A stretch of DNA of 64,000 nt. Origin: Intrasporangiaceae bacterium URHB0013. Its GTDB lineage: Bacteria > Actinomycetota > Actinomycetes > Actinomycetales > Dermatophilaceae. The translations under genes and the position numbers were made by a program. The number at the start of each line of letters is the position of its first letter. The stretch's first letter is position 1. Shown here one piece after another: positions 1 to 64,000 of the stretch. Location: NCBI GenBank assembly GCA_000620545.1, contig JIBA01000012.1:1-64000 (forward strand), written 5' to 3'. Below the pieces are notes generated by a model. That model had not been told where the DNA came from and made no database searches. It was given only the letters and a program-made list of their open reading frames with translations.

Positions 1-309
1 CCTGTGCGGGAGTGACCACTCGAGTGGAGGGTCCGCGCCTCAGCGGTCAACGTCGAGTGGTCAGTTCCGTACCGAGGGGGCCTGTGCGGGAGTGAGCACT
101 CGAGTGGAGGGGCCTCCGCCTCAGGGTCCATGTCGAGTGGTCAGTTCGGTACGGGGGCCTGTGCCGGAGTGACCACTCGAGTGGAGGGGCTCGCCTCAGT
201 GTCAACGTCGAGTGGTCAGTTCCGTACGCGCGAGGCCTGTGCGGGAGTGACCACTCGTGTGGAGGGGCCTCCTCCTCAGCGTCAGCGTCGAGTGGTCAGT
301 TCGGTGCGG
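1..309. repeat. Tandem array of four ~80-bp units with internal inverted repeats
   Basis: Four imperfect copies begin at about 1, 81, 158 and 236, so the period is 77-80 bp. Each opens with CCTGTGCGGGAGTGACCACT and carries CGAGTGGTCAGTTC further on. TGACCACTCG and CGAGTGGTCA are reverse complements, so every unit can fold on itself or pair with its neighbour. The array runs off the left edge and stops at the stop codon of the pirin gene. No convincing coding frame was seen. Spacing is too regular and direct copies too adjacent for CRISPR. Confidence 0.85.
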
Positions 310-1362
310 TCAACCGCGGGTGCGGAGGCGGAGGTTGGGCAGGCTGGGGGCGGGGAGGGTGTGGTCCCAGGCGTCCGGGAAGGTGCCGTAGCGCGCACCC
401 GGCGCCGCGGCGGCATACGACCCCTCCTCGCGGAGGGAACGCTCGCGCTGCCAGTCCTCACGGAAGGCGACGACCTCGTCGTGGCTGCGGCCGATGAAGT
501 TCCACCACATGACGATCTGCTCCCCGAAGGGCGCACCACCGAGCACGAGGAAGCGCGCCGGCTCGTCCGGCCCGGCCGAGACGGTGATCCGCTCGGTGCC
601 GGTGGCCTGGAAGGCGAGCTCGCCGGGCTTGACGGTCGCCTCGCCCACCGTGAGCAGCCCTGTGTCGCACAGCAACCCATGCTCGTGCTGCGGGTTGACC
701 TCGATGGTCAGCGACGCGCCGGCTTCGAGGGTCACCTCTGCGCCGACGAGATCGGAGAACATCGTCACGGGCGAGCTCTGCCCGAAGAGGGTGCCGAGGA
801 AGACGAGGACCCGTGCGCCGTCGACCTCGGTCACCGGCGGGGCGTAGTGCTCGAAGCCGGGCGCCGTGGAGCGGTCGGCCTCGGGGAGCGCGACCCACAG
901 CTGCGCACCGTGGAGCAGGGTCGTGTCGGGCGTCGAGTACTCCGAGTGGGCGATGCCCGAGCCCGCGGTCATGATGTTGAGCTCGCCGGGGCGGACCAAG
1001 GCGTGCGCGCCCGTCGTGTCGCGGTGCTCTACCTCGCCGGAGAAGAGCCACGACACCGTCTGGAGGCCGGTGTGCGGGTGGCCGGGGACGACCATGCCAC
1101 CCGTTTGCGACACGTCGTCGGGTCCGTAGTGGTCGACGAAGCACCACGCCCCGATGAGCGAACGCTCCCGCTGCGGCAGGCTGCGACGGACGGGCATCGC
1201 CCGCGGACCGCCGAGCGGCACCTCGCGGTAGGGCAGCACCACAACGGGCGGGGCGGCATCGGGAACGGCGGCGTCACCGGGGACGCGCGGAACGGCGGCG
1301 GGGTCGCCCGGCCCGTTCTCGCCGCAGACGACCTCGGTGGGGTGGCGGTCAGGGTTGCTCAC
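310..1362 (-). CDS. Pirin family protein
   Basis: A 350-aa bicupin of the pirin family. Pirins are metal-binding cupins, some with quercetinase activity, others linked to redox sensing or transcription cofactors; the substrate here cannot be told. The N-terminal cupin carries the metal-ligand signature: PGHPHTGLQT supplies the HxH pair and SGIAHSE the later His and Glu. The C-terminal half ends with the usual FGEQIVMWWNFIGRS pirin block. The first ~50 residues are a low-complexity Pro/Ala lead. Start is GTG at 1362, 47 bp from the divergent MFS gene. A repeat array begins immediately after the stop codon. Confidence 0.85.
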   Translation of the reverse strand: MSNPDRHPTEVVCGENGPGDPAAVPRVPGDAAVPDAAPPVVVLPYREVPLGGPRAMPVRRSLPQRERSLIGAWCFVDHYGPDDVSQTGGMVVPGHPHTGLQTVSWLFSGEVEHRDTTGAHALVRPGELNIMTAGSGIAHSEYSTPDTTLLHGAQLWVALPEADRSTAPGFEHYAPPVTEVDGARVLVFLGTLFGQSSPVTMFSDLVGAEVTLEAGASLTIEVNPQHEHGLLCDTGLLTVGEATVKPGELAFQATGTERITVSAGPDEPARFLVLGGAPFGEQIVMWWNFIGRSHDEVVAFREDWQRERSLREEGSYAAAAPGARYGTFPDAWDHTLPAPSLPNLRLRTRG

Positions 1363-1409
1363 CCGATCAGGCTAGGCCGAGTCGGGCCCCGCGTTGCTAC
1401 CTTGCCTGC

Positions 1410-2741
1410 ATGAGCGACCCGACGGCCGGAGCGGGCAGCGCACCCAGCGCACCCGGCGCACCCGGCGCACCCGGCGCACCCAGCGCACCCAGCACCGGGC
1501 GCTGGTCGGCGTGGCGGGTCGTGTGGTGGTTCGGCTTCGTCAGCCTCGCCGCGGACATGGTCTACGAGGGCGCGCGCTCGATCTACGGCCCGCTGCTCGC
1601 CTCGCTCGGCGCGACCGCGGTCGTCGTCGGGCTCGTCACGGGTGCGGGTGAGGCGATGGCGCTGGTGCTGCGCCTCGTCTTCGGGCCGCTCGCCGACCGC
1701 ACCGGCCGCTACTGGGGACTGACGATCATCGGCTACGGCCTCACCGCCGTCTGCGTGCCGCTGCTCGCCGTGACGCCCTTCGTCGGCGGCGCCGGGCTCG
1801 TGCTGGCCGCCGTCCTCATCCTCCTCGAGCGCTCCGGCAAGGCCGTGCGCAGCCCGTCGAAGTCCGCGCTGCTCGCCCACGTCGCCTCGGCGGTGGGCCG
1901 CGGCCGCGGCTTCGGCGTGCACAAGGCGCTCGACCAGGTCGGGGCCTTCGCCGGTCCGCTGCTCGTCGCGGGCGTCATCGCGGCCACCGGCGCGATCTGG
2001 CCGAGCATGGCGGTCCTCGCGATCCACGGCACGGCGGCGATGCTGCTCCTGGCCGTCATCCGCTCCCGCGTGCCCGACCCGTCCGTCTACGACGTGGCTG
2101 CGGCCCCGAACACGCCTGCGCTACAGGTCAGCCCGGCCGGTCGCGGGTTGCGCGGCTGGTTCGCCGACGCGGCGGGCGCGGGACTGCCGCGCGAGTTCTT
2201 CGGCTACGCCCTCGCGGCGGGACTCATGACCGGCGGCCTCGTGACGTTCGGCATCATCGGCTACCACCTCACCGTCGAGGGGCTCCTCCCCGTCGCGACC
2301 GTCCCGCTCGTGTATGCCGGCGCGATGGGCGTCGAGGCGCTCGCCGCCCTCGCGGTCGGGCTCGTCTACGACCGCCGCGGCGGCGCCGTGCTGTATGCCG
2401 TGCCGGTGCTCGTCGCGTGCGTGCCCCCGCTCGCCCTGTCGGGCTCCATGGCGCTCTCGCTCGTCGGGGTCGCCGTGTGGGGCCTGGCCTACGGCGTGCA
2501 GGACTCGACCGTGAAGGCGCTCGTCGCGGAGGTCGTGGAGGCACCGAGGCGCGCGACGGCCTACGGCGTCTTCGCCGGGGTGCAGGGCGCGTTCGCGATC
2601 GTCGGCGGTCTCGTGGCCGGGTGGCTCTACGAACGGTCGCTCCCGGCCCTCGTCGGCGTCGTGGCGGTGAGCCAGCTCGTCGCGCTCGTCCTGCTCGCCC
2701 GCACCGTCCGCTCCCTGCGCCGCCACCCCCACCCCGTCTGA
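1410..2741 (+). CDS. MFS transporter
   Basis: A 443-aa major facilitator superfamily permease with about 12 hydrophobic helices. LADRTGRYWGLTIIGYG after helix 2-3 matches the MFS loop A motif (GxLaDrxGrr) and YDRRGGAVLYAVP repeats it in the second half. Substrate unknown. Residues 9-27 are a run of Ala-Pro-Gly/Ser triplets encoded by tandem 9-bp units (about 1438-1496), a slippage-prone cytosolic N-terminus. The ATG at 1410 is the first start; no strong Shine-Dalgarno is visible. It is divergent from the pirin gene and convergent with the protease gene, sharing the terminator hairpin at 2925-2961. Confidence 0.85.
   Translation: MSDPTAGAGSAPSAPGAPGAPGAPSAPSTGRWSAWRVVWWFGFVSLAADMVYEGARSIYGPLLASLGATAVVVGLVTGAGEAMALVLRLVFGPLADRTGRYWGLTIIGYGLTAVCVPLLAVTPFVGGAGLVLAAVLILLERSGKAVRSPSKSALLAHVASAVGRGRGFGVHKALDQVGAFAGPLLVAGVIAATGAIWPSMAVLAIHGTAAMLLLAVIRSRVPDPSVYDVAAAPNTPALQVSPAGRGLRGWFADAAGAGLPREFFGYALAAGLMTGGLVTFGIIGYHLTVEGLLPVATVPLVYAGAMGVEALAALAVGLVYDRRGGAVLYAVPVLVACVPPLALSGSMALSLVGVAVWGLAYGVQDSTVKALVAEVVEAPRRATAYGVFAGVQGAFAIVGGLVAGWLYERSLPALVGVVAVSQLVALVLLARTVRSLRRHPHPV
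1438..1496 (+). repeat. 9-bp tandem repeats in MFS N-terminus
   Basis: Five to six near-identical 9-bp units (GCACCCGGC/GCACCCAGC) encode repeated Ala-Pro-Gly/Ser. Units are multiples of three, so gain or loss keeps the frame. Confidence 0.8.
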
Positions 2742-2801
2742 GACGGTCGGCGGACCCCCCGCGAGGACCGGCCGTCACCGGGAGCCCAGTCTCGCGACGC
2801 G

Positions 2802-2880
2802 GACGTATTATGCCGTGTGGCCCGGCGGCGGCTGGTCCCGCCGCCGACGACGCCGACGACGCCGACGTATGCCGTGTGGC
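2802..2880. repeat. Intergenic pair of GTAT-TGCCGTG words
   Basis: Between the MFS and protease genes, GACGTATTATGCCGTGTGGC (about 2802) and GACGTATGCCGTGTGGC (about 2864) are near-duplicate copies about 60 bp apart, separated by a GCC-GAC-rich stretch. They carry the window-wide word GTATGCCG. Confidence 0.6.
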
Positions 2881-2924
2881 CTGCCGGCCGCTCAGCCCGT
2901 CGCGCCGCGCCGTTCCGGATACGG

Positions 2925-2961
2925 CGAAGGGCCGCCGGCCTGGTGCGCCGGCGGCCCTTCG
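2925..2961. terminator. Bidirectional hairpin terminator
   Basis: A perfect 15-bp inverted repeat, CGAAGGGCCGCCGGC at 2925-2939 and its complement at 2947-2961, with a 7-nt loop. It lies between the converging MFS and protease genes, 14 bp past the protease stop codon. No T-run follows, as is common in actinobacteria. Confidence 0.8.
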
Positions 2962-2975
2962 TCGTGGCGGTGGTG

Positions 2976-4511
2976 TCAGCTGACGGCGTCGAGGGCGTCG
3001 ACCATGCCCTCACCGAAGAAGCTGTTGTCCTCCACCGGGCCGACGCAGACCGGGCCGGCGGTCGTGGTGCCGCACGCCTTGTCGTCGGCCTGCTGGCGCA
3101 GCTTCTCGACCATCTGAGCCGGCGTCCACGTCGGGTGGACCGACTTCATGAGCGCGAGCACACCGGCGACGTGCGGCGACGCCATCGAGGTGCCGCTCTT
3201 CGTGCCGTAGCCGTTGTTCGTGACGATCGTCGAGAGGATCGACGACCCGGGGGCGGCCACGTCGATCTTGCCGAGGCCGCGGTTGCTGAACGACGAGAGG
3301 CGGCTCTGGGTCGTGCCGGCCGGGAAGCGCTGCACCGACGAGACGGTGACGACGCCGTCGAGCTCGGTCGGGATGTCCTCACACCCACTGTTGAGCGTGC
3401 GGGTGACGAAGCCCGAGGCAGGCTGGTCGTCGGGGCTCGTCGTGTCCTTGAACGAGGACTTGTCGGACAGGTCGCGGGCCGAGTTGCCGGCGGCGGCCGC
3501 GTGCACGACACCCTGCTCCGTCGACCAGGCGACCGCGCGACGCACGGCCTCCTTGGCGGCGTACTGGTCGGGCTGGTCCTCGCAGTAGAACTCGAACGGG
3601 TCGACGTAGTAGCTGTTGTTCGTCACGTCCATGTGCTTGAGACCGGCCCAGACGAAACCGCAGACGGCGTACTCGGGGTAGATGAAGCCCGCGTCGTTGA
3701 CGACCTTGACCGCGGCCATCCGCACGTTGGGGGCGACACCGACGATGCCGACACCGTTGCGGGCCGCGGCGATCGTGCCGGCCACGTGGGTGCCGTGGTC
3801 GCTCGTCGTCGGGTACCAGCCGGTCGCGGAGAGGTCGGGACGGCCCGCGTCGGTGCAGTTGACGGAGTCGGGGACGTCGATGTTGGCGGCGAGGTCCGGG
3901 TGGTCGGGGTCGATGCCGCTGTCGAGGACGCCGACGAGGACGTTGCGTGAGCCGTCGGTGATCTTGTGGGCCTGGTCGGCCTTGATCATCGTCATGTCCC
4001 ACTGCTCGGTCTCGCGCGGGTCGCTCGCCGCGGCGGGCGACTCGTCGGACTCGAGGTCGCCGTTGAACTCCTTCTTCGCGCCCTGCTTGTAGCCGGACGC
4101 GCCGCGGCCCCAGGACGCCCCCGCGACCTCGGGTGTGCCCTCGGACACGGCGACGGTGCGCGTCGCCCCGACGGACTCGACGGCGTTGGCGCCCTTCGCG
4201 AGGACGTCCGCGCGGAAGGTCGAGACCTTCGAGTGCGCGATGACGACGCCGATCTGCGGCCAGGACTGGACGACGACGCCACCCGCGGCCTTGACCGCCG
4301 TCTCGACGAGGCGGGTCTGTCCGGGGTTGGCGATGCGGGCATTGACGACGTAGCTCGTCAGCTGGCCATCGGGGGTCTTGATGGTGACCGGCGTCGATAC
4401 CGGCTCGGCGTCGCTCGCGGCGACGGCGACGCCACCGAAGGCGGCCGTCGAGGCGAGGGCGAGCGACGCGACGGCGACGACGCCGCGTCGGGTCAGGCAG
4501 GGGTGTCGCAT
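2976..4511 (-). CDS. Secreted S8 family serine peptidase (subtilisin-like)
   Basis: A 511-aa exported protease. Starting at ATG 4511, preceded by GGGAG about 9 nt upstream, the protein opens with a classical signal peptide (Arg-Arg, then hydrophobic, ending AVAAS). A reading from further upstream would bury this signal. Next is an I9-type propeptide (~40-110), then the catalytic domain with the whole triad: Asp197 in VGVLDSGID, His239 in DHGTHVAGT, Ser442 in SGTSMASPHVAG. Cysteines are spaced as in secreted proteases. The N-terminal propeptide probably acts as intramolecular chaperone and inhibitor, as in the family. Substrate unknown. Transcription ends at the hairpin 2925-2961. Confidence 0.9.
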   Translation of the reverse strand: MRHPCLTRRGVVAVASLALASTAAFGGVAVAASDAEPVSTPVTIKTPDGQLTSYVVNARIANPGQTRLVETAVKAAGGVVVQSWPQIGVVIAHSKVSTFRADVLAKGANAVESVGATRTVAVSEGTPEVAGASWGRGASGYKQGAKKEFNGDLESDESPAAASDPRETEQWDMTMIKADQAHKITDGSRNVLVGVLDSGIDPDHPDLAANIDVPDSVNCTDAGRPDLSATGWYPTTSDHGTHVAGTIAAARNGVGIVGVAPNVRMAAVKVVNDAGFIYPEYAVCGFVWAGLKHMDVTNNSYYVDPFEFYCEDQPDQYAAKEAVRRAVAWSTEQGVVHAAAAGNSARDLSDKSSFKDTTSPDDQPASGFVTRTLNSGCEDIPTELDGVVTVSSVQRFPAGTTQSRLSSFSNRGLGKIDVAAPGSSILSTIVTNNGYGTKSGTSMASPHVAGVLALMKSVHPTWTPAQMVEKLRQQADDKACGTTTAGPVCVGPVEDNSFFGEGMVDALDAVS

Positions 4512-4614
4512 GTGGTGAGCTCCCGTGGTGTGAGGGACTGTGTCCTTGCCCGAATGGGGCATGCCACCACATTCTGTGACGGAACCGTCATGAGCGCGCG
4601 CCGAGATTCGAGGG

Positions 4615-4700
4615 CACCCTTCGGCTGCCGTCGGGGGCCTCACGGCAGCCCGTCGCAGCACCCTTCAGCCGTGGTCGGGCGCCTCAGGGCAGCCCGTCGC
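4615..4700. repeat. Two adjacent 42-bp imperfect direct repeats
   Basis: Copies at 4615-4656 and 4659-4700 both run from CACCCTTC to CTCAxGGCAGCCCGTCGC. They lie in the upstream region of the protease gene, between two minus-strand genes. Role unknown. Confidence 0.7.
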
Positions 4701-4749
4701 CGGCTGGTGGTTCGCCTTGCAGAGCCCGCGCCGGCGCGCTTTGTCTCGG

Positions 4750-5484
4750 TCAGCTCGGGTCGAACTCGCGCGTCAGGGGCGCCAGCGCGATGAGCAGGAG
4801 GAGCGAGGCGAGCGGGGTCAGCCCCCAGGGGAGCAGCAGCACCGCGACGGCAGCCGCGGCGAGCGCCAGCGACCCGACCGGCAGGCGACCCTCGACGGTC
4901 AGGGCGATGAGCACGACCGCGAGGGCCACGCCGGTGAGGACGGCCCCGCCCGACGAGAGGGCCGCGGGGAGCGTGTCGCCGAGCAGCCCCGTCGAGTGTC
5001 CGATCCAGACGGCACCTGTGGCGCCGGCGCCGAACGCGGCCAGCAGCGCCGCCGGCACCGCGAGCGGGAAGTGACGCAGGCGACCGCCGAGAGTGCCTGT
5101 CAGCCAGGCGAACCCACCGACGGACAGGACCAGCAGCACGCCCGCCGCGACCGACAAAGCGCCCTGGTCGTGGGCGGCCGCGAGCCCGCCCAGGCCACCG
5201 ACGCCGTCGAGCGTGTCCAGGCCTTCGAGACCGTCGACCCAGTCGACGATGCCGTGGCTGAACAGCAGGAGCGGCGCCGCGAGGGCGAGGAGCGGTATGC
5301 GGTCAGCGGCCGTACGCAGGCCGCTTCGCGAGGGTGCCCGGGTGGGCGAGGGCGTGCTCGCGAGGCTGGCGGACGTGGCAGCGACGGCGCGCATCGAGCG
5401 GGGTGAAGCGACAGTGTCGGCGTGGGCGTCAGCGGCCGTGGGGGAGCCGGTCGGGCGGGCCGGCGTCAGCGTGCTCGTCGTCAT
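4750..5484 (-). CDS. Multi-pass membrane protein of unknown function
   Basis: A 244-aa protein. The first ~55 residues are Ser/Thr/Ala/Pro-rich and probably cytosolic. The rest contains about six hydrophobic helices, starting with IPLLALAAPLLLFSHGIVDW and ending with LASLLLLIALAPL. A short Gly/Leu/Asp repeat (DGLEGLDTLDGVGGLGG) follows the first helix. No family was recognised. ATG 5484 has GGAGG only 1 nt upstream, too close, and an in-frame ATG at 5520 lacks a ribosome site, so the start is uncertain. It is followed by the protease gene on the same strand after ~240 bp. Confidence 0.6.
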   Translation of the reverse strand: MTTSTLTPARPTGSPTAADAHADTVASPRSMRAVAATSASLASTPSPTRAPSRSGLRTAADRIPLLALAAPLLLFSHGIVDWVDGLEGLDTLDGVGGLGGLAAAHDQGALSVAAGVLLVLSVGGFAWLTGTLGGRLRHFPLAVPAALLAAFGAGATGAVWIGHSTGLLGDTLPAALSSGGAVLTGVALAVVLIALTVEGRLPVGSLALAAAAVAVLLLPWGLTPLASLLLLIALAPLTREFDPS

Positions 5485-5683
5485 GCCTCCAGCGTGGCGG
5501 TGGGCGGCGACGGTGCCCATCGGGGTCGACCCCGAGACGTCCCCGAACGGTCCCTGAGAGGGAGGCCCTGACCCTCGACCTTTTTGTCCATTTCAGAGAC
5601 TTTGACCGCCTTTGGTCATACCGTGCGACTGTGGGGGTCGAGGTCAGGGGTCGACCCGTCAGGCTCAGGTCGAAGGGGTAGAC

Positions 5684-6136
5684 ATGTCGGTGCGCTTCAA
5701 CGCTCCTCCCGGATGGCCGGTTCCGTCGTCGTCCTGGGCGCCTGCTGACGATTGGATGCCGGACCCGAGTTGGCCGACTCCGCCGCGTGGCTGGACCTTT
5801 TGGGTCGTCGTCGACTCCCGTTCCGCCGGACCGGGACTGGCCGAGATGGTCGAGCAGGCACAGCTGGCCGGGATGGCCGCGATGGCCGGGATGGCCGGCA
5901 CGCCCCCACGCCTCGGCACCCCGCCACGCTCGACGGCAGCCACGTACGGCACGGACCGCGGCAGCTGGCTCGCCAGCCTGCGCGAGCGAGCCTCGTCCGA
6001 CACGCTCGTCGGGGCAACCGCACCGGCAGCAACCGCACCGGCAGCGGTCGTGCAGCCGGTGCCGACCCGCGTCGCGGCGGACAGCTCCTGGGAGCTCGAC
6101 AGCCTCATGACTTCTGCGGGCCGGCTGGACAGCTGA
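5684..6136 (+). CDS. Small protein with PPGW-type aromatic/proline motif
   Basis: A 150-aa protein. Residues 3-42 carry the actinobacterial Pro/Trp pattern NAPPGWPVPSSSWAP...PDPSWPTPPRGWTFW, repeated Pro-Pro-x-Gly-Trp units also seen at the N-terminus of many membrane or nuclease proteins. A Met-Ala-Gly run (MAAMAGMAG) follows and the rest is low-complexity Ala/Thr. ATG 5684 follows GAAGGGG by about 6 nt. The next gene begins one base after the stop codon, so the two are probably translationally coupled and act together. Function unknown. Confidence 0.6.
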   Translation: MSVRFNAPPGWPVPSSSWAPADDWMPDPSWPTPPRGWTFWVVVDSRSAGPGLAEMVEQAQLAGMAAMAGMAGTPPRLGTPPRSTAATYGTDRGSWLASLRERASSDTLVGATAPAATAPAAVVQPVPTRVAADSSWELDSLMTSAGRLDS

Positions 6137-6137
6137 G

Positions 6138-7313
6138 GTGAACCTGCTTCTCAGGGTCGCACCCGAGGTGCGACTCAGTGCCTCGACGTCCGGGCTGCGT
6201 GCCTCACTCGTCGCTGCCCAGGGGGTGCGCGTCGGCACCGGCGTCGGCTCGCGACCTCCGGCGGCTGGGTCCGGCGGTTCCAGTGGGTCCGGCGGGTCCG
6301 GCTGGGACCGGGACCAGCGAACCACCTCTCTCGCCGAGCTCGAGGTGCGGGCCCGCCACGCCCAGGCGTCCGGCGACCTCCACGCCCTGAGCTCGATCGA
6401 GGAGGCTCTCACCTCGCAGCACCTCGAGACCCACCCGCCGCGCCGTCGCCCGGAGCCGCCGCAGCACGCGGTGATGTCCGCGAAGGAGCGCAACCTGCTG
6501 CAGCGCACTGCTCTGCACGCCGCCTTGCCGCAGGTGTCGGTCTTCAAGCGCGCGGCGCGCAACAAGGCCAGGGCCATCGCCGAGACGGAGGCCGACGGCT
6601 TCAGCCGAACCCTCGACGTGGCGCAGGCCGTCATCGCCCAGCATCGGGCCGCAGCCCTCGACGACCAGTGGAACGACCTGGCCAACCACGACCGCTGCGC
6701 CGTCATCGCCGAGCTGGACGCCGACTTCGCCGCTGCCGCGTGCGGCTGCACGTGCGTCGACGCCGGCTGGGACGCCGACACGTCGCGCGGCTACGTCACG
6801 ATCGTGGCCCGGTACCCATCGCTCGACATCGTGGCCGAGCGCGGACCCGGCGTGTCCTCGAGCGGACGCCGGATGCTGCGTCGGCGCACCCAGGCCGAGC
6901 GCAACGTCCTCTACCTCACTGGCCTGGCGTCCTTCGCCCTCGCTGCTGCGCGGCGCGCGATCAGCGTCGCGGTGGCGGCAGACGACGTCCACGTCGTCAT
7001 CGTGCGACCGGCCGAGGCGGGCGGTGGGCTCGAGCCGATCTACGTCGGCAGCCTGAGTCGTGAGGCCGTCACGCTGCGCCCCGCACTCGCCGACCCGGTG
7101 CCGCTGCTGCTCGGGTCCGCGGTCCGGCCGCTCAGCTTCGACGGGCCGGCCCACGACCTCGTGGCCATGGCCCGCGACGACGCCGTCATGGACATCGTCC
7201 GGATGTGCACCGAAGCGCTCGAGGATCACGCGATCGACAGCGCGCTCGAGGGAGTGCTCGACGGTGCTCGCCAGGCTGGCGCGGACGAGCAGGCGCGGCC
7301 GCGCGTCGACTGA
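6138..7313 (+). CDS. Hypothetical protein, coupled to upstream PPGW protein
   Basis: A 391-aa protein starting with GTG directly after the upstream stop codon. It has a Gly/Ser linker (residues ~38-57), an Ala/Arg/Glu-rich helical segment (~63-170) with AARNKARAIAETEADGF, and a compact C-terminal half with CGCTCVDAGWD, ERNVLYLTGLASFALAAARR and the beta-rich DDVHVVIVRPAEAGG. The layout (PPGW leader protein, then a helical and alpha/beta protein) resembles actinobacterial gene pairs without known function. I could not assign a family. It lacks a signal peptide and clear membrane helices. Confidence 0.6.
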   Translation: MNLLLRVAPEVRLSASTSGLRASLVAAQGVRVGTGVGSRPPAAGSGGSSGSGGSGWDRDQRTTSLAELEVRARHAQASGDLHALSSIEEALTSQHLETHPPRRRPEPPQHAVMSAKERNLLQRTALHAALPQVSVFKRAARNKARAIAETEADGFSRTLDVAQAVIAQHRAAALDDQWNDLANHDRCAVIAELDADFAAAACGCTCVDAGWDADTSRGYVTIVARYPSLDIVAERGPGVSSSGRRMLRRRTQAERNVLYLTGLASFALAAARRAISVAVAADDVHVVIVRPAEAGGGLEPIYVGSLSREAVTLRPALADPVPLLLGSAVRPLSFDGPAHDLVAMARDDAVMDIVRMCTEALEDHAIDSALEGVLDGARQAGADEQARPRVD

Positions 7314-7415
7314 CTCACGCCCGCTGGACGTCCGGGCCGCCCAGAGCTTGTCGGCGAAACGGGCCCGAGCCGGCGCAGCCGCGCGTCGACTGACTCGCTC
7401 CGGCTGGAGGTCCGC
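7299..7415. repeat. 80-bp-spaced direct repeat at gene end
   Basis: The 18-mer CCGCGCGTCGACTGACTC occurs at 7299-7316, over the stop codon of the preceding gene, and again at 7379-7396. Each copy is followed by a similar CxGCTGGAxGTCCG. This is a partial duplication of the gene's 3' end, and the first copy can form a short CCCG/CGGG hairpin. Confidence 0.7.
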
Positions 7416-7805
7416 TCAGAGGTCGCGCTGTACCAAGCGGCGCAGCGCGACGGCGGCGACCGGACGGTAGCCGATGACCGCGAAGGCCGGAGCGTCGATG
7501 ACGAGCTCCGTGGTGCAGCCGCCCGGCGCGGTGCGGATGACGTGGTCGAGGGTGGCGTGCACCGGACCGAACCGCACGTGCCAGCTCCACTGCATGGCCT
7601 CGGGGTCGACGGTCAGCACCTCGAACGGCACGCGCACTCCCAGCGGCCCCACGACGAGGCCGGTGAGCCCGGGCTCGATGCGCGGCCTTGCGGCTATGAC
7701 CTCCTGGATCTGCGGTGACCAGGTCGACCAGAGGCCGACGTTCTCATAGCGGGTCCAGGCGTGGGCGGGGTCCGCGCCCCCGATGGCGGTGATGGTCGCG
7801 CGCAC
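7416..7805 (-). CDS. SRPBCC family protein
   Basis: A 129-aa START/Bet v1-like (polyketide cyclase/dehydrase type) protein that forms a hydrophobic ligand cavity. The pattern AHAWTRYENVGLWSTWSPQI, followed by alternating beta strands and the C-terminal helix VIGYRPVAAVALRRLVQRDL, is typical. The ligand is unknown. GTG start at 7805. It lies 16 bp downstream of the cupin gene on the same strand and probably shares its transcript. Confidence 0.75.
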   Translation of the reverse strand: MRATITAIGGADPAHAWTRYENVGLWSTWSPQIQEVIAARPRIEPGLTGLVVGPLGVRVPFEVLTVDPEAMQWSWHVRFGPVHATLDHVIRTAPGGCTTELVIDAPAFAVIGYRPVAAVALRRLVQRDL

Positions 7806-7821
7806 GGAGATCCGTCGTCGC

Positions 7822-8370
7822 TCAGGCGCCGTTGCCGGTGGAGGTCGGTGCCGACGAGGTAGGTGCCGGCGAGGTAGGTGCCGGCGAGGTCGGTGACGGC
7901 GAGGTCGGTGACGGCGAGGTCGGTGAAGCTGAGGTCGGTGAAGCTGAGGTCGGTGTCAGTGAGGTTCCTGTCGGCGCTTCCGGAGCCGGTCCGTCGACGT
8001 TGACCGTCGGCGTGCCCGAGCCGCAGCGCACGATGACGGCACGGGACGTGCTCTCGCCCGGGTTCGACTCGCGGTGCACGGCGCCGGCAGGCACCCGGAG
8101 GAAGTCGCCCGGACCGGCCTCGACGACGACCGCACCGCCCGGCCCCGACTCGAGTCGCATCCGGCCCGAGACGACGTAGAGCGTCGTGTCGTGCTCACCG
8201 TGGTGGTGCCATCCGGAGGCCGTGCCGGCCTCGGTGTCGACGGTGCCCGACCACATCGACTCGGTGTGCAGGGCGAGCTGCCGGCTCATCCCCGGCGTCG
8301 GGTCGGCCGGGCTGAGGGCATCGCCCGGCACGTGGGTGCAGGGCTGGGCTGGGTCGCTGGGCTCCGTCAT
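7822..8370 (-). CDS. Cupin domain protein with pentapeptide-repeat tail
   Basis: A 182-aa protein. Residues ~30-120 are a single cupin with metal ligands in GWHHHGEHDTTLY and GAVHRESN. The C-terminal ~45 residues are tandem Ser/Ala-Pro-Thr-Ser units of five residues, encoded by 15-bp repeats (7850-7960), predicted to be disordered. Family members are small-molecule dioxygenases, isomerases or sensors; no substrate can be named. ATG 8370. It is divergent from the GH31 gene across 135 bp. Confidence 0.75.
   Translation of the reverse strand: MTEPSDPAQPCTHVPGDALSPADPTPGMSRQLALHTESMWSGTVDTEAGTASGWHHHGEHDTTLYVVSGRMRLESGPGGAVVVEAGPGDFLRVPAGAVHRESNPGESTSRAVIVRCGSGTPTVNVDGPAPEAPTGTSLTPTSASPTSASPTSPSPTSPSPTSPAPTSPAPTSSAPTSTGNGA
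7850..7965. repeat. 15-bp tandem repeats in cupin tail
   Basis: About seven units of 15 bp (GCCGGCGAGGTAGGT and variants on the plus strand), some pairs identical, encode the five-residue tail repeats. The unit is in frame, so copy-number change would only lengthen or shorten the tail. Confidence 0.85.
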
Positions 8371-8484
8371 GAACCCATCAAACCCCTATGTGCAGGTCCG
8401 CGTGCGCTCGCCGGGGGAGGCGCCGGGGTGCCGGGCGCGCGTGTCGGACGCGTGGTCGTGACGGGCGGCTGTCGTCCGGCGGCA

Positions 8485-8497
8485 CTTGTTTGACAAG
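8485..8497. promoter_or_regulatory. Palindrome CTTGT-N3-ACAAG before GH31 gene
   Basis: CTTGTTTGACAAG is a perfect 5-bp palindrome with a 3-nt centre, 8 nt before the ATG of the alpha-glucosidase gene, and overlaps a TTGACA hexamer. It could be an operator; no regulator is known. Confidence 0.3.
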
Positions 8498-8505
8498 GTT
8501 GGCGC

Positions 8506-10860
8506 ATGAGGACCGACCACTTCATCCGATTCGAGCGCGTCGACTCCGTCGAGGAGACGACACACGGCCTGCTGGCCCGCCTGCACGGAGAGCTCCTGCG
8601 CGTCGACGTGGTGCGCCCCGACGTCGTGCGCCTCCAGCTCAGCCGCGGCGGGTCGTTTGACCCGAAGCCGACGTATGCCGTGTGCGTCGACCCGCTTGCG
8701 GCTGACGCCGAGGGGCCGGTGGCGTGGCAGGCCGAGTCCGGTGACGAGGCGTGGCGGATCGTGACGGACGACCTCGTCGTGACGCTGTGGCTCGACCCCT
8801 TCCGGGTGGACGTGCACCGCACCGACGGGTCGGTCGTCATCGAGTCGGTCGCCGACTCGGACGGGCGCTACTGGACCTACGCGACGCTCAACGACGCGTG
8901 GACGACGCGGCGCCGGATCGGTCGTGACGACGCGGTCTACGGGCTCGGCGAGAAGGGCGGTCACCTCAACCGGCGCGGCCGTGACTTCACGATGTGGAAC
9001 ACGGACGTCCTCAACGAGCACTCGACCGCCGAGTTCCGCGCCGGGCTCGAGCTCGACGACCTGCGCTCCGACATGACGAGCACCGAGTTCGACCCCTACT
9101 ACGTCACGATCCCGTTCTTCTACCAGCGCGACGCGACCACGGCTGCTGCCGCCGGATCGTTCGTCGACAACGGTTACCGCGGGGCCTACGAGTTCAGCCA
9201 CGAGGACGAGTACCGCGTCACCTTCAACGGCGGCCAGTGGACCGAGTACGTCTTCGCCGGCCCGTCGATGGCCTCGATCCTCGAGCGTTACACCTGGCTG
9301 ACCGGCCGTGCGTCGCTGCCTCCGATCTGGGCCCTCGGCTACCAGCAGTGCCGATGGCACGCGTACTCCCAGGCAGACGTCGAGCGCCTCGCGAAGCGCT
9401 TCCGCGACGACGAGTTCCCTTGCGACGCCATGTGGCTCGACATCGACTACATGGACGGCTACCGCGTCTTCACGTGGGACTCGACCCGCTTCCCGGACCC
9501 CGAGGGCATGCTCAAGGGGCTGGCCAACGAGGGCTTCCGCACGATCACGATCGTCGACCCGGGGGTCAAGCACGACCCGGGCTACGAGGTCTACGACGAC
9601 GGGCTCGAGCAGGAGGTGTTCTGCCGCACCGAGGGCGGCGACACCTACATCGGTCAGGTCTGGCCGGGCAACACGGTCTTCCCCGACTTCGCCACGCCCG
9701 AGGCCCGCGCGTGGTGGGGCGACCTCAACGCGCGGCACGTCGAGTCGGGGCTGGCGGGCATTTGGAACGACATGAACGAGCCGGCCACCGGTGAGATCCC
9801 GCCGCAGCCGATGCTGTTCGACAAGGGCCGGGCCTCCCACGAGCGGTTCCACAACCAGTACGCGCTGCTCATGGCGATGGGCACGATCGAGGGCCTGCGC
9901 GCCGCACGCCCGGAGGCGCGCACGTTCATCCTGTCGCGGGCCGGTTTCGCCGGCATCCAGCGCTACGCCGCGAACTGGATGGGCGACAACCAGGCGCGCT
10001 GGGACCACCTCTGGGTCAGCATGCCGATGGCGTGCGGCTTCGGCCTGTCCGGCCAGCCCTTCGTCGGCGCGGACATCGGCGGCTTCCAGGGCGACACGAA
10101 CCCGGAGCTCTTCCTGCGCTGGATGCAGATGGGCACGCTGACACCCTTCTGCCGCAACCACTCCGAGACGAACAACATCGACCAGTACCCGTGGTCGTTC
10201 GGCCCTGAGATCCACGAGCTCGCCCGAGAGGCCGTGCGGTTGCGCTACCGGCTGATGCCCTACATCTACACGGCGTTCGTGCGGGCGACGGAGACGGGGG
10301 AGCCGGTGCAGCGGCCGCTGGTCCTCGACTACCAGGACGACCAGGAGGTCGTCGACATCGACGACCAGTACCTCTTCGGCCGCGACCTGCTCGTGGCGCC
10401 GGTGACGCAGCAGGGGCAGACCTCACGCACCGTCTACCTGCCGGCCGGCGACTGGTACGACTGGCACTCCGGTGAGCTGCACCCGGGCAGCCAGCGGATC
10501 ACGGTGGAGACACCGCTCGAGCGCCTCCCGCTCTTCGCACGGGCCGGCGCGGCGATCCCGATGTGGGCCGAGGCGCCGCCCTCGACCGACGGCTACCGCC
10601 CGGAGTCGGTCGAGTTGCACGTCTTCGAGCCGGTCGTCGACGGCCGCTGGGAGTCGACGCTCGTCGAGGACGACGGCCTGACCGTCCCGGGGGACGAGAC
10701 CGGCGGCGAGTCCGCGCGCCTCACCACGACCGTCGTCGTCGCCCGCTCGGGTGGCGAGGTGTCGGTCGAGCACACGACCGCGGGGCCGGGGTATGCCGGT
10801 CACGCGCGGACGCGCTTCGACGTCGTGCGCCACACCCCCTCTGAGGCGCCGACGTCGTAG
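8506..10860 (+). CDS. Glycoside hydrolase family 31 (alpha-glucosidase type)
   Basis: A 784-aa cytoplasmic enzyme (no signal peptide) that probably removes terminal alpha-linked glucose or xylose. An N-terminal beta-sandwich (1-250) precedes a TIM barrel. MWLDIDYMDGYRVFTWD is the conserved GH31 strand. The nucleophile is Asp422 in IWNDMNEP and the proposed acid/base is Asp494 in WMGDNQARW. The C-terminal beta domains follow (from ~650). All key residues are present and the length is normal. ATG at 8506; a palindrome lies just upstream. Exact specificity cannot be read from sequence. Confidence 0.92.
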   Translation: MRTDHFIRFERVDSVEETTHGLLARLHGELLRVDVVRPDVVRLQLSRGGSFDPKPTYAVCVDPLAADAEGPVAWQAESGDEAWRIVTDDLVVTLWLDPFRVDVHRTDGSVVIESVADSDGRYWTYATLNDAWTTRRRIGRDDAVYGLGEKGGHLNRRGRDFTMWNTDVLNEHSTAEFRAGLELDDLRSDMTSTEFDPYYVTIPFFYQRDATTAAAAGSFVDNGYRGAYEFSHEDEYRVTFNGGQWTEYVFAGPSMASILERYTWLTGRASLPPIWALGYQQCRWHAYSQADVERLAKRFRDDEFPCDAMWLDIDYMDGYRVFTWDSTRFPDPEGMLKGLANEGFRTITIVDPGVKHDPGYEVYDDGLEQEVFCRTEGGDTYIGQVWPGNTVFPDFATPEARAWWGDLNARHVESGLAGIWNDMNEPATGEIPPQPMLFDKGRASHERFHNQYALLMAMGTIEGLRAARPEARTFILSRAGFAGIQRYAANWMGDNQARWDHLWVSMPMACGFGLSGQPFVGADIGGFQGDTNPELFLRWMQMGTLTPFCRNHSETNNIDQYPWSFGPEIHELAREAVRLRYRLMPYIYTAFVRATETGEPVQRPLVLDYQDDQEVVDIDDQYLFGRDLLVAPVTQQGQTSRTVYLPAGDWYDWHSGELHPGSQRITVETPLERLPLFARAGAAIPMWAEAPPSTDGYRPESVELHVFEPVVDGRWESTLVEDDGLTVPGDETGGESARLTTTVVVARSGGEVSVEHTTAGPGYAGHARTRFDVVRHTPSEAPTS

Positions 10861-10870
10861 CGGGCGCCCG

Positions 10871-11094
10871 GGTGGGTCCGAGCCGTTCGCTGGAATCGCG
10901 GCGCACGGCATACGCCCCGCTCGGGGTTGGTGCGAGCCGTTCGCCGGGACCGCGGCGCACGGCATACGCCCCCGGCCGGATGGATGCGAGCCATTCGCCG
11001 GGACCGTGGCGAACGGCATACGCCCCGCCCGGGGTGGGTGCGAGCCGATCGCGGGGACCGCGGCGCACGGCATACGGCCCCACTGGGTATGCGG
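10871..11094. repeat. Four tandem 54-bp units carrying CGGCATACG
   Basis: The marker CGAGCC occurs at 10879, 10933, 10987 and 11041, exactly 54 bp apart. Each unit reads roughly CGAGCCGTTCGCCGGGACCG followed by CGGCGCACGGCATACGCCCC. Because 54 is a multiple of three the array stays open in several frames, but no frame looks like a real protein. It fills the space between the GH31 stop codon and the CDF gene. The centre of each unit is the window-wide word CGGCATAC. Confidence 0.9.
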
Positions 11095-11155
11095 TCGGGA
11101 CAGTCCGTTCGAGCGCGCTCGTGCGGGTGAACCCACGAACGGAAGACTGACGCGC

Positions 11156-12163
11156 ATGGCTGACACGGCTGAGACCGCGGACCGGGCGGACGCGACGGAC
11201 CCCGCGTCGGGAGCCCCGAAGGAGTCGGAGGGCGGGAGCATGCTCACCGTCCTCATCGCGCTGGCGATGAACACGCTCATCGCGCTCGCGAAGTCGGTCG
11301 TCGCGGGCATCACCGGCTCGGCGTCGATGGTCGCGGAGGCCGCGCACTCGTGGGCCGACGCGGGCAACGAGATCTTCCTCGTCATCGCTGAGCGGCGTGC
11401 GGCTCAGAAGCGGGACGCGACGCACCCCTTCGGCTACGGGCGGGAGGCGTACGTCTGGTCGATGTTCGCGGCGTTCGGGCTCTTCGGCGCCGGCGCGGTC
11501 GTGTCGGTGTGGCACGGCATCTCGGTGCTCGGGCACGAGGAGCCGGAGACGTCGTACGGGTGGGCGTATGCCGTGCTGGCCATCGCGTTCGTGCTCGAGA
11601 GCGTGTCGTTCGTTCAGGCGACGCGGCAGACGCGGTCCGAGGCGCGGGCTCGCGGGCTGCGGCCCCTGGCCTTCATCGCGAACACGTCGAACCCGACCCT
11701 GCGCGCGGTCTTCGCCGAGGACGCGGCCGCCCTCGTCGGCCTCCTCATCGCGGGAGCGGGCATCGCGCTGCACCAGGTCACGGGCAACGCGGTCTGGGAC
11801 GCGATCGGCTCGATCCTCGTCGGACTGCTGCTCGGCGTCGTCGCCATCTTCCTCATCGGGCGCAACCGCGACTACCTCGTCGGGCAGACGGTGCGGCCGG
11901 AGCTGTGGGCGCGCGCGTTCGACGACTTGAACGACAGCGGCGAGGTGGAGCGAATCACCTTCCTGCACCTCGAGTTCGTCGGTCCGGGACGGGTGTTCCT
12001 CGTCGCCGCCGTCGACCTGACCGGTGACGACAGCGAGGCGACGGTCGCCAACCGGCTCGCCGCACTCGGTCGCCGCATCGAGGAGAACGAGCTCGTCGAG
12101 CGGGCCATGGTCACCTTGTCCCGGACGGACGCACCGAGCATCGAGCGACCGGCGCTCTCCTGA
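11156..12163 (+). CDS. Cation diffusion facilitator (CDF) family metal transporter
   Basis: A 335-aa membrane transporter likely to export a divalent metal (Zn, Mn, Fe or Co) by proton antiport. After a charged N-terminus (DTAETADRADATD) come six hydrophobic helices. Helix 2 carries EAAHSWADAGNE, the position of the intramembrane metal site. The loop RDATHPFGYGREAYVW matches the CDF signature (HPFGYGR). A cytosolic alpha/beta domain with VERITFLHLEFVGPGRVFL completes it. ATG 11156 with GGAAG upstream was chosen because longer readings run into the 54-bp array. A terminator follows at 12282-12300. Confidence 0.88.
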   Translation: MADTAETADRADATDPASGAPKESEGGSMLTVLIALAMNTLIALAKSVVAGITGSASMVAEAAHSWADAGNEIFLVIAERRAAQKRDATHPFGYGREAYVWSMFAAFGLFGAGAVVSVWHGISVLGHEEPETSYGWAYAVLAIAFVLESVSFVQATRQTRSEARARGLRPLAFIANTSNPTLRAVFAEDAAALVGLLIAGAGIALHQVTGNAVWDAIGSILVGLLLGVVAIFLIGRNRDYLVGQTVRPELWARAFDDLNDSGEVERITFLHLEFVGPGRVFLVAAVDLTGDDSEATVANRLAALGRRIEENELVERAMVTLSRTDAPSIERPALS

Positions 12164-12281
12164 TCCGCGAAGAACGCGGTCGGCTGTCGGCCGTCGTCGG
12201 CGGCGGCGCCTGAGGGATGGTCGTGGGTCGGCTCCCGCGGCTTGCTCGCTGTCGCGGCTGGGATCGTCGGCAGCCCGAAAG

Positions 12282-12300
12282 CCCCGCCGACTCGGCGGGG
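12282..12300. terminator. Bidirectional hairpin between CDF and HNH genes
   Basis: CCCCGCCG-ACT-CGGCGGGG is a perfect 8-bp stem with a 3-nt loop between two converging genes. GAAAG precedes it on the plus strand, giving CTTTC after it on the minus strand. Confidence 0.8.
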
Positions 12301-12315
12301 TGCGGGGCGGGGCAG

Positions 12316-13908
12316 TCAGGTGTGCCAGGTGACGCCGAGCGCGGTGACCGTCGCCGTGAGGTCCCGGTCGTGGACCACGGTGTGGTGCTTCTGGCACACG
12401 AGGGCGCCGGTCTCGACGGAGGTGTGGCCGCCGCGGGACCAGTAGACGGTGTGGTGGACGTCGCACCAGCTGGCGGGCACGGTGCATCCCGGCCAGGTGC
12501 ACTCCCGGTCACGGGCGATCAGAGCCAGGCGTTGGGCCCGGGTGTGGAGCCGCTCACCGCGGCCGACGTCGAGCGGCTCGCTCTGGCCGCCGAGCACCAT
12601 GGGGATGATCTCGGCGTCGCAGGCCATCCGTCGCACGACGCCGGGAGACAGCACGTCTCCGCTCAGCGTGACGCCTGTGCCGCGGAGCTCGCCGACGAGC
12701 GTGTCGTGGTCGATGAGGACGACCACCTTGGCCTTGTCGGTGGTCGGCACACCCTTCGCCGAGGCGACGCCGCGCTGGACCATGGCGAGCAGTGCGTCCA
12801 TGCGGCGCTTCGCCGGCGTGCGTTGGTCGGGCGCCAGGGTGCGTCCCTGCTCATCCTTCTCGGGGGTCGGGATGGAGAGCGGGTCGATGGCGGACTTGAG
12901 GATCGCGGCGCCCTCGGGGTCGAGCACGCCGCGGAGGCCGACCATCCCGGTGGCGTTGGGCCGGGTGAACCACAGGCCGCGGGCGTCGCGTCGACCGCGG
13001 TCGAGGGCGTCCTCGTCGCGCGGCGGGCGGACCTGCTCGGTGTGGTGCCGGACGAGGCGGGACAGCTCCTCCGGCCGCAGCTGGCGGGCCTGGTCGGTGA
13101 GGTCGTCGAGGGCGGTCGCGAGGTCCTGCGGGTCGGCGACCGGACCCGTTCGGGCATCGAACTCGACGATCTGCGCCGCGTTGCCGACGGTGACCTGCTG
13201 GGTGACGACGAGCAGGCGCAGACGGGCCCACCGGGCGTCGGCCAAGGCGGTGCCGACTGCGACCAAGGCCTTGGCCTGCCCTGCGGTCAACGACGCGTCG
13301 TGGCTGCGCAGCCAGTCGGCGCGCGACAGCCCGTCAGGTGCGTCGACGCCTCGGGACACGAGCTCGGAGACGATGTTGACGAGCGTGACCTCGTGGTTGC
13401 GGCGCTGCTCGGCGACCCGCTCGGCCGCCGCGGTGAGATCGGCAGTTGCGTGCCGGTCGAGGGCGAACCCGGCCACCGCGTCCATCGCGATCGCCCCCTG
13501 ACGATCGCTGTCCCCGCAGTCATCCATCCGTGCTGCCGCCCGTTCGGCCCTCGCCGTGATCCAGACCGGGTCGTCGACCATCCCGTGCCACTCCGACTCG
13601 GAGAGCGGCCGCAGTGCGCGGAGGTCGAGCGACTCGGCAGCCTCCGGCGCCAGCTCGGACCAGGGTCCGTGCGCGACGGTGACCGGCCGCGACTGCGGGG
13701 CCACGCGGCGGCGGCCCCCGTGACCCTTGTGGGCCGCCGTCCCGGCGGGCGCGGAGGCCGCGTCGTGCGCGGACGGGGGTGACGGCATACGACCAGCGAA
13801 GCGCTCCCAGAAGTCGCTCGCGGACGTGCCCCCGCTGGAGCGCTGTCGCGACTCCATGTCGGCGAGCCGGCTCCTCAAGAGCTCGAGCACGTCTGCGTCC
13901 CCTGCCAT
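12316..13908 (-). CDS. HNH endonuclease with DUF222 (13E12 family)
   Basis: A 530-aa member of the DUF222/HNH family, abundant in actinobacteria and often multicopy or group-mobile. Residues ~100-390 are the helical DUF222 region. The C-terminal HNH zinc finger is clear: CTWPGCTVPASWCDVHH, then GGHTSVETGALVCQKHH, which supplies the paired Cys, the catalytic His and the closing HH. The cellular role of the family is unsettled. ATG 13908 is followed by an acidic helical lead. It is divergent from padR. Confidence 0.9.
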   Translation of the reverse strand: MAGDADVLELLRSRLADMESRQRSSGGTSASDFWERFAGRMPSPPSAHDAASAPAGTAAHKGHGGRRRVAPQSRPVTVAHGPWSELAPEAAESLDLRALRPLSESEWHGMVDDPVWITARAERAAARMDDCGDSDRQGAIAMDAVAGFALDRHATADLTAAAERVAEQRRNHEVTLVNIVSELVSRGVDAPDGLSRADWLRSHDASLTAGQAKALVAVGTALADARWARLRLLVVTQQVTVGNAAQIVEFDARTGPVADPQDLATALDDLTDQARQLRPEELSRLVRHHTEQVRPPRDEDALDRGRRDARGLWFTRPNATGMVGLRGVLDPEGAAILKSAIDPLSIPTPEKDEQGRTLAPDQRTPAKRRMDALLAMVQRGVASAKGVPTTDKAKVVVLIDHDTLVGELRGTGVTLSGDVLSPGVVRRMACDAEIIPMVLGGQSEPLDVGRGERLHTRAQRLALIARDRECTWPGCTVPASWCDVHHTVYWSRGGHTSVETGALVCQKHHTVVHDRDLTATVTALGVTWHT

Positions 13909-14005
13909 GAAACGACACTACGGGCGACCACCGACAGTCCCTCACGACGCAACCGGGCATGGTCCGGCCGTCAGACGTGACCCCTTCGCACGTGGGCTCG
14001 GACCC

Positions 14006-14035
14006 TTGATCCCGTCATCCGACCCTAGGTAGAAT
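14006..14035 (+). promoter_or_regulatory. Sigma-70-type promoter giving a leaderless padR mRNA
   Basis: TTGATC at 14006-14011 and TAGAAT at 14030-14035 with an 18-bp spacer. The -10 box ends 6 nt before the ATG of the PadR gene, so transcription should start at or next to the start codon. No Shine-Dalgarno is present, consistent with a leaderless transcript. Confidence 0.6.
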
Positions 14036-14041
14036 ACGACT

Positions 14042-14362
14042 ATGCCACCTCGGATGACCATCGCCACCCGCCTGGTCCTACAGGTGCTCTTCACCGACCT
14101 CGGCACGGAGTGGTACGGCTCGCAGATCGGTCAAGTCGCCGGGCTGCCCAGCGGCACCGTTCATCCGATCTTGGCGCGCCTCGAGCGGGTCGGCTGGCTC
14201 GAGTCCCGGTGGGAGGACATCGACCCGAGCCTGGAGGGGCGGCCGGCGCGTAGGTACTACCGACTGACGGAGTCGGGTGCCACCCAGGCGCGGAGGGCCC
14301 TGGCCTCCGCGCGCCGGCCGCAGTCCGGCTTCGCCCCGATCCCCAAGGAGGGACTGTCATGA
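14042..14362 (+). CDS. PadR family transcriptional regulator
   Basis: A 106-aa winged-helix protein. Residues 1-80 are the PadR DNA-binding domain: TRLVLQVLFTDLGTEWYGSQI, GLPSGTVHPILARLERVGWL (recognition helix and wing) and RRYYRLTESGATQA. The dimerising C-terminal part is very short, as in the small (PadR-s2) subfamily. These repress a neighbouring operon and respond to small molecules. The stop codon overlaps the next ATG (ATGA at 14359-14362), so both proteins are made from one message and the partner is probably its functional companion. Confidence 0.9.
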   Translation: MPPRMTIATRLVLQVLFTDLGTEWYGSQIGQVAGLPSGTVHPILARLERVGWLESRWEDIDPSLEGRPARRYYRLTESGATQARRALASARRPQSGFAPIPKEGLS

Positions 14363-14730
14363 GAAGGAAGCAGTCGAAGGCGTCGGTGCGGTTCGCCGTG
14401 TCGGCCATGGAGCGCGCCACCGAGGGCGTGCCTTCGGAGACGCGCAACCGCTACCACGACGAGCTGGTCGCCGAGATGCATTCCCTCGGACGCATCGCGG
14501 CCTGGCGCTATGCGGTCGGGGTCGCCGCGTCAGCGGGCTCGATGCACGGCGCCCTCACCGACGGCGGTCCGCAACCCGCACCCGTGGCCCGACGTGCCTT
14601 CGGCTGCCGCACCAACACCCACCACGTCTGGATGACGACCCACACGACGGACGGCAAGCTCTACCGAGCCTGTGCCAGGTGCGGCAAGGTGTACGTGAAC
14701 ACCGGCCGGGCCGGCGTGATCGGCGGCTGA
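14359..14730 (+). CDS. Conserved PadR-partner protein with CxxCGK end
   Basis: A 123-aa protein overlapping padR by 4 bp. The N-terminal half (RNRYHDELVAEMHSLGRIAAWRY...) matches a conserved actinobacterial protein that regularly follows this PadR type. The C-terminal half CRTNTHHVWMTTHTTDGK...CARCGK looks like a small zinc-ribbon, with one Cys then CxxC. No enzymatic residues are evident. In this kind of pair the second protein is often a membrane or effector protein, but here only one weak hydrophobic stretch (YAVGVAASAGSM) is visible. Function unknown. Confidence 0.7.
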   Translation: MRRKQSKASVRFAVSAMERATEGVPSETRNRYHDELVAEMHSLGRIAAWRYAVGVAASAGSMHGALTDGGPQPAPVARRAFGCRTNTHHVWMTTHTTDGKLYRACARCGKVYVNTGRAGVIGG

Positions 14731-14918
14731 CGGAGGCGTTCGTCACCAGCGCCACCGACGCGGAGACCGTGGGGGACTTGGACGTATGCGTCGTCTGCCG
14801 ACCGTCCCGACGTGCGCCCTTCGCCTCTGGGCGGGCTCATGTCCACTGCGGCACGGCAAGGGTGAGGACGTGGCCGCGCGACGGCACCCGCGAGCCGTGG
14901 GCGTGACAGGCTGAGCGC

Positions 14919-15878
14919 GTGTTTCGGCTACCTGAGGCGTGGGTGTGGGACTTCTGGCTCGTCGACGACGGCGAGCAGTACCACCTGTTCTTCCTCTACG
15001 CGTCCCGCGCGCTGCGCGACCCACACGCCCGGCACTTCCGCGCGTCCGTCGGGCACGCGGTGTCAACAGACCTGACGTCGTGGGAGCGGGTCGTCGACGC
15101 GCTCGTGCGCTCGGATGCGCCGGCCTTCGACGACTGCGCGACGTGGACCGGGGCGGTCGTGCGGCACCCGGACGGGCGGTGGTTCATGTTCTACACCGGG
15201 GTGACGCTCGAGCCGGCCCCCCGGGCGAACATCCAGTCCATCGGGTATGCCGTGTCCTCCGATCTCTACGTGTGGGACAAGGCTCCCGGGCCGGTGCTCT
15301 CGGCGGACCCGCGGTGGTACGAGAAGTACGCCGACGGGCAGTGGCGCGAGGAGGCCTTCCGCGATCCGTGGGTCCTCCCCGACCCGGACGGCGACGGGTG
15401 GCACATGCTGATCACGGCGCGCGCCAACCACGGCGACGCCTACGACCGCGGCGTCGTCGGGCACGCCTGGTCGGCTGACCTGGAGCACTGGGAGCTGCGG
15501 CCGCCGCTGACCGAGCCGGGGCAGGGCTTCGGCCAGCTCGAGGTGCCGCAGCCCTTCGTCGTGGACGGCCGGCAGGTGCTGCTCTTCAACTGCCTCATCG
15601 GCGACATGCCGGAGGCGGCGGGGGCCGGTGGCGCGACGGGCGGGGTGTGGATCGCTGACGCGAAGTCGCCGCTCGGGCCGTATGACATCGCGGGAGCTCG
15701 GGTGATCGACGACCCGTCGCTTTACGTCGGCAAGTTCATCACCGACCGGGAGACGGGGGAGACGAGGTTCCTCGCGTTCGTGCACGACCGCGACGGCGCC
15801 TTCGTCGGCGAGATCACCGACCCGTATGGCGTGAGCTGGGAAGGCGACCGCCTGGCCTTCGCGCCGCTGGGCCGGTGA
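14919..15878 (+). CDS. GH43/GH32-like five-bladed propeller glycosidase
   Basis: A 319-aa protein of the GH32/GH43/GH68 superfamily, without signal peptide. Blade motifs are clear: WVWDFWLVDDGEQYHLFFLY, SVGHAVSTDLTSWERV, TWTGAVVRHPDGRWFMFYTG, EEAFRDPWVLPDPDG (the conserved RDP) and VGHAWSADLEHWEL. The Asp in the first motif and in RDP are candidate catalytic and transition-state residues. Substrate probably a beta-fructoside, arabinoside or xyloside; not resolvable. GTG 14919. A decayed second copy follows at 17.2 kb and a fragment at 22.7 kb, so this is the surviving member of a local family. Confidence 0.8.
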   Translation: MFRLPEAWVWDFWLVDDGEQYHLFFLYASRALRDPHARHFRASVGHAVSTDLTSWERVVDALVRSDAPAFDDCATWTGAVVRHPDGRWFMFYTGVTLEPAPRANIQSIGYAVSSDLYVWDKAPGPVLSADPRWYEKYADGQWREEAFRDPWVLPDPDGDGWHMLITARANHGDAYDRGVVGHAWSADLEHWELRPPLTEPGQGFGQLEVPQPFVVDGRQVLLFNCLIGDMPEAAGAGGATGGVWIADAKSPLGPYDIAGARVIDDPSLYVGKFITDRETGETRFLAFVHDRDGAFVGEITDPYGVSWEGDRLAFAPLGR

Positions 15879-15992
15879 TGGCCCGGCGGCGTTGAGTCCC
15901 GGGCTCGTTTCCGCGGGGTGGGGTGGGACGGACTGGTGCCGGCGCAGCCGTTCTCCTCTCGCGGTGGCAGCGGCGGTGGGATCGTGGGGCGG

Positions 15993-17195
15993 ATGAGGGT
16001 GCTCTTCGCCGCGGTGCCCGCCCACGGACACACCTATCCACTCGTGCCGCTGGCCGTCGCGTTCCAGAGCTTGGGCGCCGAGGTCCTCTTCGCCACGGGG
16101 TCGCAGTTTCTGGACCGGTTACCCGTGCCGACTGCCCTCGGCGCCGAGCCGGGCTGGCGTCTGGTCGACGGCCATGCCGAAGCGTTCCAGGACCGACCTG
16201 GTGGCCGGCCGCCGCCCGACGACGACTTCGCCCGGCTGCTCTTCGTCGACATCACCAGCTCGCACCTGCTCGAGCCGACCAGCAAGGTGATTGAGCAGTG
16301 GCGTCCGGAGCTGGTCATCGTCGAGCAGACGAACGTCGCGGGCATTGTCGCGGCCAAGCGGATCGGTGCCCCGACGGCCCTCTTCAGCGTCGTCGGCTGG
16401 GGTCCGCGGTGGGACGGTGTCTACCAGGCGGTGATCGAGCGCTGGGGCAGCGAGCTGCGCGGCACCGACGGATCCGCGGTCTCCGCCGTGACCGACCTCG
16501 TGGACGTCTACCTCGAGGCGCACCCGGCCTTCCTGCGTGAGGCGCAAACAGGGTCGGAGGACGCCGCTTTCGCGTCGCTGCCGCCCTTCCCGACCCTTGA
16601 GGTGGCACCGCACGCGTGGTCCGAGTCCGGCCCGCCGGTCCCGGAGTGGCTGATGAGGGACCGTGGTCCCGGCGACCCGCCGAGGGTGCTGCTGACGCTC
16701 GGGACGATCTTCGGCAACAGCGCGACCCTCCTCGCGGTCGCCGACGAGGTGGCGGCTGCGGGCTGCGAGGTCCTCGCCGTCACCGGTCAGGCCGGCGCGG
16801 CCGACGAGGTCGATCATGAGCATCCGTCGGTGCACGTCGAGTCGTTCGTCGACCAGGTATCGGTGCTGGGGCACGTCGACCTCGTGGTGCACCACGGCGG
16901 CTCGGGGACCGTGCTGGGCGCCGTCCAGCACGGGCTGCCGCAGGTCGTGGTGCCGCAGGGCGCGGACCAGTTCTGGAACGGCAACCGTCTCGTGGAGCAG
17001 GGCGCCGGCAGGGTCGTGCTGCCCGGCGCGGTTCCCGGGCGCGTCCGCGAAGCGGTGACCGCGCTCGTCGACCCGGCCGCACCGGAGAGGGCGGCGGTCC
17101 GTCGGCTGCGGGCGCAGCTGGGCCGACTGCCCGAGCCCGGCGTCGTGGCAGCGGAGCTCATGCGCAACTGGGCGCCGGGGCGCCGCAGCCACTGA
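15993..17195 (+). CDS. Glycosyltransferase, UGT/MGT (GT1) family
   Basis: A 400-aa GT-B glycosyltransferase of the macrolide/sterol type, using a nucleotide sugar to glycosylate a small molecule. The N-terminus MRVLFAAVPAHGHTYPLVPL has the acceptor-side His motif. The C-terminal donor site has VHVESFVDQVSVLGHVDLVV and HHGGSGTVLGAVQHGLPQVV, then PQGADQFWNGNRL, the GT1 signature. ATG 15993 was chosen over a longer reading because it begins exactly at the conserved strand. Acceptor unknown. It sits between the intact and broken copies of the glycosidase, so the three may once have formed a sugar-modification cluster. Confidence 0.88.
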   Translation: MRVLFAAVPAHGHTYPLVPLAVAFQSLGAEVLFATGSQFLDRLPVPTALGAEPGWRLVDGHAEAFQDRPGGRPPPDDDFARLLFVDITSSHLLEPTSKVIEQWRPELVIVEQTNVAGIVAAKRIGAPTALFSVVGWGPRWDGVYQAVIERWGSELRGTDGSAVSAVTDLVDVYLEAHPAFLREAQTGSEDAAFASLPPFPTLEVAPHAWSESGPPVPEWLMRDRGPGDPPRVLLTLGTIFGNSATLLAVADEVAAAGCEVLAVTGQAGAADEVDHEHPSVHVESFVDQVSVLGHVDLVVHHGGSGTVLGAVQHGLPQVVVPQGADQFWNGNRLVEQGAGRVVLPGAVPGRVREAVTALVDPAAPERAAVRRLRAQLGRLPEPGVVAAELMRNWAPGRRSH

Positions 17196-17219
17196 CCTCA
17201 GGGCAACGAAGGGGTCGGT

Positions 17220-18189
17220 GTGAGACTTCTGGCTCGACGACGACGGCGAGCAGTACCACCTGTTCTTCATCTACGCGTCCCGCGCGCTGCGCGATCGCAC
17301 GCCGGCACTTCCGGGCGTCGATCGGGCATGCCGCATCCTCCGGCCTCGTCTTGCAGGAGCGCTTGGTCGATGCGCTCGGACGCGCCGGCCTTCGACGACC
17401 TCGCGACGTGGACCGGGTCGATCGTGCGTCACCCGGACGGACGGTCGTTCATGTTCTACACCGCTTCGACGCTGGTGCCCGAGGCGAGCGCGAACCTCCA
17501 GTCCATCGGGTATGCCGTGTCGACCGACCTCTTCGAGTGGCACAAGGCGCCGGGGCCGGCGCTGCAGGCGGACGGGCTCATGCACGAGAGGTATGCGCCG
17601 CCGCCGGAGGGCAACTGGCACGACGAGGCCTTCCGGGACCCATGGGTTCTTCGGGATCCGGGTGGGGACGGGGGCACATGATGTTCACGGCGCGGTCCGT
17701 GGCAGGGCCTGCTGGGGATCCATCGGACACGAGGACCGTGGGGTGGTCGGGCACGCCTGGTCTTCTGACCTGGAGAGCTGGGAACTGCGGCCGCCGCTGT
17801 CAGAGCCCGGGCAGGGGTTCGGGCAGCTCGAGGTGGTGCAGCCGTTCGTCGTCGACGGCCGGCAGGTGCTGCTCTTCAACTGCATGGTCGGGGACATGCC
17901 GGAGAAGGCCCGCGCGGGTGGCGTGACGGGCGGGGTGTGGATCGCGAAGGCGGAGGGGCCGCTCGGGCCCTACGACATCGCCGGCGCCCAGGTGATCGAC
18001 GACCCATCGCTCTACGTCGGAAAGTTCGTCACCGACCGGGCGACGGGGGAGGCGAAGTTCCTCGCGTTCGTGCACGACCGCGACGGCGCCTTCGTCGGAG
18101 AGATCACCGACCCGTATGCCGTCACCTGGGACGGCGACCGCCTCGCCCTCACGCCGACGCTGAGTTCGGCGGCCACAGCGCGCGACTGA
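17220..18189 (+). pseudogene. Decayed second copy of the GH43-like glycosidase
   Basis: This stretch aligns along its length with the intact gene at 14.9 kb. It begins TGAGACTTCTGGCTCGACGA where the intact gene has TGGGACTTCTGGCTCGTCGA, so the first conserved Trp is a stop codon and no start remains. Indels near 17300 and 17680 split the rest into frames. One frame still encodes DDLATWTGSIVRHPDGR through FRDPWVLRDPG, another RGVVGHAWSSDLESWELRP to the end with VGEITDPYAVTWDGDR. The 3' part is nearly as conserved as the intact copy, so decay is recent. Confidence 0.88.
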
Positions 18190-18221
18190 GCTTCGGCGTG
18201 CCGTCGCCTCCCGCGGTTCGA

Positions 18222-18259
18222 GGGCCGCAATGACTAGGCTTCCTGTGTCATTGCGGCCC
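18222..18259. terminator. Perfect 13-bp inverted repeat at the island's left edge
   Basis: GGGCCGCAATGAC (18222-18234) and its exact complement GTCATTGCGGCCC (18247-18259) flank a 12-nt loop. It follows the decayed glycosidase and precedes the first defence gene by 46 bp. It may be a terminator for the former; its position at the change from host-like to island sequence also makes it a candidate junction scar. No second copy was noticed at the right edge. Confidence 0.6.
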
Positions 18260-18305
18260 GACGGGCTTCCCACGGACATGCCCCCCACACCGCACGAGTC
18301 ACTTC

Positions 18306-20204
18306 GTGCTGCCAGGGGACCTGTTCGTGCACCTACTCCGGACCTCCGTTCGAGGCTTCTCCGCCTTGGAGGCACACCTGGCTGATCGCATCGCCGAGCA
18401 GATGAGCATCCAGACGGGCCGCCGTCCGGCTGCGAGTGAGTCGCGGTCGTGGGAGCGGAGTCTGCCGGCGCTCCAGGCGGACCTCGTGTCGGCCGGTCTC
18501 GACGACGTCGAGATGCTCATCGAGTACCAGCTGCCGCTGACGAGCAAGCGGGCGGATGTCGTGCTCGCGGGCAAGCACCCAAAGACCGGGCTACCCTCCT
18601 ATGTGGTGGTCGAGCTCAAGCAGTGGAGCTCAGCCGAGAGTTTCGAGGGCAGCGAGACGCTCGTGACCGTCGAGCAGTATGGCCGACGCGCGGTCACGCA
18701 CCCGGCATTGCAGGTCGCCGACTACTGCGACTATCTGTCGTCGTTCACCGTCATGCTGGCCGAGCAGCCGCACTCGCTCGCCGGTGTCGCCTACCTGCAC
18801 AACGCGACCGATCTGGGCGTCTCAGATCTCCTGACTTTGAAGCGGACGAAGCAGGGAGCGCTCTTCACCGGCCAGCGTCGTGGCGCCTTCGTCGAGTATC
18901 TGCGTTCGCTGCTCGCCCCCGGCGAGGGCGGAGCCGAGGCTGCGGATGCGCTGCTGCGGAGCAAGATCACGCCGAGCAAGCAGCTGCTGGCGGTGGCTGC
19001 TGAAGAGGTGCAGAACCGGGAGCAGTTCGTCCTGCTCGACGAGCAGCGGGATGCCTATGAGCACGTGATGCACGCGGTTGAGCGAGCCCGCCGGTCGCAC
19101 ACGAAGACAGCGGTGGTCGTGAGCGGCGGCCCTGGCAGCGGCAAGTCGGTCATCGCCCTGTCGCTGATAGGAGAGATGTCACGCCAGGGTCGTGCCGTCA
19201 TGCACGCGACCGGGTCGCGATCCTTCACCATGACGCTGCGCAAGGTCGCAGGCAAACGAGCACCGCGGGTGCAGAAGCTCTTCACCTACTTCAACTCGTT
19301 CATGACCGCAGAGCCGAACGACCTCGACTGCCTCATCCTCGACGAGGCGCACCGCATCCGGGAGACGTCCGTCAGCCGATACACCCGCAAGGAGTTCCGC
19401 ACTGCTGGGCGTCTGCAGATCCACGAGTTGCTCTCCGCGGCAAGGGTTCCGGTGTTCCTCCTCGACGAACACCAAGTGGTGCGGCCTGGCGAGATGGGAA
19501 CCGTCGAGGACATCGAGGCACACGCAGAGGCTCTCGGGCTGAAGGTCGAGCACATCAACCTCAACGACCAGTTCCGCTGCGGCGGGTCCGAGGTCTACGT
19601 CGACTGGGTGCTGCGACTATTGGGCCTCAAGCCGGGCGGCCCAATCGAGTGGAAGGGCGACGACGGCTTCAGCGTGTCAGTGGCTGACACGCCGGAGGAA
19701 CTCGAGCACATCCTCGCGACGCGCCAAGGCGACGGCTACTCGGCGCGCATGGCCGCCGGCTACTGCTGGCCGTGGAGCGATCCTCGCCCCGATGGGTCCC
19801 TGGTGAACGACGTCGAGATCGACGGCTGGTCGCAACCGTGGAACCTCCGCGGCGACAGGGCCGTCGGCGGCGCGCCTCCAGCCGCCCTGTGGGCGAATGA
19901 CCCTGCAGGCTTCGGCCAGGTCGGCTGCGTCTACACGGCTCAGGGCTTCGAGTACGACCACGCCGGCGTCATCATTGGTCCGGACTTCGTCTGGCGCGAC
20001 GATGGTTGGCGGGCGGTGCGCGAGGAGAATCGCGACCCCGACTTCCGCAACAGGGCGAAGGTGAGCGGCCAAGAGTTCGACCGCTTGGTACGCAACGTCT
20101 ACAAGGTGCTACTCACGCGAGGTATGCAGAGCGTCACCGTCTATTCCACAGATGCGCCAACTCGCGAGCTCTTGCGAAAACTAGTTGACTTGTCGGCTCG
20201 ATAG
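18306..20204 (+). CDS. DUF2075 helicase with N-terminal PD-(D/E)XK-type nuclease
   Basis: A 632-aa protein. The N-terminal third looks like a restriction-type nuclease: Asp84 in SKRADVVLAG and Glu103-x-Lys105 in YVVVELKQWS form the D...ExK triad. The DUF2075 superfamily 1-like helicase follows: Walker A SGGPGSGKS (Lys280), Walker B LILDEAHRI (Asp346), NDQFRCGGSEVY, and VYTAQGFEYDHAGV near the C-terminus. The family recurs in defence islands and is related to Schlafen-type helicases. It probably acts on invading nucleic acid, but the substrate is unknown. GTG 18306 has no clear ribosome site; no in-frame ATG lies nearby. A small gene follows 82 bp later and is probably co-transcribed. Confidence 0.82.
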   Translation: MLPGDLFVHLLRTSVRGFSALEAHLADRIAEQMSIQTGRRPAASESRSWERSLPALQADLVSAGLDDVEMLIEYQLPLTSKRADVVLAGKHPKTGLPSYVVVELKQWSSAESFEGSETLVTVEQYGRRAVTHPALQVADYCDYLSSFTVMLAEQPHSLAGVAYLHNATDLGVSDLLTLKRTKQGALFTGQRRGAFVEYLRSLLAPGEGGAEAADALLRSKITPSKQLLAVAAEEVQNREQFVLLDEQRDAYEHVMHAVERARRSHTKTAVVVSGGPGSGKSVIALSLIGEMSRQGRAVMHATGSRSFTMTLRKVAGKRAPRVQKLFTYFNSFMTAEPNDLDCLILDEAHRIRETSVSRYTRKEFRTAGRLQIHELLSAARVPVFLLDEHQVVRPGEMGTVEDIEAHAEALGLKVEHINLNDQFRCGGSEVYVDWVLRLLGLKPGGPIEWKGDDGFSVSVADTPEELEHILATRQGDGYSARMAAGYCWPWSDPRPDGSLVNDVEIDGWSQPWNLRGDRAVGGAPPAALWANDPAGFGQVGCVYTAQGFEYDHAGVIIGPDFVWRDDGWRAVREENRDPDFRNRAKVSGQEFDRLVRNVYKVLLTRGMQSVTVYSTDAPTRELLRKLVDLSAR

Positions 20205-20286
20205 GACCCACCGCAACCACGGCAATAGGACGCACCGCCTGTGGCGACCACCAGCTTCTGTCTCACGAAGCTGCGAAGCTCACAGC

Positions 20287-20532
20287 ATGCCTGACAAATC
20301 AGTTCTGGAGCGCTGGATGGTAGAAGCCCTGAAGGAGCATGGCGGCTTAGCGGATCTTCTCGATGTGTGCAAGACGGTCTGGCGCAGGCATGAGGGCGAC
20401 CTACGGTCGGCTGGCGATCTTTTCTACACCTGGCAGTACGACGTCCGGTGGGCTGGGACGAAGGTCCGGCAGCGAGGAGTCCTCGCCCCGGCTTCGCGTG
20501 AGAAGGCCAGAGAGCCGTGGCAGCTGACCTAG
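20287..20532 (+). CDS. Small winged-helix-like protein next to DUF2075 gene
   Basis: An 81-aa protein reading MPDKSVLERWMVEALKEHGG, then a helical segment LADLLDVCKTVWRRHEGDL and FYTWQYDVRWAGTKVRQRGV, ending PWQLT. The pattern (variable helix, VCKxVWxxHE, TWQYDVRWA, basic Arg, terminal PWxL) is that of small actinobacterial proteins beside restriction-like genes, predicted winged helix. I infer a DNA-binding partner or regulator of the upstream helicase-nuclease. ATG 20287 was chosen because the sequence before it lacks this conservation. Confidence 0.65.
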   Translation: MPDKSVLERWMVEALKEHGGLADLLDVCKTVWRRHEGDLRSAGDLFYTWQYDVRWAGTKVRQRGVLAPASREKAREPWQLT

Positions 20533-20733
20533 ATCCGCCGGTCACTCCCATAGGGATGCAGGGTGGCGCGACGGTCGTGCTTTGGCAAGGCGCGAAGAAG
20601 GCGGCCGTGCGTTCAGGCTGCGCGGGTGCCAGGGCGGAGCGGACGGTAGAGTTGGACACCCCGATCGCTGGACTAATCACTCTTTTTTAGCGCTCGGCCC
20701 GGGTGGACAGCCCCTGGATGCAACGGAAGTCGC

Positions 20734-22554
20734 CTAGATTTCCGCGAGCGTGCTCATGTCGTTGTCACCCGCCCAGAACGCGTGATCGGGCCACCGTGTG
20801 AGGGCCCACTCCACGATGTCCTCGGTTCTACTGGCGATGCTGTCTGGGTTCCACTGCGGGTAGGCGTCGTAGATATGTTTGGTCGTGGAAAAGACGGTCT
20901 CATTGCCGAGTTTGTCTCGTGCGCTCTCCCAGCTGCTCGAGCCTTTGGTGCTGTTTGCCTCGTTCGAGAGAGGGACAAGATTGCCCCAGGTGTGAAGAAG
21001 GCGTGCGTGCTCGTGCTCAGTGAAGATGGTTGCCCAGTCACCCTTGAGAGTCTGAGGCATGACGTGGTCCACAGTGATTGGCGGGAATGTCGACAGCACG
21101 TCTCCCGTGGTGTAGCGGCGCTCGTACTCCTCGATGAGGTAGTTGCATACCTTTCGGTGGTAAAGATCTCCTATTCGGATTGCGGCCTCGAATGTCCTGT
21201 CATCGGGGTAGAGCACGGTCTTGGAGACGATGCTGCTCCGGACCAGGCCGGGATCTCCTCCCGCGGTCTTCCAGAGCTTCTTGAACACGGCGTGAAGTCC
21301 TGTCGGCTCGATGCCGCAGACGGCTCGGCGGACGAGAAACGACTCGATGATGCCCAGGCATGCGGCGGCGTTCGTTGTGTCTACAGACCCCTCGGCGGTA
21401 CCGGTGAGGAGTTGCATAACGTAGGGGTACGTGGAGCTGGGCCTGTTCAGCGCAACAAGGCGCCGAACCTGCTCCTTGGCCGGCTCGTCAACGAACGACA
21501 GCCTCCCCGAGTGGATCGCGTTGTAGGAGTTGAGGTGTCGCCGTAGGACGCGAACCATCGCTTGGACCCTGGCCGAGGCGGGGTCACTCTCACTTTCGCT
21601 ATCGAGTCTCTGCGAGAGTGTCTTGAATGTTGTGGCCTGGGTTACTGTCTCGTCGAGTGTGAGGGTGAAAGGGAAGAAGTATTTGCTCTTGGCCGCGTCG
21701 TCCTCGAAGGCCTGCTCGAAAGGAAGCCAATCATTGCTGAAAGCCTCTTGAGCTTCGCGTGGATCGCGGTCCAAGTGCTTTAGCACGTCGTTCCGAATAA
21801 GATCCACGAGACCAAGCCGTTCGCCCTCTTTGTTCAGTCGGTCGAACACCTCATTCGGGTCGTGCTCGTCCCCCAGCCGGATCTCGACAAACTCCAGTTG
21901 CTCGAGAAGGACGGCGCGGAGGCTCTCGAGGGCTTCAGCTGCGTCCTTGGGAGGCAGAGGATGACTGGCGGAGCCATCCTGGACCTGGAGACGGGCCTGG
22001 ACCTGCTTTCGGATCTCGACGTAGCCCTGGCTCATCCGGCCGTCCTTGTCGCCCGCCGCAAGGGCTGGTGCGACGGTTACAGGTGAGTATCCGACCTTTT
22101 GCGCCACCGTGTAGAGGATGCTTTCGAACTGCCGAGTGTCGGTCAGAGTCGGTCGCAGGCGGGGCTGGCCCTTGGTCTGAGATTTGGTGCTAATTAGGTA
22201 GTCGCTGAAGGTATCGCGGGCCAGACTCCCGGCCGCTTCGCCGAGGTCTGCGGCAACCTCCGCGATTGCGACCAAGGCCAAGTACAGCGTTGTCAAGCGT
22301 TGTTGCCCATCAATGATCCAGTAGCGCCCGGCGCGACTCGATCGAGGAGCCGCCTCGATGTCCAGAACGAGCGCACCCAGGAAGCGCTTGTTGTACTCCC
22401 CGTCCACGACGGTCTGAATGTCGTCGAAGAGCTGCTTGATGTTCTGCTTGGTCCAGACGTAGCGACGCTGGAACAGCGGACAGGCGAGTTGGACTTCCTC
22501 GGAGAACCGGTCAAGCACGAGTACGGGATCGGCATCGAGGGTTTCGGTGGCCAC
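20734..22554 (-). CDS. DUF262/DUF1524 protein (GmrSD-like type IV restriction enzyme)
   Basis: A 606-aa protein with both halves of GmrSD in one chain. The N-terminal DUF262 (ParB-like NTPase/nuclease fold) has CPLFQRRYVWTKQNIKQLFD, FLGALVLDIE and the hallmark IDGQQRLTTLY. The C-terminal DUF1524 HNH-type nuclease has ITVDHVMPQTLKGDW (His with HxxP), HTWGNLVPLSNEANSTKGSS (Asn and Lys of the ββα-metal site). GmrSD cleaves glucosylated hydroxymethylcytosine DNA; whether this homologue needs modified DNA is unknown. GTG 22554 follows GGAAGGG by 8 nt and is preferred to ATG 22614, which lacks a ribosome site. Convergent with the preceding helicase pair. Confidence 0.85.
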   Translation of the reverse strand: MATETLDADPVLVLDRFSEEVQLACPLFQRRYVWTKQNIKQLFDDIQTVVDGEYNKRFLGALVLDIEAAPRSSRAGRYWIIDGQQRLTTLYLALVAIAEVAADLGEAAGSLARDTFSDYLISTKSQTKGQPRLRPTLTDTRQFESILYTVAQKVGYSPVTVAPALAAGDKDGRMSQGYVEIRKQVQARLQVQDGSASHPLPPKDAAEALESLRAVLLEQLEFVEIRLGDEHDPNEVFDRLNKEGERLGLVDLIRNDVLKHLDRDPREAQEAFSNDWLPFEQAFEDDAAKSKYFFPFTLTLDETVTQATTFKTLSQRLDSESESDPASARVQAMVRVLRRHLNSYNAIHSGRLSFVDEPAKEQVRRLVALNRPSSTYPYVMQLLTGTAEGSVDTTNAAACLGIIESFLVRRAVCGIEPTGLHAVFKKLWKTAGGDPGLVRSSIVSKTVLYPDDRTFEAAIRIGDLYHRKVCNYLIEEYERRYTTGDVLSTFPPITVDHVMPQTLKGDWATIFTEHEHARLLHTWGNLVPLSNEANSTKGSSSWESARDKLGNETVFSTTKHIYDAYPQWNPDSIASRTEDIVEWALTRWPDHAFWAGDNDMSTLAEI

Positions 22555-22708
22555 GCTGGGAGCCCTTCCGGTTCGAGTGGAGGTTGCTAGCAGAGTATGG
22601 GCGCGGGGTGGCATGGGGGGCGGGTAGGCGCGCCAGCGCCCGGACGCGGGGGCCCCATCGCGGGTCCGATCTTCTCGCGCTGGACGTCCGTCGTAGGCGT
22701 CGGCCCCA

Positions 22709-22862
22709 AGAGAACCCGCGTTGTCGTCGGGCATGCCTGGTCGGCAGACCTCGAGACCTGGGAGCTGCAGCAGCCCTTGTCGTCGCCCGGGCACGGCTTC
22801 GGACAGCCCGAGGTGATGCAGCCGTTCGTCATCCACGGACAGGCGACGCCGCTCCCCGTCCC
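22709..22862 (+). pseudogene. Fragment of a third GH43-like glycosidase copy
   Basis: About 150 bp encode RVVVGHAWSADLETWELQQP and onward to GFGQPEVMQPFVIHGQ, colinear with the mid-portion of the intact gene (VGHAWSADLEHWELRPPL, GFGQLEVPQPFVVDGRQ). Nothing of the rest is recognisable. It sits between two defence genes, 4.5 kb from the decayed copy, so the first defence module lies between two relics of the same gene family. Confidence 0.8.
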
Positions 22863-22920
22863 AAGGGACGCGTTGCATTCGCGGCTCTCTCGAGCGCCTT
22901 GTGGAGACCCCGGACTGGTG

Positions 22921-23157
22921 TCAGGTCCCGGGAAAAGTTGAGCGGATAATCGACATCAGCTCGGTTGCTCGCTCGCGATCGAGTTGGATTGATTGGCTGA
23001 CAGTCCCCTGATCCTTGCGCTCGTCCGAACCGTACGTATCCAGCTGCAAGACCTTGGCTCCTTGGCGCTCTGCGACCTTCCACCCACACGAGCAGGTGGT
23101 GTGAGGGCGTGCCGACGTTGCGGATTTGGACTCGAAAAGCTCGGTGATGTATGCCAT
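22921..23157 (-). CDS. Small conserved protein of the LQLDTYGSxxR family
   Basis: A 78-aa protein starting ATG 23157 (MAYITELFESKSATS). The core KVLQLDTYGSDERKDQGTVS, then QSIQLDRERATELMSIIRSTF, is a family of short actinobacterial proteins often found near restriction genes and sometimes misannotated as a formyltransferase. The two Cys (TCSCGW) might bind a metal. Function unknown. Its start codon overlaps the host-like word GTATGCC (on the plus strand), the only one noticed in the island. Divergent from the Trp-repeat gene. Confidence 0.7.
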   Translation of the reverse strand: MAYITELFESKSATSARPHTTCSCGWKVAERQGAKVLQLDTYGSDERKDQGTVSQSIQLDRERATELMSIIRSTFPGT

Positions 23158-23232
23158 GAACACGTTCTTACCAGCCGCGAGGCACGCACGTGTTCGGTGA
23201 CTCAACCCACGGCGCGACAAGAAAGACAAGCG

Positions 23233-24522
23233 ATGAACAACTCAATCCCCACGTCCGTAGCTGATACACCCCAGCGCATAGCCGGCCTGTATCAGCGCCT
23301 CACCGACGCATGGGTGCGGGCCGAGCGAGACTATGACACATGGTTCGCCGAAGACTTCGACGAGGGGGACGCTGACGACTGGCGGAGTGCGGGATTCACG
23401 GCCTCGGAGGCGGCCGCCTGGGTTGGAGCTGACGCCACGTACGGAGCGTCGTCCAACAGCGCTCGGATCACCATGGCTAGTGCTTGGGTCGTCGCCGGCT
23501 TCTCACCTGAGGCAGCAAGTGCGTGGGACGACCTTCTCGCTCATCACGATGCGGCGGAACGGCCGATACTCGCGCGCGAGTGGGCCTCTTCGGGCTTCTC
23601 GCTCGACACAGCAAGAGCCTGGATCGAGCGCGAAGATGTCACGACCGCAGTCATATTGGAGAACAACGGCTGGAAGCCGTGGCAGCGCGACATGCTGGAC
23701 GTCCTCCTCGGACTGCCGGGGACCGATGACCAGCAACGCCTCGAGCACATCGCTTGTGGCTTTGCGCCTGGCAACGTCCTGGACTATGTCAGGGCCGGCG
23801 TCGACATCCGCGAGTTCGGGTGGTGGGAACGCCTGAGAAGGCAAGGCGAGGACGTGGATAGCCTTCTTAGCGCAATGGAAGGCGAACGCGAGTGGTCGTA
23901 CGACATCGCCTTCCGCTTGGACTGGATTCTCGACTCAGCGGCAGGCTCCCCTACCGCCCCTCATCTACGGCGCCCCTCGATCCTCGGCAAACCGGACCCC
24001 TACGCGTTCCACCACGAGTACCACTACGCAGAACTGTCCGAATTGCCAGGCCCGAAGCTCATCGAGACCTGGCGGGAGAACGGCGGCGTCCCCGTGCGAT
24101 GGGGTATCGCTGAATGGTCGGACGGCGGGTGCCCCGAGGACTACGCGTACGAGCCGAGGTTCGACTGGACAGATGAGCAGGAACAGCGTGTACGCGAGGC
24201 ACTCGAAGCCAGCTACGGCGACGAGGAGACTTCGGTGGTGTTTGGCTGGCCTCCGGAGGGATCACTGTGGACCGAGGGCCACGCGTGGTCTAGCGAAGCA
24301 GAAGGCTGTGGTGAGCATGAGGAGTTTCGGGCTACGTGTGAGGCATGTCGACCAGCATCGGCACACGAGGTGGAAATGGCCGAATGGCACTGGTACGTCG
24401 ACGTGGACTTGATAACGCACCTTGAAGACGAGGAGCGTGACGAGCTCATGGACCACGTACATCTGCTGACGTCGAGCATCGATCCGCGCTGTGTGGAGTA
24501 CAGCGAAGTGGCGCTCAGATGA
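23233..24522 (+). CDS. Unknown protein with GF-x-EAxxW helical repeats
   Basis: A 429-aa soluble protein of unknown function. The N-terminal half contains a repeated unit about 35-45 residues long whose core is Gly-Phe-x-x-x-x-Ala-x-x-Trp: GFTASEAAAWVG, GFSPEAASAWDD, GFSLDTARAWIE, with weaker copies beyond (CGFAPGNVLDYVRAG). Each would form a short helix-turn-helix packed by Phe and Trp. The C-terminal half is acidic and rich in Trp, Glu and Asp, with HAWSSEAEGCGEHEEF and ATCEAC. No catalytic motif was recognised. ATG 23233 follows a purine-rich AAGACAAG. Flanked by restriction-type genes, so a sensor or partner role in defence is possible but unproven. Confidence 0.6.
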   Translation: MNNSIPTSVADTPQRIAGLYQRLTDAWVRAERDYDTWFAEDFDEGDADDWRSAGFTASEAAAWVGADATYGASSNSARITMASAWVVAGFSPEAASAWDDLLAHHDAAERPILAREWASSGFSLDTARAWIEREDVTTAVILENNGWKPWQRDMLDVLLGLPGTDDQQRLEHIACGFAPGNVLDYVRAGVDIREFGWWERLRRQGEDVDSLLSAMEGEREWSYDIAFRLDWILDSAAGSPTAPHLRRPSILGKPDPYAFHHEYHYAELSELPGPKLIETWRENGGVPVRWGIAEWSDGGCPEDYAYEPRFDWTDEQEQRVREALEASYGDEETSVVFGWPPEGSLWTEGHAWSSEAEGCGEHEEFRATCEACRPASAHEVEMAEWHWYVDVDLITHLEDEERDELMDHVHLLTSSIDPRCVEYSEVALR

Positions 24523-24731
24523 GTGGGCGGCGGATGCGCTCCACGGGAAGGCTTCGACCGCCGCCCGGTGAGGATGTCTGGGCGCGAGAAGCCACCGAAA
24601 CTGGACTCAGTGTCTTCAGTTGGATAGGCGTCAGCCTCGCTGGCCGACGACTCACGCCGCCTGGCCGCACCTCAAGAGCTCCCACCTCAGCATGTCTCTG
24701 AACTAGAAGCGGCTCGAGTGGGTTGCTGGGC

Positions 24732-26966
24732 TCACTTGCGCGCCGGCTCGTTGACTGCAACTGGCGTGGCCATTGTCCGGTAGAACGAAACAAAACTGTT
24801 CGGTCTTCCGCTCCACGAGAGCGCAAGGTGGTCTCGTGCACGGGTGGCGGCAACATAGAGAAGAGACCGCTCACGCAGCAGAGCGTCCTTCCACGCCTCG
24901 TCGTCGTATAACTTTTCCTGGAAACTCACAGGACTGGAGTCGACGCCCAGGCCGAACATGACCACGCGGGAGAACTCAGTGCCCTTGGCTCGGTGCATGG
25001 TCATCACTACGGGCGCTGCGGGCCGGGCATTCCCGCCATCGAACACCTCGATCGGCACTCCGCGCTCGGCGAGTCCGGCGGATACGCGATCACCTTGGGA
25101 CCTGTCGCGCACCAGAACAGCGGTCGCCTCTTTGGGGTTCGTATCGTGGGCCCAGTCGCGCAGAAGGTCAGCCACCTTGTCCAGCTCATCCCCAGGATCA
25201 GTGGCCTCGACGAACTTTGGCCGGGGGCCCCTCCTTGCGGATCGGTAGTTGAGCGGGGCTTCCTTGCCGTCCTCAAGATCGGCGTAGTCGCCTCCTTGAA
25301 GCAAGGTCATTGCATACTCGAGGTTCTGCTCGGTCGTTCGGTAGTTAAGCGTTAGTCGCTGCGATCGGCCGACAACCCTTATCCCGTAGTGAGCCAGGAC
25401 GACTCGCTGCCCGTAGATCCGCTGGTGCGAGTCCTCTGCTATGAAAAGGTCGTTTGCCTGCTCGGGAACAAGCGCTCGAAGCAGCTGCCAACGAGCGGGC
25501 GTCAGGTCTTGGCCCTCATCGACCAGGACGCGATCGACCGTGGCGTGATCCTCCTCCAGAGCGATCCGCCTGAGATGGGCGGCGGCGATCGTCGCTGCTT
25601 CGCCGAAGTCAACGACTCCTCCCGCTCGCCCCCTCAGCCGATATGCCTCTACTACGCCCCATATGGCGTCTCGCTTGGCTCGGTCGAGGGGGACTCCCCG
25701 GCCCAACCGACTCACAGCAAAGTAGTCGTCGCGGCTCGTGACGCAGTTGGGCAGGATGGCCATCTCGTACTCGGCCTGCACGAACGACGGGGTCCGGAGG
25801 AAGTCGGGCAGAGCCGAGCCCGCGGAATCAATAGCTTCCTGCCACCTGTTCTGCAGCGCTACCTTGACCTTCGGCATAGCGTGCCCAAGCACGCGCTCTG
25901 CATCGACCGCGATGTCTGACCCGGCGTTCCTGATGACTGCAGCTGCCACTTGGTCGATGCCTCACACAAAGACCCCGACGTCACCCAATGACGGAGCCAG
26001 CCGCACCTCTGGATCGAGGCGCCGGAGGTCCCGCTTCATGTCGTCCGCCAGGTTGCGTGTGTACGTCGTGAGCAGAATGCGAGCTTCTGAATCCCGTTCG
26101 GCAAGCGTGCGAGCGCGGTGGATCAACACAACCGTCTTGCCTGTACCCGCTCCACCGGACAGGCGGAATGGACCGTTGTAGTTCCGGTCGATGTACCTGC
26201 GTTGCGCGGGATGCAGGAAGACACGCCAGGACCCGAAGTCACCTTCCTCGATGACGCGCCGCAGCTCCTCGCTGCCTTCCACATACGCGAACGAGAGCTG
26301 AGCCGCCGGGTGTGCCAAGCCAGTGACAAGTTGTTCGTCCTCGGAACCCTCCACAGCGGACTCTCGCGCGAGGCCGAGATCTTCCTTGATTTGTGCGACT
26401 GAATCGCCGCTCGCGAGACCTAGGAGAGCCAGTTGCTGCCACTCAGGAGCGTCAGCGCCTACCGCGAGGAGCGCGTCGTCATCGCGCGCCCGCAAAGCCT
26501 GTTCAGCGAGCCTGGGGTCCAAACCTAGCTCGTCTCGCAGCTCAACGAGGTCATGACCCATGGTCACGAGGAAGGAGGGCGACAGTTCCTCCGCTGGCAT
26601 CGAAATGACGGCATGGGTGCTCGAATGGGGAACTTCGGGGCTCTCGAGAACGGCTTCGGTAACTCCGATCACGGGATTCGTCCTAAGGACGATCTTCTTC
26701 GCGATTTCGATGGCTTCGTCATGCGGCCAGACGCCATTGAAGACGTAGGTGGTGTCCCGCCCATGAGGAATCTTGTGTAAGACGGCCCTGAAGCCTTGAT
26801 CTACACGTCCAGTCCTTACCCTCGGGTCTGCGCTGTTGACGATGGGTTCGATATGCAGGCCCGGCGCGGTGTCGTCAGTGCTCAGTTTCTCAAGAAAAGC
26901 AAACGCCTTCTTCTTCAGCTCCGTTGCCACCGTTGCCCGACTACCGAGGTGCAGATATATGGTCAT
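24732..26966 (-). pseudogene. UvrD-family helicase with RelE-like N-terminus, interrupted by in-frame TGA
   Basis: One 744-codon reading frame is split by a single TGA at 25962-25964; translation before and after it is in the same frame. Codons 1-334: residues ~1-95 resemble RelE/ParE toxins (DPRVRTGRVDQGFRAVL, then FNGVWPHDEAIEIAKK), followed by a linker and Walker A SGGAGTGKT (Lys277). After the stop: LVDEGQDLTPARWQL (Walker B), SQRLTLNYRTTEQ, MTMHRAKGTEFSRVV, and LLYVAATRARDHLALSWSG, the remaining UvrD motifs. The full-length family is a toxin-like/helicase fusion common in actinobacteria. A GTG at 25949 could restart the second half (405 aa). Either a recent nonsense mutation (CGA to TGA), recoding, or reinitiation giving two subunits. 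Confidence 0.78.
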
Positions 26967-27370
26967 TCCTCAGGCCCCTACTTGCAGTCGGCGGTTCGGC
27001 GGCCTGTGTCCAGCGATCACTGACGACTCCAGAGGCCGGGCTCCCAGAAGAGAGTCCATCGCCGACCATAGTGGTAGACGCCCCTCTTCCGACTCATCAC
27101 TGCGTAACAGGTGGAGTCGTAAGCTGATGCGGGGCGACGGCTGTTCGGCTGAGCGTTGGCGGCCATCCACGGGCCAGCGATGTCGCACTAGCAGCCAATC
27201 GAGCGCCCGGTAGGCCACAGGGCCGGAGCCCACGGACATAGTCTCCTCGCGTTCGGTGCGTGCCATGAACCCCACACGGCGGCATCGGGCTGCTTCGGAG
27301 AGACGACGCGCCCGGCAATTCGCCCATCGGGTCAGCTGTGGTCGCTAGGGTGCAGCCGAGGGGAGCGCTA
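26967..27370. other. Divergent intergenic region of the helicase and Druantia-like genes
   Basis: About 400 bp between two divergent starts. It must hold both promoters. Several short open frames cross it but none has a ribosome site, recognisable protein or coding-like composition. No repeat or strong hairpin was noticed. Confidence 0.4.
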
Positions 27371-30300
27371 GTGAACTTGAAGGCTTGGAACTCGAGGCTG
27401 TTCGCGGAACTTGTCGCCGATGGTCACGAGGACGAACGGCTGTACCTCTATGTGGACCGCGGCGTGCTCGCCCATGCGTCCGGGTTAGACGAAGAATCGG
27501 CGATCAAGAACTTCTGTTCCGCGTTCCACGCACCGCCGCCGCGAGAGTCGCCGTTCACATCCGCTCTTCGAGAGACGGCCGCATGGAGATCGGGTGGGTG
27601 GCACGGCGAACCGCCGTGCGTGGCAGCGTTGAGCATGACAGTCCTCGCGGTGACGGAGGACCCAATTGGCAGCGCCAACGGTGTCTATCGGCGTCAGAAC
27701 AAGCTGCTGGGTCTTCCGGAGGAGGCCAAGGCGCCACTTGGGTACGACAGCGTCACGGGTATCTGGAAGATCTGGAACGAGTGGCTCAGCGGACCTGGGG
27801 CACGCTACGGGAGACCGAGCGCCCAGGCCCACGAACGTTGGACGCTTCAAGGCTGGGCGCGCAGCCAAGGGCTCGTGCGGTTTAGTGACCGACTCCTGAT
27901 AGAAGACTTCCTTAGCAGCGTTCGAATCGGTCCGGCCGACGTGCGGCGAGCGGAACAGGTAGCGGAGGACTTCCTGGCATGGTTGCGCTATCGGGGCGAA
28001 CGAGGCAGGAAGTTGTTAGCAAAGGTCTCTGATGACGCCGCCATTGACGTGCTGCGTGAGGTCATGGGGGACGAAGTCGTTCGATGGACCGGGACGCGCC
28101 GACGGGTCAGGCAGGGCGGACATCAGCTTCAGGCCCTGCTCACCTACGACGAGTGGAGTGAAGAATTCGGCTTAGCCGTGCCGGTTGACCAGCGCCTCCT
28201 TGGTCAAGACGTCGTCATGGATGGCGAGCAGGTTCACATTGACGAGTTTCTGCCATACCTGAGGCTCCCCGGTGAGCCGGACATGCTTCGGAGTGGGGCT
28301 AGCCTGGCAATCACGGAAGGGGTCAAAGTCCACTTCTCGCCTGAGCCAGCGTATGTCCTTCGGGACGAGCCTGCTGTCGAGGGCAGTCTGCAAGCTCGTG
28401 GCGCCGCATCGTCCAAGGCGTACCGCGTCCTCGTATACGGCCAGCACCTTGCGGAGACAAGGGAGGTCCTTCGGCGTGCCGGGCACGGCGGAGACCCAGA
28501 ACCGGCCGCGGCGACGGGCTGGTACTGGTTTACGGACGTCATGACGTGTCCCGACACGACCGAGCTGCGCGCATTGGGGCTGGGCTCCCTGGCGTCGCCT
28601 CGGCCTGCGGCCATGGAGCTCAGTGGGGGCTTGCGTGTGAGTGGAGACACGTATCTGGTCGGCTTCGAACCAGACCTCGCGGTGCCTGAAGGGGTGGCAG
28701 TAACCCTGGACGGTGTCCCGATCGATGTGCCTGGTGGCGCGTCCACTCCTTTGCGCAACCGCTCGCTTATGCCGGGGACTCACGTCGTCAGCACCGACGT
28801 GGGCGACTCGCTCTCGTTCGTGACGGTGACCCATATTCAGGAGCGCGCCCGGGGATCCGACCTGGGGTGGCGCCTGGGCACGGGTCTCGAGCCGGTAAGG
28901 GACTTGGATCAACCCGTGTACACCATGACGCTTAGTGGGGCCACCATTCGTGGCATAACTCTGCAGACTCCCTTGACGGCGCGCTTGATAGCGGGCCGGG
29001 AGTGCCTCGCCGTTAGCGTGCTTGGCGAGATCCGTCAGGTGTGGCCGGCGACCGAAGGGTGGTTGCAGGCAATTGGTCTAGAGCCGGGCGCCGTAGATCT
29101 GAGTCGTGCGCTGCGCGACCTCCTACCTAACTCTGCGTTCTTCCTCTTCCGTAGCCAACGCACCGGGGCCATCGACGCCATTGCGCTGCACCCGGACGCT
29201 GCTGCCTCTCCGGGGAAGGTTCCATCCGTCACCAGGCCCGACCTTGCCTCGGCTCTGTTCCAGGAGTGGCGATGGATCGGGGACGCAGAAACAAAACTGC
29301 GCGATGAGATCCTCACTAAGACGTTTGGATGGGCGCACTCACCGGCAGCAACGACTCGACCGGCACCCGCCGCCTACCAAGGCCTCAAGGTCGACCTACG
29401 AACAGACGTCATTGCGGGTCCTGTGGAGACAAATCCATACAACGACATACTTAATTGGCTCTCGGAGCGCGAGCGCGGAACTGCGTCGCTTGAACAGTTC
29501 CGAGATGCCTGGGCATGGTCATGTGCGCGCCACGGACTTCCCGAACTTGCGCTAGAGGAACGTTTAGCGCTCTACCGGTTGGAGCGCCTGGGCTTTCTGG
29601 AGAGGGATTACGCGCGTCGGCGAATCGGGGTCGCGCGGCCAGCGCTCTCGGCACTTCCCTCGGCCAACGGGCTTCTGTTCCTGACTGGCGCTCGCCCGAC
29701 ACGCCTCATGCAGCGTCTCGACGACGAAAGCGATTCCGATGAAGTCATCGCGGAAGCGATCATGTCGACGGATATTCAGCAGCGCACCCAACTGGACGCT
29801 CATGGGCGACCGATCGCGCCCACGGTCATTTACGTCTCCTTCGACCCGTCCGAGGCCGCAGTGGTTAGGGCAGGGATGGAACGGTTGGGAGTAGCCATGC
29901 AGGGGTTTGCTAGCGAGGCGATACTTGATCATGCTCCGGACGCCCGGCACGCACTTGGCTTGGCCATGCGCTACATCGGCTCGCCCGGTCGCCACTTCTT
30001 GAGGCGAAAGACAGGCCCGGAGGGCGTTGCCGACTGGAGCCCAGCCTCAAGCGATAATCCGCGAGGGCTGTACGAGTACCGCTTGCCCTACGGGTCGGTC
30101 TTTGCGTATCGAACCGAATGGGGAGGGGATCTTGTGAAGGTAGACCGTCAGCTCGGTTCATGGGTGGACACGGGAGCGCAAGGACACAGAAACCTGCTGA
30201 AATACCTTCTGACCCAACGCAAGTTGTTTGTCCCTCGAGGCCGCTCACTCCCGTTGCCTCCACTGCTCGACCGTGCCCTCGTCCTCAGAACGGGCCTGCT

Positions 30301-30451
30301 GCCGACCGCAACGACTCTGTCGCCCCGAGGCTTCGGTCGCAGTGCGAACTACTGGGTGTACGAGAATGTCGACCTAGCAACTGCCACTCATGTGGCTGAC
30401 CTGCTTGCCCAAACACTGGATGAAATCACCCGAGAGGACTTTGTGCCGTGA
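27371..30451 (+). CDS. Large protein upstream of DruE-like helicase (DruH-like candidate)
   Basis: A 1026-aa protein without recognisable catalytic motifs. GTG 27371 is preceded at 5 nt by AGGGGAG and is preferred over a GTG 33 nt earlier. The N-terminus (NLKAWNSRLFAELVADGHED, YLYVDRGVLA) is compact; the middle is beta-rich. The last four bases overlap the next start (GTGA at 30448-30451), so the two proteins are made in fixed ratio and very probably form one system. By size, position and partner it fits DruH of type III Druantia, but I base this on architecture, not on sequence alignment. Lower GC than the flanks. Confidence 0.6.
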   Translation: MNLKAWNSRLFAELVADGHEDERLYLYVDRGVLAHASGLDEESAIKNFCSAFHAPPPRESPFTSALRETAAWRSGGWHGEPPCVAALSMTVLAVTEDPIGSANGVYRRQNKLLGLPEEAKAPLGYDSVTGIWKIWNEWLSGPGARYGRPSAQAHERWTLQGWARSQGLVRFSDRLLIEDFLSSVRIGPADVRRAEQVAEDFLAWLRYRGERGRKLLAKVSDDAAIDVLREVMGDEVVRWTGTRRRVRQGGHQLQALLTYDEWSEEFGLAVPVDQRLLGQDVVMDGEQVHIDEFLPYLRLPGEPDMLRSGASLAITEGVKVHFSPEPAYVLRDEPAVEGSLQARGAASSKAYRVLVYGQHLAETREVLRRAGHGGDPEPAAATGWYWFTDVMTCPDTTELRALGLGSLASPRPAAMELSGGLRVSGDTYLVGFEPDLAVPEGVAVTLDGVPIDVPGGASTPLRNRSLMPGTHVVSTDVGDSLSFVTVTHIQERARGSDLGWRLGTGLEPVRDLDQPVYTMTLSGATIRGITLQTPLTARLIAGRECLAVSVLGEIRQVWPATEGWLQAIGLEPGAVDLSRALRDLLPNSAFFLFRSQRTGAIDAIALHPDAAASPGKVPSVTRPDLASALFQEWRWIGDAETKLRDEILTKTFGWAHSPAATTRPAPAAYQGLKVDLRTDVIAGPVETNPYNDILNWLSERERGTASLEQFRDAWAWSCARHGLPELALEERLALYRLERLGFLERDYARRRIGVARPALSALPSANGLLFLTGARPTRLMQRLDDESDSDEVIAEAIMSTDIQQRTQLDAHGRPIAPTVIYVSFDPSEAAVVRAGMERLGVAMQGFASEAILDHAPDARHALGLAMRYIGSPGRHFLRRKTGPEGVADWSPASSDNPRGLYEYRLPYGSVFAYRTEWGGDLVKVDRQLGSWVDTGAQGHRNLLKYLLTQRKLFVPRGRSLPLPPLLDRALVLRTGLLPTATTLSPRGFGRSANYWVYENVDLATATHVADLLAQTLDEITREDFVP

Positions 30452-33400
30452 ACACAAACCAAGGCTCGAATGCTCGGCCTATGACGCCTCGGAGTGTCGC
30501 CGAGCACCTCGAGGACGTGTTCATGCGCTACTACAGCACGGCGTACGAACTGCGTGATGCTGGCATTACTGCAGAACGCGACGCCCTTTTGCGCGCACCT
30601 GGCACCACATTTACCGAGCCGTATGTCGAGGCGATGCCGACGTACCAACAGTCAAGCGAGTCGCTCGCCGCAGTGCTCGACGGGCTCGATGTGCCGACAG
30701 CTGCATCCCTGATCCAGGCTGGCCTACTCCCGTACACCTACCCCTATGCGCATCAGGTTGACGCGCTGCGCGCGTCCCTGATGGGCCAAGATGTCGTGGT
30801 CGGAACCGGCACCGGCTCGGGTAAGACGGAAGCGTTCCTCATGCCCGTCCTCTCTAGGCTTGTGGCCGAAAGCGCGCGCTGGACACCTGATGGACCATCG
30901 GATGCAGCGCCCTGGTGGCCCGGCAAGGGCCCCTTCGTGCCCCAGCGAACGGCCGACCCAGGCCGCCCAGCGGCTGTCCGCGCGCTGCTTCTCTACCCAA
31001 TGAATGCGCTTGTGGAGGACCAACTCGTCCGCCTTCGCAAGGCTCTCGACTCCCCGATGGCTCGAGCCTGGTACAAGCAGCACACGGGGGGCCAGCAGTT
31101 CTACTTCGGTCGGTACACCGGCCATACCCCGCTGCCAGGGACGCGGTTCAGTGCCGACACCAGCAGAGTTGATCGCCTCCGCCGCCTGATGAAAGGTGGG
31201 GCCGCGCGTCACGCGAAGTTGCTGGAGCGAATTTCCTCGAACGAGGTTGCGGAGGACGCGCGCTATTTCCTGCCCGCCTTGGACGGCTCCGAAATGCGGA
31301 GCCGCTGGGATATGCAAGCCACGCCCCCCGACATCCTCATCACCAACTACAGCATGCTCTCCATTGCACTCGGACGCGCTGACGAAGCACCGATGCTCAA
31401 CGCGACGCGCGAGTGGATCGAGAGGGATGCGCGCAACGTCTTCACGCTGGTAGTGGATGAGCTGCACATGTACCGCGGCACGGCAGGATCTGAAGTCGCC
31501 TACCTTTTGCGGCGCCTGTATGCAGCGCTCGGCCTCGACAAGCGGCCAGACCAACTGTCGATCATCGGGACCTCAGCGAGCATCAGCAATGATGATCAAG
31601 GACGAACCTTCCTCAGTGAGTTCTTTGGCAGGCCTCGCGACCGACGATTCCAGTTTGTGCAGGCCCAGGCCCAGACGCCAACCACAGGAACCGACCTCAC
31701 GGCTCTCGTCGCCTCACCGGAGTCCACTCCGCCCCCGGGGGATCTTCCCTCCCAAGAGGTAAGAGACGCGGTACTGTCGGCGCTCGCTCACGACGGAACC
31801 CTGCGGCCGCGGGCGCTAAACGACCTTGCGGGCAAGATGTTCCCTACACTCGATGCCGCTCAGGCAGACCGCTCCGTCGACAATCTCATCGCCGCCCTGG
31901 GCCAACAGACGGTGCCGGCCATACGCTTGCGAACCCACCTCTTCGCGAAGACGCTTCAGGGCCTCTGGGCCTGCAGCGATCCAGCCTGCCCACAGGTGGA
32001 AGACCACCATCGCAGCGACGGGCGGCGCATCGGGAAAATCTACAAGTCAGCCCGCTTCACCTGTGAGTGCGGCAGCCGCGTCCTTGAGCTCCTGTACTGC
32101 CAGTCCTGCGGGGAAACAATGCTGGGCGGGTTCACTGCACGGGAGCAGGGCCGGGAGTTCCTTTTGTCCACGCGAGCAGCCCTCGACGAGCTCCCTGACC
32201 GAGCACTGAGCGCACGTACTGGCGACAACTATCGGGTGTACTGGCCCACGAGCCGTGTTCCTGTCAAGACTGCGGTCAAGTGGACGGCCTCTGGCCGCAA
32301 ACTTGATTCCGACCAGGCAACGCCGAAGTACCAGATGCGCTTCCAGCGTGGGAAGTTCCAGCCGGGGACGGGGGTTCTGTCTCCCGCGCCCAGCGGCTCA
32401 ACGGGCTACTACTTCGAGATCAGGTCCACAGGTGTCGAGGGAGCGGCTGGCCGCATGCCGGCATTTCCGACTCGCTGTCCGGGATGCGGCGATGACTGGG
32501 AATACGAGTGGATAGGCCCAGCAGAGGACCCAAAGCGCAGCAGGTCGCCGATTCGCACTCAGGGTGTCGGTTTCGACAGAGCGAACCAGGTCCTGACCGG
32601 CTCGCTCAAGAGACTCCTGGAAACTGGTCTAGTCATATTCTCGGACAGCCGTCAAGGTGCCGCCCGAGTGTCCTCTAACCTCGAGTTGGCCCACTATCTC
32701 GACCTTGTCAGGACGCTTCTCATCGAGGAAGTGGGATCTCCCGCGGACGAACGGACTCTCATCGCAGGCTTTCTCGACGGGACTGATCGAGGGCCCGAGG
32801 CCGTTGCAGCCTTCGGGCGATTGGAAGGACGCGACTCAGAGGCCGCCATGGCCATGATGAAGGCGGCCAACGGGTTTCCCCTTAGTTCAGTCGATGAGGA
32901 AGCTATCGCGCGAGCACAAGAACTGTTGGCCGGCCGCCCGTCGGTGATTGATCTCTCGCGGCGGGTGGAGCCGAAGCTCCTCGCCCTTGGAGTCCACCCG
33001 GCTGGCCCCATGTACACCCTGCAGAGAACCAAAGTGAAAAAGGGAGAGGGGCGCAGTTGGACCACGTGCTTTGACTGGGATGCATCGCCCATTCGGGACC
33101 GTGGAAGTGCCCTGGACCCCGAGGCAAGGGAACTGCTCCAAGCTATGCGCGAGGCCCTAAGCGAACAGGTCGTCCGGACTGCCTTCGCCGGCGGGGACCG
33201 TGATGTTGAGTCGCTCGGGCTGGCCTTCACCGTGCCGTCGACATCACCAAGAGTGGGCTCCCTCGATGGCGAAACTTCATTGCAGTTCGCCTGTTCAGTT
33301 CTGCGAATCTTGGCTCGAAAGCGCCGCTTCCAGGGACTCTCGGAGTTCAAGTCCAACTGGCCAGAGGAGGCGCGCGTCTACGCAGACCGCGTTGCTGGCA

Positions 33401-35805
33401 ACCAGAAGACCTCCGAAGACGGAACTATGCTGCTGGAGGCTCTCGGCGACCAGCTCGGCGTCGGCGAAGCCTCCGGGTATCTGGTTGACCGGGAGAACGT
33501 ACGCCTACAGGCCGCGCCCGAACCGCAGTTCTGGCGTTGCGCACAATGCCGAACCAAGCACCTCCATGCAAGCGCCTTGACCTGCACTAGGTGCGGCTCG
33601 GCGCTATCGGCCGAGGTGCAGCCCGTGGAGTTGGCTGAGGACTACTACGCGTACCTCGCCACCGCTGCGGGCGGCCCGTATCGGCTGCATTGCGAAGAGC
33701 TCACCGGGCAGACTGATCCGCTCGAAGCCCAAGCCCGCCAAGCTCAGTTCCAAGGGGTCTTTGTGGATGAGGAGGAGCGTCCGCTTACTGACCAGGTGGA
33801 CGTCCTGTCTGTTACGACCACTATGGAGGCCGGCGTCGACATTGGTGCGCTCAAGGCGGTGGTAATGGCGAACATGCCGCCCCAGAGGTTCAACTATCAG
33901 CAACGTGTGGGACGGGCAGGTCGACGCAGCGAGCATCTCGCGGTGGCTCTCACTGTCTGCCGTGGGGCCCGGAGTCACGATGAGCACTACTTCAACAACC
34001 CAGAAGCAATCACTGGGGAAGCGCCACCACAACCGTTCCTGGACATGGCCTCCCCACAGATCATGGAGCGGGCGTTCAATGCCGCGGTCCTGACACGCCT
34101 CTTCCGCGATGCCGAGAGTGACGTTACGGACTTTGAACCTGGACGCTCCGTGCACGGACAGTTCGGCAGTGTCGATGCGTGGAAAACCAATAAGAAACTG
34201 CGTGACTACGCGTATGAGTGGATTTTAACTAGCGAGGATGAAATCCGCGACCTCGCTAGGAGACTGCTGACCTCGACTGCCGTTCCGCATGACGACACGT
34301 CACTATATGGCGCAGCCTCAACCACTATGGTCGACGCAATCTCCGAGATCGCGGCTGAGGCGCGGACATCGGCACTTTCAGAGGCGTTGGCTCAGGGTGG
34401 GCTCCTGCCCATGTTCGGCTTCCCGACGCAGGTCAAAATTCTGTACACGCACCGGCCTAGGATCGGCCAGGAACCTAACACACTAGACCGTGACGCTGAC
34501 ATCGCCATCAGCGAGTTTGCTCCCGGTTCAGAGATCGTGAAAGACAAGGCCGTCCATACCGCCGTGGGCGTTGTCGACTACTTCCAGACCGCGTCGGGCC
34601 ACTGGGTCTCCGGTCCTGAGCCGCTAAAGTACGCGGTCGAGGCGGGGTTGTGTAATTCGTGCATGGCTGTAACTCTTGAGGATTCCGATACTTGTCCAAC
34701 CTGTGGCGCTTTCGAGCCGGACTTCATCCGTCTGACGCTGGTTGAACCGACGGGTTACCGAACTTCCTTTAGGCCACGAGACTATGAGCAACTGAGCGAG
34801 CCGACCTCGCGAGCGTCTCAGCCAAGACTGTCGATTACACCCTCCGCCACGAAGAAGCTTGGTTCGGCGCGGTATCGATACGCGAACGCCGAAGTTATCG
34901 TGGCAAACGACAACAATGGTCACCAGTACCGGTTCGCGCCGGCAACCTTCAATGCCCAAGGCCAGGTGCACGATGCGGATGGACTCTTCGAAACGGGTCT
35001 CGTAAGCGAAAAGGAGCGTGCGGCCAAGGCCAGGCTGAATGTGACGATCAAGGGGGACGAGCCAGCGCCGGTCGCGATCGCGGCTCGGCGGAGGACGGAC
35101 GTGCTGACGATCGGTCTTGATCACACACCCCCCGGTGTTCTGATCGATCCGCGCCTTCCCGCTGGGAGAGGGGCATGGGCATCGTTCGGCTTCATGCTCA
35201 AGGGCGCTGCGGTCCGGTGGCTGGACATAGGCTCGGACGAAGTCGAGGTGGGCGTCCATCCGATCTCGCATGAAGGGGTCGTGACAGCCGAGCTGTTCCT
35301 GGCGGATACATTGGAGAATGGGGCAGGCTATGCCTCTCGGTTCGGCGACCAGTTCGCGGAACTCGTCGAGCAGACCCGCAGTTTCGCGGAGAAACTCGAG
35401 ATCCACGACGGCAATCCCTGCGACTCCAGCTGCTACCAATGCCTGCGCGACTTCCACAACCGTTCCTGGCATCCGCTCCTTGACTGGGGGCTGGCCGTGG
35501 ACCTCCTGGACCTCCTTAGCGGAAGTGAGCTGAACCCACACCGCAGGAGCGATCGCGACGAAGCAGTGCTCGACGCCTTCTCCAAGGACTTCGGATTCGA
35601 TGTGCTCGATCTTGGGGTGCCTGCGGTGAGAGGGAAGAAGGGGACCGTGATGGCCTTCCTCCACCCATTCGAGGATGTGACACCTTCGTCGCTGTGCGTG
35701 CGTGTTCAGGAGGTCCGGAAACAGCACCCCGAAGCAATCTTGCGCTCGACGTTCGACCTGCTTAGGACTCCCGGTGCGCTGGTGGGAAAACTCATGACCG
35801 GCTGA
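30448..35805 (+). CDS. DruE-like DEAD/DEAH helicase with DUF1998
   Basis: A 1785-aa protein. Superfamily 2 helicase: YAHQVDALRASLMGQDVVVG, Walker A GTGTGSGKT (Lys126), Walker B VVDELHMYRG (Asp337, a DELH box), IIGTSASIS (motif III), and far downstream VTTTMEAGVDIGALKAVVMA and QRVGRAGRR (motifs V-VI). A long insert between the two RecA halves holds zinc-type pairs CECGS...CQSCG, CPGCG and CAQCRTKHL...CTRCG. The C-terminus is DUF1998 with CDSSCYQCLRDF (Cys1658, 1662, 1665) and WHPLLDWGLAVDLLDLL. This architecture and size match DruE, hallmark of Druantia anti-phage systems; DISARM DrmA/DrmB carry the same domains on separate, smaller proteins. Confidence 0.82.
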   Translation: MNTNQGSNARPMTPRSVAEHLEDVFMRYYSTAYELRDAGITAERDALLRAPGTTFTEPYVEAMPTYQQSSESLAAVLDGLDVPTAASLIQAGLLPYTYPYAHQVDALRASLMGQDVVVGTGTGSGKTEAFLMPVLSRLVAESARWTPDGPSDAAPWWPGKGPFVPQRTADPGRPAAVRALLLYPMNALVEDQLVRLRKALDSPMARAWYKQHTGGQQFYFGRYTGHTPLPGTRFSADTSRVDRLRRLMKGGAARHAKLLERISSNEVAEDARYFLPALDGSEMRSRWDMQATPPDILITNYSMLSIALGRADEAPMLNATREWIERDARNVFTLVVDELHMYRGTAGSEVAYLLRRLYAALGLDKRPDQLSIIGTSASISNDDQGRTFLSEFFGRPRDRRFQFVQAQAQTPTTGTDLTALVASPESTPPPGDLPSQEVRDAVLSALAHDGTLRPRALNDLAGKMFPTLDAAQADRSVDNLIAALGQQTVPAIRLRTHLFAKTLQGLWACSDPACPQVEDHHRSDGRRIGKIYKSARFTCECGSRVLELLYCQSCGETMLGGFTAREQGREFLLSTRAALDELPDRALSARTGDNYRVYWPTSRVPVKTAVKWTASGRKLDSDQATPKYQMRFQRGKFQPGTGVLSPAPSGSTGYYFEIRSTGVEGAAGRMPAFPTRCPGCGDDWEYEWIGPAEDPKRSRSPIRTQGVGFDRANQVLTGSLKRLLETGLVIFSDSRQGAARVSSNLELAHYLDLVRTLLIEEVGSPADERTLIAGFLDGTDRGPEAVAAFGRLEGRDSEAAMAMMKAANGFPLSSVDEEAIARAQELLAGRPSVIDLSRRVEPKLLALGVHPAGPMYTLQRTKVKKGEGRSWTTCFDWDASPIRDRGSALDPEARELLQAMREALSEQVVRTAFAGGDRDVESLGLAFTVPSTSPRVGSLDGETSLQFACSVLRILARKRRFQGLSEFKSNWPEEARVYADRVAGNQKTSEDGTMLLEALGDQLGVGEASGYLVDRENVRLQAAPEPQFWRCAQCRTKHLHASALTCTRCGSALSAEVQPVELAEDYYAYLATAAGGPYRLHCEELTGQTDPLEAQARQAQFQGVFVDEEERPLTDQVDVLSVTTTMEAGVDIGALKAVVMANMPPQRFNYQQRVGRAGRRSEHLAVALTVCRGARSHDEHYFNNPEAITGEAPPQPFLDMASPQIMERAFNAAVLTRLFRDAESDVTDFEPGRSVHGQFGSVDAWKTNKKLRDYAYEWILTSEDEIRDLARRLLTSTAVPHDDTSLYGAASTTMVDAISEIAAEARTSALSEALAQGGLLPMFGFPTQVKILYTHRPRIGQEPNTLDRDADIAISEFAPGSEIVKDKAVHTAVGVVDYFQTASGHWVSGPEPLKYAVEAGLCNSCMAVTLEDSDTCPTCGAFEPDFIRLTLVEPTGYRTSFRPRDYEQLSEPTSRASQPRLSITPSATKKLGSARYRYANAEVIVANDNNGHQYRFAPATFNAQGQVHDADGLFETGLVSEKERAAKARLNVTIKGDEPAPVAIAARRRTDVLTIGLDHTPPGVLIDPRLPAGRGAWASFGFMLKGAAVRWLDIGSDEVEVGVHPISHEGVVTAELFLADTLENGAGYASRFGDQFAELVEQTRSFAEKLEIHDGNPCDSSCYQCLRDFHNRSWHPLLDWGLAVDLLDLLSGSELNPHRRSDRDEAVLDAFSKDFGFDVLDLGVPAVRGKKGTVMAFLHPFEDVTPSSLCVRVQEVRKQHPEAILRSTFDLLRTPGALVGKLMTG

Positions 35806-36326
35806 GGTTGAGGAGCGGTCACCTATCCGACCTGTCAGGCCTACGAGGGAACTGGCTTGCGACTCACGAGCGCCGCGAGTGCTGAGCCAAATTGTCGCGG
35901 CCACACGACAGTGGGAATTCGCGTTTCCGAGAGCGACTTGATTCCAGTCTGCGTCTGGGATGGCGGCGAGGCCGAAGCAGACGACACCCGGTGCCCTTCG
36001 ATATCCTCGCTCGAACGGAACGCGTGTTGGAAGTGGCGGGAGTCGATCGAGTCTTCGAATCAGGTCGTGGTTATCATTCCGCTCTATGCCACGCAGCGCG
36101 GCGAGTCAAAAGTTGTGCTCGACCACGCAGTGATGCGGGAGCGCCACTGTACAGATGTCGGCGAGGGCAAGCGGCTCTCCGAGGATTGGGGTGTGAGCTA
36201 GCCATAGCCGTAGCCCGCTCTCTCAGGCGTTCGATCCGGATCGGACCTAGATCAATGTCCTGCGACACTCACGAACTCAGGCTTCGACAATGACCCATCC
36301 CCTACAAAGTTTGGAAAGGTGCCGCT
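35806..36326. other. Intergenic region after the DruE-like gene
   Basis: About 520 bp without a supported gene. Short overlapping open frames exist on the plus strand (35857-36201 and 35892-36293) but lack ribosome sites and recognisable content. No repeat, tRNA or clear terminator noticed. The end of the region supplies the GGAAAGG ribosome site of the next gene. Confidence 0.4.
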
Positions 36327-37319
36327 GTGCTGTCGCCTGGATCCCAAGACCCCCAGACTCGATTCATGAGTGCCGTGCGCGGAATGCTGGCACGGCCTGA
36401 TTACTTGATTCCCCTAACAGCGGCAGAGAGGCAGTTTCGGGACCACTACTACGGACTGAACTCTGCGGCGCTGCTGGAGGATCTTTTCTTCGATGCCTTA
36501 GGCAACTACGTGCGGCAGGTAGATCCCGGCAGCCAGTTGACACGACCCCCCACAGGGCAGAAGGGGTGGGACTACGCTTTCGATGGGTTGCAGATCTCGC
36601 ACAAAGTGAGCCAGAGCTTGAGCGAGATTGCAGCTTTATGGGACGCGACTAAGAGGGGCGTGGAGAGGTGGTCCTTCGACGACCCCATCGTGTACGTCTT
36701 GGGATCCAACACCCCGTCGACAAGTCTGCTGGTCGAGTTGGACAGAGCCACGTCGCTGAAGTGTCGAGCTGTGGCCGATCTCGGCCGACCGTACGTCGCG
36801 AACGGCAAGACGCTCCTAGTCGTCCGCTGGCCAGGGGATGGTAGCCAGCCACAGTTACTTGACATTGTTCCGACCGAAACGGGTCAAACAGTAGAGGACG
36901 CACTTCCATTCAGCCGTGTCTGGGAACACGTTGCGGCAAACGTTGCAGCGGGTCGGGGGGCGGATGAGGTCGACGTCGTCGCGACGAGCAGAGGCTGTCC
37001 GCCCCTGCTTGTTGAGACGCTGCGAATGGATGGTCTTCCCGTGCCTATAGACCTATCCGCAACCTTCCGCGGTGGTGTCTATCTGTTCCCGCGTGAATTG
37101 CTTCAAGACCTTAGTGTAACAACGAATAATCGTGCAATTTTGATACCTAAAGAGACGATCAAGGAACTTTTGAGCGAAGCGAGTATTCGGGGGCTGTTTG
37201 CCCCCCTGCCTTTGTGGTATTGGGTGTACGCGCAGGAGCGACCGCCCGACATGTACTCCGCCCAGCGGGCCGAGTACGACACACGATTTAGCGCGCGCGG
37301 CAATATCGATCGCGCCTGA
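36327..37319 (+). CDS. Putative type II restriction endonuclease
   Basis: A 330-aa protein, GTG 36327 with GGAAAGG 7 nt upstream. The segment LLEDLFFDALGNYV, then GQKGWDYAFDGLQISHKVSQ, resembles a PD-(D/E)XK nuclease core: an early Glu in a helix, Asp in GWDY, and Gln-x-Ser-His-Lys at the catalytic strand. Two further alpha/beta segments follow. No known enzyme was recognised. It is convergent with the cytosine methyltransferase and Vsr genes, the arrangement expected of a restriction enzyme partnering that methylase. AT-richer than the flanks, particularly 37080-37160. Confidence 0.55.
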   Translation: MLSPGSQDPQTRFMSAVRGMLARPDYLIPLTAAERQFRDHYYGLNSAALLEDLFFDALGNYVRQVDPGSQLTRPPTGQKGWDYAFDGLQISHKVSQSLSEIAALWDATKRGVERWSFDDPIVYVLGSNTPSTSLLVELDRATSLKCRAVADLGRPYVANGKTLLVVRWPGDGSQPQLLDIVPTETGQTVEDALPFSRVWEHVAANVAAGRGADEVDVVATSRGCPPLLVETLRMDGLPVPIDLSATFRGGVYLFPRELLQDLSVTTNNRAILIPKETIKELLSEASIRGLFAPLPLWYWVYAQERPPDMYSAQRAEYDTRFSARGNIDRA

Positions 37320-37526
37320 GTAGGTCTTGCCCAGGCTCCACGGTTGAAGTGGTCCTGTCGAAATTAGGAATCGCCCTGAGGCCGGTTCCTCGACTGCGGC
37401 GCGCTCTTGTAGTGGCCGTTAGCGCCGATTGATCGTTCTTCGCGGGCTGTGGGGCATGTCGAAGAGAGCGCGATGCTAGTGGTGCGGACCTCGATCGCGG
37501 TGATCCGCTTCTTCAGTGCGCGTTTG

Positions 37527-39023
37527 TCAGCCAGCGACTGTCATTGAAAGTCGCGCCCTGAGGTCGAGTTCGTGCGCAAGGGCCGCTTCGGCCAACGCCT
37601 CACCCGTTGGCTTCAACGGAGCGCCGAGCACGGCGCGTACCAGCCGGCTCGGCAAATCCGACGCGTCTCGCTCCACGTGAGTACGGAAGACGTGCCACGC
37701 GGCTCCCACGGCCACGCCGTTGCCGACCTGCTTGTACGAGGCCTGGTCCCGCTGGCCACCGAATGAAAATGTGCGAGAAAAGCCCTGTAGCCGGGCGGCT
37801 TCGTGTGGCGTCAAACGACGTCTGCGGCTGCCAATGATCGAGGTCTGGGTGATTGCGACCAAGGCAGGCAGGTAGGTCGGTGCCTTTGCGCGAATCCCTG
37901 ATGGACGGAAATGCATGACCGTCTCCCACAGAGAGGCGGTGTCCTGCGCCTGCCACTCCAGCTTGCGCCGCGACTCGGGGAACCTGGCAAACGAGCGGTT
38001 GGCCTTCTTCCAGGCGTCGATGATGTCGCGGTGTTCGTCATAGAACCGTGCGTTCTTGATAAGGAAGTCAGCCTTCCAGCGCGGGAGGGCGTCCAGCTCA
38101 ATTGGATCAAGTCCCCGCTCAGGAATCCAGGCATCTGCCCACAAAGGGAACCCCGGTAGACGTGTACCGCGGGCGCACCACATGCGCTGCACCAGGTCGT
38201 CCCAGACGTTGATCCACTCGGTCTCGTCGGCCGTGAGTTGGTACTTGGACAGGTTCGGGATCGTTGAGTCTTCGTCGAGGATCCAGTCAACGTCCCAGTC
38301 CTGCACGCGCCATCCGTCTACGGGGGCGCGAACAACAGTGGGCGGAACGTCGACCTCCGCCATGGCCCGCTCTGGACCTACGTACGTGCCGAGAATGAAC
38401 ACCCGGTCTCGAACCTGCGGCGTTCCACCCAGCGAAGGCGGCAGGAAGTGCGGTGAGAAGACCGACGGCGTCGACGACACTCGGTACCCAAGCTCGCGCA
38501 GCGTCTGGATGATGACATCCCACTCATGCCTATGCCGCGGGCCCGCGAGGTTACGCACGTTCTCCAGGAGAACCACGGCCGGAGTGAGCTCCTCGAGGAT
38601 CCGAGCGATGTTCCAGAACAGGGTGCCCCGTGCCTCGTCCATCCCGCGTTGATAGCCGGACTTCGAGAAGGGCTGGCACGGGAATCCGGCCGCGAGGACG
38701 TCGTGGGCTGGAACCTCAACGGGCCCGTCTTCCGGGGTCGCGATGGTGATGTCGGTGTTGATGATCGGCTGGTGCGCCTCCGGTAGCGGATCCACCCAGT
38801 TCCGGATGTAGGTCTGGCGGGCTTCCCGGTCGATCTCCGAGACGTAGACGCACCGACCGCCGGCGTGATCAAGCATGGCGTGAAAGCCGCCGATGCCGGC
38901 GAACAGATCCACGAAGGTGAACGGTGCGAATCCCTTTGGCATGCAAGGAAGCTTAGCTGAGATTTCAGCTGGGTCAAGCTCCCGCGCAGGGTAAGCCCAG
39001 CCCTTTGTCGAGTCGTCCATCAT
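37527..39023 (-). CDS. dcm: DNA (cytosine-5) methyltransferase
   Basis: A 498-aa C5-methylase transferring methyl from AdoMet to cytosine in a defined site. Motif I FVDLFAGIGGFHAML (AdoMet), motif IV GFPCQPFSKSGYQRG with the catalytic Cys, motif VI ENVRNL, motif VIII QVRDRVFI, a target-recognition region of ~150 residues, and motif X KQVGNGVAVGAAW. The ATG at 39023 (two ATGs in tandem) follows GGAGG by about 11 nt; earlier in-frame sequence overlaps the vsr gene and is not conserved. The methylated sequence cannot be predicted. The vsr gene lies upstream on the same strand (126-bp gap). Confidence 0.92.
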   Translation of the reverse strand: MMDDSTKGWAYPARELDPAEISAKLPCMPKGFAPFTFVDLFAGIGGFHAMLDHAGGRCVYVSEIDREARQTYIRNWVDPLPEAHQPIINTDITIATPEDGPVEVPAHDVLAAGFPCQPFSKSGYQRGMDEARGTLFWNIARILEELTPAVVLLENVRNLAGPRHRHEWDVIIQTLRELGYRVSSTPSVFSPHFLPPSLGGTPQVRDRVFILGTYVGPERAMAEVDVPPTVVRAPVDGWRVQDWDVDWILDEDSTIPNLSKYQLTADETEWINVWDDLVQRMWCARGTRLPGFPLWADAWIPERGLDPIELDALPRWKADFLIKNARFYDEHRDIIDAWKKANRSFARFPESRRKLEWQAQDTASLWETVMHFRPSGIRAKAPTYLPALVAITQTSIIGSRRRRLTPHEAARLQGFSRTFSFGGQRDQASYKQVGNGVAVGAAWHVFRTHVERDASDLPSRLVRAVLGAPLKPTGEALAEAALAHELDLRARLSMTVAG

Positions 39024-39148
39024 GGCAAGTTGTACCTCCGTTGGTGCACATCCCGGAGGCCGACCCGATGCGCTGGTGGATGGTTCGTTTTGATGCTGTC
39101 GGACAGCCCACCAGAAGCCACTGACAGTGGTGGGACGCAGCGCGACTG

Positions 39149-39556
39149 TCAGGCAAGGATGACTCTGGCGACCGCTGTTGCGTCGTCTTGAACGCTGCAC
39201 TCCCACACCCGTACGACGTGCCAGCCGTGCTCCTCGGCGAGCTCGGTTGACCGCTTGTCGCGCTCGGCGTTCCGGCGCATCTTGGCTTCCCAGAGGGCCG
39301 CATTCGGTCCGGTCCAGGGTGTCTTGCGCCCGTGCTCGGGGCAGCCGTGCCAGAAGCAGCCGTCCACGAAGACGGCGATGCGGCGTCGCGGAAGAACGAA
39401 GTCGGGCGTGCATCCCTTGGCAATGCGGGGGTGAAGACGGAACCGTCCCCCGACGGCATGGACCGCCTTCCGGAGAAGAACCTCGGGCGCGGTGCTCTCT
39501 CGCTTCCGGCCGGCGAGGTGTGACCCGGCGCCGGTGCTGACCCACTGCTCAACCAC
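39149..39556 (-). CDS. vsr: Very short patch repair endonuclease (Vsr)
   Basis: A 135-aa nuclease that nicks next to T:G mismatches created by deamination of 5-methylcytosine. The conserved block is present: HPRIAKGCTPDFVLPRRRIA with the metal-binding Asp, then VDGCFWHGCPEHG with the zinc-binding Cys/His, and MRRNAERDKR. Vsr is the usual companion of Dcm-type methylases, so the pair with the methyltransferase downstream is a functional unit: one enzyme makes 5-methylcytosine, the other repairs its mutagenic product. GTG 39556 is the likely start. Confidence 0.92.
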   Translation of the reverse strand: MVEQWVSTGAGSHLAGRKRESTAPEVLLRKAVHAVGGRFRLHPRIAKGCTPDFVLPRRRIAVFVDGCFWHGCPEHGRKTPWTGPNAALWEAKMRRNAERDKRSTELAEEHGWHVVRVWECSVQDDATAVARVILA

Positions 39557-39721
39557 CGGGTGAGCCTACGTCGACGCGGGTCGCGGGGCGATCTCGCCTG
39601 GTCGTCTGCATGCTGATCACACTGACGTTACTCGAGTTGATTAGAAGGCGTGCACGCCCGAAGGAGCGACCTGGCTCTCCGTCCGCTTTGCCGTTCCTGC
39701 CGGGGAGGTAGGTTCTGCGAC

Positions 39722-40122
39722 ATGAGTGACGAGTGTCGGCATGGGATGAACCCGGAGTGGTGCTCGACGTGTCGCGGCGTCCACGACAGCGCTTTCAACG
39801 GCGCACGGGGAACAGGCCTGCAAGGCGGCGAAGCCAAGCAAGACCATTTGGATCGGCTCTGCCGGCAGTTGGGCATCCCGACCGTCCCCGTTGGAGTGGG
39901 GAGCAGCCTGCCGTCGCACGTCTTTGAGACCGCGCTCGCCAGTGCGGCGTCCCCCTTGGGTCCATGCCGGAGATCGGGGAGGCGCTTGCCCGGAAGGCCG
40001 GTCTCTCTTGGAGTGCCGACTGTGACAGCAGGGGCACGGTGAGTGGCGGCGGGTCCACTGTCACCCGAGAAGGGCTCGACGTGATCAACAAGGCTGTTGC
40101 CGCACTGCGTCCTCGCAAATAG
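39722..40122 (+). pseudogene. Small CxHG...CxxC protein gene with one-base frameshift
   Basis: ATG 39722 opens MSDECRHGMNPEWCSTCRGV, a Cys/His pattern of short actinobacterial zinc proteins, continuing LGIPTVPVGVGSSLPSHVFE. The frame is lost at about 39958. The other frame gives MPEIGEALARKAGLSWSADC to VINKAVAALRPRK at the TAG ending 40122. Adding one G to the run GGG at 39958-39960 restores one protein of ~133 aa. This may be real decay or a homopolymer sequencing error. Function unknown. Confidence 0.6.
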
Positions 40123-40129
40123 CGTCAGC

Positions 40130-40620
40130 GGTCCCAGAGCCCTGCGCTCGCCTTCGACGTGCAGCCACGTACGGCAACCACTCGTCCGCGATGGCCAGCA
40201 CCGTCGCCTTGATCCGCGGGTCGTTCGGCGGCAAGAACCGAAGCAGCGGCGCGAGCAGCAGTGAGGCGTCCAGAGCGTCGGTGTCGTAGTGCTGCAGCCA
40301 CCACCCCACGCCAGTCGACGCCGCCGGTGAGGATGTTCTCCTTGATCTCGTCGGCCGCCAGCTGCCACTCCGCCGCCTGCGCCTCCTGGCCGATCATCGC
40401 GGCCAGCCGCGCGCTGCGGTCGACGGCGACCCAGCACATGATCTTCGAGAAGGTGAAGTGCTTGAGGTCCCCGCGCACCTCCCAGATGGCGGCGTCCGAC
40501 TCGCGCCAGTGCTTCAGCGGCGTCGCGACCTGCTTGCCGAGGATCGGTCAGATCCATCCATTCAGGTGGTCAGCGACCTTCGAGTCCAGGTACACGCAGT
40601 CGAGTAAAGCGGCACAGAGA
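40130..40620 (-). pseudogene. Remnant of a GH15 trehalase/glucoamylase gene
   Basis: The minus strand still encodes GDLKHFTFSKIMCWVAVDRS, AAEWQLAADEIKENILTGGV and, in another frame, YDTDALDASLLLAPLLRFLP. These match the intact GH15 gene at 51.4-53.3 kb (GELQHFTSSKIMCWVAVDRG, YGTEALDASLLLAPLVRFLP). Only about 160 of ~630 codons remain, with a frameshift near 40310 and no ends. It marks the return to host-like DNA on the right side of the defence island. Confidence 0.85.
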
Positions 40621-40957
40621 CCGCCGCTCAGGACAGTCGCGAGTGTCTGGCAAACGACCCGTCTCGTGGGGCGGTGGACGAATGAGGTGGCTAGGGGATC
40701 GCACCCGTAGTGACACAAACCTGCAGCAAGTGTCGGGGGTGTCTGTCATCATCTTTCTGGGTCAAGAGGCGCGACCGTCACCCACCTTGGAGGGGTCGCC
40801 CGGCAACCGGTCCGCCCCGGTGCCGTCCAAGGAAGACCCGGCCGCGCCGGCATCCGTCGGTTCGGCCAGAGCGGGCTCGGTTCAGGGGCTCCTTGGACCG
40901 AAAGGGCTGTCGATGCACCCATCCCTGCTTCCCGGGCTTCGCCCCGCAACTCCGCTA
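40621..40957. other. Intergenic stretch with possible Cys-rich fragment
   Basis: Mostly unexplained. A frame from GTG 40710 starts TQTCSKCRGCLSSSFWVKRR, which recalls short zinc-ribbon proteins, but its continuation is Arg/Pro-rich without sense, so it is at most a relic. Confidence 0.3.
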
Positions 40958-41251
40958 ATGGTCCTAGTGGACGACACGCGCGCTTTCCGCAACCGGCGAT
41001 CGCACCTCCAGGTTCGCCCCGGCCACGATGCGGTCGATTTCCTTCGTGCCGTCCGTGACCGGCACATCGACGAGCGGCGGGCTGGCTATCGCGCCCGGCG
41101 GTGCTACGTGCAGGGCATCTGGACGCGATTCGACGCGGCGATCCACGACGAATGGCGTCCCGTGGCCGGCGCTGGCGTCGCTGAGCGACCTACTCCCAGG
41201 CCCTCGGGTGCCAGCGGACTCGCCGACGTCAGGGACGGATTCCGCTCATGA
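40958..41251 (+). pseudogene. Shortened receiver-like (cyclic-phosphate processing) protein
   Basis: From ATG 40958 the frame reads MVLVDDTRAFRNRRSHLQVR and DAVDFLRAVRDRHIDE, resembling the N-terminus of small receiver-like proteins that begin VDD-R. The expected LDHDLG core is missing; the frame jumps to RRAGYRARRCYVQGIW, which looks like the C-terminal part of the same fold. I read this as an internal deletion. The frame runs to 41251, overlapping the next start by 4 bp. Confidence 0.4.
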
Positions 41252-41808
41252 TTCGCGACGCCTATCTCTCGGTGCAACTGCGTCTGCACCTGCCGGCTGG
41301 ACTCCTCGTCATCGGAACTGCCGAGCCGGGGGTCGCGGCCGGCCACGCACCCCCGCAGGCAGTCCACATCGTCACGGCATACAACCCGCACGGCCGGCTG
41401 GCCACGGAGTCGGACAACCGTCGCGCCCAGCGGGCCCTGGTCGCGCAGCTGGACGGCAGGAACGCGGCGCACCACCCGGCGGCCGGAGCCGACCCAGCGT
41501 GGCTGCACGTCGAACCCAGCGTCGCGATCGTCGGGCTCACGCGGCAGGAGGCCGTCAACCTCGGGTGTCAGTTCAAGCAGGACGCCATCTTCGAGTGGAC
41601 GGCTGACGCGTTGACCGTCGTCTCCTGCACGGACGACGCGACGGTGACGCTCGGCTGGCGCCAGATCACGCCCGACGCGCGGGCCGCCGGCGCCGACCAG
41701 GCGTGGCGGGAGCTCGGCCTGGCATCCCCGTACGTGTCGGTCGCCACCGCAAACACGGCGCTGGGCCGCGCGCTCGAGGCGGTAGACGACAGCCGGCCGC
41801 GGTGCTGA
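41248..41808 (+). CDS. DUF3293 domain-containing protein
   Basis: A 186-aa protein. The DUF3293 signature is clear: HIVTAYNPHGRLATESDNRR, PAAGADPAWLHVEPSVAIVG, LTRQEAVNLGCQFKQDAIFE. Role of the family unknown. The start overlaps the upstream frame (ATGA at 41248) and its end overlaps the next gene, so 41.0-43.6 kb reads as one compact transcription unit of small unknown genes. Confidence 0.75.
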   Translation: MIRDAYLSVQLRLHLPAGLLVIGTAEPGVAAGHAPPQAVHIVTAYNPHGRLATESDNRRAQRALVAQLDGRNAAHHPAAGADPAWLHVEPSVAIVGLTRQEAVNLGCQFKQDAIFEWTADALTVVSCTDDATVTLGWRQITPDARAAGADQAWRELGLASPYVSVATANTALGRALEAVDDSRPRC

Positions 41809-43028
41809 ACTGCGTTTTCCTCGACTTCGCCGCGGACTACTGGGTGCCGCGTGTCGAGGCAGAGCGGCTGCGCGAGTCCCGAAGCAAGGAGCAACGGCAC
41901 GAGGCCGATCGGGCAGCCGCGGCAGCGGCGCACCGAGTTCAGGAGCGGCGCGAGGAGCTTCGCGCTCACCAGTCGGAGGCGCGTAGACGCAATGCCGCCG
42001 AGCACCGCGAGCATGTCGAAGCCGGGCGGCCGCCGGCCTGGCGGCCGCAGCATGTCCACAAGTGGCTGAAGCTCGGTGGCGACCTCGAGGAAGCCCGTCG
42101 CTGGTCAGATGAGGGCTGGACGCCGTCGGACGTCCTCGGGGCAGCCGGCGCCATTGGAAAAACACTGGCCCTGCCCCGTTCCGTCGGCGACCCTGACGAG
42201 GTGGCGTGGTGGGGCGACACCTTGACCGACATCGCGTCAGGTACCTGGCCGCAGGTGCCGGCCTCGACACGCATCTCCGTCAAGCGGACGTTCCAGGAGG
42301 GCCGACGCGAGCGCTGGTTCGCGCTGTCGGAAAGTTGTGGCGTCCGGGTGGAGCGCTGGCATCCAGCGGCGGCGTCGCGTACAGCAGCGCCCGAGTGGAC
42401 GCGTACCGTCCTCGGCGTCTTCCCGACGGCCGAGGCGGCATGGGAGACAGTTTCCGAACTGTCGACCGTCGGCCGCGACGTCGTCTGTGAAGTCAACGTG
42501 GCGCGGGACAACGGCGTCGATCTCCTCGAGCACCTGCGCATACCGCGAGCCGGCGTCGACGGGCACGGCGAAGGACCGAGCGGGGACGCGGAGGGGGCTC
42601 AGGTGGCTCGGCTCGATCTGCAAAAGGTCGCCCACCTCGTCGAGGGGGTGCCTTCCCGCTTCGTGCACTGCATCGTCGATGGTCTGCCTGTCGTGGCAGT
42701 GCGAACCGCCCACGAGTGGCGGCGGCTCACGGTCGGCGTCGACGGGATCGAGAAGGGCGGGCTCGTCGTCGAGAACGTCGTCGAGTCCCGGTGGTCCAGC
42801 GCGTCCGGCGAGAAGCCGATCATTTGCGAGGGAGGCGGGTCGATCACGGTCGTCGCCCTTGGGCTCGCGGTCGTCCGGCAGTGGGGCGGCCGCGGCGACA
42901 GTCGCCGGTTCGTCGCTTGGCCGTCGTCCGTACAGGGACGGGCTAGCGTGGTCGCCCGCTGGATCGCGGAGTCCGACCTCCAGACCGTCGCGGCAATCCT
43001 GCTGGAACCGTGGCCCGACGACGAGTAG
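41802..43028 (+). CDS. Unknown protein with coiled-coil N-terminus
   Basis: A 408-aa protein starting with GTG 41802, overlapping the DUF3293 stop codon. Residues ~18-75 are charged Arg/Glu/Ala coiled coil (RVEAERLRESRSKEQRHEAD). A helical unit follows, LEEARRWSDEGWTPSDVLGA, similar in rhythm to the GF-EAxxW repeats at 23.2 kb. The rest is beta-rich with several Trp. No family recognised. Longer in-frame readings from 41703 lie inside the DUF3293 gene and are unlikely. Confidence 0.55.
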   Translation: MLNCVFLDFAADYWVPRVEAERLRESRSKEQRHEADRAAAAAAHRVQERREELRAHQSEARRRNAAEHREHVEAGRPPAWRPQHVHKWLKLGGDLEEARRWSDEGWTPSDVLGAAGAIGKTLALPRSVGDPDEVAWWGDTLTDIASGTWPQVPASTRISVKRTFQEGRRERWFALSESCGVRVERWHPAAASRTAAPEWTRTVLGVFPTAEAAWETVSELSTVGRDVVCEVNVARDNGVDLLEHLRIPRAGVDGHGEGPSGDAEGAQVARLDLQKVAHLVEGVPSRFVHCIVDGLPVVAVRTAHEWRRLTVGVDGIEKGGLVVENVVESRWSSASGEKPIICEGGGSITVVALGLAVVRQWGGRGDSRRFVAWPSSVQGRASVVARWIAESDLQTVAAILLEPWPDDE

Positions 43029-43065
43029 TGGCTCGTTTGGTACGACGTGCCGGTCTCGCTCGACC

Positions 43066-43275
43066 CTGCGCCTCGACGACGAGACACGCGAGGCGCTCCG
43101 AGGATGCCTGGCCACGGACCCCGAGTACGCGAGGGCGCGCGAGGCCGTCCGCGACCCAGAAAGCAGGGCCGGTCGCGCACTGGCGGCAACCCTCGAGCGA
43201 GCGTCGGAGACTCAGTCCACCGGCGACCTGTACCGGCTGCTGTGGCTCTCCGACGACGAGGAGGCAACGCGATGA
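43066..43275 (+). CDS. Small protein of unclear start
   Basis: The frame ending at TGA 43273-43275 encodes RLDDETREALRGCLATDPEY and ends GDLYRLLWLSDDEEATR, a sensible acidic helical protein of about 70 aa. No ATG, GTG or TTG is available in frame near its beginning; CTG 43066 is the nearest candidate, or a frameshift separates it from a GTG at 43029. It overlaps the next gene by ATGA. Function unknown. Confidence 0.35.
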   Translation: MRLDDETREALRGCLATDPEYARAREAVRDPESRAGRALAATLERASETQSTGDLYRLLWLSDDEEATR

Positions 43276-43577
43276 GCGAGTTGCCGGACGGCTACCGCGA
43301 GGAGATCCCGGACGATGTACTCACCGAACTGGCCGAGCGCCTGGCCGAGCGGCCGGATACCTCAGGGCACCCCGAGGGGACCGGCCCGTGGCGTAGCCAC
43401 CTCGTCGGGGTCTGCATCGGTTGGGACGACTACTACACGCTCTGCGAGAACTGCCTCCACCGGGACGGTCCTTTCCTCGACCCGTTCGAGGCAGAACAGG
43501 CCGTCCTGCAACACGAGTGGCGGACCCGGCAACCAGAGCAGGGAGACACGTTCCGTGGCTTCGACGGTTGCGTCTGA
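43272..43577 (+). CDS. Small hypothetical protein with Cys/His pair
   Basis: A 101-aa acidic protein starting at the ATGA overlap with the preceding frame. LVGVCIGWDDYYTLCENCLH and LDPFEAEQAVLQHEWRTRQP are its most structured segments; CENC could bind metal. No family recognised. Last gene of the compact unit that starts at 41.2 kb. Confidence 0.5.
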   Translation: MSELPDGYREEIPDDVLTELAERLAERPDTSGHPEGTGPWRSHLVGVCIGWDDYYTLCENCLHRDGPFLDPFEAEQAVLQHEWRTRQPEQGDTFRGFDGCV

Positions 43578-43684
43578 GCCCACCGGCGCTGGCCGATGCC
43601 CGAGGACGTCAAGGGTTGCACCGGGCGTAGAGCGTGAGCGGCATCCTCGCCACGTTCGAAGACGCCTGAGCCGCAGGAGAGCCG

Positions 43685-43728
43685 GACGTTCGTATGCCGT
43701 CGAGCCTGCCCGGCGGCATACGAACGTC
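43685..43728. terminator. Perfect 15-bp hairpin built from the GTATGCCG word
   Basis: GACGTTCGTATGCCG (43685-43699) and its exact complement CGGCATACGAACGTC (43714-43728) flank a 14-nt loop. It lies at the 3' ends of converging genes and its right arm touches the stop codon of the minus-strand fragment. It would serve as a terminator, and the two arms are a head-to-head pair of the word repeated across the window. Confidence 0.75.
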
Positions 43729-43945
43729 AGCTTCGCCGCGGGCGCTTGATGCCCCGCTGTGCCGTCCAGATGGCGTGGTCGATCATCCACGGCGTCACCT
43801 CACCGCTGATCTCCTTCGCCGCCAGGTCGATGAGCGTCTTCGCCTCCTCGGAGCCACCGGTGCACCCGTGTGCTCCCAGCCAGCGCATCACCATCCGGTC
43901 GGGCTTGATCCGGGTGTCGTCACCAATCAGCATCCATAGGTAGTC
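43727..43945 (-). pseudogene. C-terminal fragment of an unknown helical protein
   Basis: Encodes ADYLWMLIGDDTRIKPDRMV then MRWLGAHG and EISGEVTPWMIDHAIWTAQR before the stop codon. The run (LIGDD-x-IKPDRMVxRWL, then ...DHAIW) resembles the C-terminal end of HhH-type DNA-binding or glycosylase-like proteins. The N-terminus is missing: the next bases belong to the NYN relic. Fragment produced by deletion. Confidence 0.45.
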
Positions 43946-45017
43946 AGCGGTCGAGCTGCTTGACCTGCTTCCAGAAGTGGTCACGCAGCATGAAGCGCAG
44001 CTGGTCCTCCACGTCGTAGCGGTCGAGCCGGGACGACAGGTCGAGCAGCAGGGCTCGGTCGAGGTCGCCCGGGATGAACGGCTTCTGGCTTATCAGGCGC
44101 GTGCGGTCGTCGGCGCTCGCGGTGATCGACCACGTGGCGAGAACCCCACGGCATACGTCGTCGATGGCCTGCAGCTCACCCTGGCCGACGACCGGCGCCC
44201 CGCGGTCCGAGCCGCCGGCGCTCGCGCTCGACCACACGAGCCGACCCTGCGCGCCCGAGGTCGCTGCCGGCCGCTGGGGGACCCCGCTCCCGGCGAGGAC
44301 GGCTGGGGTGGGCCGGGCCGGAGACGGCGGTCCTCCGGCATCCGGTGCTGCCCTCTGGGCAGGTGTGCCCGCCGAGGGCTCGGCCAGAACGGTCTTGGGC
44401 CCGGGCAACGGGACATCGACTGATGCGGCCGCAGGCGCCAGGGGGACCTCCGCGTCGGGCTGCAGTTGACGAACGTGCACCGTGTCGTCCACAACGGAAG
44501 CGTCGAGCACGATGAGGTCGTCCGACTCACGGATGAGGTGCCGCGAGACGGCATGCGGCCTGGTAGACCGGTCCGGCACGGCCATGAGCACCACCTGCAT
44601 GCCGTGACTCTGCGCCTCCTCGACGGCCTCGCTCAGGTCGTTGTCTAGCGACAGCAGCTAGATGACGTCCACCGACCGGTTCCGACCGTGCGCAGCGAGG
44701 TCGAGCCCGATGCGCAGGTCGACGCCCTTCTGCTCGCCCTGCGGCGACGTGCGCCCCAGCCGTAGCTCGACCCGCGGCAGCATGCCGATGGCTTCTGCGT
44801 CGCGTCCGGCGTGCCCCCGGACCGGCTGCCGGAGTCGTACCAGTGCAACCGCAGCAGCGGCAGCCCGCTCGCCCGCTCCGCATCGGCGATGAGGCGCGCG
44901 ACGAGGTCCGGGTACGACACCACGATGCCCTTGCGAAGTGAGGTTCCCCGTCACCCGCGTGGCGGCCGCAGCCAGGAGGTAGCCCACATCGACGTAGAGC
45001 GCACAGTAGGACCGCAT
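43944..45017 (-). pseudogene. NYN-domain (PIN-like) nuclease pseudogene
   Basis: The N-terminus MRSYCALYVDVGYLLAAAAT is the opening strand of a NYN/PIN-like RNase. A one-base insertion near 44944 and a 5-bp duplication (GACGCGACGC, near 44800) shift the frame and restore it, the middle reading GIVVSYPDLVARLIADAERA and LPLLRLHWYDSGSRS. A TAG at 44658-44660 replaces the Tyr expected before LLSxDNDLSEAVEEAQ. The C-terminal half continues GMQVVLMAVPDRSTRPHAVS and a long Pro/Ala linker to DQLRFMLRDHFWKQVKQLDR. Three lesions make it non-functional. Confidence 0.75.
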
Positions 45018-45181
45018 GGGGGCAGGCTCTCACGGCAGGCAGCACGTCACCCGGCGGCGCGGGGACCCGCGAGTGCGAAGCCGGCCGGACCAAGGTCCGC
45101 GAGCCTTGGCGCAAACCGCTGACGAGCCGCGCCGGCCCGCGTGACGATGGGGCTTCGCAGAGCGACGGTCAAGGAGCGCCG

Positions 45182-45682
45182 ATGACGGAGCACATCGCAC
45201 AGCCCAGCAGGATCAACTTCTTCCACGGCCGCCTCCTCTCCGCCGGCGACCTCGAGCACGAGCAGCAACAGGCGCGCGAGCGGCAGTGGATGCACAACCG
45301 GCTGCTCCACGGCCACGGCGTCGTCACCGGCCTCGACGTCACCGTCGCCGGTGACCGCCTGCAGGTCTCACCGGGGGTTGCCCTCGACTCCTTCGGGCGC
45401 GAGATCGTCTTGGCCAGCACGACGGGCCTCGACGGGAGCGAGGTCGTCCACGAGAGCCACGGTCACGTCCAGGTCGTCATCGCCTGGGCCGAGGAGCCGG
45501 CGGGTGCCATCCTCGGGCCCGACGGGCCGGTCCCCGACAGCTACGTCGACCGCCCCCTGCTCATGCTCGCCGACCACATGCTGGGGGAGCTTCCCGAGCA
45601 CGGCGTCCTCCTCGCCCGCCTGCACCGCCGCGACGGCGAGCTGCTCGCCGACCCCTCCGTACGCCGACACCTCCACCGGTAG
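45182..45682 (+). CDS. Tail/baseplate-like domain protein
   Basis: A 166-aa protein, ATG 45182 with AAGGAG 5 nt upstream. The pattern INFFHGRLLSAGDLEHEQQQ, ERQWMHNRLLHGHGVVTGLD, and LQVSPGVALDSFGREIVLAS resembles an N-terminal domain of proteins in phage-tail-like or contractile injection loci. No other tail gene is seen here, so it is a stand-alone member. Convergent with the ERCC4 gene, 10 bp between stop codons. Role unknown. Confidence 0.6.
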   Translation: MTEHIAQPSRINFFHGRLLSAGDLEHEQQQARERQWMHNRLLHGHGVVTGLDVTVAGDRLQVSPGVALDSFGREIVLASTTGLDGSEVVHESHGHVQVVIAWAEEPAGAILGPDGPVPDSYVDRPLLMLADHMLGELPEHGVLLARLHRRDGELLADPSVRRHLHR

Positions 45683-45692
45683 GTGCGTGCCG

Positions 45693-46735
45693 TCAGTGCG
45701 CGGCGGGGTACGCCTCCCAGACCTCCGGGCGCAGGCGGCCGCGGTCGCTCGCGGCCAGCCCCTCGGCCAGCGCCCAGGCGCGGACGGTGGCCGTGTTCGG
45801 CGCCGGCTGCGGCACCGGTCCCGCCAGCGCGAGGCCGGCCATCTGCGAGTCGGCGTGGTCCTCGGCCGCGACCTCGCGCAGCGCCGCCGCGAGGAAGCGG
45901 TAGGTCCACTCCTGCGCGAGCGCCCGCGTCTCGGCGAAGACGATCGGCACGGCGGGATAGCGCGCCTGGCACTCCGCGATCGCGTCCGCGACGACCGCGG
46001 GGCGCACGTGCGTCAGACCGAAGACGCGCGGGTAGCGCTCCTCGACCACGACGGCGGCCCGCGGTATGCCGCTCAGCTCGGCGAGCGCATACCTCAGCTT
46101 CCCGTTCACCAGCGAGGAGGTGAGGTCCTCGAGGCTCTTGCGCTCGACCGCGGCGACGACGCGTCCATCGAGCTCGACGGCGTAGTCGCCGGCGTCGAGG
46201 CGCTGCTTGCGCGTGCTCACCTGCTGGTGGCTGAAGCGCCACGCGTAGCGCTCGTGCGCGTCGACGACGATCTCGAGCGGGCTTGCTGCGTCGGCCTCCC
46301 CGGACGTGCCGGCCGCGCGAGCCGTCGGGATGCGGACAGCGGGCCGGGCCTGCTTCGCCGTCCGGGCGCTCTGCCAGAAGATGCCCTCGCGGCCCTTGAC
46401 GTTGGTCAGCACGAACTGGGACCGGCTCTCCTTGGTGCGGTCGAGCACGAGCTCGATGGCGGCGCCCCGACGGACGCACACCCGCGTCGCGACGCGCTCC
46501 ACCACCTCGGCGTCCTCGGACCACGACTCGGCCCGGTGGCAGTAGACCTTGCTCGTTCTTGGCCACGTGTCTTGCTCTTCAGCACGATCCCGTGCTCGCC
46601 CAGTGGGATCCGTACGAGGTAGGGCAGTGTGCTCGCCGCGTCCGGGTTGCGGGCGATGAGGAAATCATCAGGCACCGCCCCATCGCGGCGTATGTGGCGG
46701 CCCCGCCAAGCCGCGACATCGGACTTGGCCGCCAA
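45693..46735 (-). pseudogene. ERCC4-domain nuclease with one-base deletion
   Basis: The C-terminal 270 residues hold a complete ERCC4 nuclease: IVVDAHERYAWRF, LDAGDYAVELDG, AAVERKSLEDLTSSL (the GDY and ERKxxD motifs). The N-terminal part lies in another frame, from TTG 46735: ARNPDAASTLPYLVRIPLGE, HGIVLKSK. The frames meet at about 46570; restoring one G (AAG-GAC for AAGAC) gives DTWPRTSKVYCHRAESWSED and one ~347-aa protein. Either a fresh pseudogene or a sequencing error. It follows the next gene by 4 bp, forming an operon. Confidence 0.7.
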
Positions 46736-46739
46736 GAGA

Positions 46740-47291
46740 TCAGTCGCAGTTCACGCACGGGCCGGAGACCGGCATTTCCATGAAGCAGGTCGGACAGACG
46801 GCACCGCGTCGCTCGGGCGCCACCGAGGCGCGTGGCGTGCGCTCGCGCACCTGTCGCATCCGCGAGCTGAGAGTCGGCTGCGCATCCGCGGGGACGTCGG
46901 CGCCCCAGTGCCGGTAGCACTCCAACCGTGAGGCGGCGGCGTGGTTCTCGCGTTCGACCGGGTCGTCGATCGGTGACCGGCCCGCCAGTCGGAGGACCTC
47001 GTCGTAGCCGGGTCCGACGCGTCCGTCGTCCTTGCGGACGACGAGCGACGTCAGCGGCGGCTCCTCGCGGGCGTGGTTGACCTTGGCGAGGTCGCCCAGC
47101 AGGGCGCCGACCCAGTTGTGCATGGGCGACCTGGTGTGGAGCGACGAGCGGCGCTGCACCTCCTCGGCGAAATCGGAGTAGGTGATGACCGCGTTGTAGC
47201 GTCCGGCGGTCTCGACGAGCACCTCGTAGGCGTGCTTCGCCCAGTAGGGCTGCGCGACCTTGGGCGTCACGTACGTCTCGCTGTCAGGCAC
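46740..47291 (-). CDS. Hypothetical protein with C-terminal zinc finger
   Basis: A 183-aa protein; GTG 47291 follows AGGAGGG by 10 nt. The N-terminal half AQPYWAKHAYEVLVETAGRY, NAVITYSDFAEEVQRRS resembles small winged-helix proteins (the phrase also echoes alkyltransferase-type DNA-binding helices). The C-terminus CPTCFMEMPVSGPCVNC is a probable zinc ribbon. Function unknown. The TTG of the ERCC4 gene lies 4 bp after its stop codon, so the two may act together on nucleic acid. Confidence 0.6.
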   Translation of the reverse strand: MPDSETYVTPKVAQPYWAKHAYEVLVETAGRYNAVITYSDFAEEVQRRSSLHTRSPMHNWVGALLGDLAKVNHAREEPPLTSLVVRKDDGRVGPGYDEVLRLAGRSPIDDPVERENHAAASRLECYRHWGADVPADAQPTLSSRMRQVRERTPRASVAPERRGAVCPTCFMEMPVSGPCVNCD

Positions 47292-47435
47292 GATCGGAGA
47301 TCCCTCCTGTGATGGCGCGTTCGGTCCCACCCCAGTCTCCACCCGCCTCCGCCGCCCCGCCCGACGGGTCTCCATCCGCGACACGACGCCCAGCCTCGGA
47401 TGGCGATCACAGACACCGCGCCACCCGGGGTGGCG

Positions 47436-48038
47436 TCAGGCGAGCGGGTCCCGGGTCGCGCGAGCCAGCACCGCCAGGCAGATGGCGCCCACGACTCCCC
47501 ACACCAGCAACGCGCCCGCCCACCGCTCGCCGTCGCCGCTCGGGAAGACGTCCACCCAGCGCGCGAACGGGTTCACCAGGCCGATGCCGATGACGACCGT
47601 GAGGATGGCGCCGCCGACGGCGTCCCCGGGCTCGGCCACGCGCCGCCGCAGGGCAGCAGCCGCAGCGACGGCGACGAGCACGCAGCCCGTCAGCCACACC
47701 ATGACCCCGAGCCGAGCACCCAGTCCGCTCGTGATCGCAAGGACCACCACGCCGAGCGATCCCAGGGCCAGGACCCCGGCGGCCACGAGCAGCCTCGCCA
47801 CGCTGCGCGCTCGCAGCGACGTCGGGGTGGCCCCGACCGCTTCCGCCGCCGCCTCGTCGAGGACGTATGCCGTCCCGGCCGCGAGCACGGCGACGCCGAG
47901 CACCAGCGCGGAGCCGGCCACTGCACTCGTGGGCCAGGTCGCCGCGACCCCGAGGAGGACCAGCCCTGCGGTGGTCAGGGTGGCCACGGGCCGCCACGGG
48001 ATGCCCGTGGCGGCGCCGAGGATGCCCGGCGAGATCAT
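47436..48038 (-). CDS. Membrane protein of the sigma/ABC operon
   Basis: A 200-aa protein with six hydrophobic segments, from LTTAGLVLLGVAATWP to ERWAGALLVWGVVGAICLAV. Overlaps the preceding permease by ATGA (48035-48038). Probably a second, smaller membrane component of the ABC system or its accessory. No specific family. Confidence 0.65.
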   Translation of the reverse strand: MISPGILGAATGIPWRPVATLTTAGLVLLGVAATWPTSAVAGSALVLGVAVLAAGTAYVLDEAAAEAVGATPTSLRARSVARLLVAAGVLALGSLGVVVLAITSGLGARLGVMVWLTGCVLVAVAAAAALRRRVAEPGDAVGGAILTVVIGIGLVNPFARWVDVFPSGDGERWAGALLVWGVVGAICLAVLARATRDPLA

Positions 48039-48985
48039 CGCGTCACGACCACGCTGTGCCCGTCGGGGAAGGTGCGCACCGGCTGGGTGAGACCAGTGGC
48101 GGAGGCGAGACCGTAGGTGATGACCGACAGCACGACGGCGACCGCGCCGAGGCGCACGAGCCGGCGTCGGGTGCGGCCCTCGGACCGCCACAGCAACGCG
48201 GCCAGGGCGGCGAGGCTGCAGAGCGTGCCGACCCAGACGAGATACCACCACGGCGACCCGGTCAGGCTGGTGATCGAGACGTCGTCCTGCGTCGCCGACG
48301 AGAAGTAGCCGACCGGGGTGAAGAGCCGGACCCAGCGGAACCACGCAGGCGGTGCCCCCTCCGTGCTGCTGAAGAGACCGAGGACCCCGATGGTCCAGAC
48401 GACCACGGCCAGGACGAGCACGGCCGACGCGCCGCGGAATCGCCACCAGCGGCCCGCGGCGATGCCGAGCAGGGTGCCGCCAACGGCCGCCACGACCGAG
48501 TTCTCCACGAGCACCGCCGCCACCTCAGCGTGGGAGAAGTCGCCGTACATCCACTCGGGCACGTCCAGCGCAGCTGGCGTGAAGCCGTAGTAGACGACGA
48601 GCCACGCCGAGGCCACGAGAGCCGGGACGCCGGCGGCCAAACACAGCGCGGTCGTCCGGGTCGTCACGGAGGTCGGTGACGCCTCGAGCAGCTCGCCCGC
48701 CCCGTGGAACGACCGCGTCAGGTGGTACGCGGCGATCATCGCGGACAGGCCCACCGTCAGCGCAACGACGGGCAGGCTCAGCGAGTCGCCTGTCACCTTG
48801 TCTGCCTGCTCGTTCAGCGCCATGACCGTGAAGAGGACGCCGAGCGCCGTGCCCACGAGGAACATCGGGTGACGGGCGAGGCGCCACGTCTCGATGCGGG
48901 CGAGCGCGGCGAACGGGCTCCGGTAGCCGCCGCGCGGCGCGAACGCGGTGGTCACGGCGAGGGCGTCCTGCGGGGTGCTGGTCAT
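48035..48985 (-). CDS. ABC-2 type transporter permease
   Basis: A 316-aa membrane protein with about six helices; the N-terminal cytosolic stretch ALARIETWRLARHPMFLVGT is typical of ABC-2 permeases (amphipathic helix before helix 1). It should pair with the ATPase encoded immediately upstream. The ATG shares its A with the ATPase stop codon (TGATG). Substrate unknown. Confidence 0.75.
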   Translation of the reverse strand: MTSTPQDALAVTTAFAPRGGYRSPFAALARIETWRLARHPMFLVGTALGVLFTVMALNEQADKVTGDSLSLPVVALTVGLSAMIAAYHLTRSFHGAGELLEASPTSVTTRTTALCLAAGVPALVASAWLVVYYGFTPAALDVPEWMYGDFSHAEVAAVLVENSVVAAVGGTLLGIAAGRWWRFRGASAVLVLAVVVWTIGVLGLFSSTEGAPPAWFRWVRLFTPVGYFSSATQDDVSITSLTGSPWWYLVWVGTLCSLAALAALLWRSEGRTRRRLVRLGAVAVVLSVITYGLASATGLTQPVRTFPDGHSVVVTR

Positions 48986-49884
48986 CACGCCACCTCCGCC
49001 GAGGTCGCGGCGTCAGCGGACGCAGAAGCGGTAGCGCCTCGGAGCAGCAGGTAGGCGTCCTCCAGACTGGGCTCGACGAGCTCGGCGCCGCTCGGCACGT
49101 GCTCCCCGACGTTGCGATAGCGGCCGGATGCGGTGCGCCACGACGCCTGCGCCGCGGCATCCGGCGCCGCGGCCATCCAGACGCGCCCTGTCGCGAGCGA
49201 CACCAGCTCGGGCACCGTGCCGTCGAAGTGCACGCGACCCGCGTCGAGCACGACGACCCGGCGGCACAGCGCGGCGACGTCCTCGGTCTGGTGGGTCGAG
49301 ATGACCATCGTCGACGTGGCGGCGATGTCGGCGAGCACGCCCCGCAGCGACGCACGCTGCTCCGGGTCGAGCCCGGTCGTCGGCTCGTCGAGGACGAGCA
49401 GCTCCGGGGTGCCGAGCAGGGCCTGGGCCAGGGCGACCCGGCGACGCTGGCCTCCCGAGAGCCGGCTGATCCGTTTCGGGGCGACGTCGCCGAGGCCGAC
49501 GAGGTCGAGCACGCGCCGGACCTCCGTGGTGCGCAGGTCCCGGTCGGCCCACTCCTTGAGCACCGCCATGTAGTTGACGAAGGCGAACGCCGAGAAGCCG
49601 CGCGGGAAGCCGAGCTCTTGCGGCTGGTAGCCGAGTCGCCGCCTGATGTCGGTGCGGGCATCCGGCTGCGTCGGGTCGCGGCCGAGGAGGCGCACCTCGC
49701 CGGCGTCGGGCCGCAGCACCGTCGCCATGACGCGGAGCATCGTCGTCTTGCCGGCACCATTCGGACCGAGCAGTCCGGTGATGCCCGGCTCGAGGTCGAG
49801 GTCGACGCCGTCGAGGGCCGCGAGGGAGCGGTAGCGCTTGGTGACACCCCGGAGGGAGACCGAGGTCGAGCTGGTTGCGGTCAT
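48985..49884 (-). CDS. ABC transporter ATP-binding protein
   Basis: A 299-aa ATPase. Walker A LLGPNGAGKTTMLRVM, Q-loop LGYQPQELG, signature LSGGQRRRVALAQ, Walker B LLVLDEPTTGLDP, H-loop VISTHQTEDV. The C-terminal ~80 residues are a domain often present in ABC-2 exporters. Its ATG overlaps the upstream stop codon by ATGA (49881-49884). It powers the permeases downstream. Confidence 0.92.
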   Translation of the reverse strand: MTATSSTSVSLRGVTKRYRSLAALDGVDLDLEPGITGLLGPNGAGKTTMLRVMATVLRPDAGEVRLLGRDPTQPDARTDIRRRLGYQPQELGFPRGFSAFAFVNYMAVLKEWADRDLRTTEVRRVLDLVGLGDVAPKRISRLSGGQRRRVALAQALLGTPELLVLDEPTTGLDPEQRASLRGVLADIAATSTMVISTHQTEDVAALCRRVVVLDAGRVHFDGTVPELVSLATGRVWMAAAPDAAAQASWRTASGRYRNVGEHVPSGAELVEPSLEDAYLLLRGATASASADAATSAEVA

Positions 49885-50795
49885 GACGCGATCCTTCCGA
49901 TCGTGCCGAGTCGCCGCGCTCGAAGGACGAGGACGAGCGGCCCGATGATGAGCATGAGGACGTAGAGGAGGAGGTAGCGCGGCGCGAACACGGCCCAGAT
50001 CGTGTCCAGGCGCTCGGCCGCGCCGGTGGCGATGACCCAGACGAGGGTGATGGCGCTGGCCGGACGCCACGGCCCGAACCACGTCGACAGGGCGAGCACC
50101 GCCGCCGTGAATCCCAGCGCCGGGAGGAGCCACACCCACGCCGCCGACTCCGGGAAGACGACCTGACCGACGAGGACGACGGGGAGTGCTGCGAGGAGCA
50201 CGGCGGCGGTCCGGAGCAGCAGGAGACGCGCCAACGGGTACGGCGCCGCGCTCTCCTGCTCGAGCGCCGGTCCCGCCTCCGGCCCGAAGGCGGTCGCGAC
50301 GGCGAGCACCGGCACGAGCGGCGCCACGACGAGGAAGACCATGACGCTGCCGTTGCGCGCCGCCACGGCCCCGCCGACGGCGAAGGCGACGGCGAGGGCG
50401 ACCGCGCAGATCCACGATCCGCGCAGCGCCGGCGCCGCGGCCACGAGCATCGCGTCACACGGCGGGAGGCCGAGGCGCACGAGGAGCCGCTCCAGGAGCG
50501 ATACGCGTGGCACCTCGATCTCGTCCCGCACCGCCGTCCAGACGGCCGCCAGGTCCGGCAGCTCAGCCGAGCCAACGGGGCCAGCCACGTCCGGCGACCC
50601 AGGCTGCCCGGGAGCTGCCGTGACCTCGGGAAGGGACGGGACGGCATACGCCATCGGGGGCAGCGCGGCGGCGACGCCCGCCTGGCACTGGGGGCACCCG
50701 ACGAGGTGCTGCTCGACCGACATCGACAGGACGCCGTCGGTCGCACCGCGGACCCAGGCGCGCAGGTCGTCGGGACGTACGTGATGCGTGCTCAT
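49881..50795 (-). CDS. Zinc-finger anti-sigma-like membrane protein
   Basis: A 304-aa protein. The N-terminal segment VEQHLVGCPQCQAGV has the HxxxCxxC zinc-binding anti-sigma signature. It is followed by a linker and about six membrane helices (LRGSWICAVALAVAFAVGGA to LLLYVLMLIIGPLVLVL). It probably holds the ECF sigma factor encoded upstream (ATGA overlap at 50792-50795) at the membrane, and the helices might also make it part of the transporter. Confidence 0.8.
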   Translation of the reverse strand: MSTHHVRPDDLRAWVRGATDGVLSMSVEQHLVGCPQCQAGVAAALPPMAYAVPSLPEVTAAPGQPGSPDVAGPVGSAELPDLAAVWTAVRDEIEVPRVSLLERLLVRLGLPPCDAMLVAAAPALRGSWICAVALAVAFAVGGAVAARNGSVMVFLVVAPLVPVLAVATAFGPEAGPALEQESAAPYPLARLLLLRTAAVLLAALPVVLVGQVVFPESAAWVWLLPALGFTAAVLALSTWFGPWRPASAITLVWVIATGAAERLDTIWAVFAPRYLLLYVLMLIIGPLVLVLRARRLGTIGRIAS

Positions 50796-51346
50796 GACGG
50801 GGCTCCTTCCAGCAGGCTCGCCCTCAGGCGGGCCCTCGCGCGGTGGGCCCGCGTCTTGACGGTGTTCTGCGGGATGCCGAGGAGGCGGGCGGCCTCCCGG
50901 GTGGTGAGGCCGTCGAGCACGGTCGCCTGCATGACGGCACGCAGCTCGGGGGAGAGGGCCGCCATCGCCCGGCCGAGGTCGCCGTACTCGACGCCGAGGA
51001 GCAACTCGTCCTCGGCCGTCGGCGAGGCCGCGCCGGATGCCGCCGGGTCGCGCAGGAGCACGACGTCCCGGCGAGAGCGCAGCCGGCTGACGAGCCGCCG
51101 GATCGCGATCCCCCACATCCAAGCGCCGACCTCGCCGGTCCCCTGGTAGCGCCGCGCCCCCTGCCACACGGCGACGAAGGTGTCCTGCAGCACGTCGGCG
51201 ACGACCTCTCGGTCGTTGCAGCGCCGCATCAGCCGCACCGAGAGCCACGGCGCGTGACGCTCGTAGAGCCTCTCGAGGGCGCCGACGTCTCCCGAGGCCA
51301 GTGCCTCGAGGAGGGACTGGTCGTCGGGAGCGACGAGTGGTGCCAC
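50792..51346 (-). CDS. ECF RNA polymerase sigma factor
   Basis: A 184-aa sigma-70 family factor of the extracytoplasmic type. Region 2: LERLYERHAPWLSVRLMRRC, VVADVLQDTFVAVWQGARRY. Region 4: LSPELRAVMQATVLDGLTTR and EAARLLGIPQNTVKTRAHRA. GTG start 51346. First gene of a five-gene operon with successive 4-bp overlaps, ending in the membrane proteins; such operons are usually transcribed by their own sigma factor. Confidence 0.92.
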   Translation of the reverse strand: MAPLVAPDDQSLLEALASGDVGALERLYERHAPWLSVRLMRRCNDREVVADVLQDTFVAVWQGARRYQGTGEVGAWMWGIAIRRLVSRLRSRRDVVLLRDPAASGAASPTAEDELLLGVEYGDLGRAMAALSPELRAVMQATVLDGLTTREAARLLGIPQNTVKTRAHRARARLRASLLEGAPS

Positions 51347-51409
51347 ATCTCTACTGTCGACCCGGCGGGCCCGATCGGTTCCCGGTATGGGTGGGAAGCG
51401 GTGCCGCGC

Positions 51410-53311
51410 TCAGTCGAGAGAGATGTCGGCGTCGCTCTCCGTCGCGATGACGTGCATCACCGCGTTGATGAGAGCCAGGTGGGTGAACGCCTGCGGGAAG
51501 TTGCCGAGGTGGCGGCCCGTGTGGGTGTCGATCTCCTCGGCGTAGAGCTCCAGCGGGCCGGCCAGCGACAGCAGTTTGGCGCACAGCCCGTGCGCGCGCT
51601 CGTACTCACCGATCTCGCACAGCGCCGACACGAGCCAGAACGAGCAGATCGTGAACGTCCCCTCCTCCCCGACGAACCCGTCGTCGGTCTCGTCGACGCG
51701 GTAGCGCAGCACCAGCCCGTCGACCGTCAGCTCGTCCGCGATGGCCAGGACGGTCGCGCGGATCCGGGGGTCGTCCGGCGGGAGGAAGCGCACGAGCGGG
51801 GCCAGCAGCAGGGACGCGTCCAGCGCCTCGGTCCCGTAGTACTGCGTCAGCACACCGCGTGAGTCGACGCCGTGCTCGAGGATGTCCTCCCGGATCTCGT
51901 CGGCCGCGAGCCGCCACTGCGCCGCCTCGTCGTCCCGCCCGATCATCGACGCCAGCCGCGAGCCCCGGTCGACCGCGACCCAGCACATGATCTTGGACGA
52001 CGTGAAGTGCTGCAGCTCCCCGCGCACCTCCCAGATGCCGGCGTCCGGCTCGCGCCAGTGCTTGAGCGCCGCCTCCACCTGCTTGCCGAGGATCGGCCAG
52101 ATGCGCCCGTCGAGGTGGTCGGCGACCTTGGAGTGCAGGTAGACCGAGTCGAGCAGGGCGCCCCAGACGTCGTGCTGCACCTGCGAGTGCGCCGCGTTGC
52201 CGATGCGCACCGGGCGCGACCCGGCATACCCCCGCAGGTGGTCGAGGGTGGACTCCGGCAGCTCACGCTCCCCGCCGATCCCGTACATGATCTGCAGGTC
52301 GTCGTCCCGCTCGGCCACGTCGGCGATGAACGAGAAGAAGTCGACCGCCTCCCAGTCGAACCCGAGCGAGTAGAGGCCCCACAGGGCGAAGGTCGCGTCA
52401 CGGATCCACGTGTAGCGGTAGTCGTAGTTGCGCTCTCCACCAAGGGTTTCGGGGAGCGACGTCGTCGACGCTGCGGCGATCGCTCCCGTGGGCGCATAGG
52501 TCAGACCCTTGAGCGTCAGGGCGCTCCGCTGGAGGTAGCTGCGCCACGGGTGGTCGGGGAAGCGTCCGCGGGCGAGCCAGTGCTGCCAGTGGTGCGCGGT
52601 CCACACGAGCCGCTTGTACGCCTGCTCGAAGTCGAGCGGGGGCTTCCGCTCACCCCAGGACAGCGCGACGTAGCGCACCTCGCCCTCCTTGAGCAGGGTG
52701 CGCGCCGACGCCTGCGCCCCCTCGAAGCCGAGCCGCAGATCCGTTGTGAGAGTGAGCGTTACGTCCGAACCGTCCACCGACGCCCGGCCCTGGTGGTAGC
52801 CGTGCTCGGTGTACTCCCACGTCACCGGCCGGCGTCCGTAGTCGAGCACCGGCTCGCAGTCCATCACCGTCTGCACCTCGCCCGACACGCAGCGGATCGT
52901 CCGCAGCAGCGTGTGCTCCGCGTCGTAGTCCATGGGCGTGCGTCGGTGCTTCGGCGACACGTCCTCGTCGTGCCGCCACGGCCCGATGAGGAGCAGGTCG
53001 CGCACGATGATCCACCCGGTCGGCGTGCCCCAGCTCGTCTCGAGCACCATGGTGCCCGGCAGGTAGCGGCGCGCCGTCGGCACGCTGACGTCGGACGGTC
53101 CCAGCCGGAACCGGCCCGCGTGCCGACCGAGCAGACCACCGAAGACGCTCGGAGAGTCCATGCGCGGCAGGCACATCCAGTCGATGTCGCCACCGGGCGC
53201 GACGAGCGCGGTGACCTCGCCATCGGAGAGGAACCCGTAATCCGCGATCGGCACGGTCGTGGGGTGGGCCAGCGTCCCCGCCGCCCGCGGGGTGTCAGCA
53301 CTCGGATCCAT
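51410..53311 (-). CDS. Glycoside hydrolase family 15 (trehalase/glucoamylase)
   Basis: A 633-aa cytoplasmic GH15 enzyme. The N-terminal beta-sandwich (to ~250) is followed by an (alpha/alpha)6 barrel. RNYDYRYTWIRDATFALWGL is the signature around the substrate-binding Arg/Trp. GAALLDSVYLHSK... and the terminal ELYAEEIDTHTGRHLGNFPQ carry the general-base Glu. Actinobacterial members act on trehalose or alpha-glucans; the two cannot be told apart here. ATG 53311 follows GAGGAAC by 11 nt. A truncated second copy survives at 40.1-40.6 kb. Confidence 0.88.
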   Translation of the reverse strand: MDPSADTPRAAGTLAHPTTVPIADYGFLSDGEVTALVAPGGDIDWMCLPRMDSPSVFGGLLGRHAGRFRLGPSDVSVPTARRYLPGTMVLETSWGTPTGWIIVRDLLLIGPWRHDEDVSPKHRRTPMDYDAEHTLLRTIRCVSGEVQTVMDCEPVLDYGRRPVTWEYTEHGYHQGRASVDGSDVTLTLTTDLRLGFEGAQASARTLLKEGEVRYVALSWGERKPPLDFEQAYKRLVWTAHHWQHWLARGRFPDHPWRSYLQRSALTLKGLTYAPTGAIAAASTTSLPETLGGERNYDYRYTWIRDATFALWGLYSLGFDWEAVDFFSFIADVAERDDDLQIMYGIGGERELPESTLDHLRGYAGSRPVRIGNAAHSQVQHDVWGALLDSVYLHSKVADHLDGRIWPILGKQVEAALKHWREPDAGIWEVRGELQHFTSSKIMCWVAVDRGSRLASMIGRDDEAAQWRLAADEIREDILEHGVDSRGVLTQYYGTEALDASLLLAPLVRFLPPDDPRIRATVLAIADELTVDGLVLRYRVDETDDGFVGEEGTFTICSFWLVSALCEIGEYERAHGLCAKLLSLAGPLELYAEEIDTHTGRHLGNFPQAFTHLALINAVMHVIATESDADISLD

Positions 53312-53377
53312 GCACTCAGGTTCCTCGCGGTCGAGAAGTCGCACAAGTGGTGCTCAGCCCTGCCGCCCACCGAGGGC

Positions 53378-53402
53378 GTATGCCGTCCGGTCGCGTATGC
53401 CG
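53378..53402 (+). repeat. Two GTATGCCGTCCG words in tandem
   Basis: GTATGCCGTCCG occurs twice within 25 bp (from 53378 and 53395), in the upstream region of the GH15 gene. Confidence 0.7.
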
Positions 53403-53492
53403 TCCGCGCCCCTCGCCCGGTCGCCCCACCGCAAGAACGTCACAAGGTTGTTGCAAGGTCGCCGGAATATGGTCGTTAAGACCCGGATATCG

Positions 53493-53610
53493 CCCTTGAC
53501 TGGAGGAGTCGTCAGGGGATGACGAAGACTTGGACGGTTGGCCCGTTGTGGTACGTGAACCGTCATGGGGCCCGAGCTCGCATCGCGAGGCGGGCCCCTT
53601 CGTCATCAGG
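53493..53610 (+). ncRNA. Candidate small structured RNA, copy 1
   Basis: Three successive hairpins. P1: CCCTTGAC/GTCAGGGG (53493-53500, 53511-53518; one G-U). P2: GACGGTT/AACCGTC (53533-53539, 53558-53564) with an 18-nt loop. P3: GGGGCCCG/CGGGCCCC (53567-53574, 53591-53598) enclosing CTCGC/GCGAG, terminator-like. The core 53525-53565 matches 60949-60989 with one mismatch in 41 nt, while P1 and P3 differ in sequence but keep position and shape. It lies between two minus-strand genes, antisense to neither. Ends and promoter are not defined. No known RNA family was recognised. Confidence 0.55.
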
Positions 53611-53724
53611 ACGCGCGAGGGCCACCGCGCGCCAGACGAACTCGAGCAGTCCCGCGCGGGCCAGGGCGGGTCGCGCCGGGCCGCGTGGGGCCGCGTCGGC
53701 CGCGCTGGGCCATGCCTGGCCGCG

Positions 53725-54252
53725 TCAGGCGACGGCGATGTCGACGAGCAGCTCGCTGGCGAGGTGCTCCAGGTCGGCGCGCAGCGCTGCGTTGTCGGAC
53801 TCGGCCGGCACCCGGACGACGACGTGCGCCTCGAAGAGCAGACCACCCGCCATCGGTGCCTCGCGCGTGGAGGTCGTCATCGTCTCGATCGACAGGTCGT
53901 GCCGGCGCAGGACCGACGACACCTCCCGGACGATGCCCGGGCTGTCGTTGCCGAGCAGGTCGACGGTCAGGCGCTGCTCGTCTCCCGTGCCCGCGCCACC
54001 GACGGCGGCACCGGTCTCCGCACCCGGGTGCGTCGTCACCTCGAGCAGGCCGTCGAGCTCACGAAGCGCCGCCGTCAGCTCGTCGACGCGCTCGACCGGG
54101 ACACCGACGACGACGATGCCGGCGAACTTGCTGGCGAGCTCGGCGAGCTGGCTGTCCTCCCAGTTGCCGTCGTGGGCGGTGACGACGTCCGCGAGGGCGC
54201 TGACGAGACCGGAGCGGTCGTCGCCGATGACGGTGAGCACGAGTCTGGGCAC
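53725..54252 (-). CDS. Tandem ACT-domain protein (GcvR-like)
   Basis: A 175-aa protein with two ACT domains: LVLTVIGDDRSGLVSALADV (1-~75) and LTVDLLGNDSPGIVREVSSV (~95-170), both starting with the (V/L)-x-G-x-D-x-x-G-(L/I)-V pattern. ACT domains bind amino acids. The layout is that of GcvR-type regulatory proteins, which work through other regulators and have no DNA-binding domain. Amino-acid ligand unknown. GTG or ATG near 54252 fits the first strand. Confidence 0.8.
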   Translation of the reverse strand: MPRLVLTVIGDDRSGLVSALADVVTAHDGNWEDSQLAELASKFAGIVVVGVPVERVDELTAALRELDGLLEVTTHPGAETGAAVGGAGTGDEQRLTVDLLGNDSPGIVREVSSVLRRHDLSIETMTTSTREAPMAGGLLFEAHVVVRVPAESDNAALRADLEHLASELLVDIAVA

Positions 54253-54305
54253 ACCCGCAGCCTACTGACGCAAGCCGGGGCCGGTCCGGCGAGTAGCGTC
54301 GAGGG

Positions 54306-55352
54306 ATGCGGGGCGACCCGGCGGCCGCGCGCTTCGCGGCGATGCGGTCCGGCTACGAGAGCCACTACCTGCGGGCGGTGGCTCCCGGTGGCGGGCTCGG
54401 CTTCTGGCTGCGGCACACCGTCCACCTCGAGGAGGGCGAGCCGCCCCTGAGCTCGACGTGGTTCACCCTCTTCGACGCGGACAGGCCCGGACCCGTCGCC
54501 GCCAAGGTGACCGTCGAGGGTCCACCCTCGAGCGGCCCGCACTGGGTCGGCGTGGCCGGATCGACCCTCGGGCCGACCCGGGCGGCCGGGTCGATCCCGG
54601 CAGCTCCGGGACGCGTCCCGGTCTCCTGGGACGTCACGTTCCTCGGCGAGCCCCCGCTCGAGCACCTGCCGTCCACGTGGATGTATGCCGCCCCGGTGCC
54701 GAGGACGAAGCCCGTCAGCGTCCACCCCAGCGCCAGGTTCACCGGCACCATCACCGTCGACGGCCGCGACATCGACGTCGACGGCTGGCAGGGAATGGTC
54801 GGTCACAACTGGGGGTCCGAGCACGCCGAGCGCTGGATCTGGTTGCACGGCCTCGGTTTCGACGGCGAGCCCTCCAGCACGTGGATCGACGTCGTGCTCG
54901 GGCGGCTGCGCCTCGGGGGTGTCACGACGCCGTGGGTCGCGAATGGCGTGCTGTCGGTGCGCGGCGACCGACGACGGCTCGGCGGCCTCTCACACACGAG
55001 CGCGACCCGGGTCGAGGAGCGTCGCGGCGGCGCCCACCTCCACCTGCCCGGCCGCGGGGGCCTGAGCGTCGACGTCGACGTGCGAGCCCCGGCCGATCGC
55101 TCCGTCGGCTGGGTGTACGCGGACGCCGGCGACCGTCGCCGACACAGCGGCCACTCGGTCGTCAACTGCTCGATCGCCGACCTCGACGTGGCGGTCCGCC
55201 TGCCGGGAGGCCTCGTCCGCGTCATCAGAGCAGCCGGGCAGGCGGCATACGAGATCGGGACGCGCGAGCGGCCCACCGACGTGCCGCTCCAGCCGTTTCC
55301 CGACGGGCCGGCAGCACGCCCTGGCGCCGGGCCGGGTGCGCCCGCTTCTTGA
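54306..55352 (+). CDS. CrtC/AttH-like lipocalin-fold protein
   Basis: A 348-aa protein. WLRHTVHLEEGEPPL, the central GWQGMVGHNWGSEHAERWIW and LRLGGVTTPWVANG resemble hydroxyneurosporene synthase (CrtC)/AttH lipocalin-like proteins. HNWGxEH is the family's best-conserved element. Enzymatic activity in this branch is not established. The C-terminus is Pro/Ala-rich. Convergent with the MpaB gene. Confidence 0.7.
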   Translation: MRGDPAAARFAAMRSGYESHYLRAVAPGGGLGFWLRHTVHLEEGEPPLSSTWFTLFDADRPGPVAAKVTVEGPPSSGPHWVGVAGSTLGPTRAAGSIPAAPGRVPVSWDVTFLGEPPLEHLPSTWMYAAPVPRTKPVSVHPSARFTGTITVDGRDIDVDGWQGMVGHNWGSEHAERWIWLHGLGFDGEPSSTWIDVVLGRLRLGGVTTPWVANGVLSVRGDRRRLGGLSHTSATRVEERRGGAHLHLPGRGGLSVDVDVRAPADRSVGWVYADAGDRRRHSGHSVVNCSIADLDVAVRLPGGLVRVIRAAGQAAYEIGTRERPTDVPLQPFPDGPAARPGAGPGAPAS

Positions 55353-55382
55353 GCGCAACCCGGCCCGGTCAAAGGTGGCCGC

Positions 55383-56339
55383 TCAGCTGGCGGCCCGGTC
55401 CCCGACGAGGTCGTCCGGCTCGTCGGGGGGTCTGGGTGCGTTCGGCGGCGTGTTCGACGGGATGTCGGACGGGCGGCGCTCGGCCAGGCCGGCCATGCCC
55501 CATCGCACCGCTGCCGTGCCGAGGTGCCCGAGCGGCCGCGCCACGAGCGTCGAGACGACGCCGGGCAGCGGGATGCCGAGCATCTCGCGCGCCCACCCGG
55601 GGAGCAGGGACACGCCGCCGGAGGCGATGGTCCCGTAGCCCGGTCGGGCGAACAGGGGAAGGGGCGGGTCGAGCAGGAGGAAGCGCGCCGCGTCGCGTGC
55701 CGCCGGACTCGTCTCCAGCTCAGGGCGATAGGCAAGCAGGATCGCCCGCAGCCCGGCCACCGAGGTGGGCGGGTCGAGAACGCCGAGCCGTGCGGCCGGG
55801 ACACCGGCCTGTGCCACGTAGAGGTCGGCCTCGGCGTCGGTCAGCGGCTCGTCGCCGAAGGTCTGGTAGGCGCGCAGGAACGAGTCGACCTCCGCCGCGT
55901 GCACCCACAGGAGCAGGTGCGGGTCGTCGGCGCGGTAGGGCCGGCCGAGGTGGTCCTTGCCGCGCACCCGCTCGTGGATCGAGCGGACCGTCGCGATGGC
56001 CTCCTCGGCGTGCTCGATCGTGCCGAAGGTCGTCGTCGCGAGATAGTGGCTGGTGCGCTGGAGCCGGCCCCAGGGGTCGCTCTTGTAGCCGCTGTGGCCG
56101 GCGACCCCCGCCATCGCCATCGGGTGCAGCATCTGCAGCAGGAGCGAGGTGATGCCCGCGGGGAACATCGACGCGTCGGCGTGCACGCGCCACACCGGGT
56201 CCGTGGGCGTGAACCAGCGCTCGCCCTCGGCGCCCCAGATCCGCTGCGCACGCGCGGGCGCGTCATCGCCCGCGACCTTGCTGCGCAGCATCCTGCCGAG
56301 CTGGCGCTGGACCAGCCGGGCTCCGGATGTGGGACTCAT
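55383..56339 (-). CDS. Oxygenase MpaB family protein (DUF2236)
   Basis: A 318-aa helical protein of the MpaB/latex-clearing (DUF2236) family. Typical elements: PVWRVHADASMFPAGITSLL, LLQMLHPMAMAGVAGHSGY with a candidate haem-ligand His, LLLWVHAAEVDSFLRAYQTF. Homologues cleave polyisoprenoids or mycophenolate precursors oxidatively. Substrate here unknown. The C-terminus (residues ~295-318) is Pro/Asp-rich. ATG 56339; an upstream TTG is less likely. Confidence 0.85.
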   Translation of the reverse strand: MSPTSGARLVQRQLGRMLRSKVAGDDAPARAQRIWGAEGERWFTPTDPVWRVHADASMFPAGITSLLLQMLHPMAMAGVAGHSGYKSDPWGRLQRTSHYLATTTFGTIEHAEEAIATVRSIHERVRGKDHLGRPYRADDPHLLLWVHAAEVDSFLRAYQTFGDEPLTDAEADLYVAQAGVPAARLGVLDPPTSVAGLRAILLAYRPELETSPAARDAARFLLLDPPLPLFARPGYGTIASGGVSLLPGWAREMLGIPLPGVVSTLVARPLGHLGTAAVRWGMAGLAERRPSDIPSNTPPNAPRPPDEPDDLVGDRAAS

Positions 56340-56416
56340 GGGGGACAACCTAACCGCGGGCCAGCGAGGTGGAGAAGATCCTGTCCAACCTTTGTCCCGC
56401 TTCGCCCCGCGAGCGC

Positions 56417-56821
56417 TCAGCCGAGCGAGATCCGGACGCCGGCGCGCTTGCCACGGGGCCGCAGGCGGTCGGTGACCGCGGCCACCGCGTCACCGAGCCG
56501 GGCCATGACGTACTTGCGGCCGATGGCGCGTTTGACGGCGGCAACGCCCTCCGGGCTGCGGTCGACGACGGCCGTGCCGGCATACGTCGGCGCGCCCTCG
56601 GGCACTCGGCCGCGGATGTCACACGGGCGCAGCTCGACCCGCGCAGTGTGCGCCAGGCGCTTGAGCTTGCCGCTCGGGTCGACGGTGACGACGACGAGCT
56701 CGTCGGCGTCTCGCGCGATCCAGACCGGCGACGACACCGGAGCCCCCGTCCGGCGGAACGTCGTCAGCGACACGTAGCGGTTCGCGTTGACGAGGTCGAG
56801 GTCGTTGGGCAGCGGGCTCAC
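56417..56821 (-). CDS. PPOX-class F420-dependent oxidoreductase
   Basis: A 134-aa split beta-barrel protein. YVSLTTFRRTGAPVSSPVWI, ELVVVTVDPSGKLKRLAHTA, RVELRPCDIRGRVPEGAPTY and the last helix are the small F420-binding oxidoreductase pattern. It binds a flavin-type cofactor as a dimer. Substrate unknown. GTG start 56821 follows the PLPNDLDLVNANRY lead. The word GTATGCCG lies just upstream. Confidence 0.85.
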   Translation of the reverse strand: MSPLPNDLDLVNANRYVSLTTFRRTGAPVSSPVWIARDADELVVVTVDPSGKLKRLAHTARVELRPCDIRGRVPEGAPTYAGTAVVDRSPEGVAAVKRAIGRKYVMARLGDAVAAVTDRLRPRGKRAGVRISLG

Positions 56822-56884
56822 GCGGCCAGCGTATGCCGTGTGGGCGCCCGGGAGCGTCTGCCACCACCGTGCCCACCCGGCTCC

Positions 56885-58240
56885 TCACGCCACGGTGCGG
56901 ACCACCGCGATGACGCCGATGGCGAGGGAGGTCGCCGCCATGAGAGCCGCGGTGGTCGTGGCGGCGACCCCGCCACGCCCCGGGCGACGGGCCAACGCCG
57001 TGGCCGTCGTCGTGAAGGCAGCAAGGAGGAGTCCGAGGGTCATGAGGTTCGCGGCATCACCACGTCGCTGCGAGGAGTCGACCGCCTCGTGCTGGGCGGC
57101 CAGGAGGGCGTCGTAGTCGGCCGGCTCGGACCCGACCATGGCGACGACCGCGGGCGGGACGTTGTCGGACTCGGTGGGCGGCGCTGTCATGGTCGCCGCG
57201 ACCTGCGCCCACGTGGATGCCGCAGTGGCGTCCGCGTTCGCGAGCTCGGACTGACCCGGCACGTCGTCTCCCACGGCAACGAACTGTCTGGCGAGGGAGA
57301 GCATTCCGAGCCGCACCTCTTCCTGTTGGCTCCGGAGCGCGAACGAGTTGAAGAGCTGGCTCGCGAGCAGTGAGCCGGTGATCGTCGTGGCCCGCCGTGA
57401 AGCCTCGGCGTCGTCCCGTGCCGACCCGCTCGAGAGCACGAGCTGGGCCGCAGTCAGTACGGGCAGCAGCAGCCAGGCCACGAGGGCCACGGCTGCGACC
57501 ACGCGCTGGGTCCGCGTCCGCTCCTGCCAGGGCTGGGGGACGATGCCGACGTCGTCGCCGACGGACGAGTGCTCGACAGCCGACCCCGGTCCCGGGGCCG
57601 GCTGCTGACGGTGCCGGTTGCCCGCGGTGCGGACGACGACGAACGCCACCGCGGCGACGACCGACAGGGCAGCGAGACGCAACGCCCACTCCGCTCGCTC
57701 GTCAGCGTCGGCGACGGCCTGCTCGACGCCGTGGGGGTCGGCGCCGGCAGTGGTGAGCGCGTCCGCGAGACGGGCGCTCACGGCATACCCGTGGTCGGCC
57801 CGCTCGTAGTCGGGGGACAGGAGTGAGCTGCCGGCCTGCTGCAGCCCTGCCCGGAGCTCACCGGCGGCCTTGCGCAGCGTCGCTGCCTCCGCGGCCGCCA
57901 GTCGGCTGCCCGGAGTGGCGACGCCCTGGGACGTGACGGCGTCCGAGGCGTCCTGGAGAGCGTCCGCCCGCACCTCGAGCAGCGCGAGGTCGAGCGCGAC
58001 GGGTGCCTGGTCCTGGTAGAGATGGCGCATCTCCTCGACGGTCAGGGCCATCGAGCGCGTCTCGAGTCGGGTCGACTGCAGCCAGGAGCCGCTCGCCTGG
58101 GCGGCGAGCCACGTGCCCGCGGCCAGCAGTGCCGCGACGAGGACCGAGACGACGACCTGGGCCGGGTTCGAGCGGATCCGGGCCGCCCAGCCATGCAGAT
58201 GCCCGGCGGCACGTTCGGCCGGTGAGCCGTGGGGGGTCAC
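56885..58240 (-). CDS. Four-helix membrane protein coupled to lipoprotein gene
   Basis: A 451-aa protein, GTG 58240, overlapping the lipoprotein stop codon (GTGA). Helix 1 VVVSVLVAALLAAGTWLA, then a periplasm-facing helical segment (~55-190), helix 2 LRLAALSVVAAVAFVVV, a cytosolic linker, helix 3 VVAAVALVAWLLLPVLTA, a second extracytoplasmic helical segment (~300-400) and a terminal helix pair. The two extracytoplasmic modules resemble sensor-type (four-helix) domains, without any kinase or output domain. It could be the sensing part of the lipoprotein partner. Function unknown. Confidence 0.6.
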   Translation of the reverse strand: MTPHGSPAERAAGHLHGWAARIRSNPAQVVVSVLVAALLAAGTWLAAQASGSWLQSTRLETRSMALTVEEMRHLYQDQAPVALDLALLEVRADALQDASDAVTSQGVATPGSRLAAAEAATLRKAAGELRAGLQQAGSSLLSPDYERADHGYAVSARLADALTTAGADPHGVEQAVADADERAEWALRLAALSVVAAVAFVVVRTAGNRHRQQPAPGPGSAVEHSSVGDDVGIVPQPWQERTRTQRVVAAVALVAWLLLPVLTAAQLVLSSGSARDDAEASRRATTITGSLLASQLFNSFALRSQQEEVRLGMLSLARQFVAVGDDVPGQSELANADATAASTWAQVAATMTAPPTESDNVPPAVVAMVGSEPADYDALLAAQHEAVDSSQRRGDAANLMTLGLLLAAFTTTATALARRPGRGGVAATTTAALMAATSLAIGVIAVVRTVA

Positions 58241-58911
58241 CGGGGTGGCTCCTGCGTCACCGGCTCGTAGGCCACCGTCCCGAACTCGCCGACCAGGACG
58301 AGGGTGTCGCCTTGCATCGACCACGTGTACGTCTCCGGCGACAGGTCCTCGAGCGGCCGCCCGTCGTAGCTGCTGGACGGCGAGTCCGGGTCGTGCAGGG
58401 TCTGCACCCCACTTTCCGGTGTCAGCGTCAGCGTCGGGCCGGCCACGTCGACGACCCCCTTGGTGCCGATGTCGAACTCGAAGGTGCCGCTCGTCCGTGA
58501 CTGCATGAGCACCTGGGCCCGCACGAACCGGCCGTCGGGCGAGAAGGTGTAGAGCACCTCGGCCGATCCCTGGTCCAGGCTCTGCCACGTGCCCTCGAGC
58601 GCGCGCGGGATGACGGTGGCGTCCGACTCTCGTGTCGGGGCGGGGGCTGGGGCGGGGAACGGGTTGGCGGTCGGCGTGGACGCCGACGTGGGGGCCGATG
58701 TGGAGGCCGACGTGGAGGGCGGAGGCTGGGCGGTGGTCTGCGTGACCGTCACGGTCGTCAGCGTCGGCGTCGCACCGGGCTGTGGCGACGTGGAGCAGGC
58801 CGTCAGCGACAGCGGGACCAGCGGCATCACGGCCAGGGCCAGGGCCGCAGTCCGACGCCACCTGGTCCGATCCAGTGGGCGCGTAGTCATGTGGTCCATG
58901 GGCTCGGGCAT
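58237..58911 (-). CDS. Lipoprotein of unknown function
   Basis: A 224-aa lipoprotein. ATG 58911 follows GGAGG by 8 nt. After RTRWRRTAALALAV a hydrophobic run ends in the lipobox LSLTAC, so the Cys will be lipidated and anchored on the outer face of the membrane. A Thr/Ser/Pro/Ala linker precedes a beta-rich domain: GTWQSLDQGSAEVLYTFSPD, FEFDIGTKGVVDVAGPTLTL. It looks like a small lipocalin-like or calycin fold. Co-translated with the membrane protein downstream. Confidence 0.75.
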   Translation of the reverse strand: MPEPMDHMTTRPLDRTRWRRTAALALAVMPLVPLSLTACSTSPQPGATPTLTTVTVTQTTAQPPPSTSASTSAPTSASTPTANPFPAPAPAPTRESDATVIPRALEGTWQSLDQGSAEVLYTFSPDGRFVRAQVLMQSRTSGTFEFDIGTKGVVDVAGPTLTLTPESGVQTLHDPDSPSSSYDGRPLEDLSPETYTWSMQGDTLVLVGEFGTVAYEPVTQEPPR

Positions 58912-59028
58912 CGGCTCGCCCTCCTCGTGCCGGCACGTCAATGGTGCCTCTTAGGATCAGACGCGCCGGCCGGTGCCCGTGATACGCGCGGTAGCCCACG
59001 ATCGGCTCCCGGCGTTTCACAATGGGCC

Positions 59029-59553
59029 ATGGCGCTCGCGCTCTGCCTCCTGCTCGACCACCGGTCCGACCGCCTCGTGCGCGCACTGTGGGAGCGCCTC
59101 GAGGAGGACGGCGTGCCGACGCTGCTCACACACACGCACGGCCACCACGTCGCCCACCTGTCGTATGCCGTCCTGCTGGCCTGGGAGCAGGAGGCGGTCA
59201 GCTCGGCCGTGGCCGGACTGTGCGACGGCGGGCCGGTGGCGTTCTCGGTGCAGGGCACGGTGGTCTTTCCTCGGGGCCGCGCGGCGCTCGCCGGGTCTGC
59301 CTCGATCGAGCTCGCCACCCGGCAGGCCCGCGCCGTTGAGGCGCTGCGCGCAACGGGTGCGACGATCCACCGCCACTACGAGCCCGGCCACTGGATGCCG
59401 CACGTGTCCGCGACGACCGGCGTCCCCGGCGCTCGGGTGCACCGCGTCGTCGACGCCGTGTCGGACCGCCTGCCGCTGACGCTGCGGTGCGACCGTGCCG
59501 CCCTCATCGACACGACCGACGGGACCACGTGGGACCTGCCCATGGTGCCGTGA
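59029..59553 (+). CDS. 2H phosphoesterase (2'-5' RNA ligase family)
   Basis: A 174-aa protein. LLTHTHGHHVAHLSYAVLLA carries the first His-x-Ser and HWMPHVSATTGVPGA the second, the two catalytic HxS motifs of 2H phosphoesterases that act on 2',5' or cyclic phosphate linkages in RNA-derived nucleotides. The true substrate is unknown. ATG 59029 was chosen because the sequence before it is not conserved. Confidence 0.8.
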   Translation: MALALCLLLDHRSDRLVRALWERLEEDGVPTLLTHTHGHHVAHLSYAVLLAWEQEAVSSAVAGLCDGGPVAFSVQGTVVFPRGRAALAGSASIELATRQARAVEALRATGATIHRHYEPGHWMPHVSATTGVPGARVHRVVDAVSDRLPLTLRCDRAALIDTTDGTTWDLPMVP

Positions 59554-59666
59554 CGGCATCCGTGCTCATCCGCGTGAGCCCGGATGAGTACGCGTGCCCA
59601 GTATCGATCCGCTGCCCCGGCGCACTTCTCCTCGACCAACCAAACTTCGGGGAAAGACACAGGACC

Positions 59667-60815
59667 ATGCGCATCAGCTTCACGCCCGCCGAGAACGGCT
59701 TCGCCTTCAGCAACCGCTTCACCAACCACGTCATCCGCATCCCGTCCGTCGGGGTCGACATCACCACCCGCGGCCGTTGCGGCGGCATGGCGGCCGCCGC
59801 CATGGACTACTGGTACGCCGGCCTGGCCATGTCGACGAACGCGACTCTCCCGCAAGACGGCTCACTCGTCGCCGACTACGTCTACGCGCGGCTCATGGAC
59901 ACCTTCGTCGACAACGGGCTGAAGTTCGTGCAGTACGCGACGAGCCTCGACCACCCGACCTGGCTGCGCGGCAAGGGCGTCGCCCGGATGACGCGCGAGG
60001 ACGAGCTGCCCAGGCTCAAGGATCGGCTCAACTCGGGCCAGCCGGTGCTCCTCGGCCTGACCCAGGCCCGCTCGGTGACCGAGCTGGGCAACGACCACCA
60101 GGTCGTCGCCTACGGCTGGGAGCAGGACAGCCGCTACACCTATGTCCTCGTCTACGACAACAACAACCCGGGCCAGGAGGTCCGCCTCAGGCTGACCACC
60201 GTCGACGACCCGGCAGAGCGGGCCATCACCGGCAGCAACGGCAAGACGTGGCGCGGCCTCTTCGTCGAGAGCTACACCCGCAAGGTCCCGGCCTTCCTCG
60301 CCGACGGACGCGTCATCCACGACTCGACGGACCCCCGCATCATGGTCATCCGCGGCGGCGGCCAGTTCTGGGTCCCGTCACCGTCGGAGTTCGACGCATG
60401 CGGGTTCCGCTGGGATGCAGTCGTCTCCGCCAAGCCCGGCTCGATGGCCCACGTCGCCACGCACCCGGGCAACGGCACGCTCGTCCGCGAACGCGGCACC
60501 GACCCGATCCACGTCGTCTACGGCGGCAAGGCCTTCTGGATCCCGTCACCCGAGGTCTTCGAGGGCCTCGGTCTGGACTGGGGCAAGGTCCGCGAGATCC
60601 CGCAGGGCACGCTCGCAGGCCTCCGCCAGATGCCGCTCGACCGGACGCTGCTGCGCGAGCGCTCGGCGGACCCGGTGTGGCTCGTCGACGGCGGACGCCT
60701 CCGGCACGTCACGAGCCAGGCAGTCATGGACCGGCTCGGTCTCGAGTGGGCCTGCGTCCGCGTCGTCCCCGACGGTGCTCTCGCGGGTCTCGCGACGGGG
60801 ACCCCGATCTCCTGA
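59667..60815 (+). CDS. Papain-like (C39-type) protein with C-terminal repeats
   Basis: A 382-aa protein, ATG 59667, GGGGAAAG ~10 nt upstream. Residues 1-210 look like a papain-like cysteine peptidase fold: Cys38 in GRCGGMAAAAMDYW, His144 in GNDHQVVAYGW, and Asp164 in LVYDNNNPG as the third residue. The last 170 residues are three ~55-residue beta repeats each ending FWIPSPEVF- or similar, with LRERGTDPIHVVYGGK. No signal peptide, so the activity is probably cytosolic or the protein is exported by another route. Substrate unknown. Homologues with this repeat tail are seen in actinobacteria. Confidence 0.65.
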   Translation: MRISFTPAENGFAFSNRFTNHVIRIPSVGVDITTRGRCGGMAAAAMDYWYAGLAMSTNATLPQDGSLVADYVYARLMDTFVDNGLKFVQYATSLDHPTWLRGKGVARMTREDELPRLKDRLNSGQPVLLGLTQARSVTELGNDHQVVAYGWEQDSRYTYVLVYDNNNPGQEVRLRLTTVDDPAERAITGSNGKTWRGLFVESYTRKVPAFLADGRVIHDSTDPRIMVIRGGGQFWVPSPSEFDACGFRWDAVVSAKPGSMAHVATHPGNGTLVRERGTDPIHVVYGGKAFWIPSPEVFEGLGLDWGKVREIPQGTLAGLRQMPLDRTLLRERSADPVWLVDGGRLRHVTSQAVMDRLGLEWACVRVVPDGALAGLATGTPIS

Positions 60816-60916
60816 CGGAAGGCCGCGCGGACTAGTCACTGCTGGTCCGTTTGCGCCATCTTGCGCCAATCCAACGACCTGCGCCCTCACCGGCGTGTCA
60901 CTCTGTCTCGGTCGCC

Positions 60917-61032
60917 CCTGAGCGGGACACTCGTTCTCAGGAAAGACCAAGACTTCGACGGTTGGCCCGTTGTGGTACGTGAACCGTCACTGGTAGCCCG
61001 GCATCGCGAACGCGAGCCGGGCTCCAACATTT
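60917..61032 (+). ncRNA. Candidate small structured RNA, copy 2
   Basis: Same layout as copy 1. P1: CCTGAG/CTCAGG (60917-60922, 60936-60941). P2: GACGGTT/AACCGTC (60957-60963, 60982-60988), with the same 18-nt loop. P3: AGCCCGG/CCGGGCT (60995-61001, 61017-61023) enclosing CGCG/CGCG, followed by CCAACATTTTC, a good intrinsic terminator. P1 and P3 share no obvious sequence with copy 1. Located between two plus-strand genes, starting ~100 bp past the C39-like stop codon and ending ~85 bp before the SRPBCC start. Confidence 0.55.
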
Positions 61033-61117
61033 TCAGGGGCCGTGCGCGTCCGACCTGTCTGCGGCGGTGACCCGGATCTCGGTGCGCGCCAACAGGATCC
61101 GGACTACCGTGAAGAGC

Positions 61118-61819
61118 ATGAGACGGTCGCTCGCACCGGTGGTCGTCGGCGCCGTGGTCCTGTCCGTGGTGACGCTCCGGTGGTCGGCGCTGCACTGGGG
61201 CGCCACCACCGAGGAGTCGCGCGAGCCACTGCCCGGTGACGAGCTCCTGCCGGTCGCGGGGCTCGTCGCCACTCGTGCCATCACGATCCAGGCCCCGCCA
61301 GAGGACGTCTGGCCGTGGGTCGTGCAGCTGGGCGCGGACCGTGGTGGCTTCTACAGCTATGACCGCATCGAGAACCTCGTCGGCTGCCGGCTCCACAGCG
61401 CGGACAGCGTCGTCGAGGAGTGGCAGCACCTCGAGGCGGGCGACGTCGTCCGCCTGCACCCGCAGGTCGCCCTGGCCGTCGCCTCGGTGGACCCCGGACG
61501 CTCGCTCGTGCTCCGCGCGCCACAGGCCGAGCAGGCTGGCTCCGAGGCTGCCCCCTACGACTTCACGTGGTCGTTCGTGCTGCGTCGTCATCCGCACCGC
61601 GCGACACGGCTCATCACCCGTGAGCGCTTCGCCCACACGCACCGCTGGTCGCCTCTCGTCGTCGAGCCGGTCTCGGTGGCGAGCTCGTTGATGAGCCAGA
61701 AGATGCTGCGCGGCATCCGCGACCGCGCCGAGCGCGCGGCCCAGGAGCCGTCACGGACACTCAGTCCAGGATGGCCGTCAGCGCGTCGAGGAGGATCTCG
61801 ACCTCCCTCTCGCCGATGA
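61118..61819 (+). CDS. SRPBCC-type protein with N-terminal membrane helix
   Basis: A 233-aa protein: an N-terminal hydrophobic helix (SLAPVVVGAVVLSVVTLRW), then an SRPBCC ligand-binding domain with ATRAITIQAPPEDVWPWVVQ, GADRGGFYSYDRIENLVGCR and a C-terminal helix around SSLMSQKMLRGIRDRAE. The tail (from ~205) overlaps the 3' end of the convergent aminotransferase gene by 59 bp. ATG 61118. Ligand unknown. Confidence 0.75.
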   Translation: MRRSLAPVVVGAVVLSVVTLRWSALHWGATTEESREPLPGDELLPVAGLVATRAITIQAPPEDVWPWVVQLGADRGGFYSYDRIENLVGCRLHSADSVVEEWQHLEAGDVVRLHPQVALAVASVDPGRSLVLRAPQAEQAGSEAAPYDFTWSFVLRRHPHRATRLITRERFAHTHRWSPLVVEPVSVASSLMSQKMLRGIRDRAERAAQEPSRTLSPGWPSARRGGSRPPSRR

Positions 61820-63025
61820 CGAGCGGGGGAGCGATGCGCACGGTCGAGCCGTGCGTCTCCTTGACGAGGACGCCGCGCTCGAGCAGACGGTGCGACGCCT
61901 CGTGCCCGGTCATCAGCTGCGGGTCGATGTCGACGCCGGCCCACAGCCCGCGGCACCGTACGGCGTCCACGCCGTGCCCGACCAGCTCCCGCAGTCCGCG
62001 CTCGAGGAGGCTCCCGAGCCACCGTGCCCGTTCCTGGAACTCGCCGGTCGAGAGCAGAGCGACGACGGCCTGCCCGACCGCGGCGCCGAGCGGGTTGCCG
62101 CCGAACGTCGACCCGTGGCTGCCGGGTGTGAAGACTCCGAGCACGTCCCGGTCCGCGACGACTGCCGACACCGGGACGATGCCGCCGCCGAGCGCCTTGC
62201 CGAGCACGTAGAGGTCCGGAACGACGTCCTCGACGTCGCAGGCGAACGTCGTGCCGGTGCGGCCCAGCCCGGACTGGATTTCATCGGCCACCATGAGCAC
62301 GTGGCGGCGCCGGGTCACCTCGCGCACGTCGTGCAGCCACCCGTCGGACGGGAGGATGACGCCGCCCTCGCCCTGGATCGGCTCCAGCATCACGGCGACG
62401 GTGTCGTCCGTGATCGCGGCCTCGAGGGCCGCGATGTCGCCGAAGGGCACCACGTCGAACCCGGCGTGTAGGGGCCGTAGTGGTCGCGTGCGAGCGGGTC
62501 GTCGGAGAAGCTGACGATCGTCGTCGTGCGGCCGTGGAAGTTGCCCGCCATGACGACGATCCGGGCCCGACCGTCGGGCACCCCCTTGACCTCGTAGCCC
62601 CACCGACGCGCCGTCTTGATCGCCGTCTCGACGGCCTCCACGCCGGTGTTCATCGGCAGCACGAGCTCCTTGCCGGCGAGGGTCGCGAGGTCACGGCAGA
62701 AGGGTCCCAGCCGGTCGCTGTGGAAGGCACGGCTCGTCAACGTCAGGCGGTCGAGCTGCGACCGCGCTGCCGCGACGAGCGCCGGGTGGCGGTGCCCGAA
62801 GTTGAGGGCCGAGTAGCCGGCCAGGGCGTCGAGGTATCGGCGCCCTTCGACGTCGGTGACCCAGGCGCCCTCGGCGTGCGCGATGACGACGGGCAGCGGG
62901 CTGTAGTTGTTCGCCACCCAGCCCTGCGCCAGTGAGACGTGCTCGTCGGTGGTGGTGGTGGTGCGGGTGCCCGGGGCCGGGCTGGTCTGCTCGCTGGCCC
63001 CGGTTCGTGCGGCCGTGTCGCTCAC
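61761..63025 (-). pseudogene. rocD: Ornithine aminotransferase-like gene with one-base frameshift
   Basis: Class III PLP aminotransferase. The N-terminal part from GTG 63025 encodes QGWVANNYSPLPVVIAHAEG, LDALAGYSALNFGHRHP and MNTGVEAVETAIKTARRWGY, up to RDHYGPYTPG. The C-terminal part in another frame encodes FDVVPFGDIAALEAAITDDT, VADEIQSGLGRTG (PLP phosphate and Asp), VLGKALGGG (the Schiff-base Lys) and GSHGSTFGGNPLGAA. The frames meet at 62458-62462; one missing G restores a single protein of ~421 aa. The active site is otherwise complete. Ornithine:2-oxoacid specificity is judged from overall pattern. Divergent from the cyclic-diphosphoglycerate gene. Confidence 0.75.
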
Positions 63026-63200
63026 CCGTCGATCGTCGCACCGGCATCGACCCCCGGCGGCGAATTGTGAGGTAGTACCACTCTCGAATCGCCACGGGGC
63101 GAAGGACCCGGTGGGAGACTCGAAGAGGCAGGTCCCGCAGCCAGGACTACCTGCAGTCAGGTGTGTCGGTCCCGCCGGTGACCCAGCCGCGGAGATGGCC

Positions 63201-64000
63201 ATGAGCAGCACCAGCACCGCCCCCACGAGCGCCCACCGCACCTCCACTGGCAGCCGGACGAGAGTCGTCATCCTCGGCGCAGCCGGCCGCGACTTCCACG
63301 ACTTCAACGTGGTCTTCCGCGACGACCCGACCCACGAGGTCATCGCCTTCACCGCGACGCAGATCCCTGACATCGCGGGTCGTCGGTACCCGCCGGAGCT
63401 GGCCGGAAGCTTGTATCTCGAAGGGATTCCGGTCGTCGCGGAGTCGGAGCTGACCGACCTCGTCGAGCGCGAGCACGTCGACGTCGTCGTCTTCGCCTAC
63501 TCCGACGTGCGGCACGAGCACGTCATGCACCTCGCGTCACGCTGCATCGCGGCGGGTGCGGACTTCCGCCTCCACGGTGCGCGGCACACGATGCTGCCCA
63601 GCACGAAGCCCGTCGTCGCGGTGACGGCCGTACGCACCGGGGTCGGAAAGAGCCAGACGTCGCGCTACCTCGCGCGCCTGCTCATCGACCTCGGCCTCCG
63701 CGCCGTGGCCATCCGGCATCCGATGCCCTACGGCGACGTGGCAGCCCAGGCGTGCCAACGCTTCGCGACCTACGCCGACCTCGACCTGCACGACTGCACG
63801 ATCGAGGAGCGGGAGGAGTACGAGCCGCACCTCGATGCCGGCGTCGTCGTGTACGCCGGCGTCGACTACGAGCGGATCCTGCGCCAGGCCGAGCAGGAGG
63901 CTGACGTCATCCTCTGGGACGGAGGCAACAACGACCTTCCCTTCTACGTGCCCGACCTGCATGTGGTGCTGGCCGACCCGCTCCGCGCGGGCGACGAGGC
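63201..64000 (+). CDS. Cyclic 2,3-diphosphoglycerate synthase-like GTPase (partial)
   Basis: The frame from ATG 63201 is open to the window end (266 codons). Features: TRVVILGAAGRDFHDFNVVF (N-terminal Rossmann strand), ATQIPDIAGRRYPPELAGSL, VVVFAYSDVRHEHVMHLASR, then Walker A-type AVRTGVGKSQTSRYLA and WDGGNNDLPFYVPDLHV. This is the pattern of cyclic 2,3-diphosphoglycerate synthase homologues, NTP-dependent proteins. In actinobacteria such proteins occur next to arginine/ornithine genes, which fits the divergent aminotransferase. Exact reaction in this branch unproven. C-terminus outside the window. Confidence 0.8.
   Translation, partial: MSSTSTAPTSAHRTSTGSRTRVVILGAAGRDFHDFNVVFRDDPTHEVIAFTATQIPDIAGRRYPPELAGSLYLEGIPVVAESELTDLVEREHVDVVVFAYSDVRHEHVMHLASRCIAAGADFRLHGARHTMLPSTKPVVAVTAVRTGVGKSQTSRYLARLLIDLGLRAVAIRHPMPYGDVAAQACQRFATYADLDLHDCTIEEREEYEPHLDAGVVVYAGVDYERILRQAEQEADVILWDGGNNDLPFYVPDLHVVLADPLRAGDE

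Follow-up and report, generated by a model that had tools for sequence, protein, structure and literature searches.

ArmD is a component of the Type II ARMADA anti-phage system and, as described in a preprint (PMC12458937), is composed of a RelE-like N-terminal domain and a GajB-like UvrD helicase. According to the same source, ArmA, ArmB, ArmC, and ArmD are encoded in a strict operon, and in E. coli the loss of any one of the four arm genes abolishes defence (PMC12458937); also, the Walker A substitution K266A in ArmD abolishes defence, and the Walker B substitution D454N weakens it (PMC12458937). The E. coli ArmD (WP_061676263.1, 704 aa) is encoded in a four-gene operon of the plasmid pPSJ-12_1 (locus L180). 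In the literature that we searched at the level of titles and beginnings of abstracts, furthermore, no description of an interrupted or split ArmD was found, and a search on pseudogenes among defence genes yielded no case that is drawn on here.

The window analysed here, namely the 64,000 nt at positions 1 to 64,000 of contig JIBA01000012.1 from Intrasporangiaceae bacterium URHB0013, contains a homologue of armD. On the minus strand, it runs from 26966 to 24732 in one frame of 745 codons, which is interrupted by a single internal stop, the TGA at 25964–25962 (codon 335), and ends at a terminal TGA. The first half (25962–26966, minus strand) starts with the ATG at 26966 and encodes 334 aa with the RelE-like domain (aa 1–110), a linker, and the early part of the UvrD RecA1 domain including the Walker A residue K277. 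The second half (24732–25961, minus strand) has 409 codons up to the terminal TGA and encodes the remaining UvrD-like helicase with the Walker B residue D483 and the C-terminal helicase motifs. An in-frame GTG begins at 25949 (minus strand), 12 bases past the internal TGA, and would give a product of 405 aa; these 405 residues are genuinely coding, matching the relatives with E values down to 4e-135 and 56% identity. When the stop is read through, residues 7–723 align with residues 15–698 of E. coli ArmD (31% identity, E 4e-94), and K266 and D454 of the latter correspond by alignment to K277 and D483, which are thus placed on opposite sides of the stop. An earlier note on this DNA had described a RelE-like/UvrD fusion cut by a single TGA, with a GTG restart shortly beyond it. 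Its coordinates and the single stop are right, the sequences on both sides of the TGA aligning over their whole length with relatives that are intact and single-chain, and the GTG is present as claimed, while the strand, here minus, had been left unstated. To this we can now add its identity, armD of ARMADA Type II, and the lack of its partner genes.

The fusion itself was borne out by the structural models of its parts. The N-terminal residues 1–110, for which sequence searches against Pfam and the PDB found nothing useful, were modelled alone with a pLDDT of 84.9 and adopted a RelE/YoeB/ParE-type fold. Foldseek matched this model best to a YoeB/ParE toxin (E 5e-4), and the best VIA entry was 6n90_A (Z 10.0, 82 residues, rmsd 2.6), with RelE/YoeB/ParE/HigB/YafQ-type toxins making up nearly all of the top 50 VIA entries. 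Residues ~248–735 have a UvrD-type helicase fold (model pLDDT 87.9), for which the VIA comparison with 4c2t_A gave a Z of 34.1 (441 residues, rmsd 3.8).

The stop site was then compared with that of relatives, for which the best 80 of 144 confirmed loci and 13 other genomes of the family were taken, giving 93 loci in total. Two of them (L036 and L094) are frameshifted and 91 are uninterrupted, and 89 distinct relatives were left after dropping two duplicates; a partial viral contig (L096), which ends short of the stop site, was left out of the column count. In each of the 91 loci, both halves of the window gene align to one and the same uninterrupted ORF. The stop column is a sense codon in all 89 distinct in-frame relatives drawn from the best 80 of 144 loci and the family genomes, with Ser in 22, Ala in 18, Thr in 17, Gly in 11, Arg in 7, Lys in 4, Asn in 3, Val in 2, and a few singletons. 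The lost codon was hence not a conserved Arg, the column being variable and Arg occurring in just 7 of 89; the earlier note had proposed to check homologues for an Arg CGA here. Naturally split homologues, which the note had also envisaged, were looked for and none was found at the stop site. Among the compared loci, the only interrupted relatives are those with frameshifts elsewhere (L036 and L094). One further locus, L089, was flagged as having one TGA, and we rejected it as an equivalent stop; there is no stop within its read-through match, and the residue at the site is Lys.

In terms of conservation, 150 columns are at least 95% conserved, and the window reading departs from them at three (columns 64, 435, and 479), as do 74 of the 89 other relatives at zero to three. 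Since 147 of the 150 conserved columns are thus kept, the lesion looks recent, in accord with the earlier statement that no other lesion is visible; a simple Poisson estimate would put the upper bound on neutral divergence since inactivation at ~2.3%. In the tree, the window gene sits on a long terminal branch (0.69, rank 58 of 60), as the sample contains no close relative; this is a point against the reading favoured below, although the distance from root to tip is unremarkable (rank 40 of 60). The gene was not found in any of the eight other genomes of the genus (E 1e-20), and 14 of 186 family genomes, its own included, have a match. Plasmid records gave 212 matches, all below 60% identity, and viral records one, the partial contig L096.

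In relatives of the genome_contigs set, ArmC is encoded directly upstream of ArmD in 76 of 78 testable loci, namely 73 within 700 nt plus L014, L031, and L054, in which the two genes are adjacent; the testable loci leave out L004, which is too short, and the frameshifted L036. ArmC also adjoins ArmD in all eight same-family neighbourhoods examined, out of 13 family relatives. In our genome, ArmC, a YprA-type helicase, is absent both from the window and from the rest of the assembly, where its search returned just the distant Druantia protein DruE and weak helicase matches. ArmA, a BrxHII-like helicase, had no match in the window, nor in the genome at E 1e-5, when searched with a 665-aa part that finds 68% identity in L172. 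ArmB, a PglX-like methyltransferase, was not found within the window either (best E 1.5). An ArmD without partners need not be dead, however, as L058 (3912–6197) and L064 (3768–6197) have an intact ArmD with no ArmA, ArmB, ArmC, or Druantia signal in the locus; these two are possibly stand-alone forms of ArmD. We also noticed that genes of ARMADA II decay repeatedly, as seen in the frameshifted ArmD of L036 and L094 and in the frame-broken ArmC of L169 and L172.

The armD-like gene is located in a defence island (18306–39545) with a GC3 of ~0.66–0.83, which is lower than that outside (~0.9), and the island looks horizontally acquired. It is equipped with genes for a Schlafen-group-3-type helicase and GmrSD-like, armD-like, DruF/DruL-like, DruE-like, and DruM-like proteins. 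The Schlafen-group-3-type helicase (632 aa, 18306–20204; PF09848, 279 bits) marks the left edge. A Druantia-like locus occupies 27338–39545, in which a single chain of 1,037 aa matches both the DruF4 and DruL4 profiles and is accompanied by matches to DruE4 (1,742 bits) and to a DruM2-like cytosine methylase (844 bits). The locus has a DruF–DruL fusion and mixes Druantia types. Furthermore, a direct repeat of 139 nt (77% identical) is present at 17736–17874 and 22716–22854. The latter copy resembles a fragment of the gene around 17512–18189 and extends over the mechanically assigned start of the GmrSD-like ORF, the true start of which is probably further in; the repeat may be a scar left at the edge of the island. 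Just outside the island, a SAM-IV riboswitch was found at 40760–40877 (46.3 bits, above gathering).

Taken together, it is highly probable that we are dealing with an armD orphaned within a defence island, with no ArmA, ArmB, or ArmC in the window, and that one nonsense mutation inactivated it. Of the options raised in the earlier note, the fresh nonsense mutation is the one that the absence of the stop from all compared in-frame relatives and the intact conserved columns support. Stops in frame are reported to be common in bacterial genes and need not be fatal, many of them not marking pseudogenes as judged by dN/dS (PMC7918605). The argument that the gene is dead therefore draws on the absent partners and the divided core no less than on the TGA. 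The homology, the gene order in relatives, the stop site, and the absence of the stop from relatives were computed here, as were the absence of ArmC from the genome and the lack of any signal for selenocysteine or suppression. The second half is conserved almost perfectly, which would also be consistent with continued production of a protein in some way, or with a sequencing error; these alternatives were weighed as follows.

Recoding of the TGA, by selenocysteine or another form of readthrough, would give a full-length enzyme, and selenocysteine became a serious rival because the genome was found to encode tRNA-Sec (TCA anticodon) next to SelA and SelB (C10:227604–230160). Near this set there is also a formate-dehydrogenase-like gene that has a TGA within it (C10:219405–230160 for both together), and one relative, L017, has Cys at the stop column. 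Nonetheless, the TGA in the window has no stable downstream hairpin (z of +0.15 to +1.2 against shuffles), whereas the formate dehydrogenase TGA, as a control in the same genome, has a clear one (z of −1.5 to −2.5), and Cys occupies the site in only one of 70 relatives, with Ser, Ala, Thr, and Gly dominating. Selenocysteine was rejected on this hairpin and column evidence. A suppressor tRNA was likewise rejected, all 47 of the 47 RF00005 tRNAs having been typed with sense anticodons and none with a stop anticodon. There is, furthermore, no Rfam element at the site or on the gene, and TGA is the usual terminator in this DNA, ending 38 of the 47 picked ORFs of the window. The readthrough proposed in the earlier note therefore has neither a selenocysteine signal nor a suppressor tRNA behind it, and we consider recoding very improbable. 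A working split enzyme, in which ribosomes bind at the TGA-GG and start anew at the GTG 12 bases downstream to give two cooperating subunits, is the least probable of all the readings considered. A GAGG does overlap the stop 10 nt upstream of the GTG, both halves are well conserved, and on paper a restart at 25949 is plausible from the sequence. Starting at this GTG, however, would skip Gly336-Ile-Asp338-Gln, so that Gly336 and Asp338, conserved in 88 and 89 of the 89 relatives, respectively, would be present in neither half; neither half is hence expected to be a working helicase. Moreover, the cut interrupts the predicted core β-strand 331–336, which belongs to the first RecA-like domain and lies between Walker A and Walker B, and the core would need to be assembled from two pieces that lack these conserved residues. 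As no compared relative is split at the stop site, the two-subunit option of the earlier note falls away. In a variant of this idea, two polypeptides arise from the orphan armD through termination and re-initiation at the same TGA-GG/GTG arrangement, and the RelE-like domain, freed from the helicase, is re-wired with the neighbouring Druantia proteins; we regard this as highly doubtful, slightly more so than recoding.

The main alternative is an error of sequencing or assembly, by which one base of the assembly is wrong and the strain itself has an undamaged gene. It would be consistent with a single-base change unaccompanied by any other lesion in a gene that keeps its conserved columns, and the species is represented by one genome. 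This alternative appears unlikely, however, given an assembly in 17 contigs with a completeness of 100, and substitution errors in sequencing are rarer than indel errors; moreover, the lack of the partner genes does not depend on any single base call.

Returning to the orphaned and inactivated armD, we suppose that loss of the partners would have removed selection on the gene and that the nonsense mutation would be recent. Translation would stop at codon 335, within the predicted β-strand of the first RecA-like domain, leaving a first piece that contains Walker A and the RelE-like domain, with Walker B and the other motifs on a second piece, if one is made. Neither of them should then be able on its own to bind and hydrolyse ATP, and probably no functional protein is made. 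Most likely, the gene is an ordinary remnant that died recently and does not represent a new type of split or recoded enzyme; it is one more phage-defence gene that was left behind and broken after loss of its operon, for which selenocysteine decoding needed to be ruled out. The case illustrates the turnover of defence islands and reveals no new mechanism; in annotation, both ORFs should be treated as one interrupted armD and not as two proteins.

In comparison with known proteins, residues ~248–735 of the armD-like protein share their fold with the SF1A helicases UvrD, PcrA, and Rep, from which the protein differs in its additional RelE-like and linker domains and in an identity of ~22% in the 4c2t_A alignment. 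Intact ArmD proteins of Actinomycetota (L003, L004, L005/L085, L084, and L086) are 53–55% identical to the read-through frame over the full length; they are encoded, however, in one uninterrupted ORF that normally lies directly behind the gene for a YprA-type helicase of ~2,150 aa (ArmC), and in this the window gene differs from them. Unlike ArmD of E. coli, finally, the window gene is broken by the TGA at codon 335 and stands without ArmA, ArmB, or ArmC in the window, while it has the same domain architecture as ArmD of ARMADA Type II, aligns with it end to end, and holds the Walker A and Walker B residues at the same positions.

Follow-up and report, generated by a model that had tools for sequence, protein, structure and literature searches.

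A probable small non-coding RNA family with sister copies and a near-invariant 18-nt loop in Intrasporangiaceae

Multicopy sets of trans-acting small RNAs (sRNAs) include Qrr1-5, LhrC1-5, and OmrA/OmrB. Within these sets, paralogous short RNAs share one invariant unpaired stretch, end in a hairpin, have different upstream regions, and are otherwise divergent. The 6C RNA forms two hairpins with C-rich loops and, like the element described here, is short, structured, intergenic, and actinobacterial, with a conserved loop. To our knowledge, regulatory RNAs of high-GC actinobacteria are almost uncharted beyond mycobacteria, corynebacteria, and streptomycetes. ANTAR-target RNAs require a pair of neighbouring hairpins whose hexanucleotide loops have A at position 1 and G at position 4, and they are usually found close to an ORF start (PMC8164766).

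The window analyzed here (64,000 nt, positions 1-64000 of one contig of a 4.57-Mb host genome) contains two copies of an element that, on comparative grounds, are probably sister genes of a small non-coding regulatory RNA from a family absent from Rfam. The closest named relatives carrying the element are Terrabacter and Terracoccus (family Intrasporangiaceae). The element shares the features listed above for Qrr1-5, LhrC1-5, and OmrA/OmrB. Unlike those sets, to which no sequence relation was found, this family occurs in few actinobacterial genera and its targets are at candidate level. Identity with the 6C RNA was rejected, as RF01066 gave no match and the element has one mixed 18-nt loop, GGCCCGUUGUGGUACGUG. 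ANTAR-target RNAs share with it tandem hairpins in an actinobacterial intergenic RNA, but identity was likewise rejected on the 18-nt loop of the conserved hairpin. Neither copy matched Rfam 15 at the gathering threshold, and permissive scans returned sub-threshold chance matches alone, in keeping with the original prediction of an undescribed RNA. Across the window, Rfam matched only a SAM-IV riboswitch (RF00634, 46.3 bits) at 40760-40877 (+). With its covariation, paralogues, common promoter-like motif, and one obvious loop to mutate, this uncatalogued and well-supported family would allow direct tests of partner-finding by actinobacterial sRNAs in a soil bacterium that is not a model organism.

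The two copies share a 41-mer (53525-53565 and 60949-60989) that lies on the same strand and between genes in each case. The 41-mers were identical at 40 of 41 bases, the sole difference being G at 53532 and C at 60956, and a blast of copy 1 against its own genome returned copy 2 (E = 9.4e-17) and no other match. Thus, the near-identity, shared strand, and location outside recognised genes that had been predicted for the pair all held, as did a 7-bp stem with an 18-nt loop, which is exact in both copies. In copy 1, this P2 core hairpin (53533-53564, +) pairs GACGGTT (53533-53539) with AACCGTC (53558-53564) around the loop GGCCCGTTGTGGTACGTG (53540-53557). In copy 2 (60957-60988, +), the same stem arms occupy 60957-60963 and 60982-60988, and the loop 60964-60981. 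Both core hairpins are supported by covariation and covariance-model matches, that of copy 2 also by blast. A conserved single-stranded box, AGACTT, recognised by comparison of copies, lies before P2 at 53526-53531 (+) and 60950-60955 (+); it is near-invariant in type A copies and reads (C/G)CTT in type B. Folding placed a further hairpin, P1, at 53509-53525 (+; TCGTCA/TGACGA) and 60917-60941 (+; CCTGAG/CTCAGG), and P2 is followed by a GC-rich hairpin, P3, a probable terminator, at 53567-53598 (+; tail TTCGTCAT) and 60991-61026 (+; tail ACATTTT). The folds of the whole copies beat those of shuffled sequences (z = -2.8 and -4.0), and single-sequence folding was weaker in several other genera.

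Covariation in P2 was tested in a 16-sequence version and then on 33 distinct sequences. In the latter, four of the seven pairs were changed on both sides, and 95% of cells paired; the stem variants include GACGGTT/AACCGTC, GGCGGTT/AACCGCC, GGTGGTT/AACCACC, and GGCGATT/AATCGTC. The covariation score was 0.186, compared to 0.113 +/- 0.015 in shuffles, none of which (0/500) scored as high, and controls with a slid register lost the covariation, save for a partial echo at +3. The loop (consensus UGGCCCGUUGUGGUACGUG, 18 nt) is nearly invariant; P1, P3, and the flanks diverge. The original prediction had taken different sequence with the same fold as the mark of a selected RNA. It had also proposed a search for compensatory changes in P1; these were seen in type B copies, where P1 covaries in step in one distant genus (GGTGCGGGG/CCCCGCACC versus GGAGCGGGA/TCCCGCTCC).

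The flanking hairpins fared less evenly. P1 and P3 are present in both window copies, and in Terrabacter orthologues of copy 1 the sequence of P1 has changed but its hairpin is kept. In aligned orthologues of copy 2, P1 reads CCTGGG/CCCAGG in some and is partly broken in others. However, P1 is absent in other genera and thus optional rather than a general part of the family, because a promoter-like box only ~15 nt before the core leaves no room for it (loci L100, L101, L109, and L110). P3 follows P2 by 0-5 nt in 36 of 37 copies as a GC-rich hairpin of differing sequence, and is likely a terminator. The predicted intrinsic terminators are likely but weakly U-rich: the U-tracts after P3 are weak, and an intrinsic-terminator scan made no call at P3 of either window copy. 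A pseudoknot between loop and terminator, prompted by CGGGC in most P3 3' arms, was rejected, since copy L097_5051 keeps the loop unchanged but carries CCAGGC instead.

A covariance model built on the core was searched against 188 genomes of the window's family. It gave clear matches of 44-78 bits in 22 genomes from nine genera, below which came a gap and then chance matches at 31 bits or less. Homologues with covarying stems, as the original prediction had proposed to look for in related genomes, were thus recovered. Searches at the level of the order (396 genomes) and the class (395 genomes) returned weak matches alone, none of them convincing; the inspected matches of 23-35 bits in other families looked like coding sequence or chance, most being ordinary coding sequence (e.g., L153). 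Since the element is clear in nine genera of one family and elsewhere gave weak matches alone, the putative family would therefore be young or confined to a few genera.

When copy 2 served as a blast query, each of the nine Terrabacter genomes gave a match, as did further genera. Each of the eight complete Terrabacter genomes holds two neighbouring copies, with copies 1 and 2 spaced 4-16 kb. A third, divergent copy, type B (loop UGGCCCGUUGAGGUACGUUAA), was present in six of the nine; on contigs that carry both, it lies 75-79 kb from copy 1. The window's own genome appears to lack type B, which an unfiltered search of 40 kb at the expected distance did not find. In genus g17, a pair of copies is separated by 0.5 kb. 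Sequence comparison shows the predicted RNA to be selected as a structure, non-coding, and free-standing; Terrabacter genomes each carry two or three paralogues with different upstream control regions. As to the small RNA family with intrinsic terminators that had been proposed, comparison supports a new family of that kind, with the reservations on tail and 5' stem given above.

Copies 1 and 2 encode the same putative RNA behind different upstream regions. A promoter-like motif, GTATC-N17/18-C[AT]CTG, precedes 17 of the 37 copies (0.005 expected from shuffles), at varying distance from the core, and had only two other occurrences in the loci scanned; its strict form is absent from both window copies. 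Because about two-thirds of the 12 sites in the window's genome (L111-L122) are found shortly before plausible gene starts, the distribution suggests a promoter class of some sigma factor. The neighbouring ECF sigma factor was rejected as the controlling factor, since its own gene is preceded by a TGAACC...CGTCTC-type motif and not GTATC-N17-CTCTG.

Upstream of copy 1, four 11-bp direct repeats (CGCAAGAACGT, CACAAGGTTGT, TGCAAGGTCGC, and CGGAATATGGT; 53430-53473, +) contain CGCAAG, CACAAG, TGCAAG, and CGGAAT, three of the four with CAAG. CAAG-N7-CAAG-N7-CAAG is kept upstream of copy 1 in seven of nine Terrabacter genomes. Such arrays are rare, at about 1-4 places per Terrabacter genome, and total 22 sites in the nine genomes compared to three for a reversed control pattern; a similar array precedes the copy of genus g29 (L105). 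The array, with its 11-bp period, is a probable activator-binding site of some regulator, and the spacing of one helical turn presumably suits an OmpR- or SARP-type activator. Two further CAAG-array sites recur across Terrabacter species (L166, L156, and others). Over 60917-60941 and the upstream stretch 60830-60900, orthologues of copy 2 have in common an invariant CGGGACACTCGTT, together with a ACTAGTCAC...TGGTCC block further upstream; this may be a further regulator site.

Among the properties of trans-encoded sRNAs, those of being intergenic, non-coding, structured, and conserved were found. We propose that each copy gives rise to a non-coding RNA of ~85-115 nt, in which a 5' end that is short or bears a hairpin would be followed by the AGACUU box, the P2 hairpin, and the GC-rich terminator hairpin. 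The P2 stem sequence would be free to change, and the 18-nt loop would not. The RNA would act in trans with the invariant loop as its contact surface, most likely by pairing of the loop to mRNAs close to the start site. The paralogues may respond to different signals with one and the same regulatory loop. For trans action via the loop, mRNA pairing is favored over protein binding. That the loop instead binds a regulator or an RNA-processing enzyme, the RNA serving as a sponge or scaffold, is possible but doubtful. This would suit the near base-by-base conservation of the loop and AGACUU box over nine genera, which goes beyond the usual need of a pairing seed, and a convincing conserved complementary site was not found; against it, the neighbours vary between genera and link no partner protein to the RNA.

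Within the favored reading of mRNA pairing, the 18-mer loop complement (up to three mismatches) and wobble patterns turned up no more often than control patterns did. One lead in the window is the start region (59008-59031, +) of a 2'-5' RNA ligase superfamily gene at 59029, with the start sequence CACAATGGGCC-ATG. Almost the whole loop is complementary to it (~17 pairs, -29.0 kcal/mol in the window). The pairing averaged -31.1 kcal/mol in seven Terrabacter genomes, and none of 3000 shuffled loops did as well, a test that overstates the significance, as this start was picked from ~200 start sites. In five further sRNA-bearing genomes (G001, G002, G036, G047, and G084), the pairing was much weaker. 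A second start-site match, at GTGCCATGATGGGCCG, belongs to an Rv2466c-like mycothiol-dependent nitroreductase (PF22234) and has 15-16 contiguous pairs in Terrabacter and genus g40, but not in g17, g27, and g51. Both candidate starts carry CACAAT or CATGAT 5-7 nt before the ATG, resembling -10 boxes. If they are indeed -10 boxes and the genes are leaderless, as may be the case, the bases that pair with the loop would lie outside the mRNA. Given this likeness and the weakening of the pairing in other sRNA-bearing genera, we do not claim the ligase and nitroreductase as targets. A more specific proposal, which as a whole we regard as unlikely, is that of a new Intrasporangiaceae sRNA family with two or three siblings, one unchanging 18-nt loop, and different promoters, in which nearly the whole loop would be antisense to the starts of the 2'-5' RNA ligase and the mycothiol-dependent nitroreductase, in a host without a known RNA chaperone for such RNAs.

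The gene neighbourhood bears on whether the element could act in cis. The two genes flanking copy 1, for a glycosyl hydrolase family 15 protein and an ACT-domain protein, run on the strand opposite to it. Copy 2 has two unassigned genes beside it (one ending at 60815, the other at 61067-61819), both on the same strand, the latter ~40 bp after P3; this position, together with a hairpin followed by a terminator, is what an attenuator or riboswitch within the next gene's 5' leader would look like. Such a cis-acting role is nevertheless very unlikely, since the next gene lies on the opposite strand (convergent) at copy 1 and many other copies and the downstream genes are unrelated between genera. 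By genus, the neighbours are GH15 and ACT-domain genes, MPAB oxygenase and PNPOx genes, ornithine carbamoyltransferase, a DnaJC28-like gene, or DUF2630 with GH3/GH43/arabinofuranosidase clusters. Because these neighbours differ between genera and often run opposite, the element is, judged from its genomic context, a free-standing sRNA and not a cis element. Type B copies (L091-L099 and L103) adjoin a plant-polysaccharide cluster (GH43, GH3, arabinofuranosidase, and ABC permease), and their other flank holds an ECF sigma factor block and a uracil-DNA glycosylase, some with a zf-HC2 anti-sigma gene.

The clustering of two or three near-identical copies in ~90 kb of a genome could also recall a mobile or DNA-level repeat, such as a transposon end, an integration site, or a phage element. 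We consider this highly improbable: searches of phages, plasmids, and viral contigs gave no match, the copy locations are conserved between Terrabacter species, and standard plus G-U stem pairs and separate upstream control regions point to RNA.

A small conserved protein is scarcely credible, even though one frame of each window copy translates to TKTxTVGPLWYVNRH, as the stem changes are compensatory and no frame was open with a start codon in all 37 copies. In-frame stops occur just before the core in L100 and L101, and in type B copies two of the frames are interrupted by stops. The core itself carries several nonsynonymous substitutions, including W to R, and single-base indels, and the 41-mer is accordingly not part of a conserved coding sequence.
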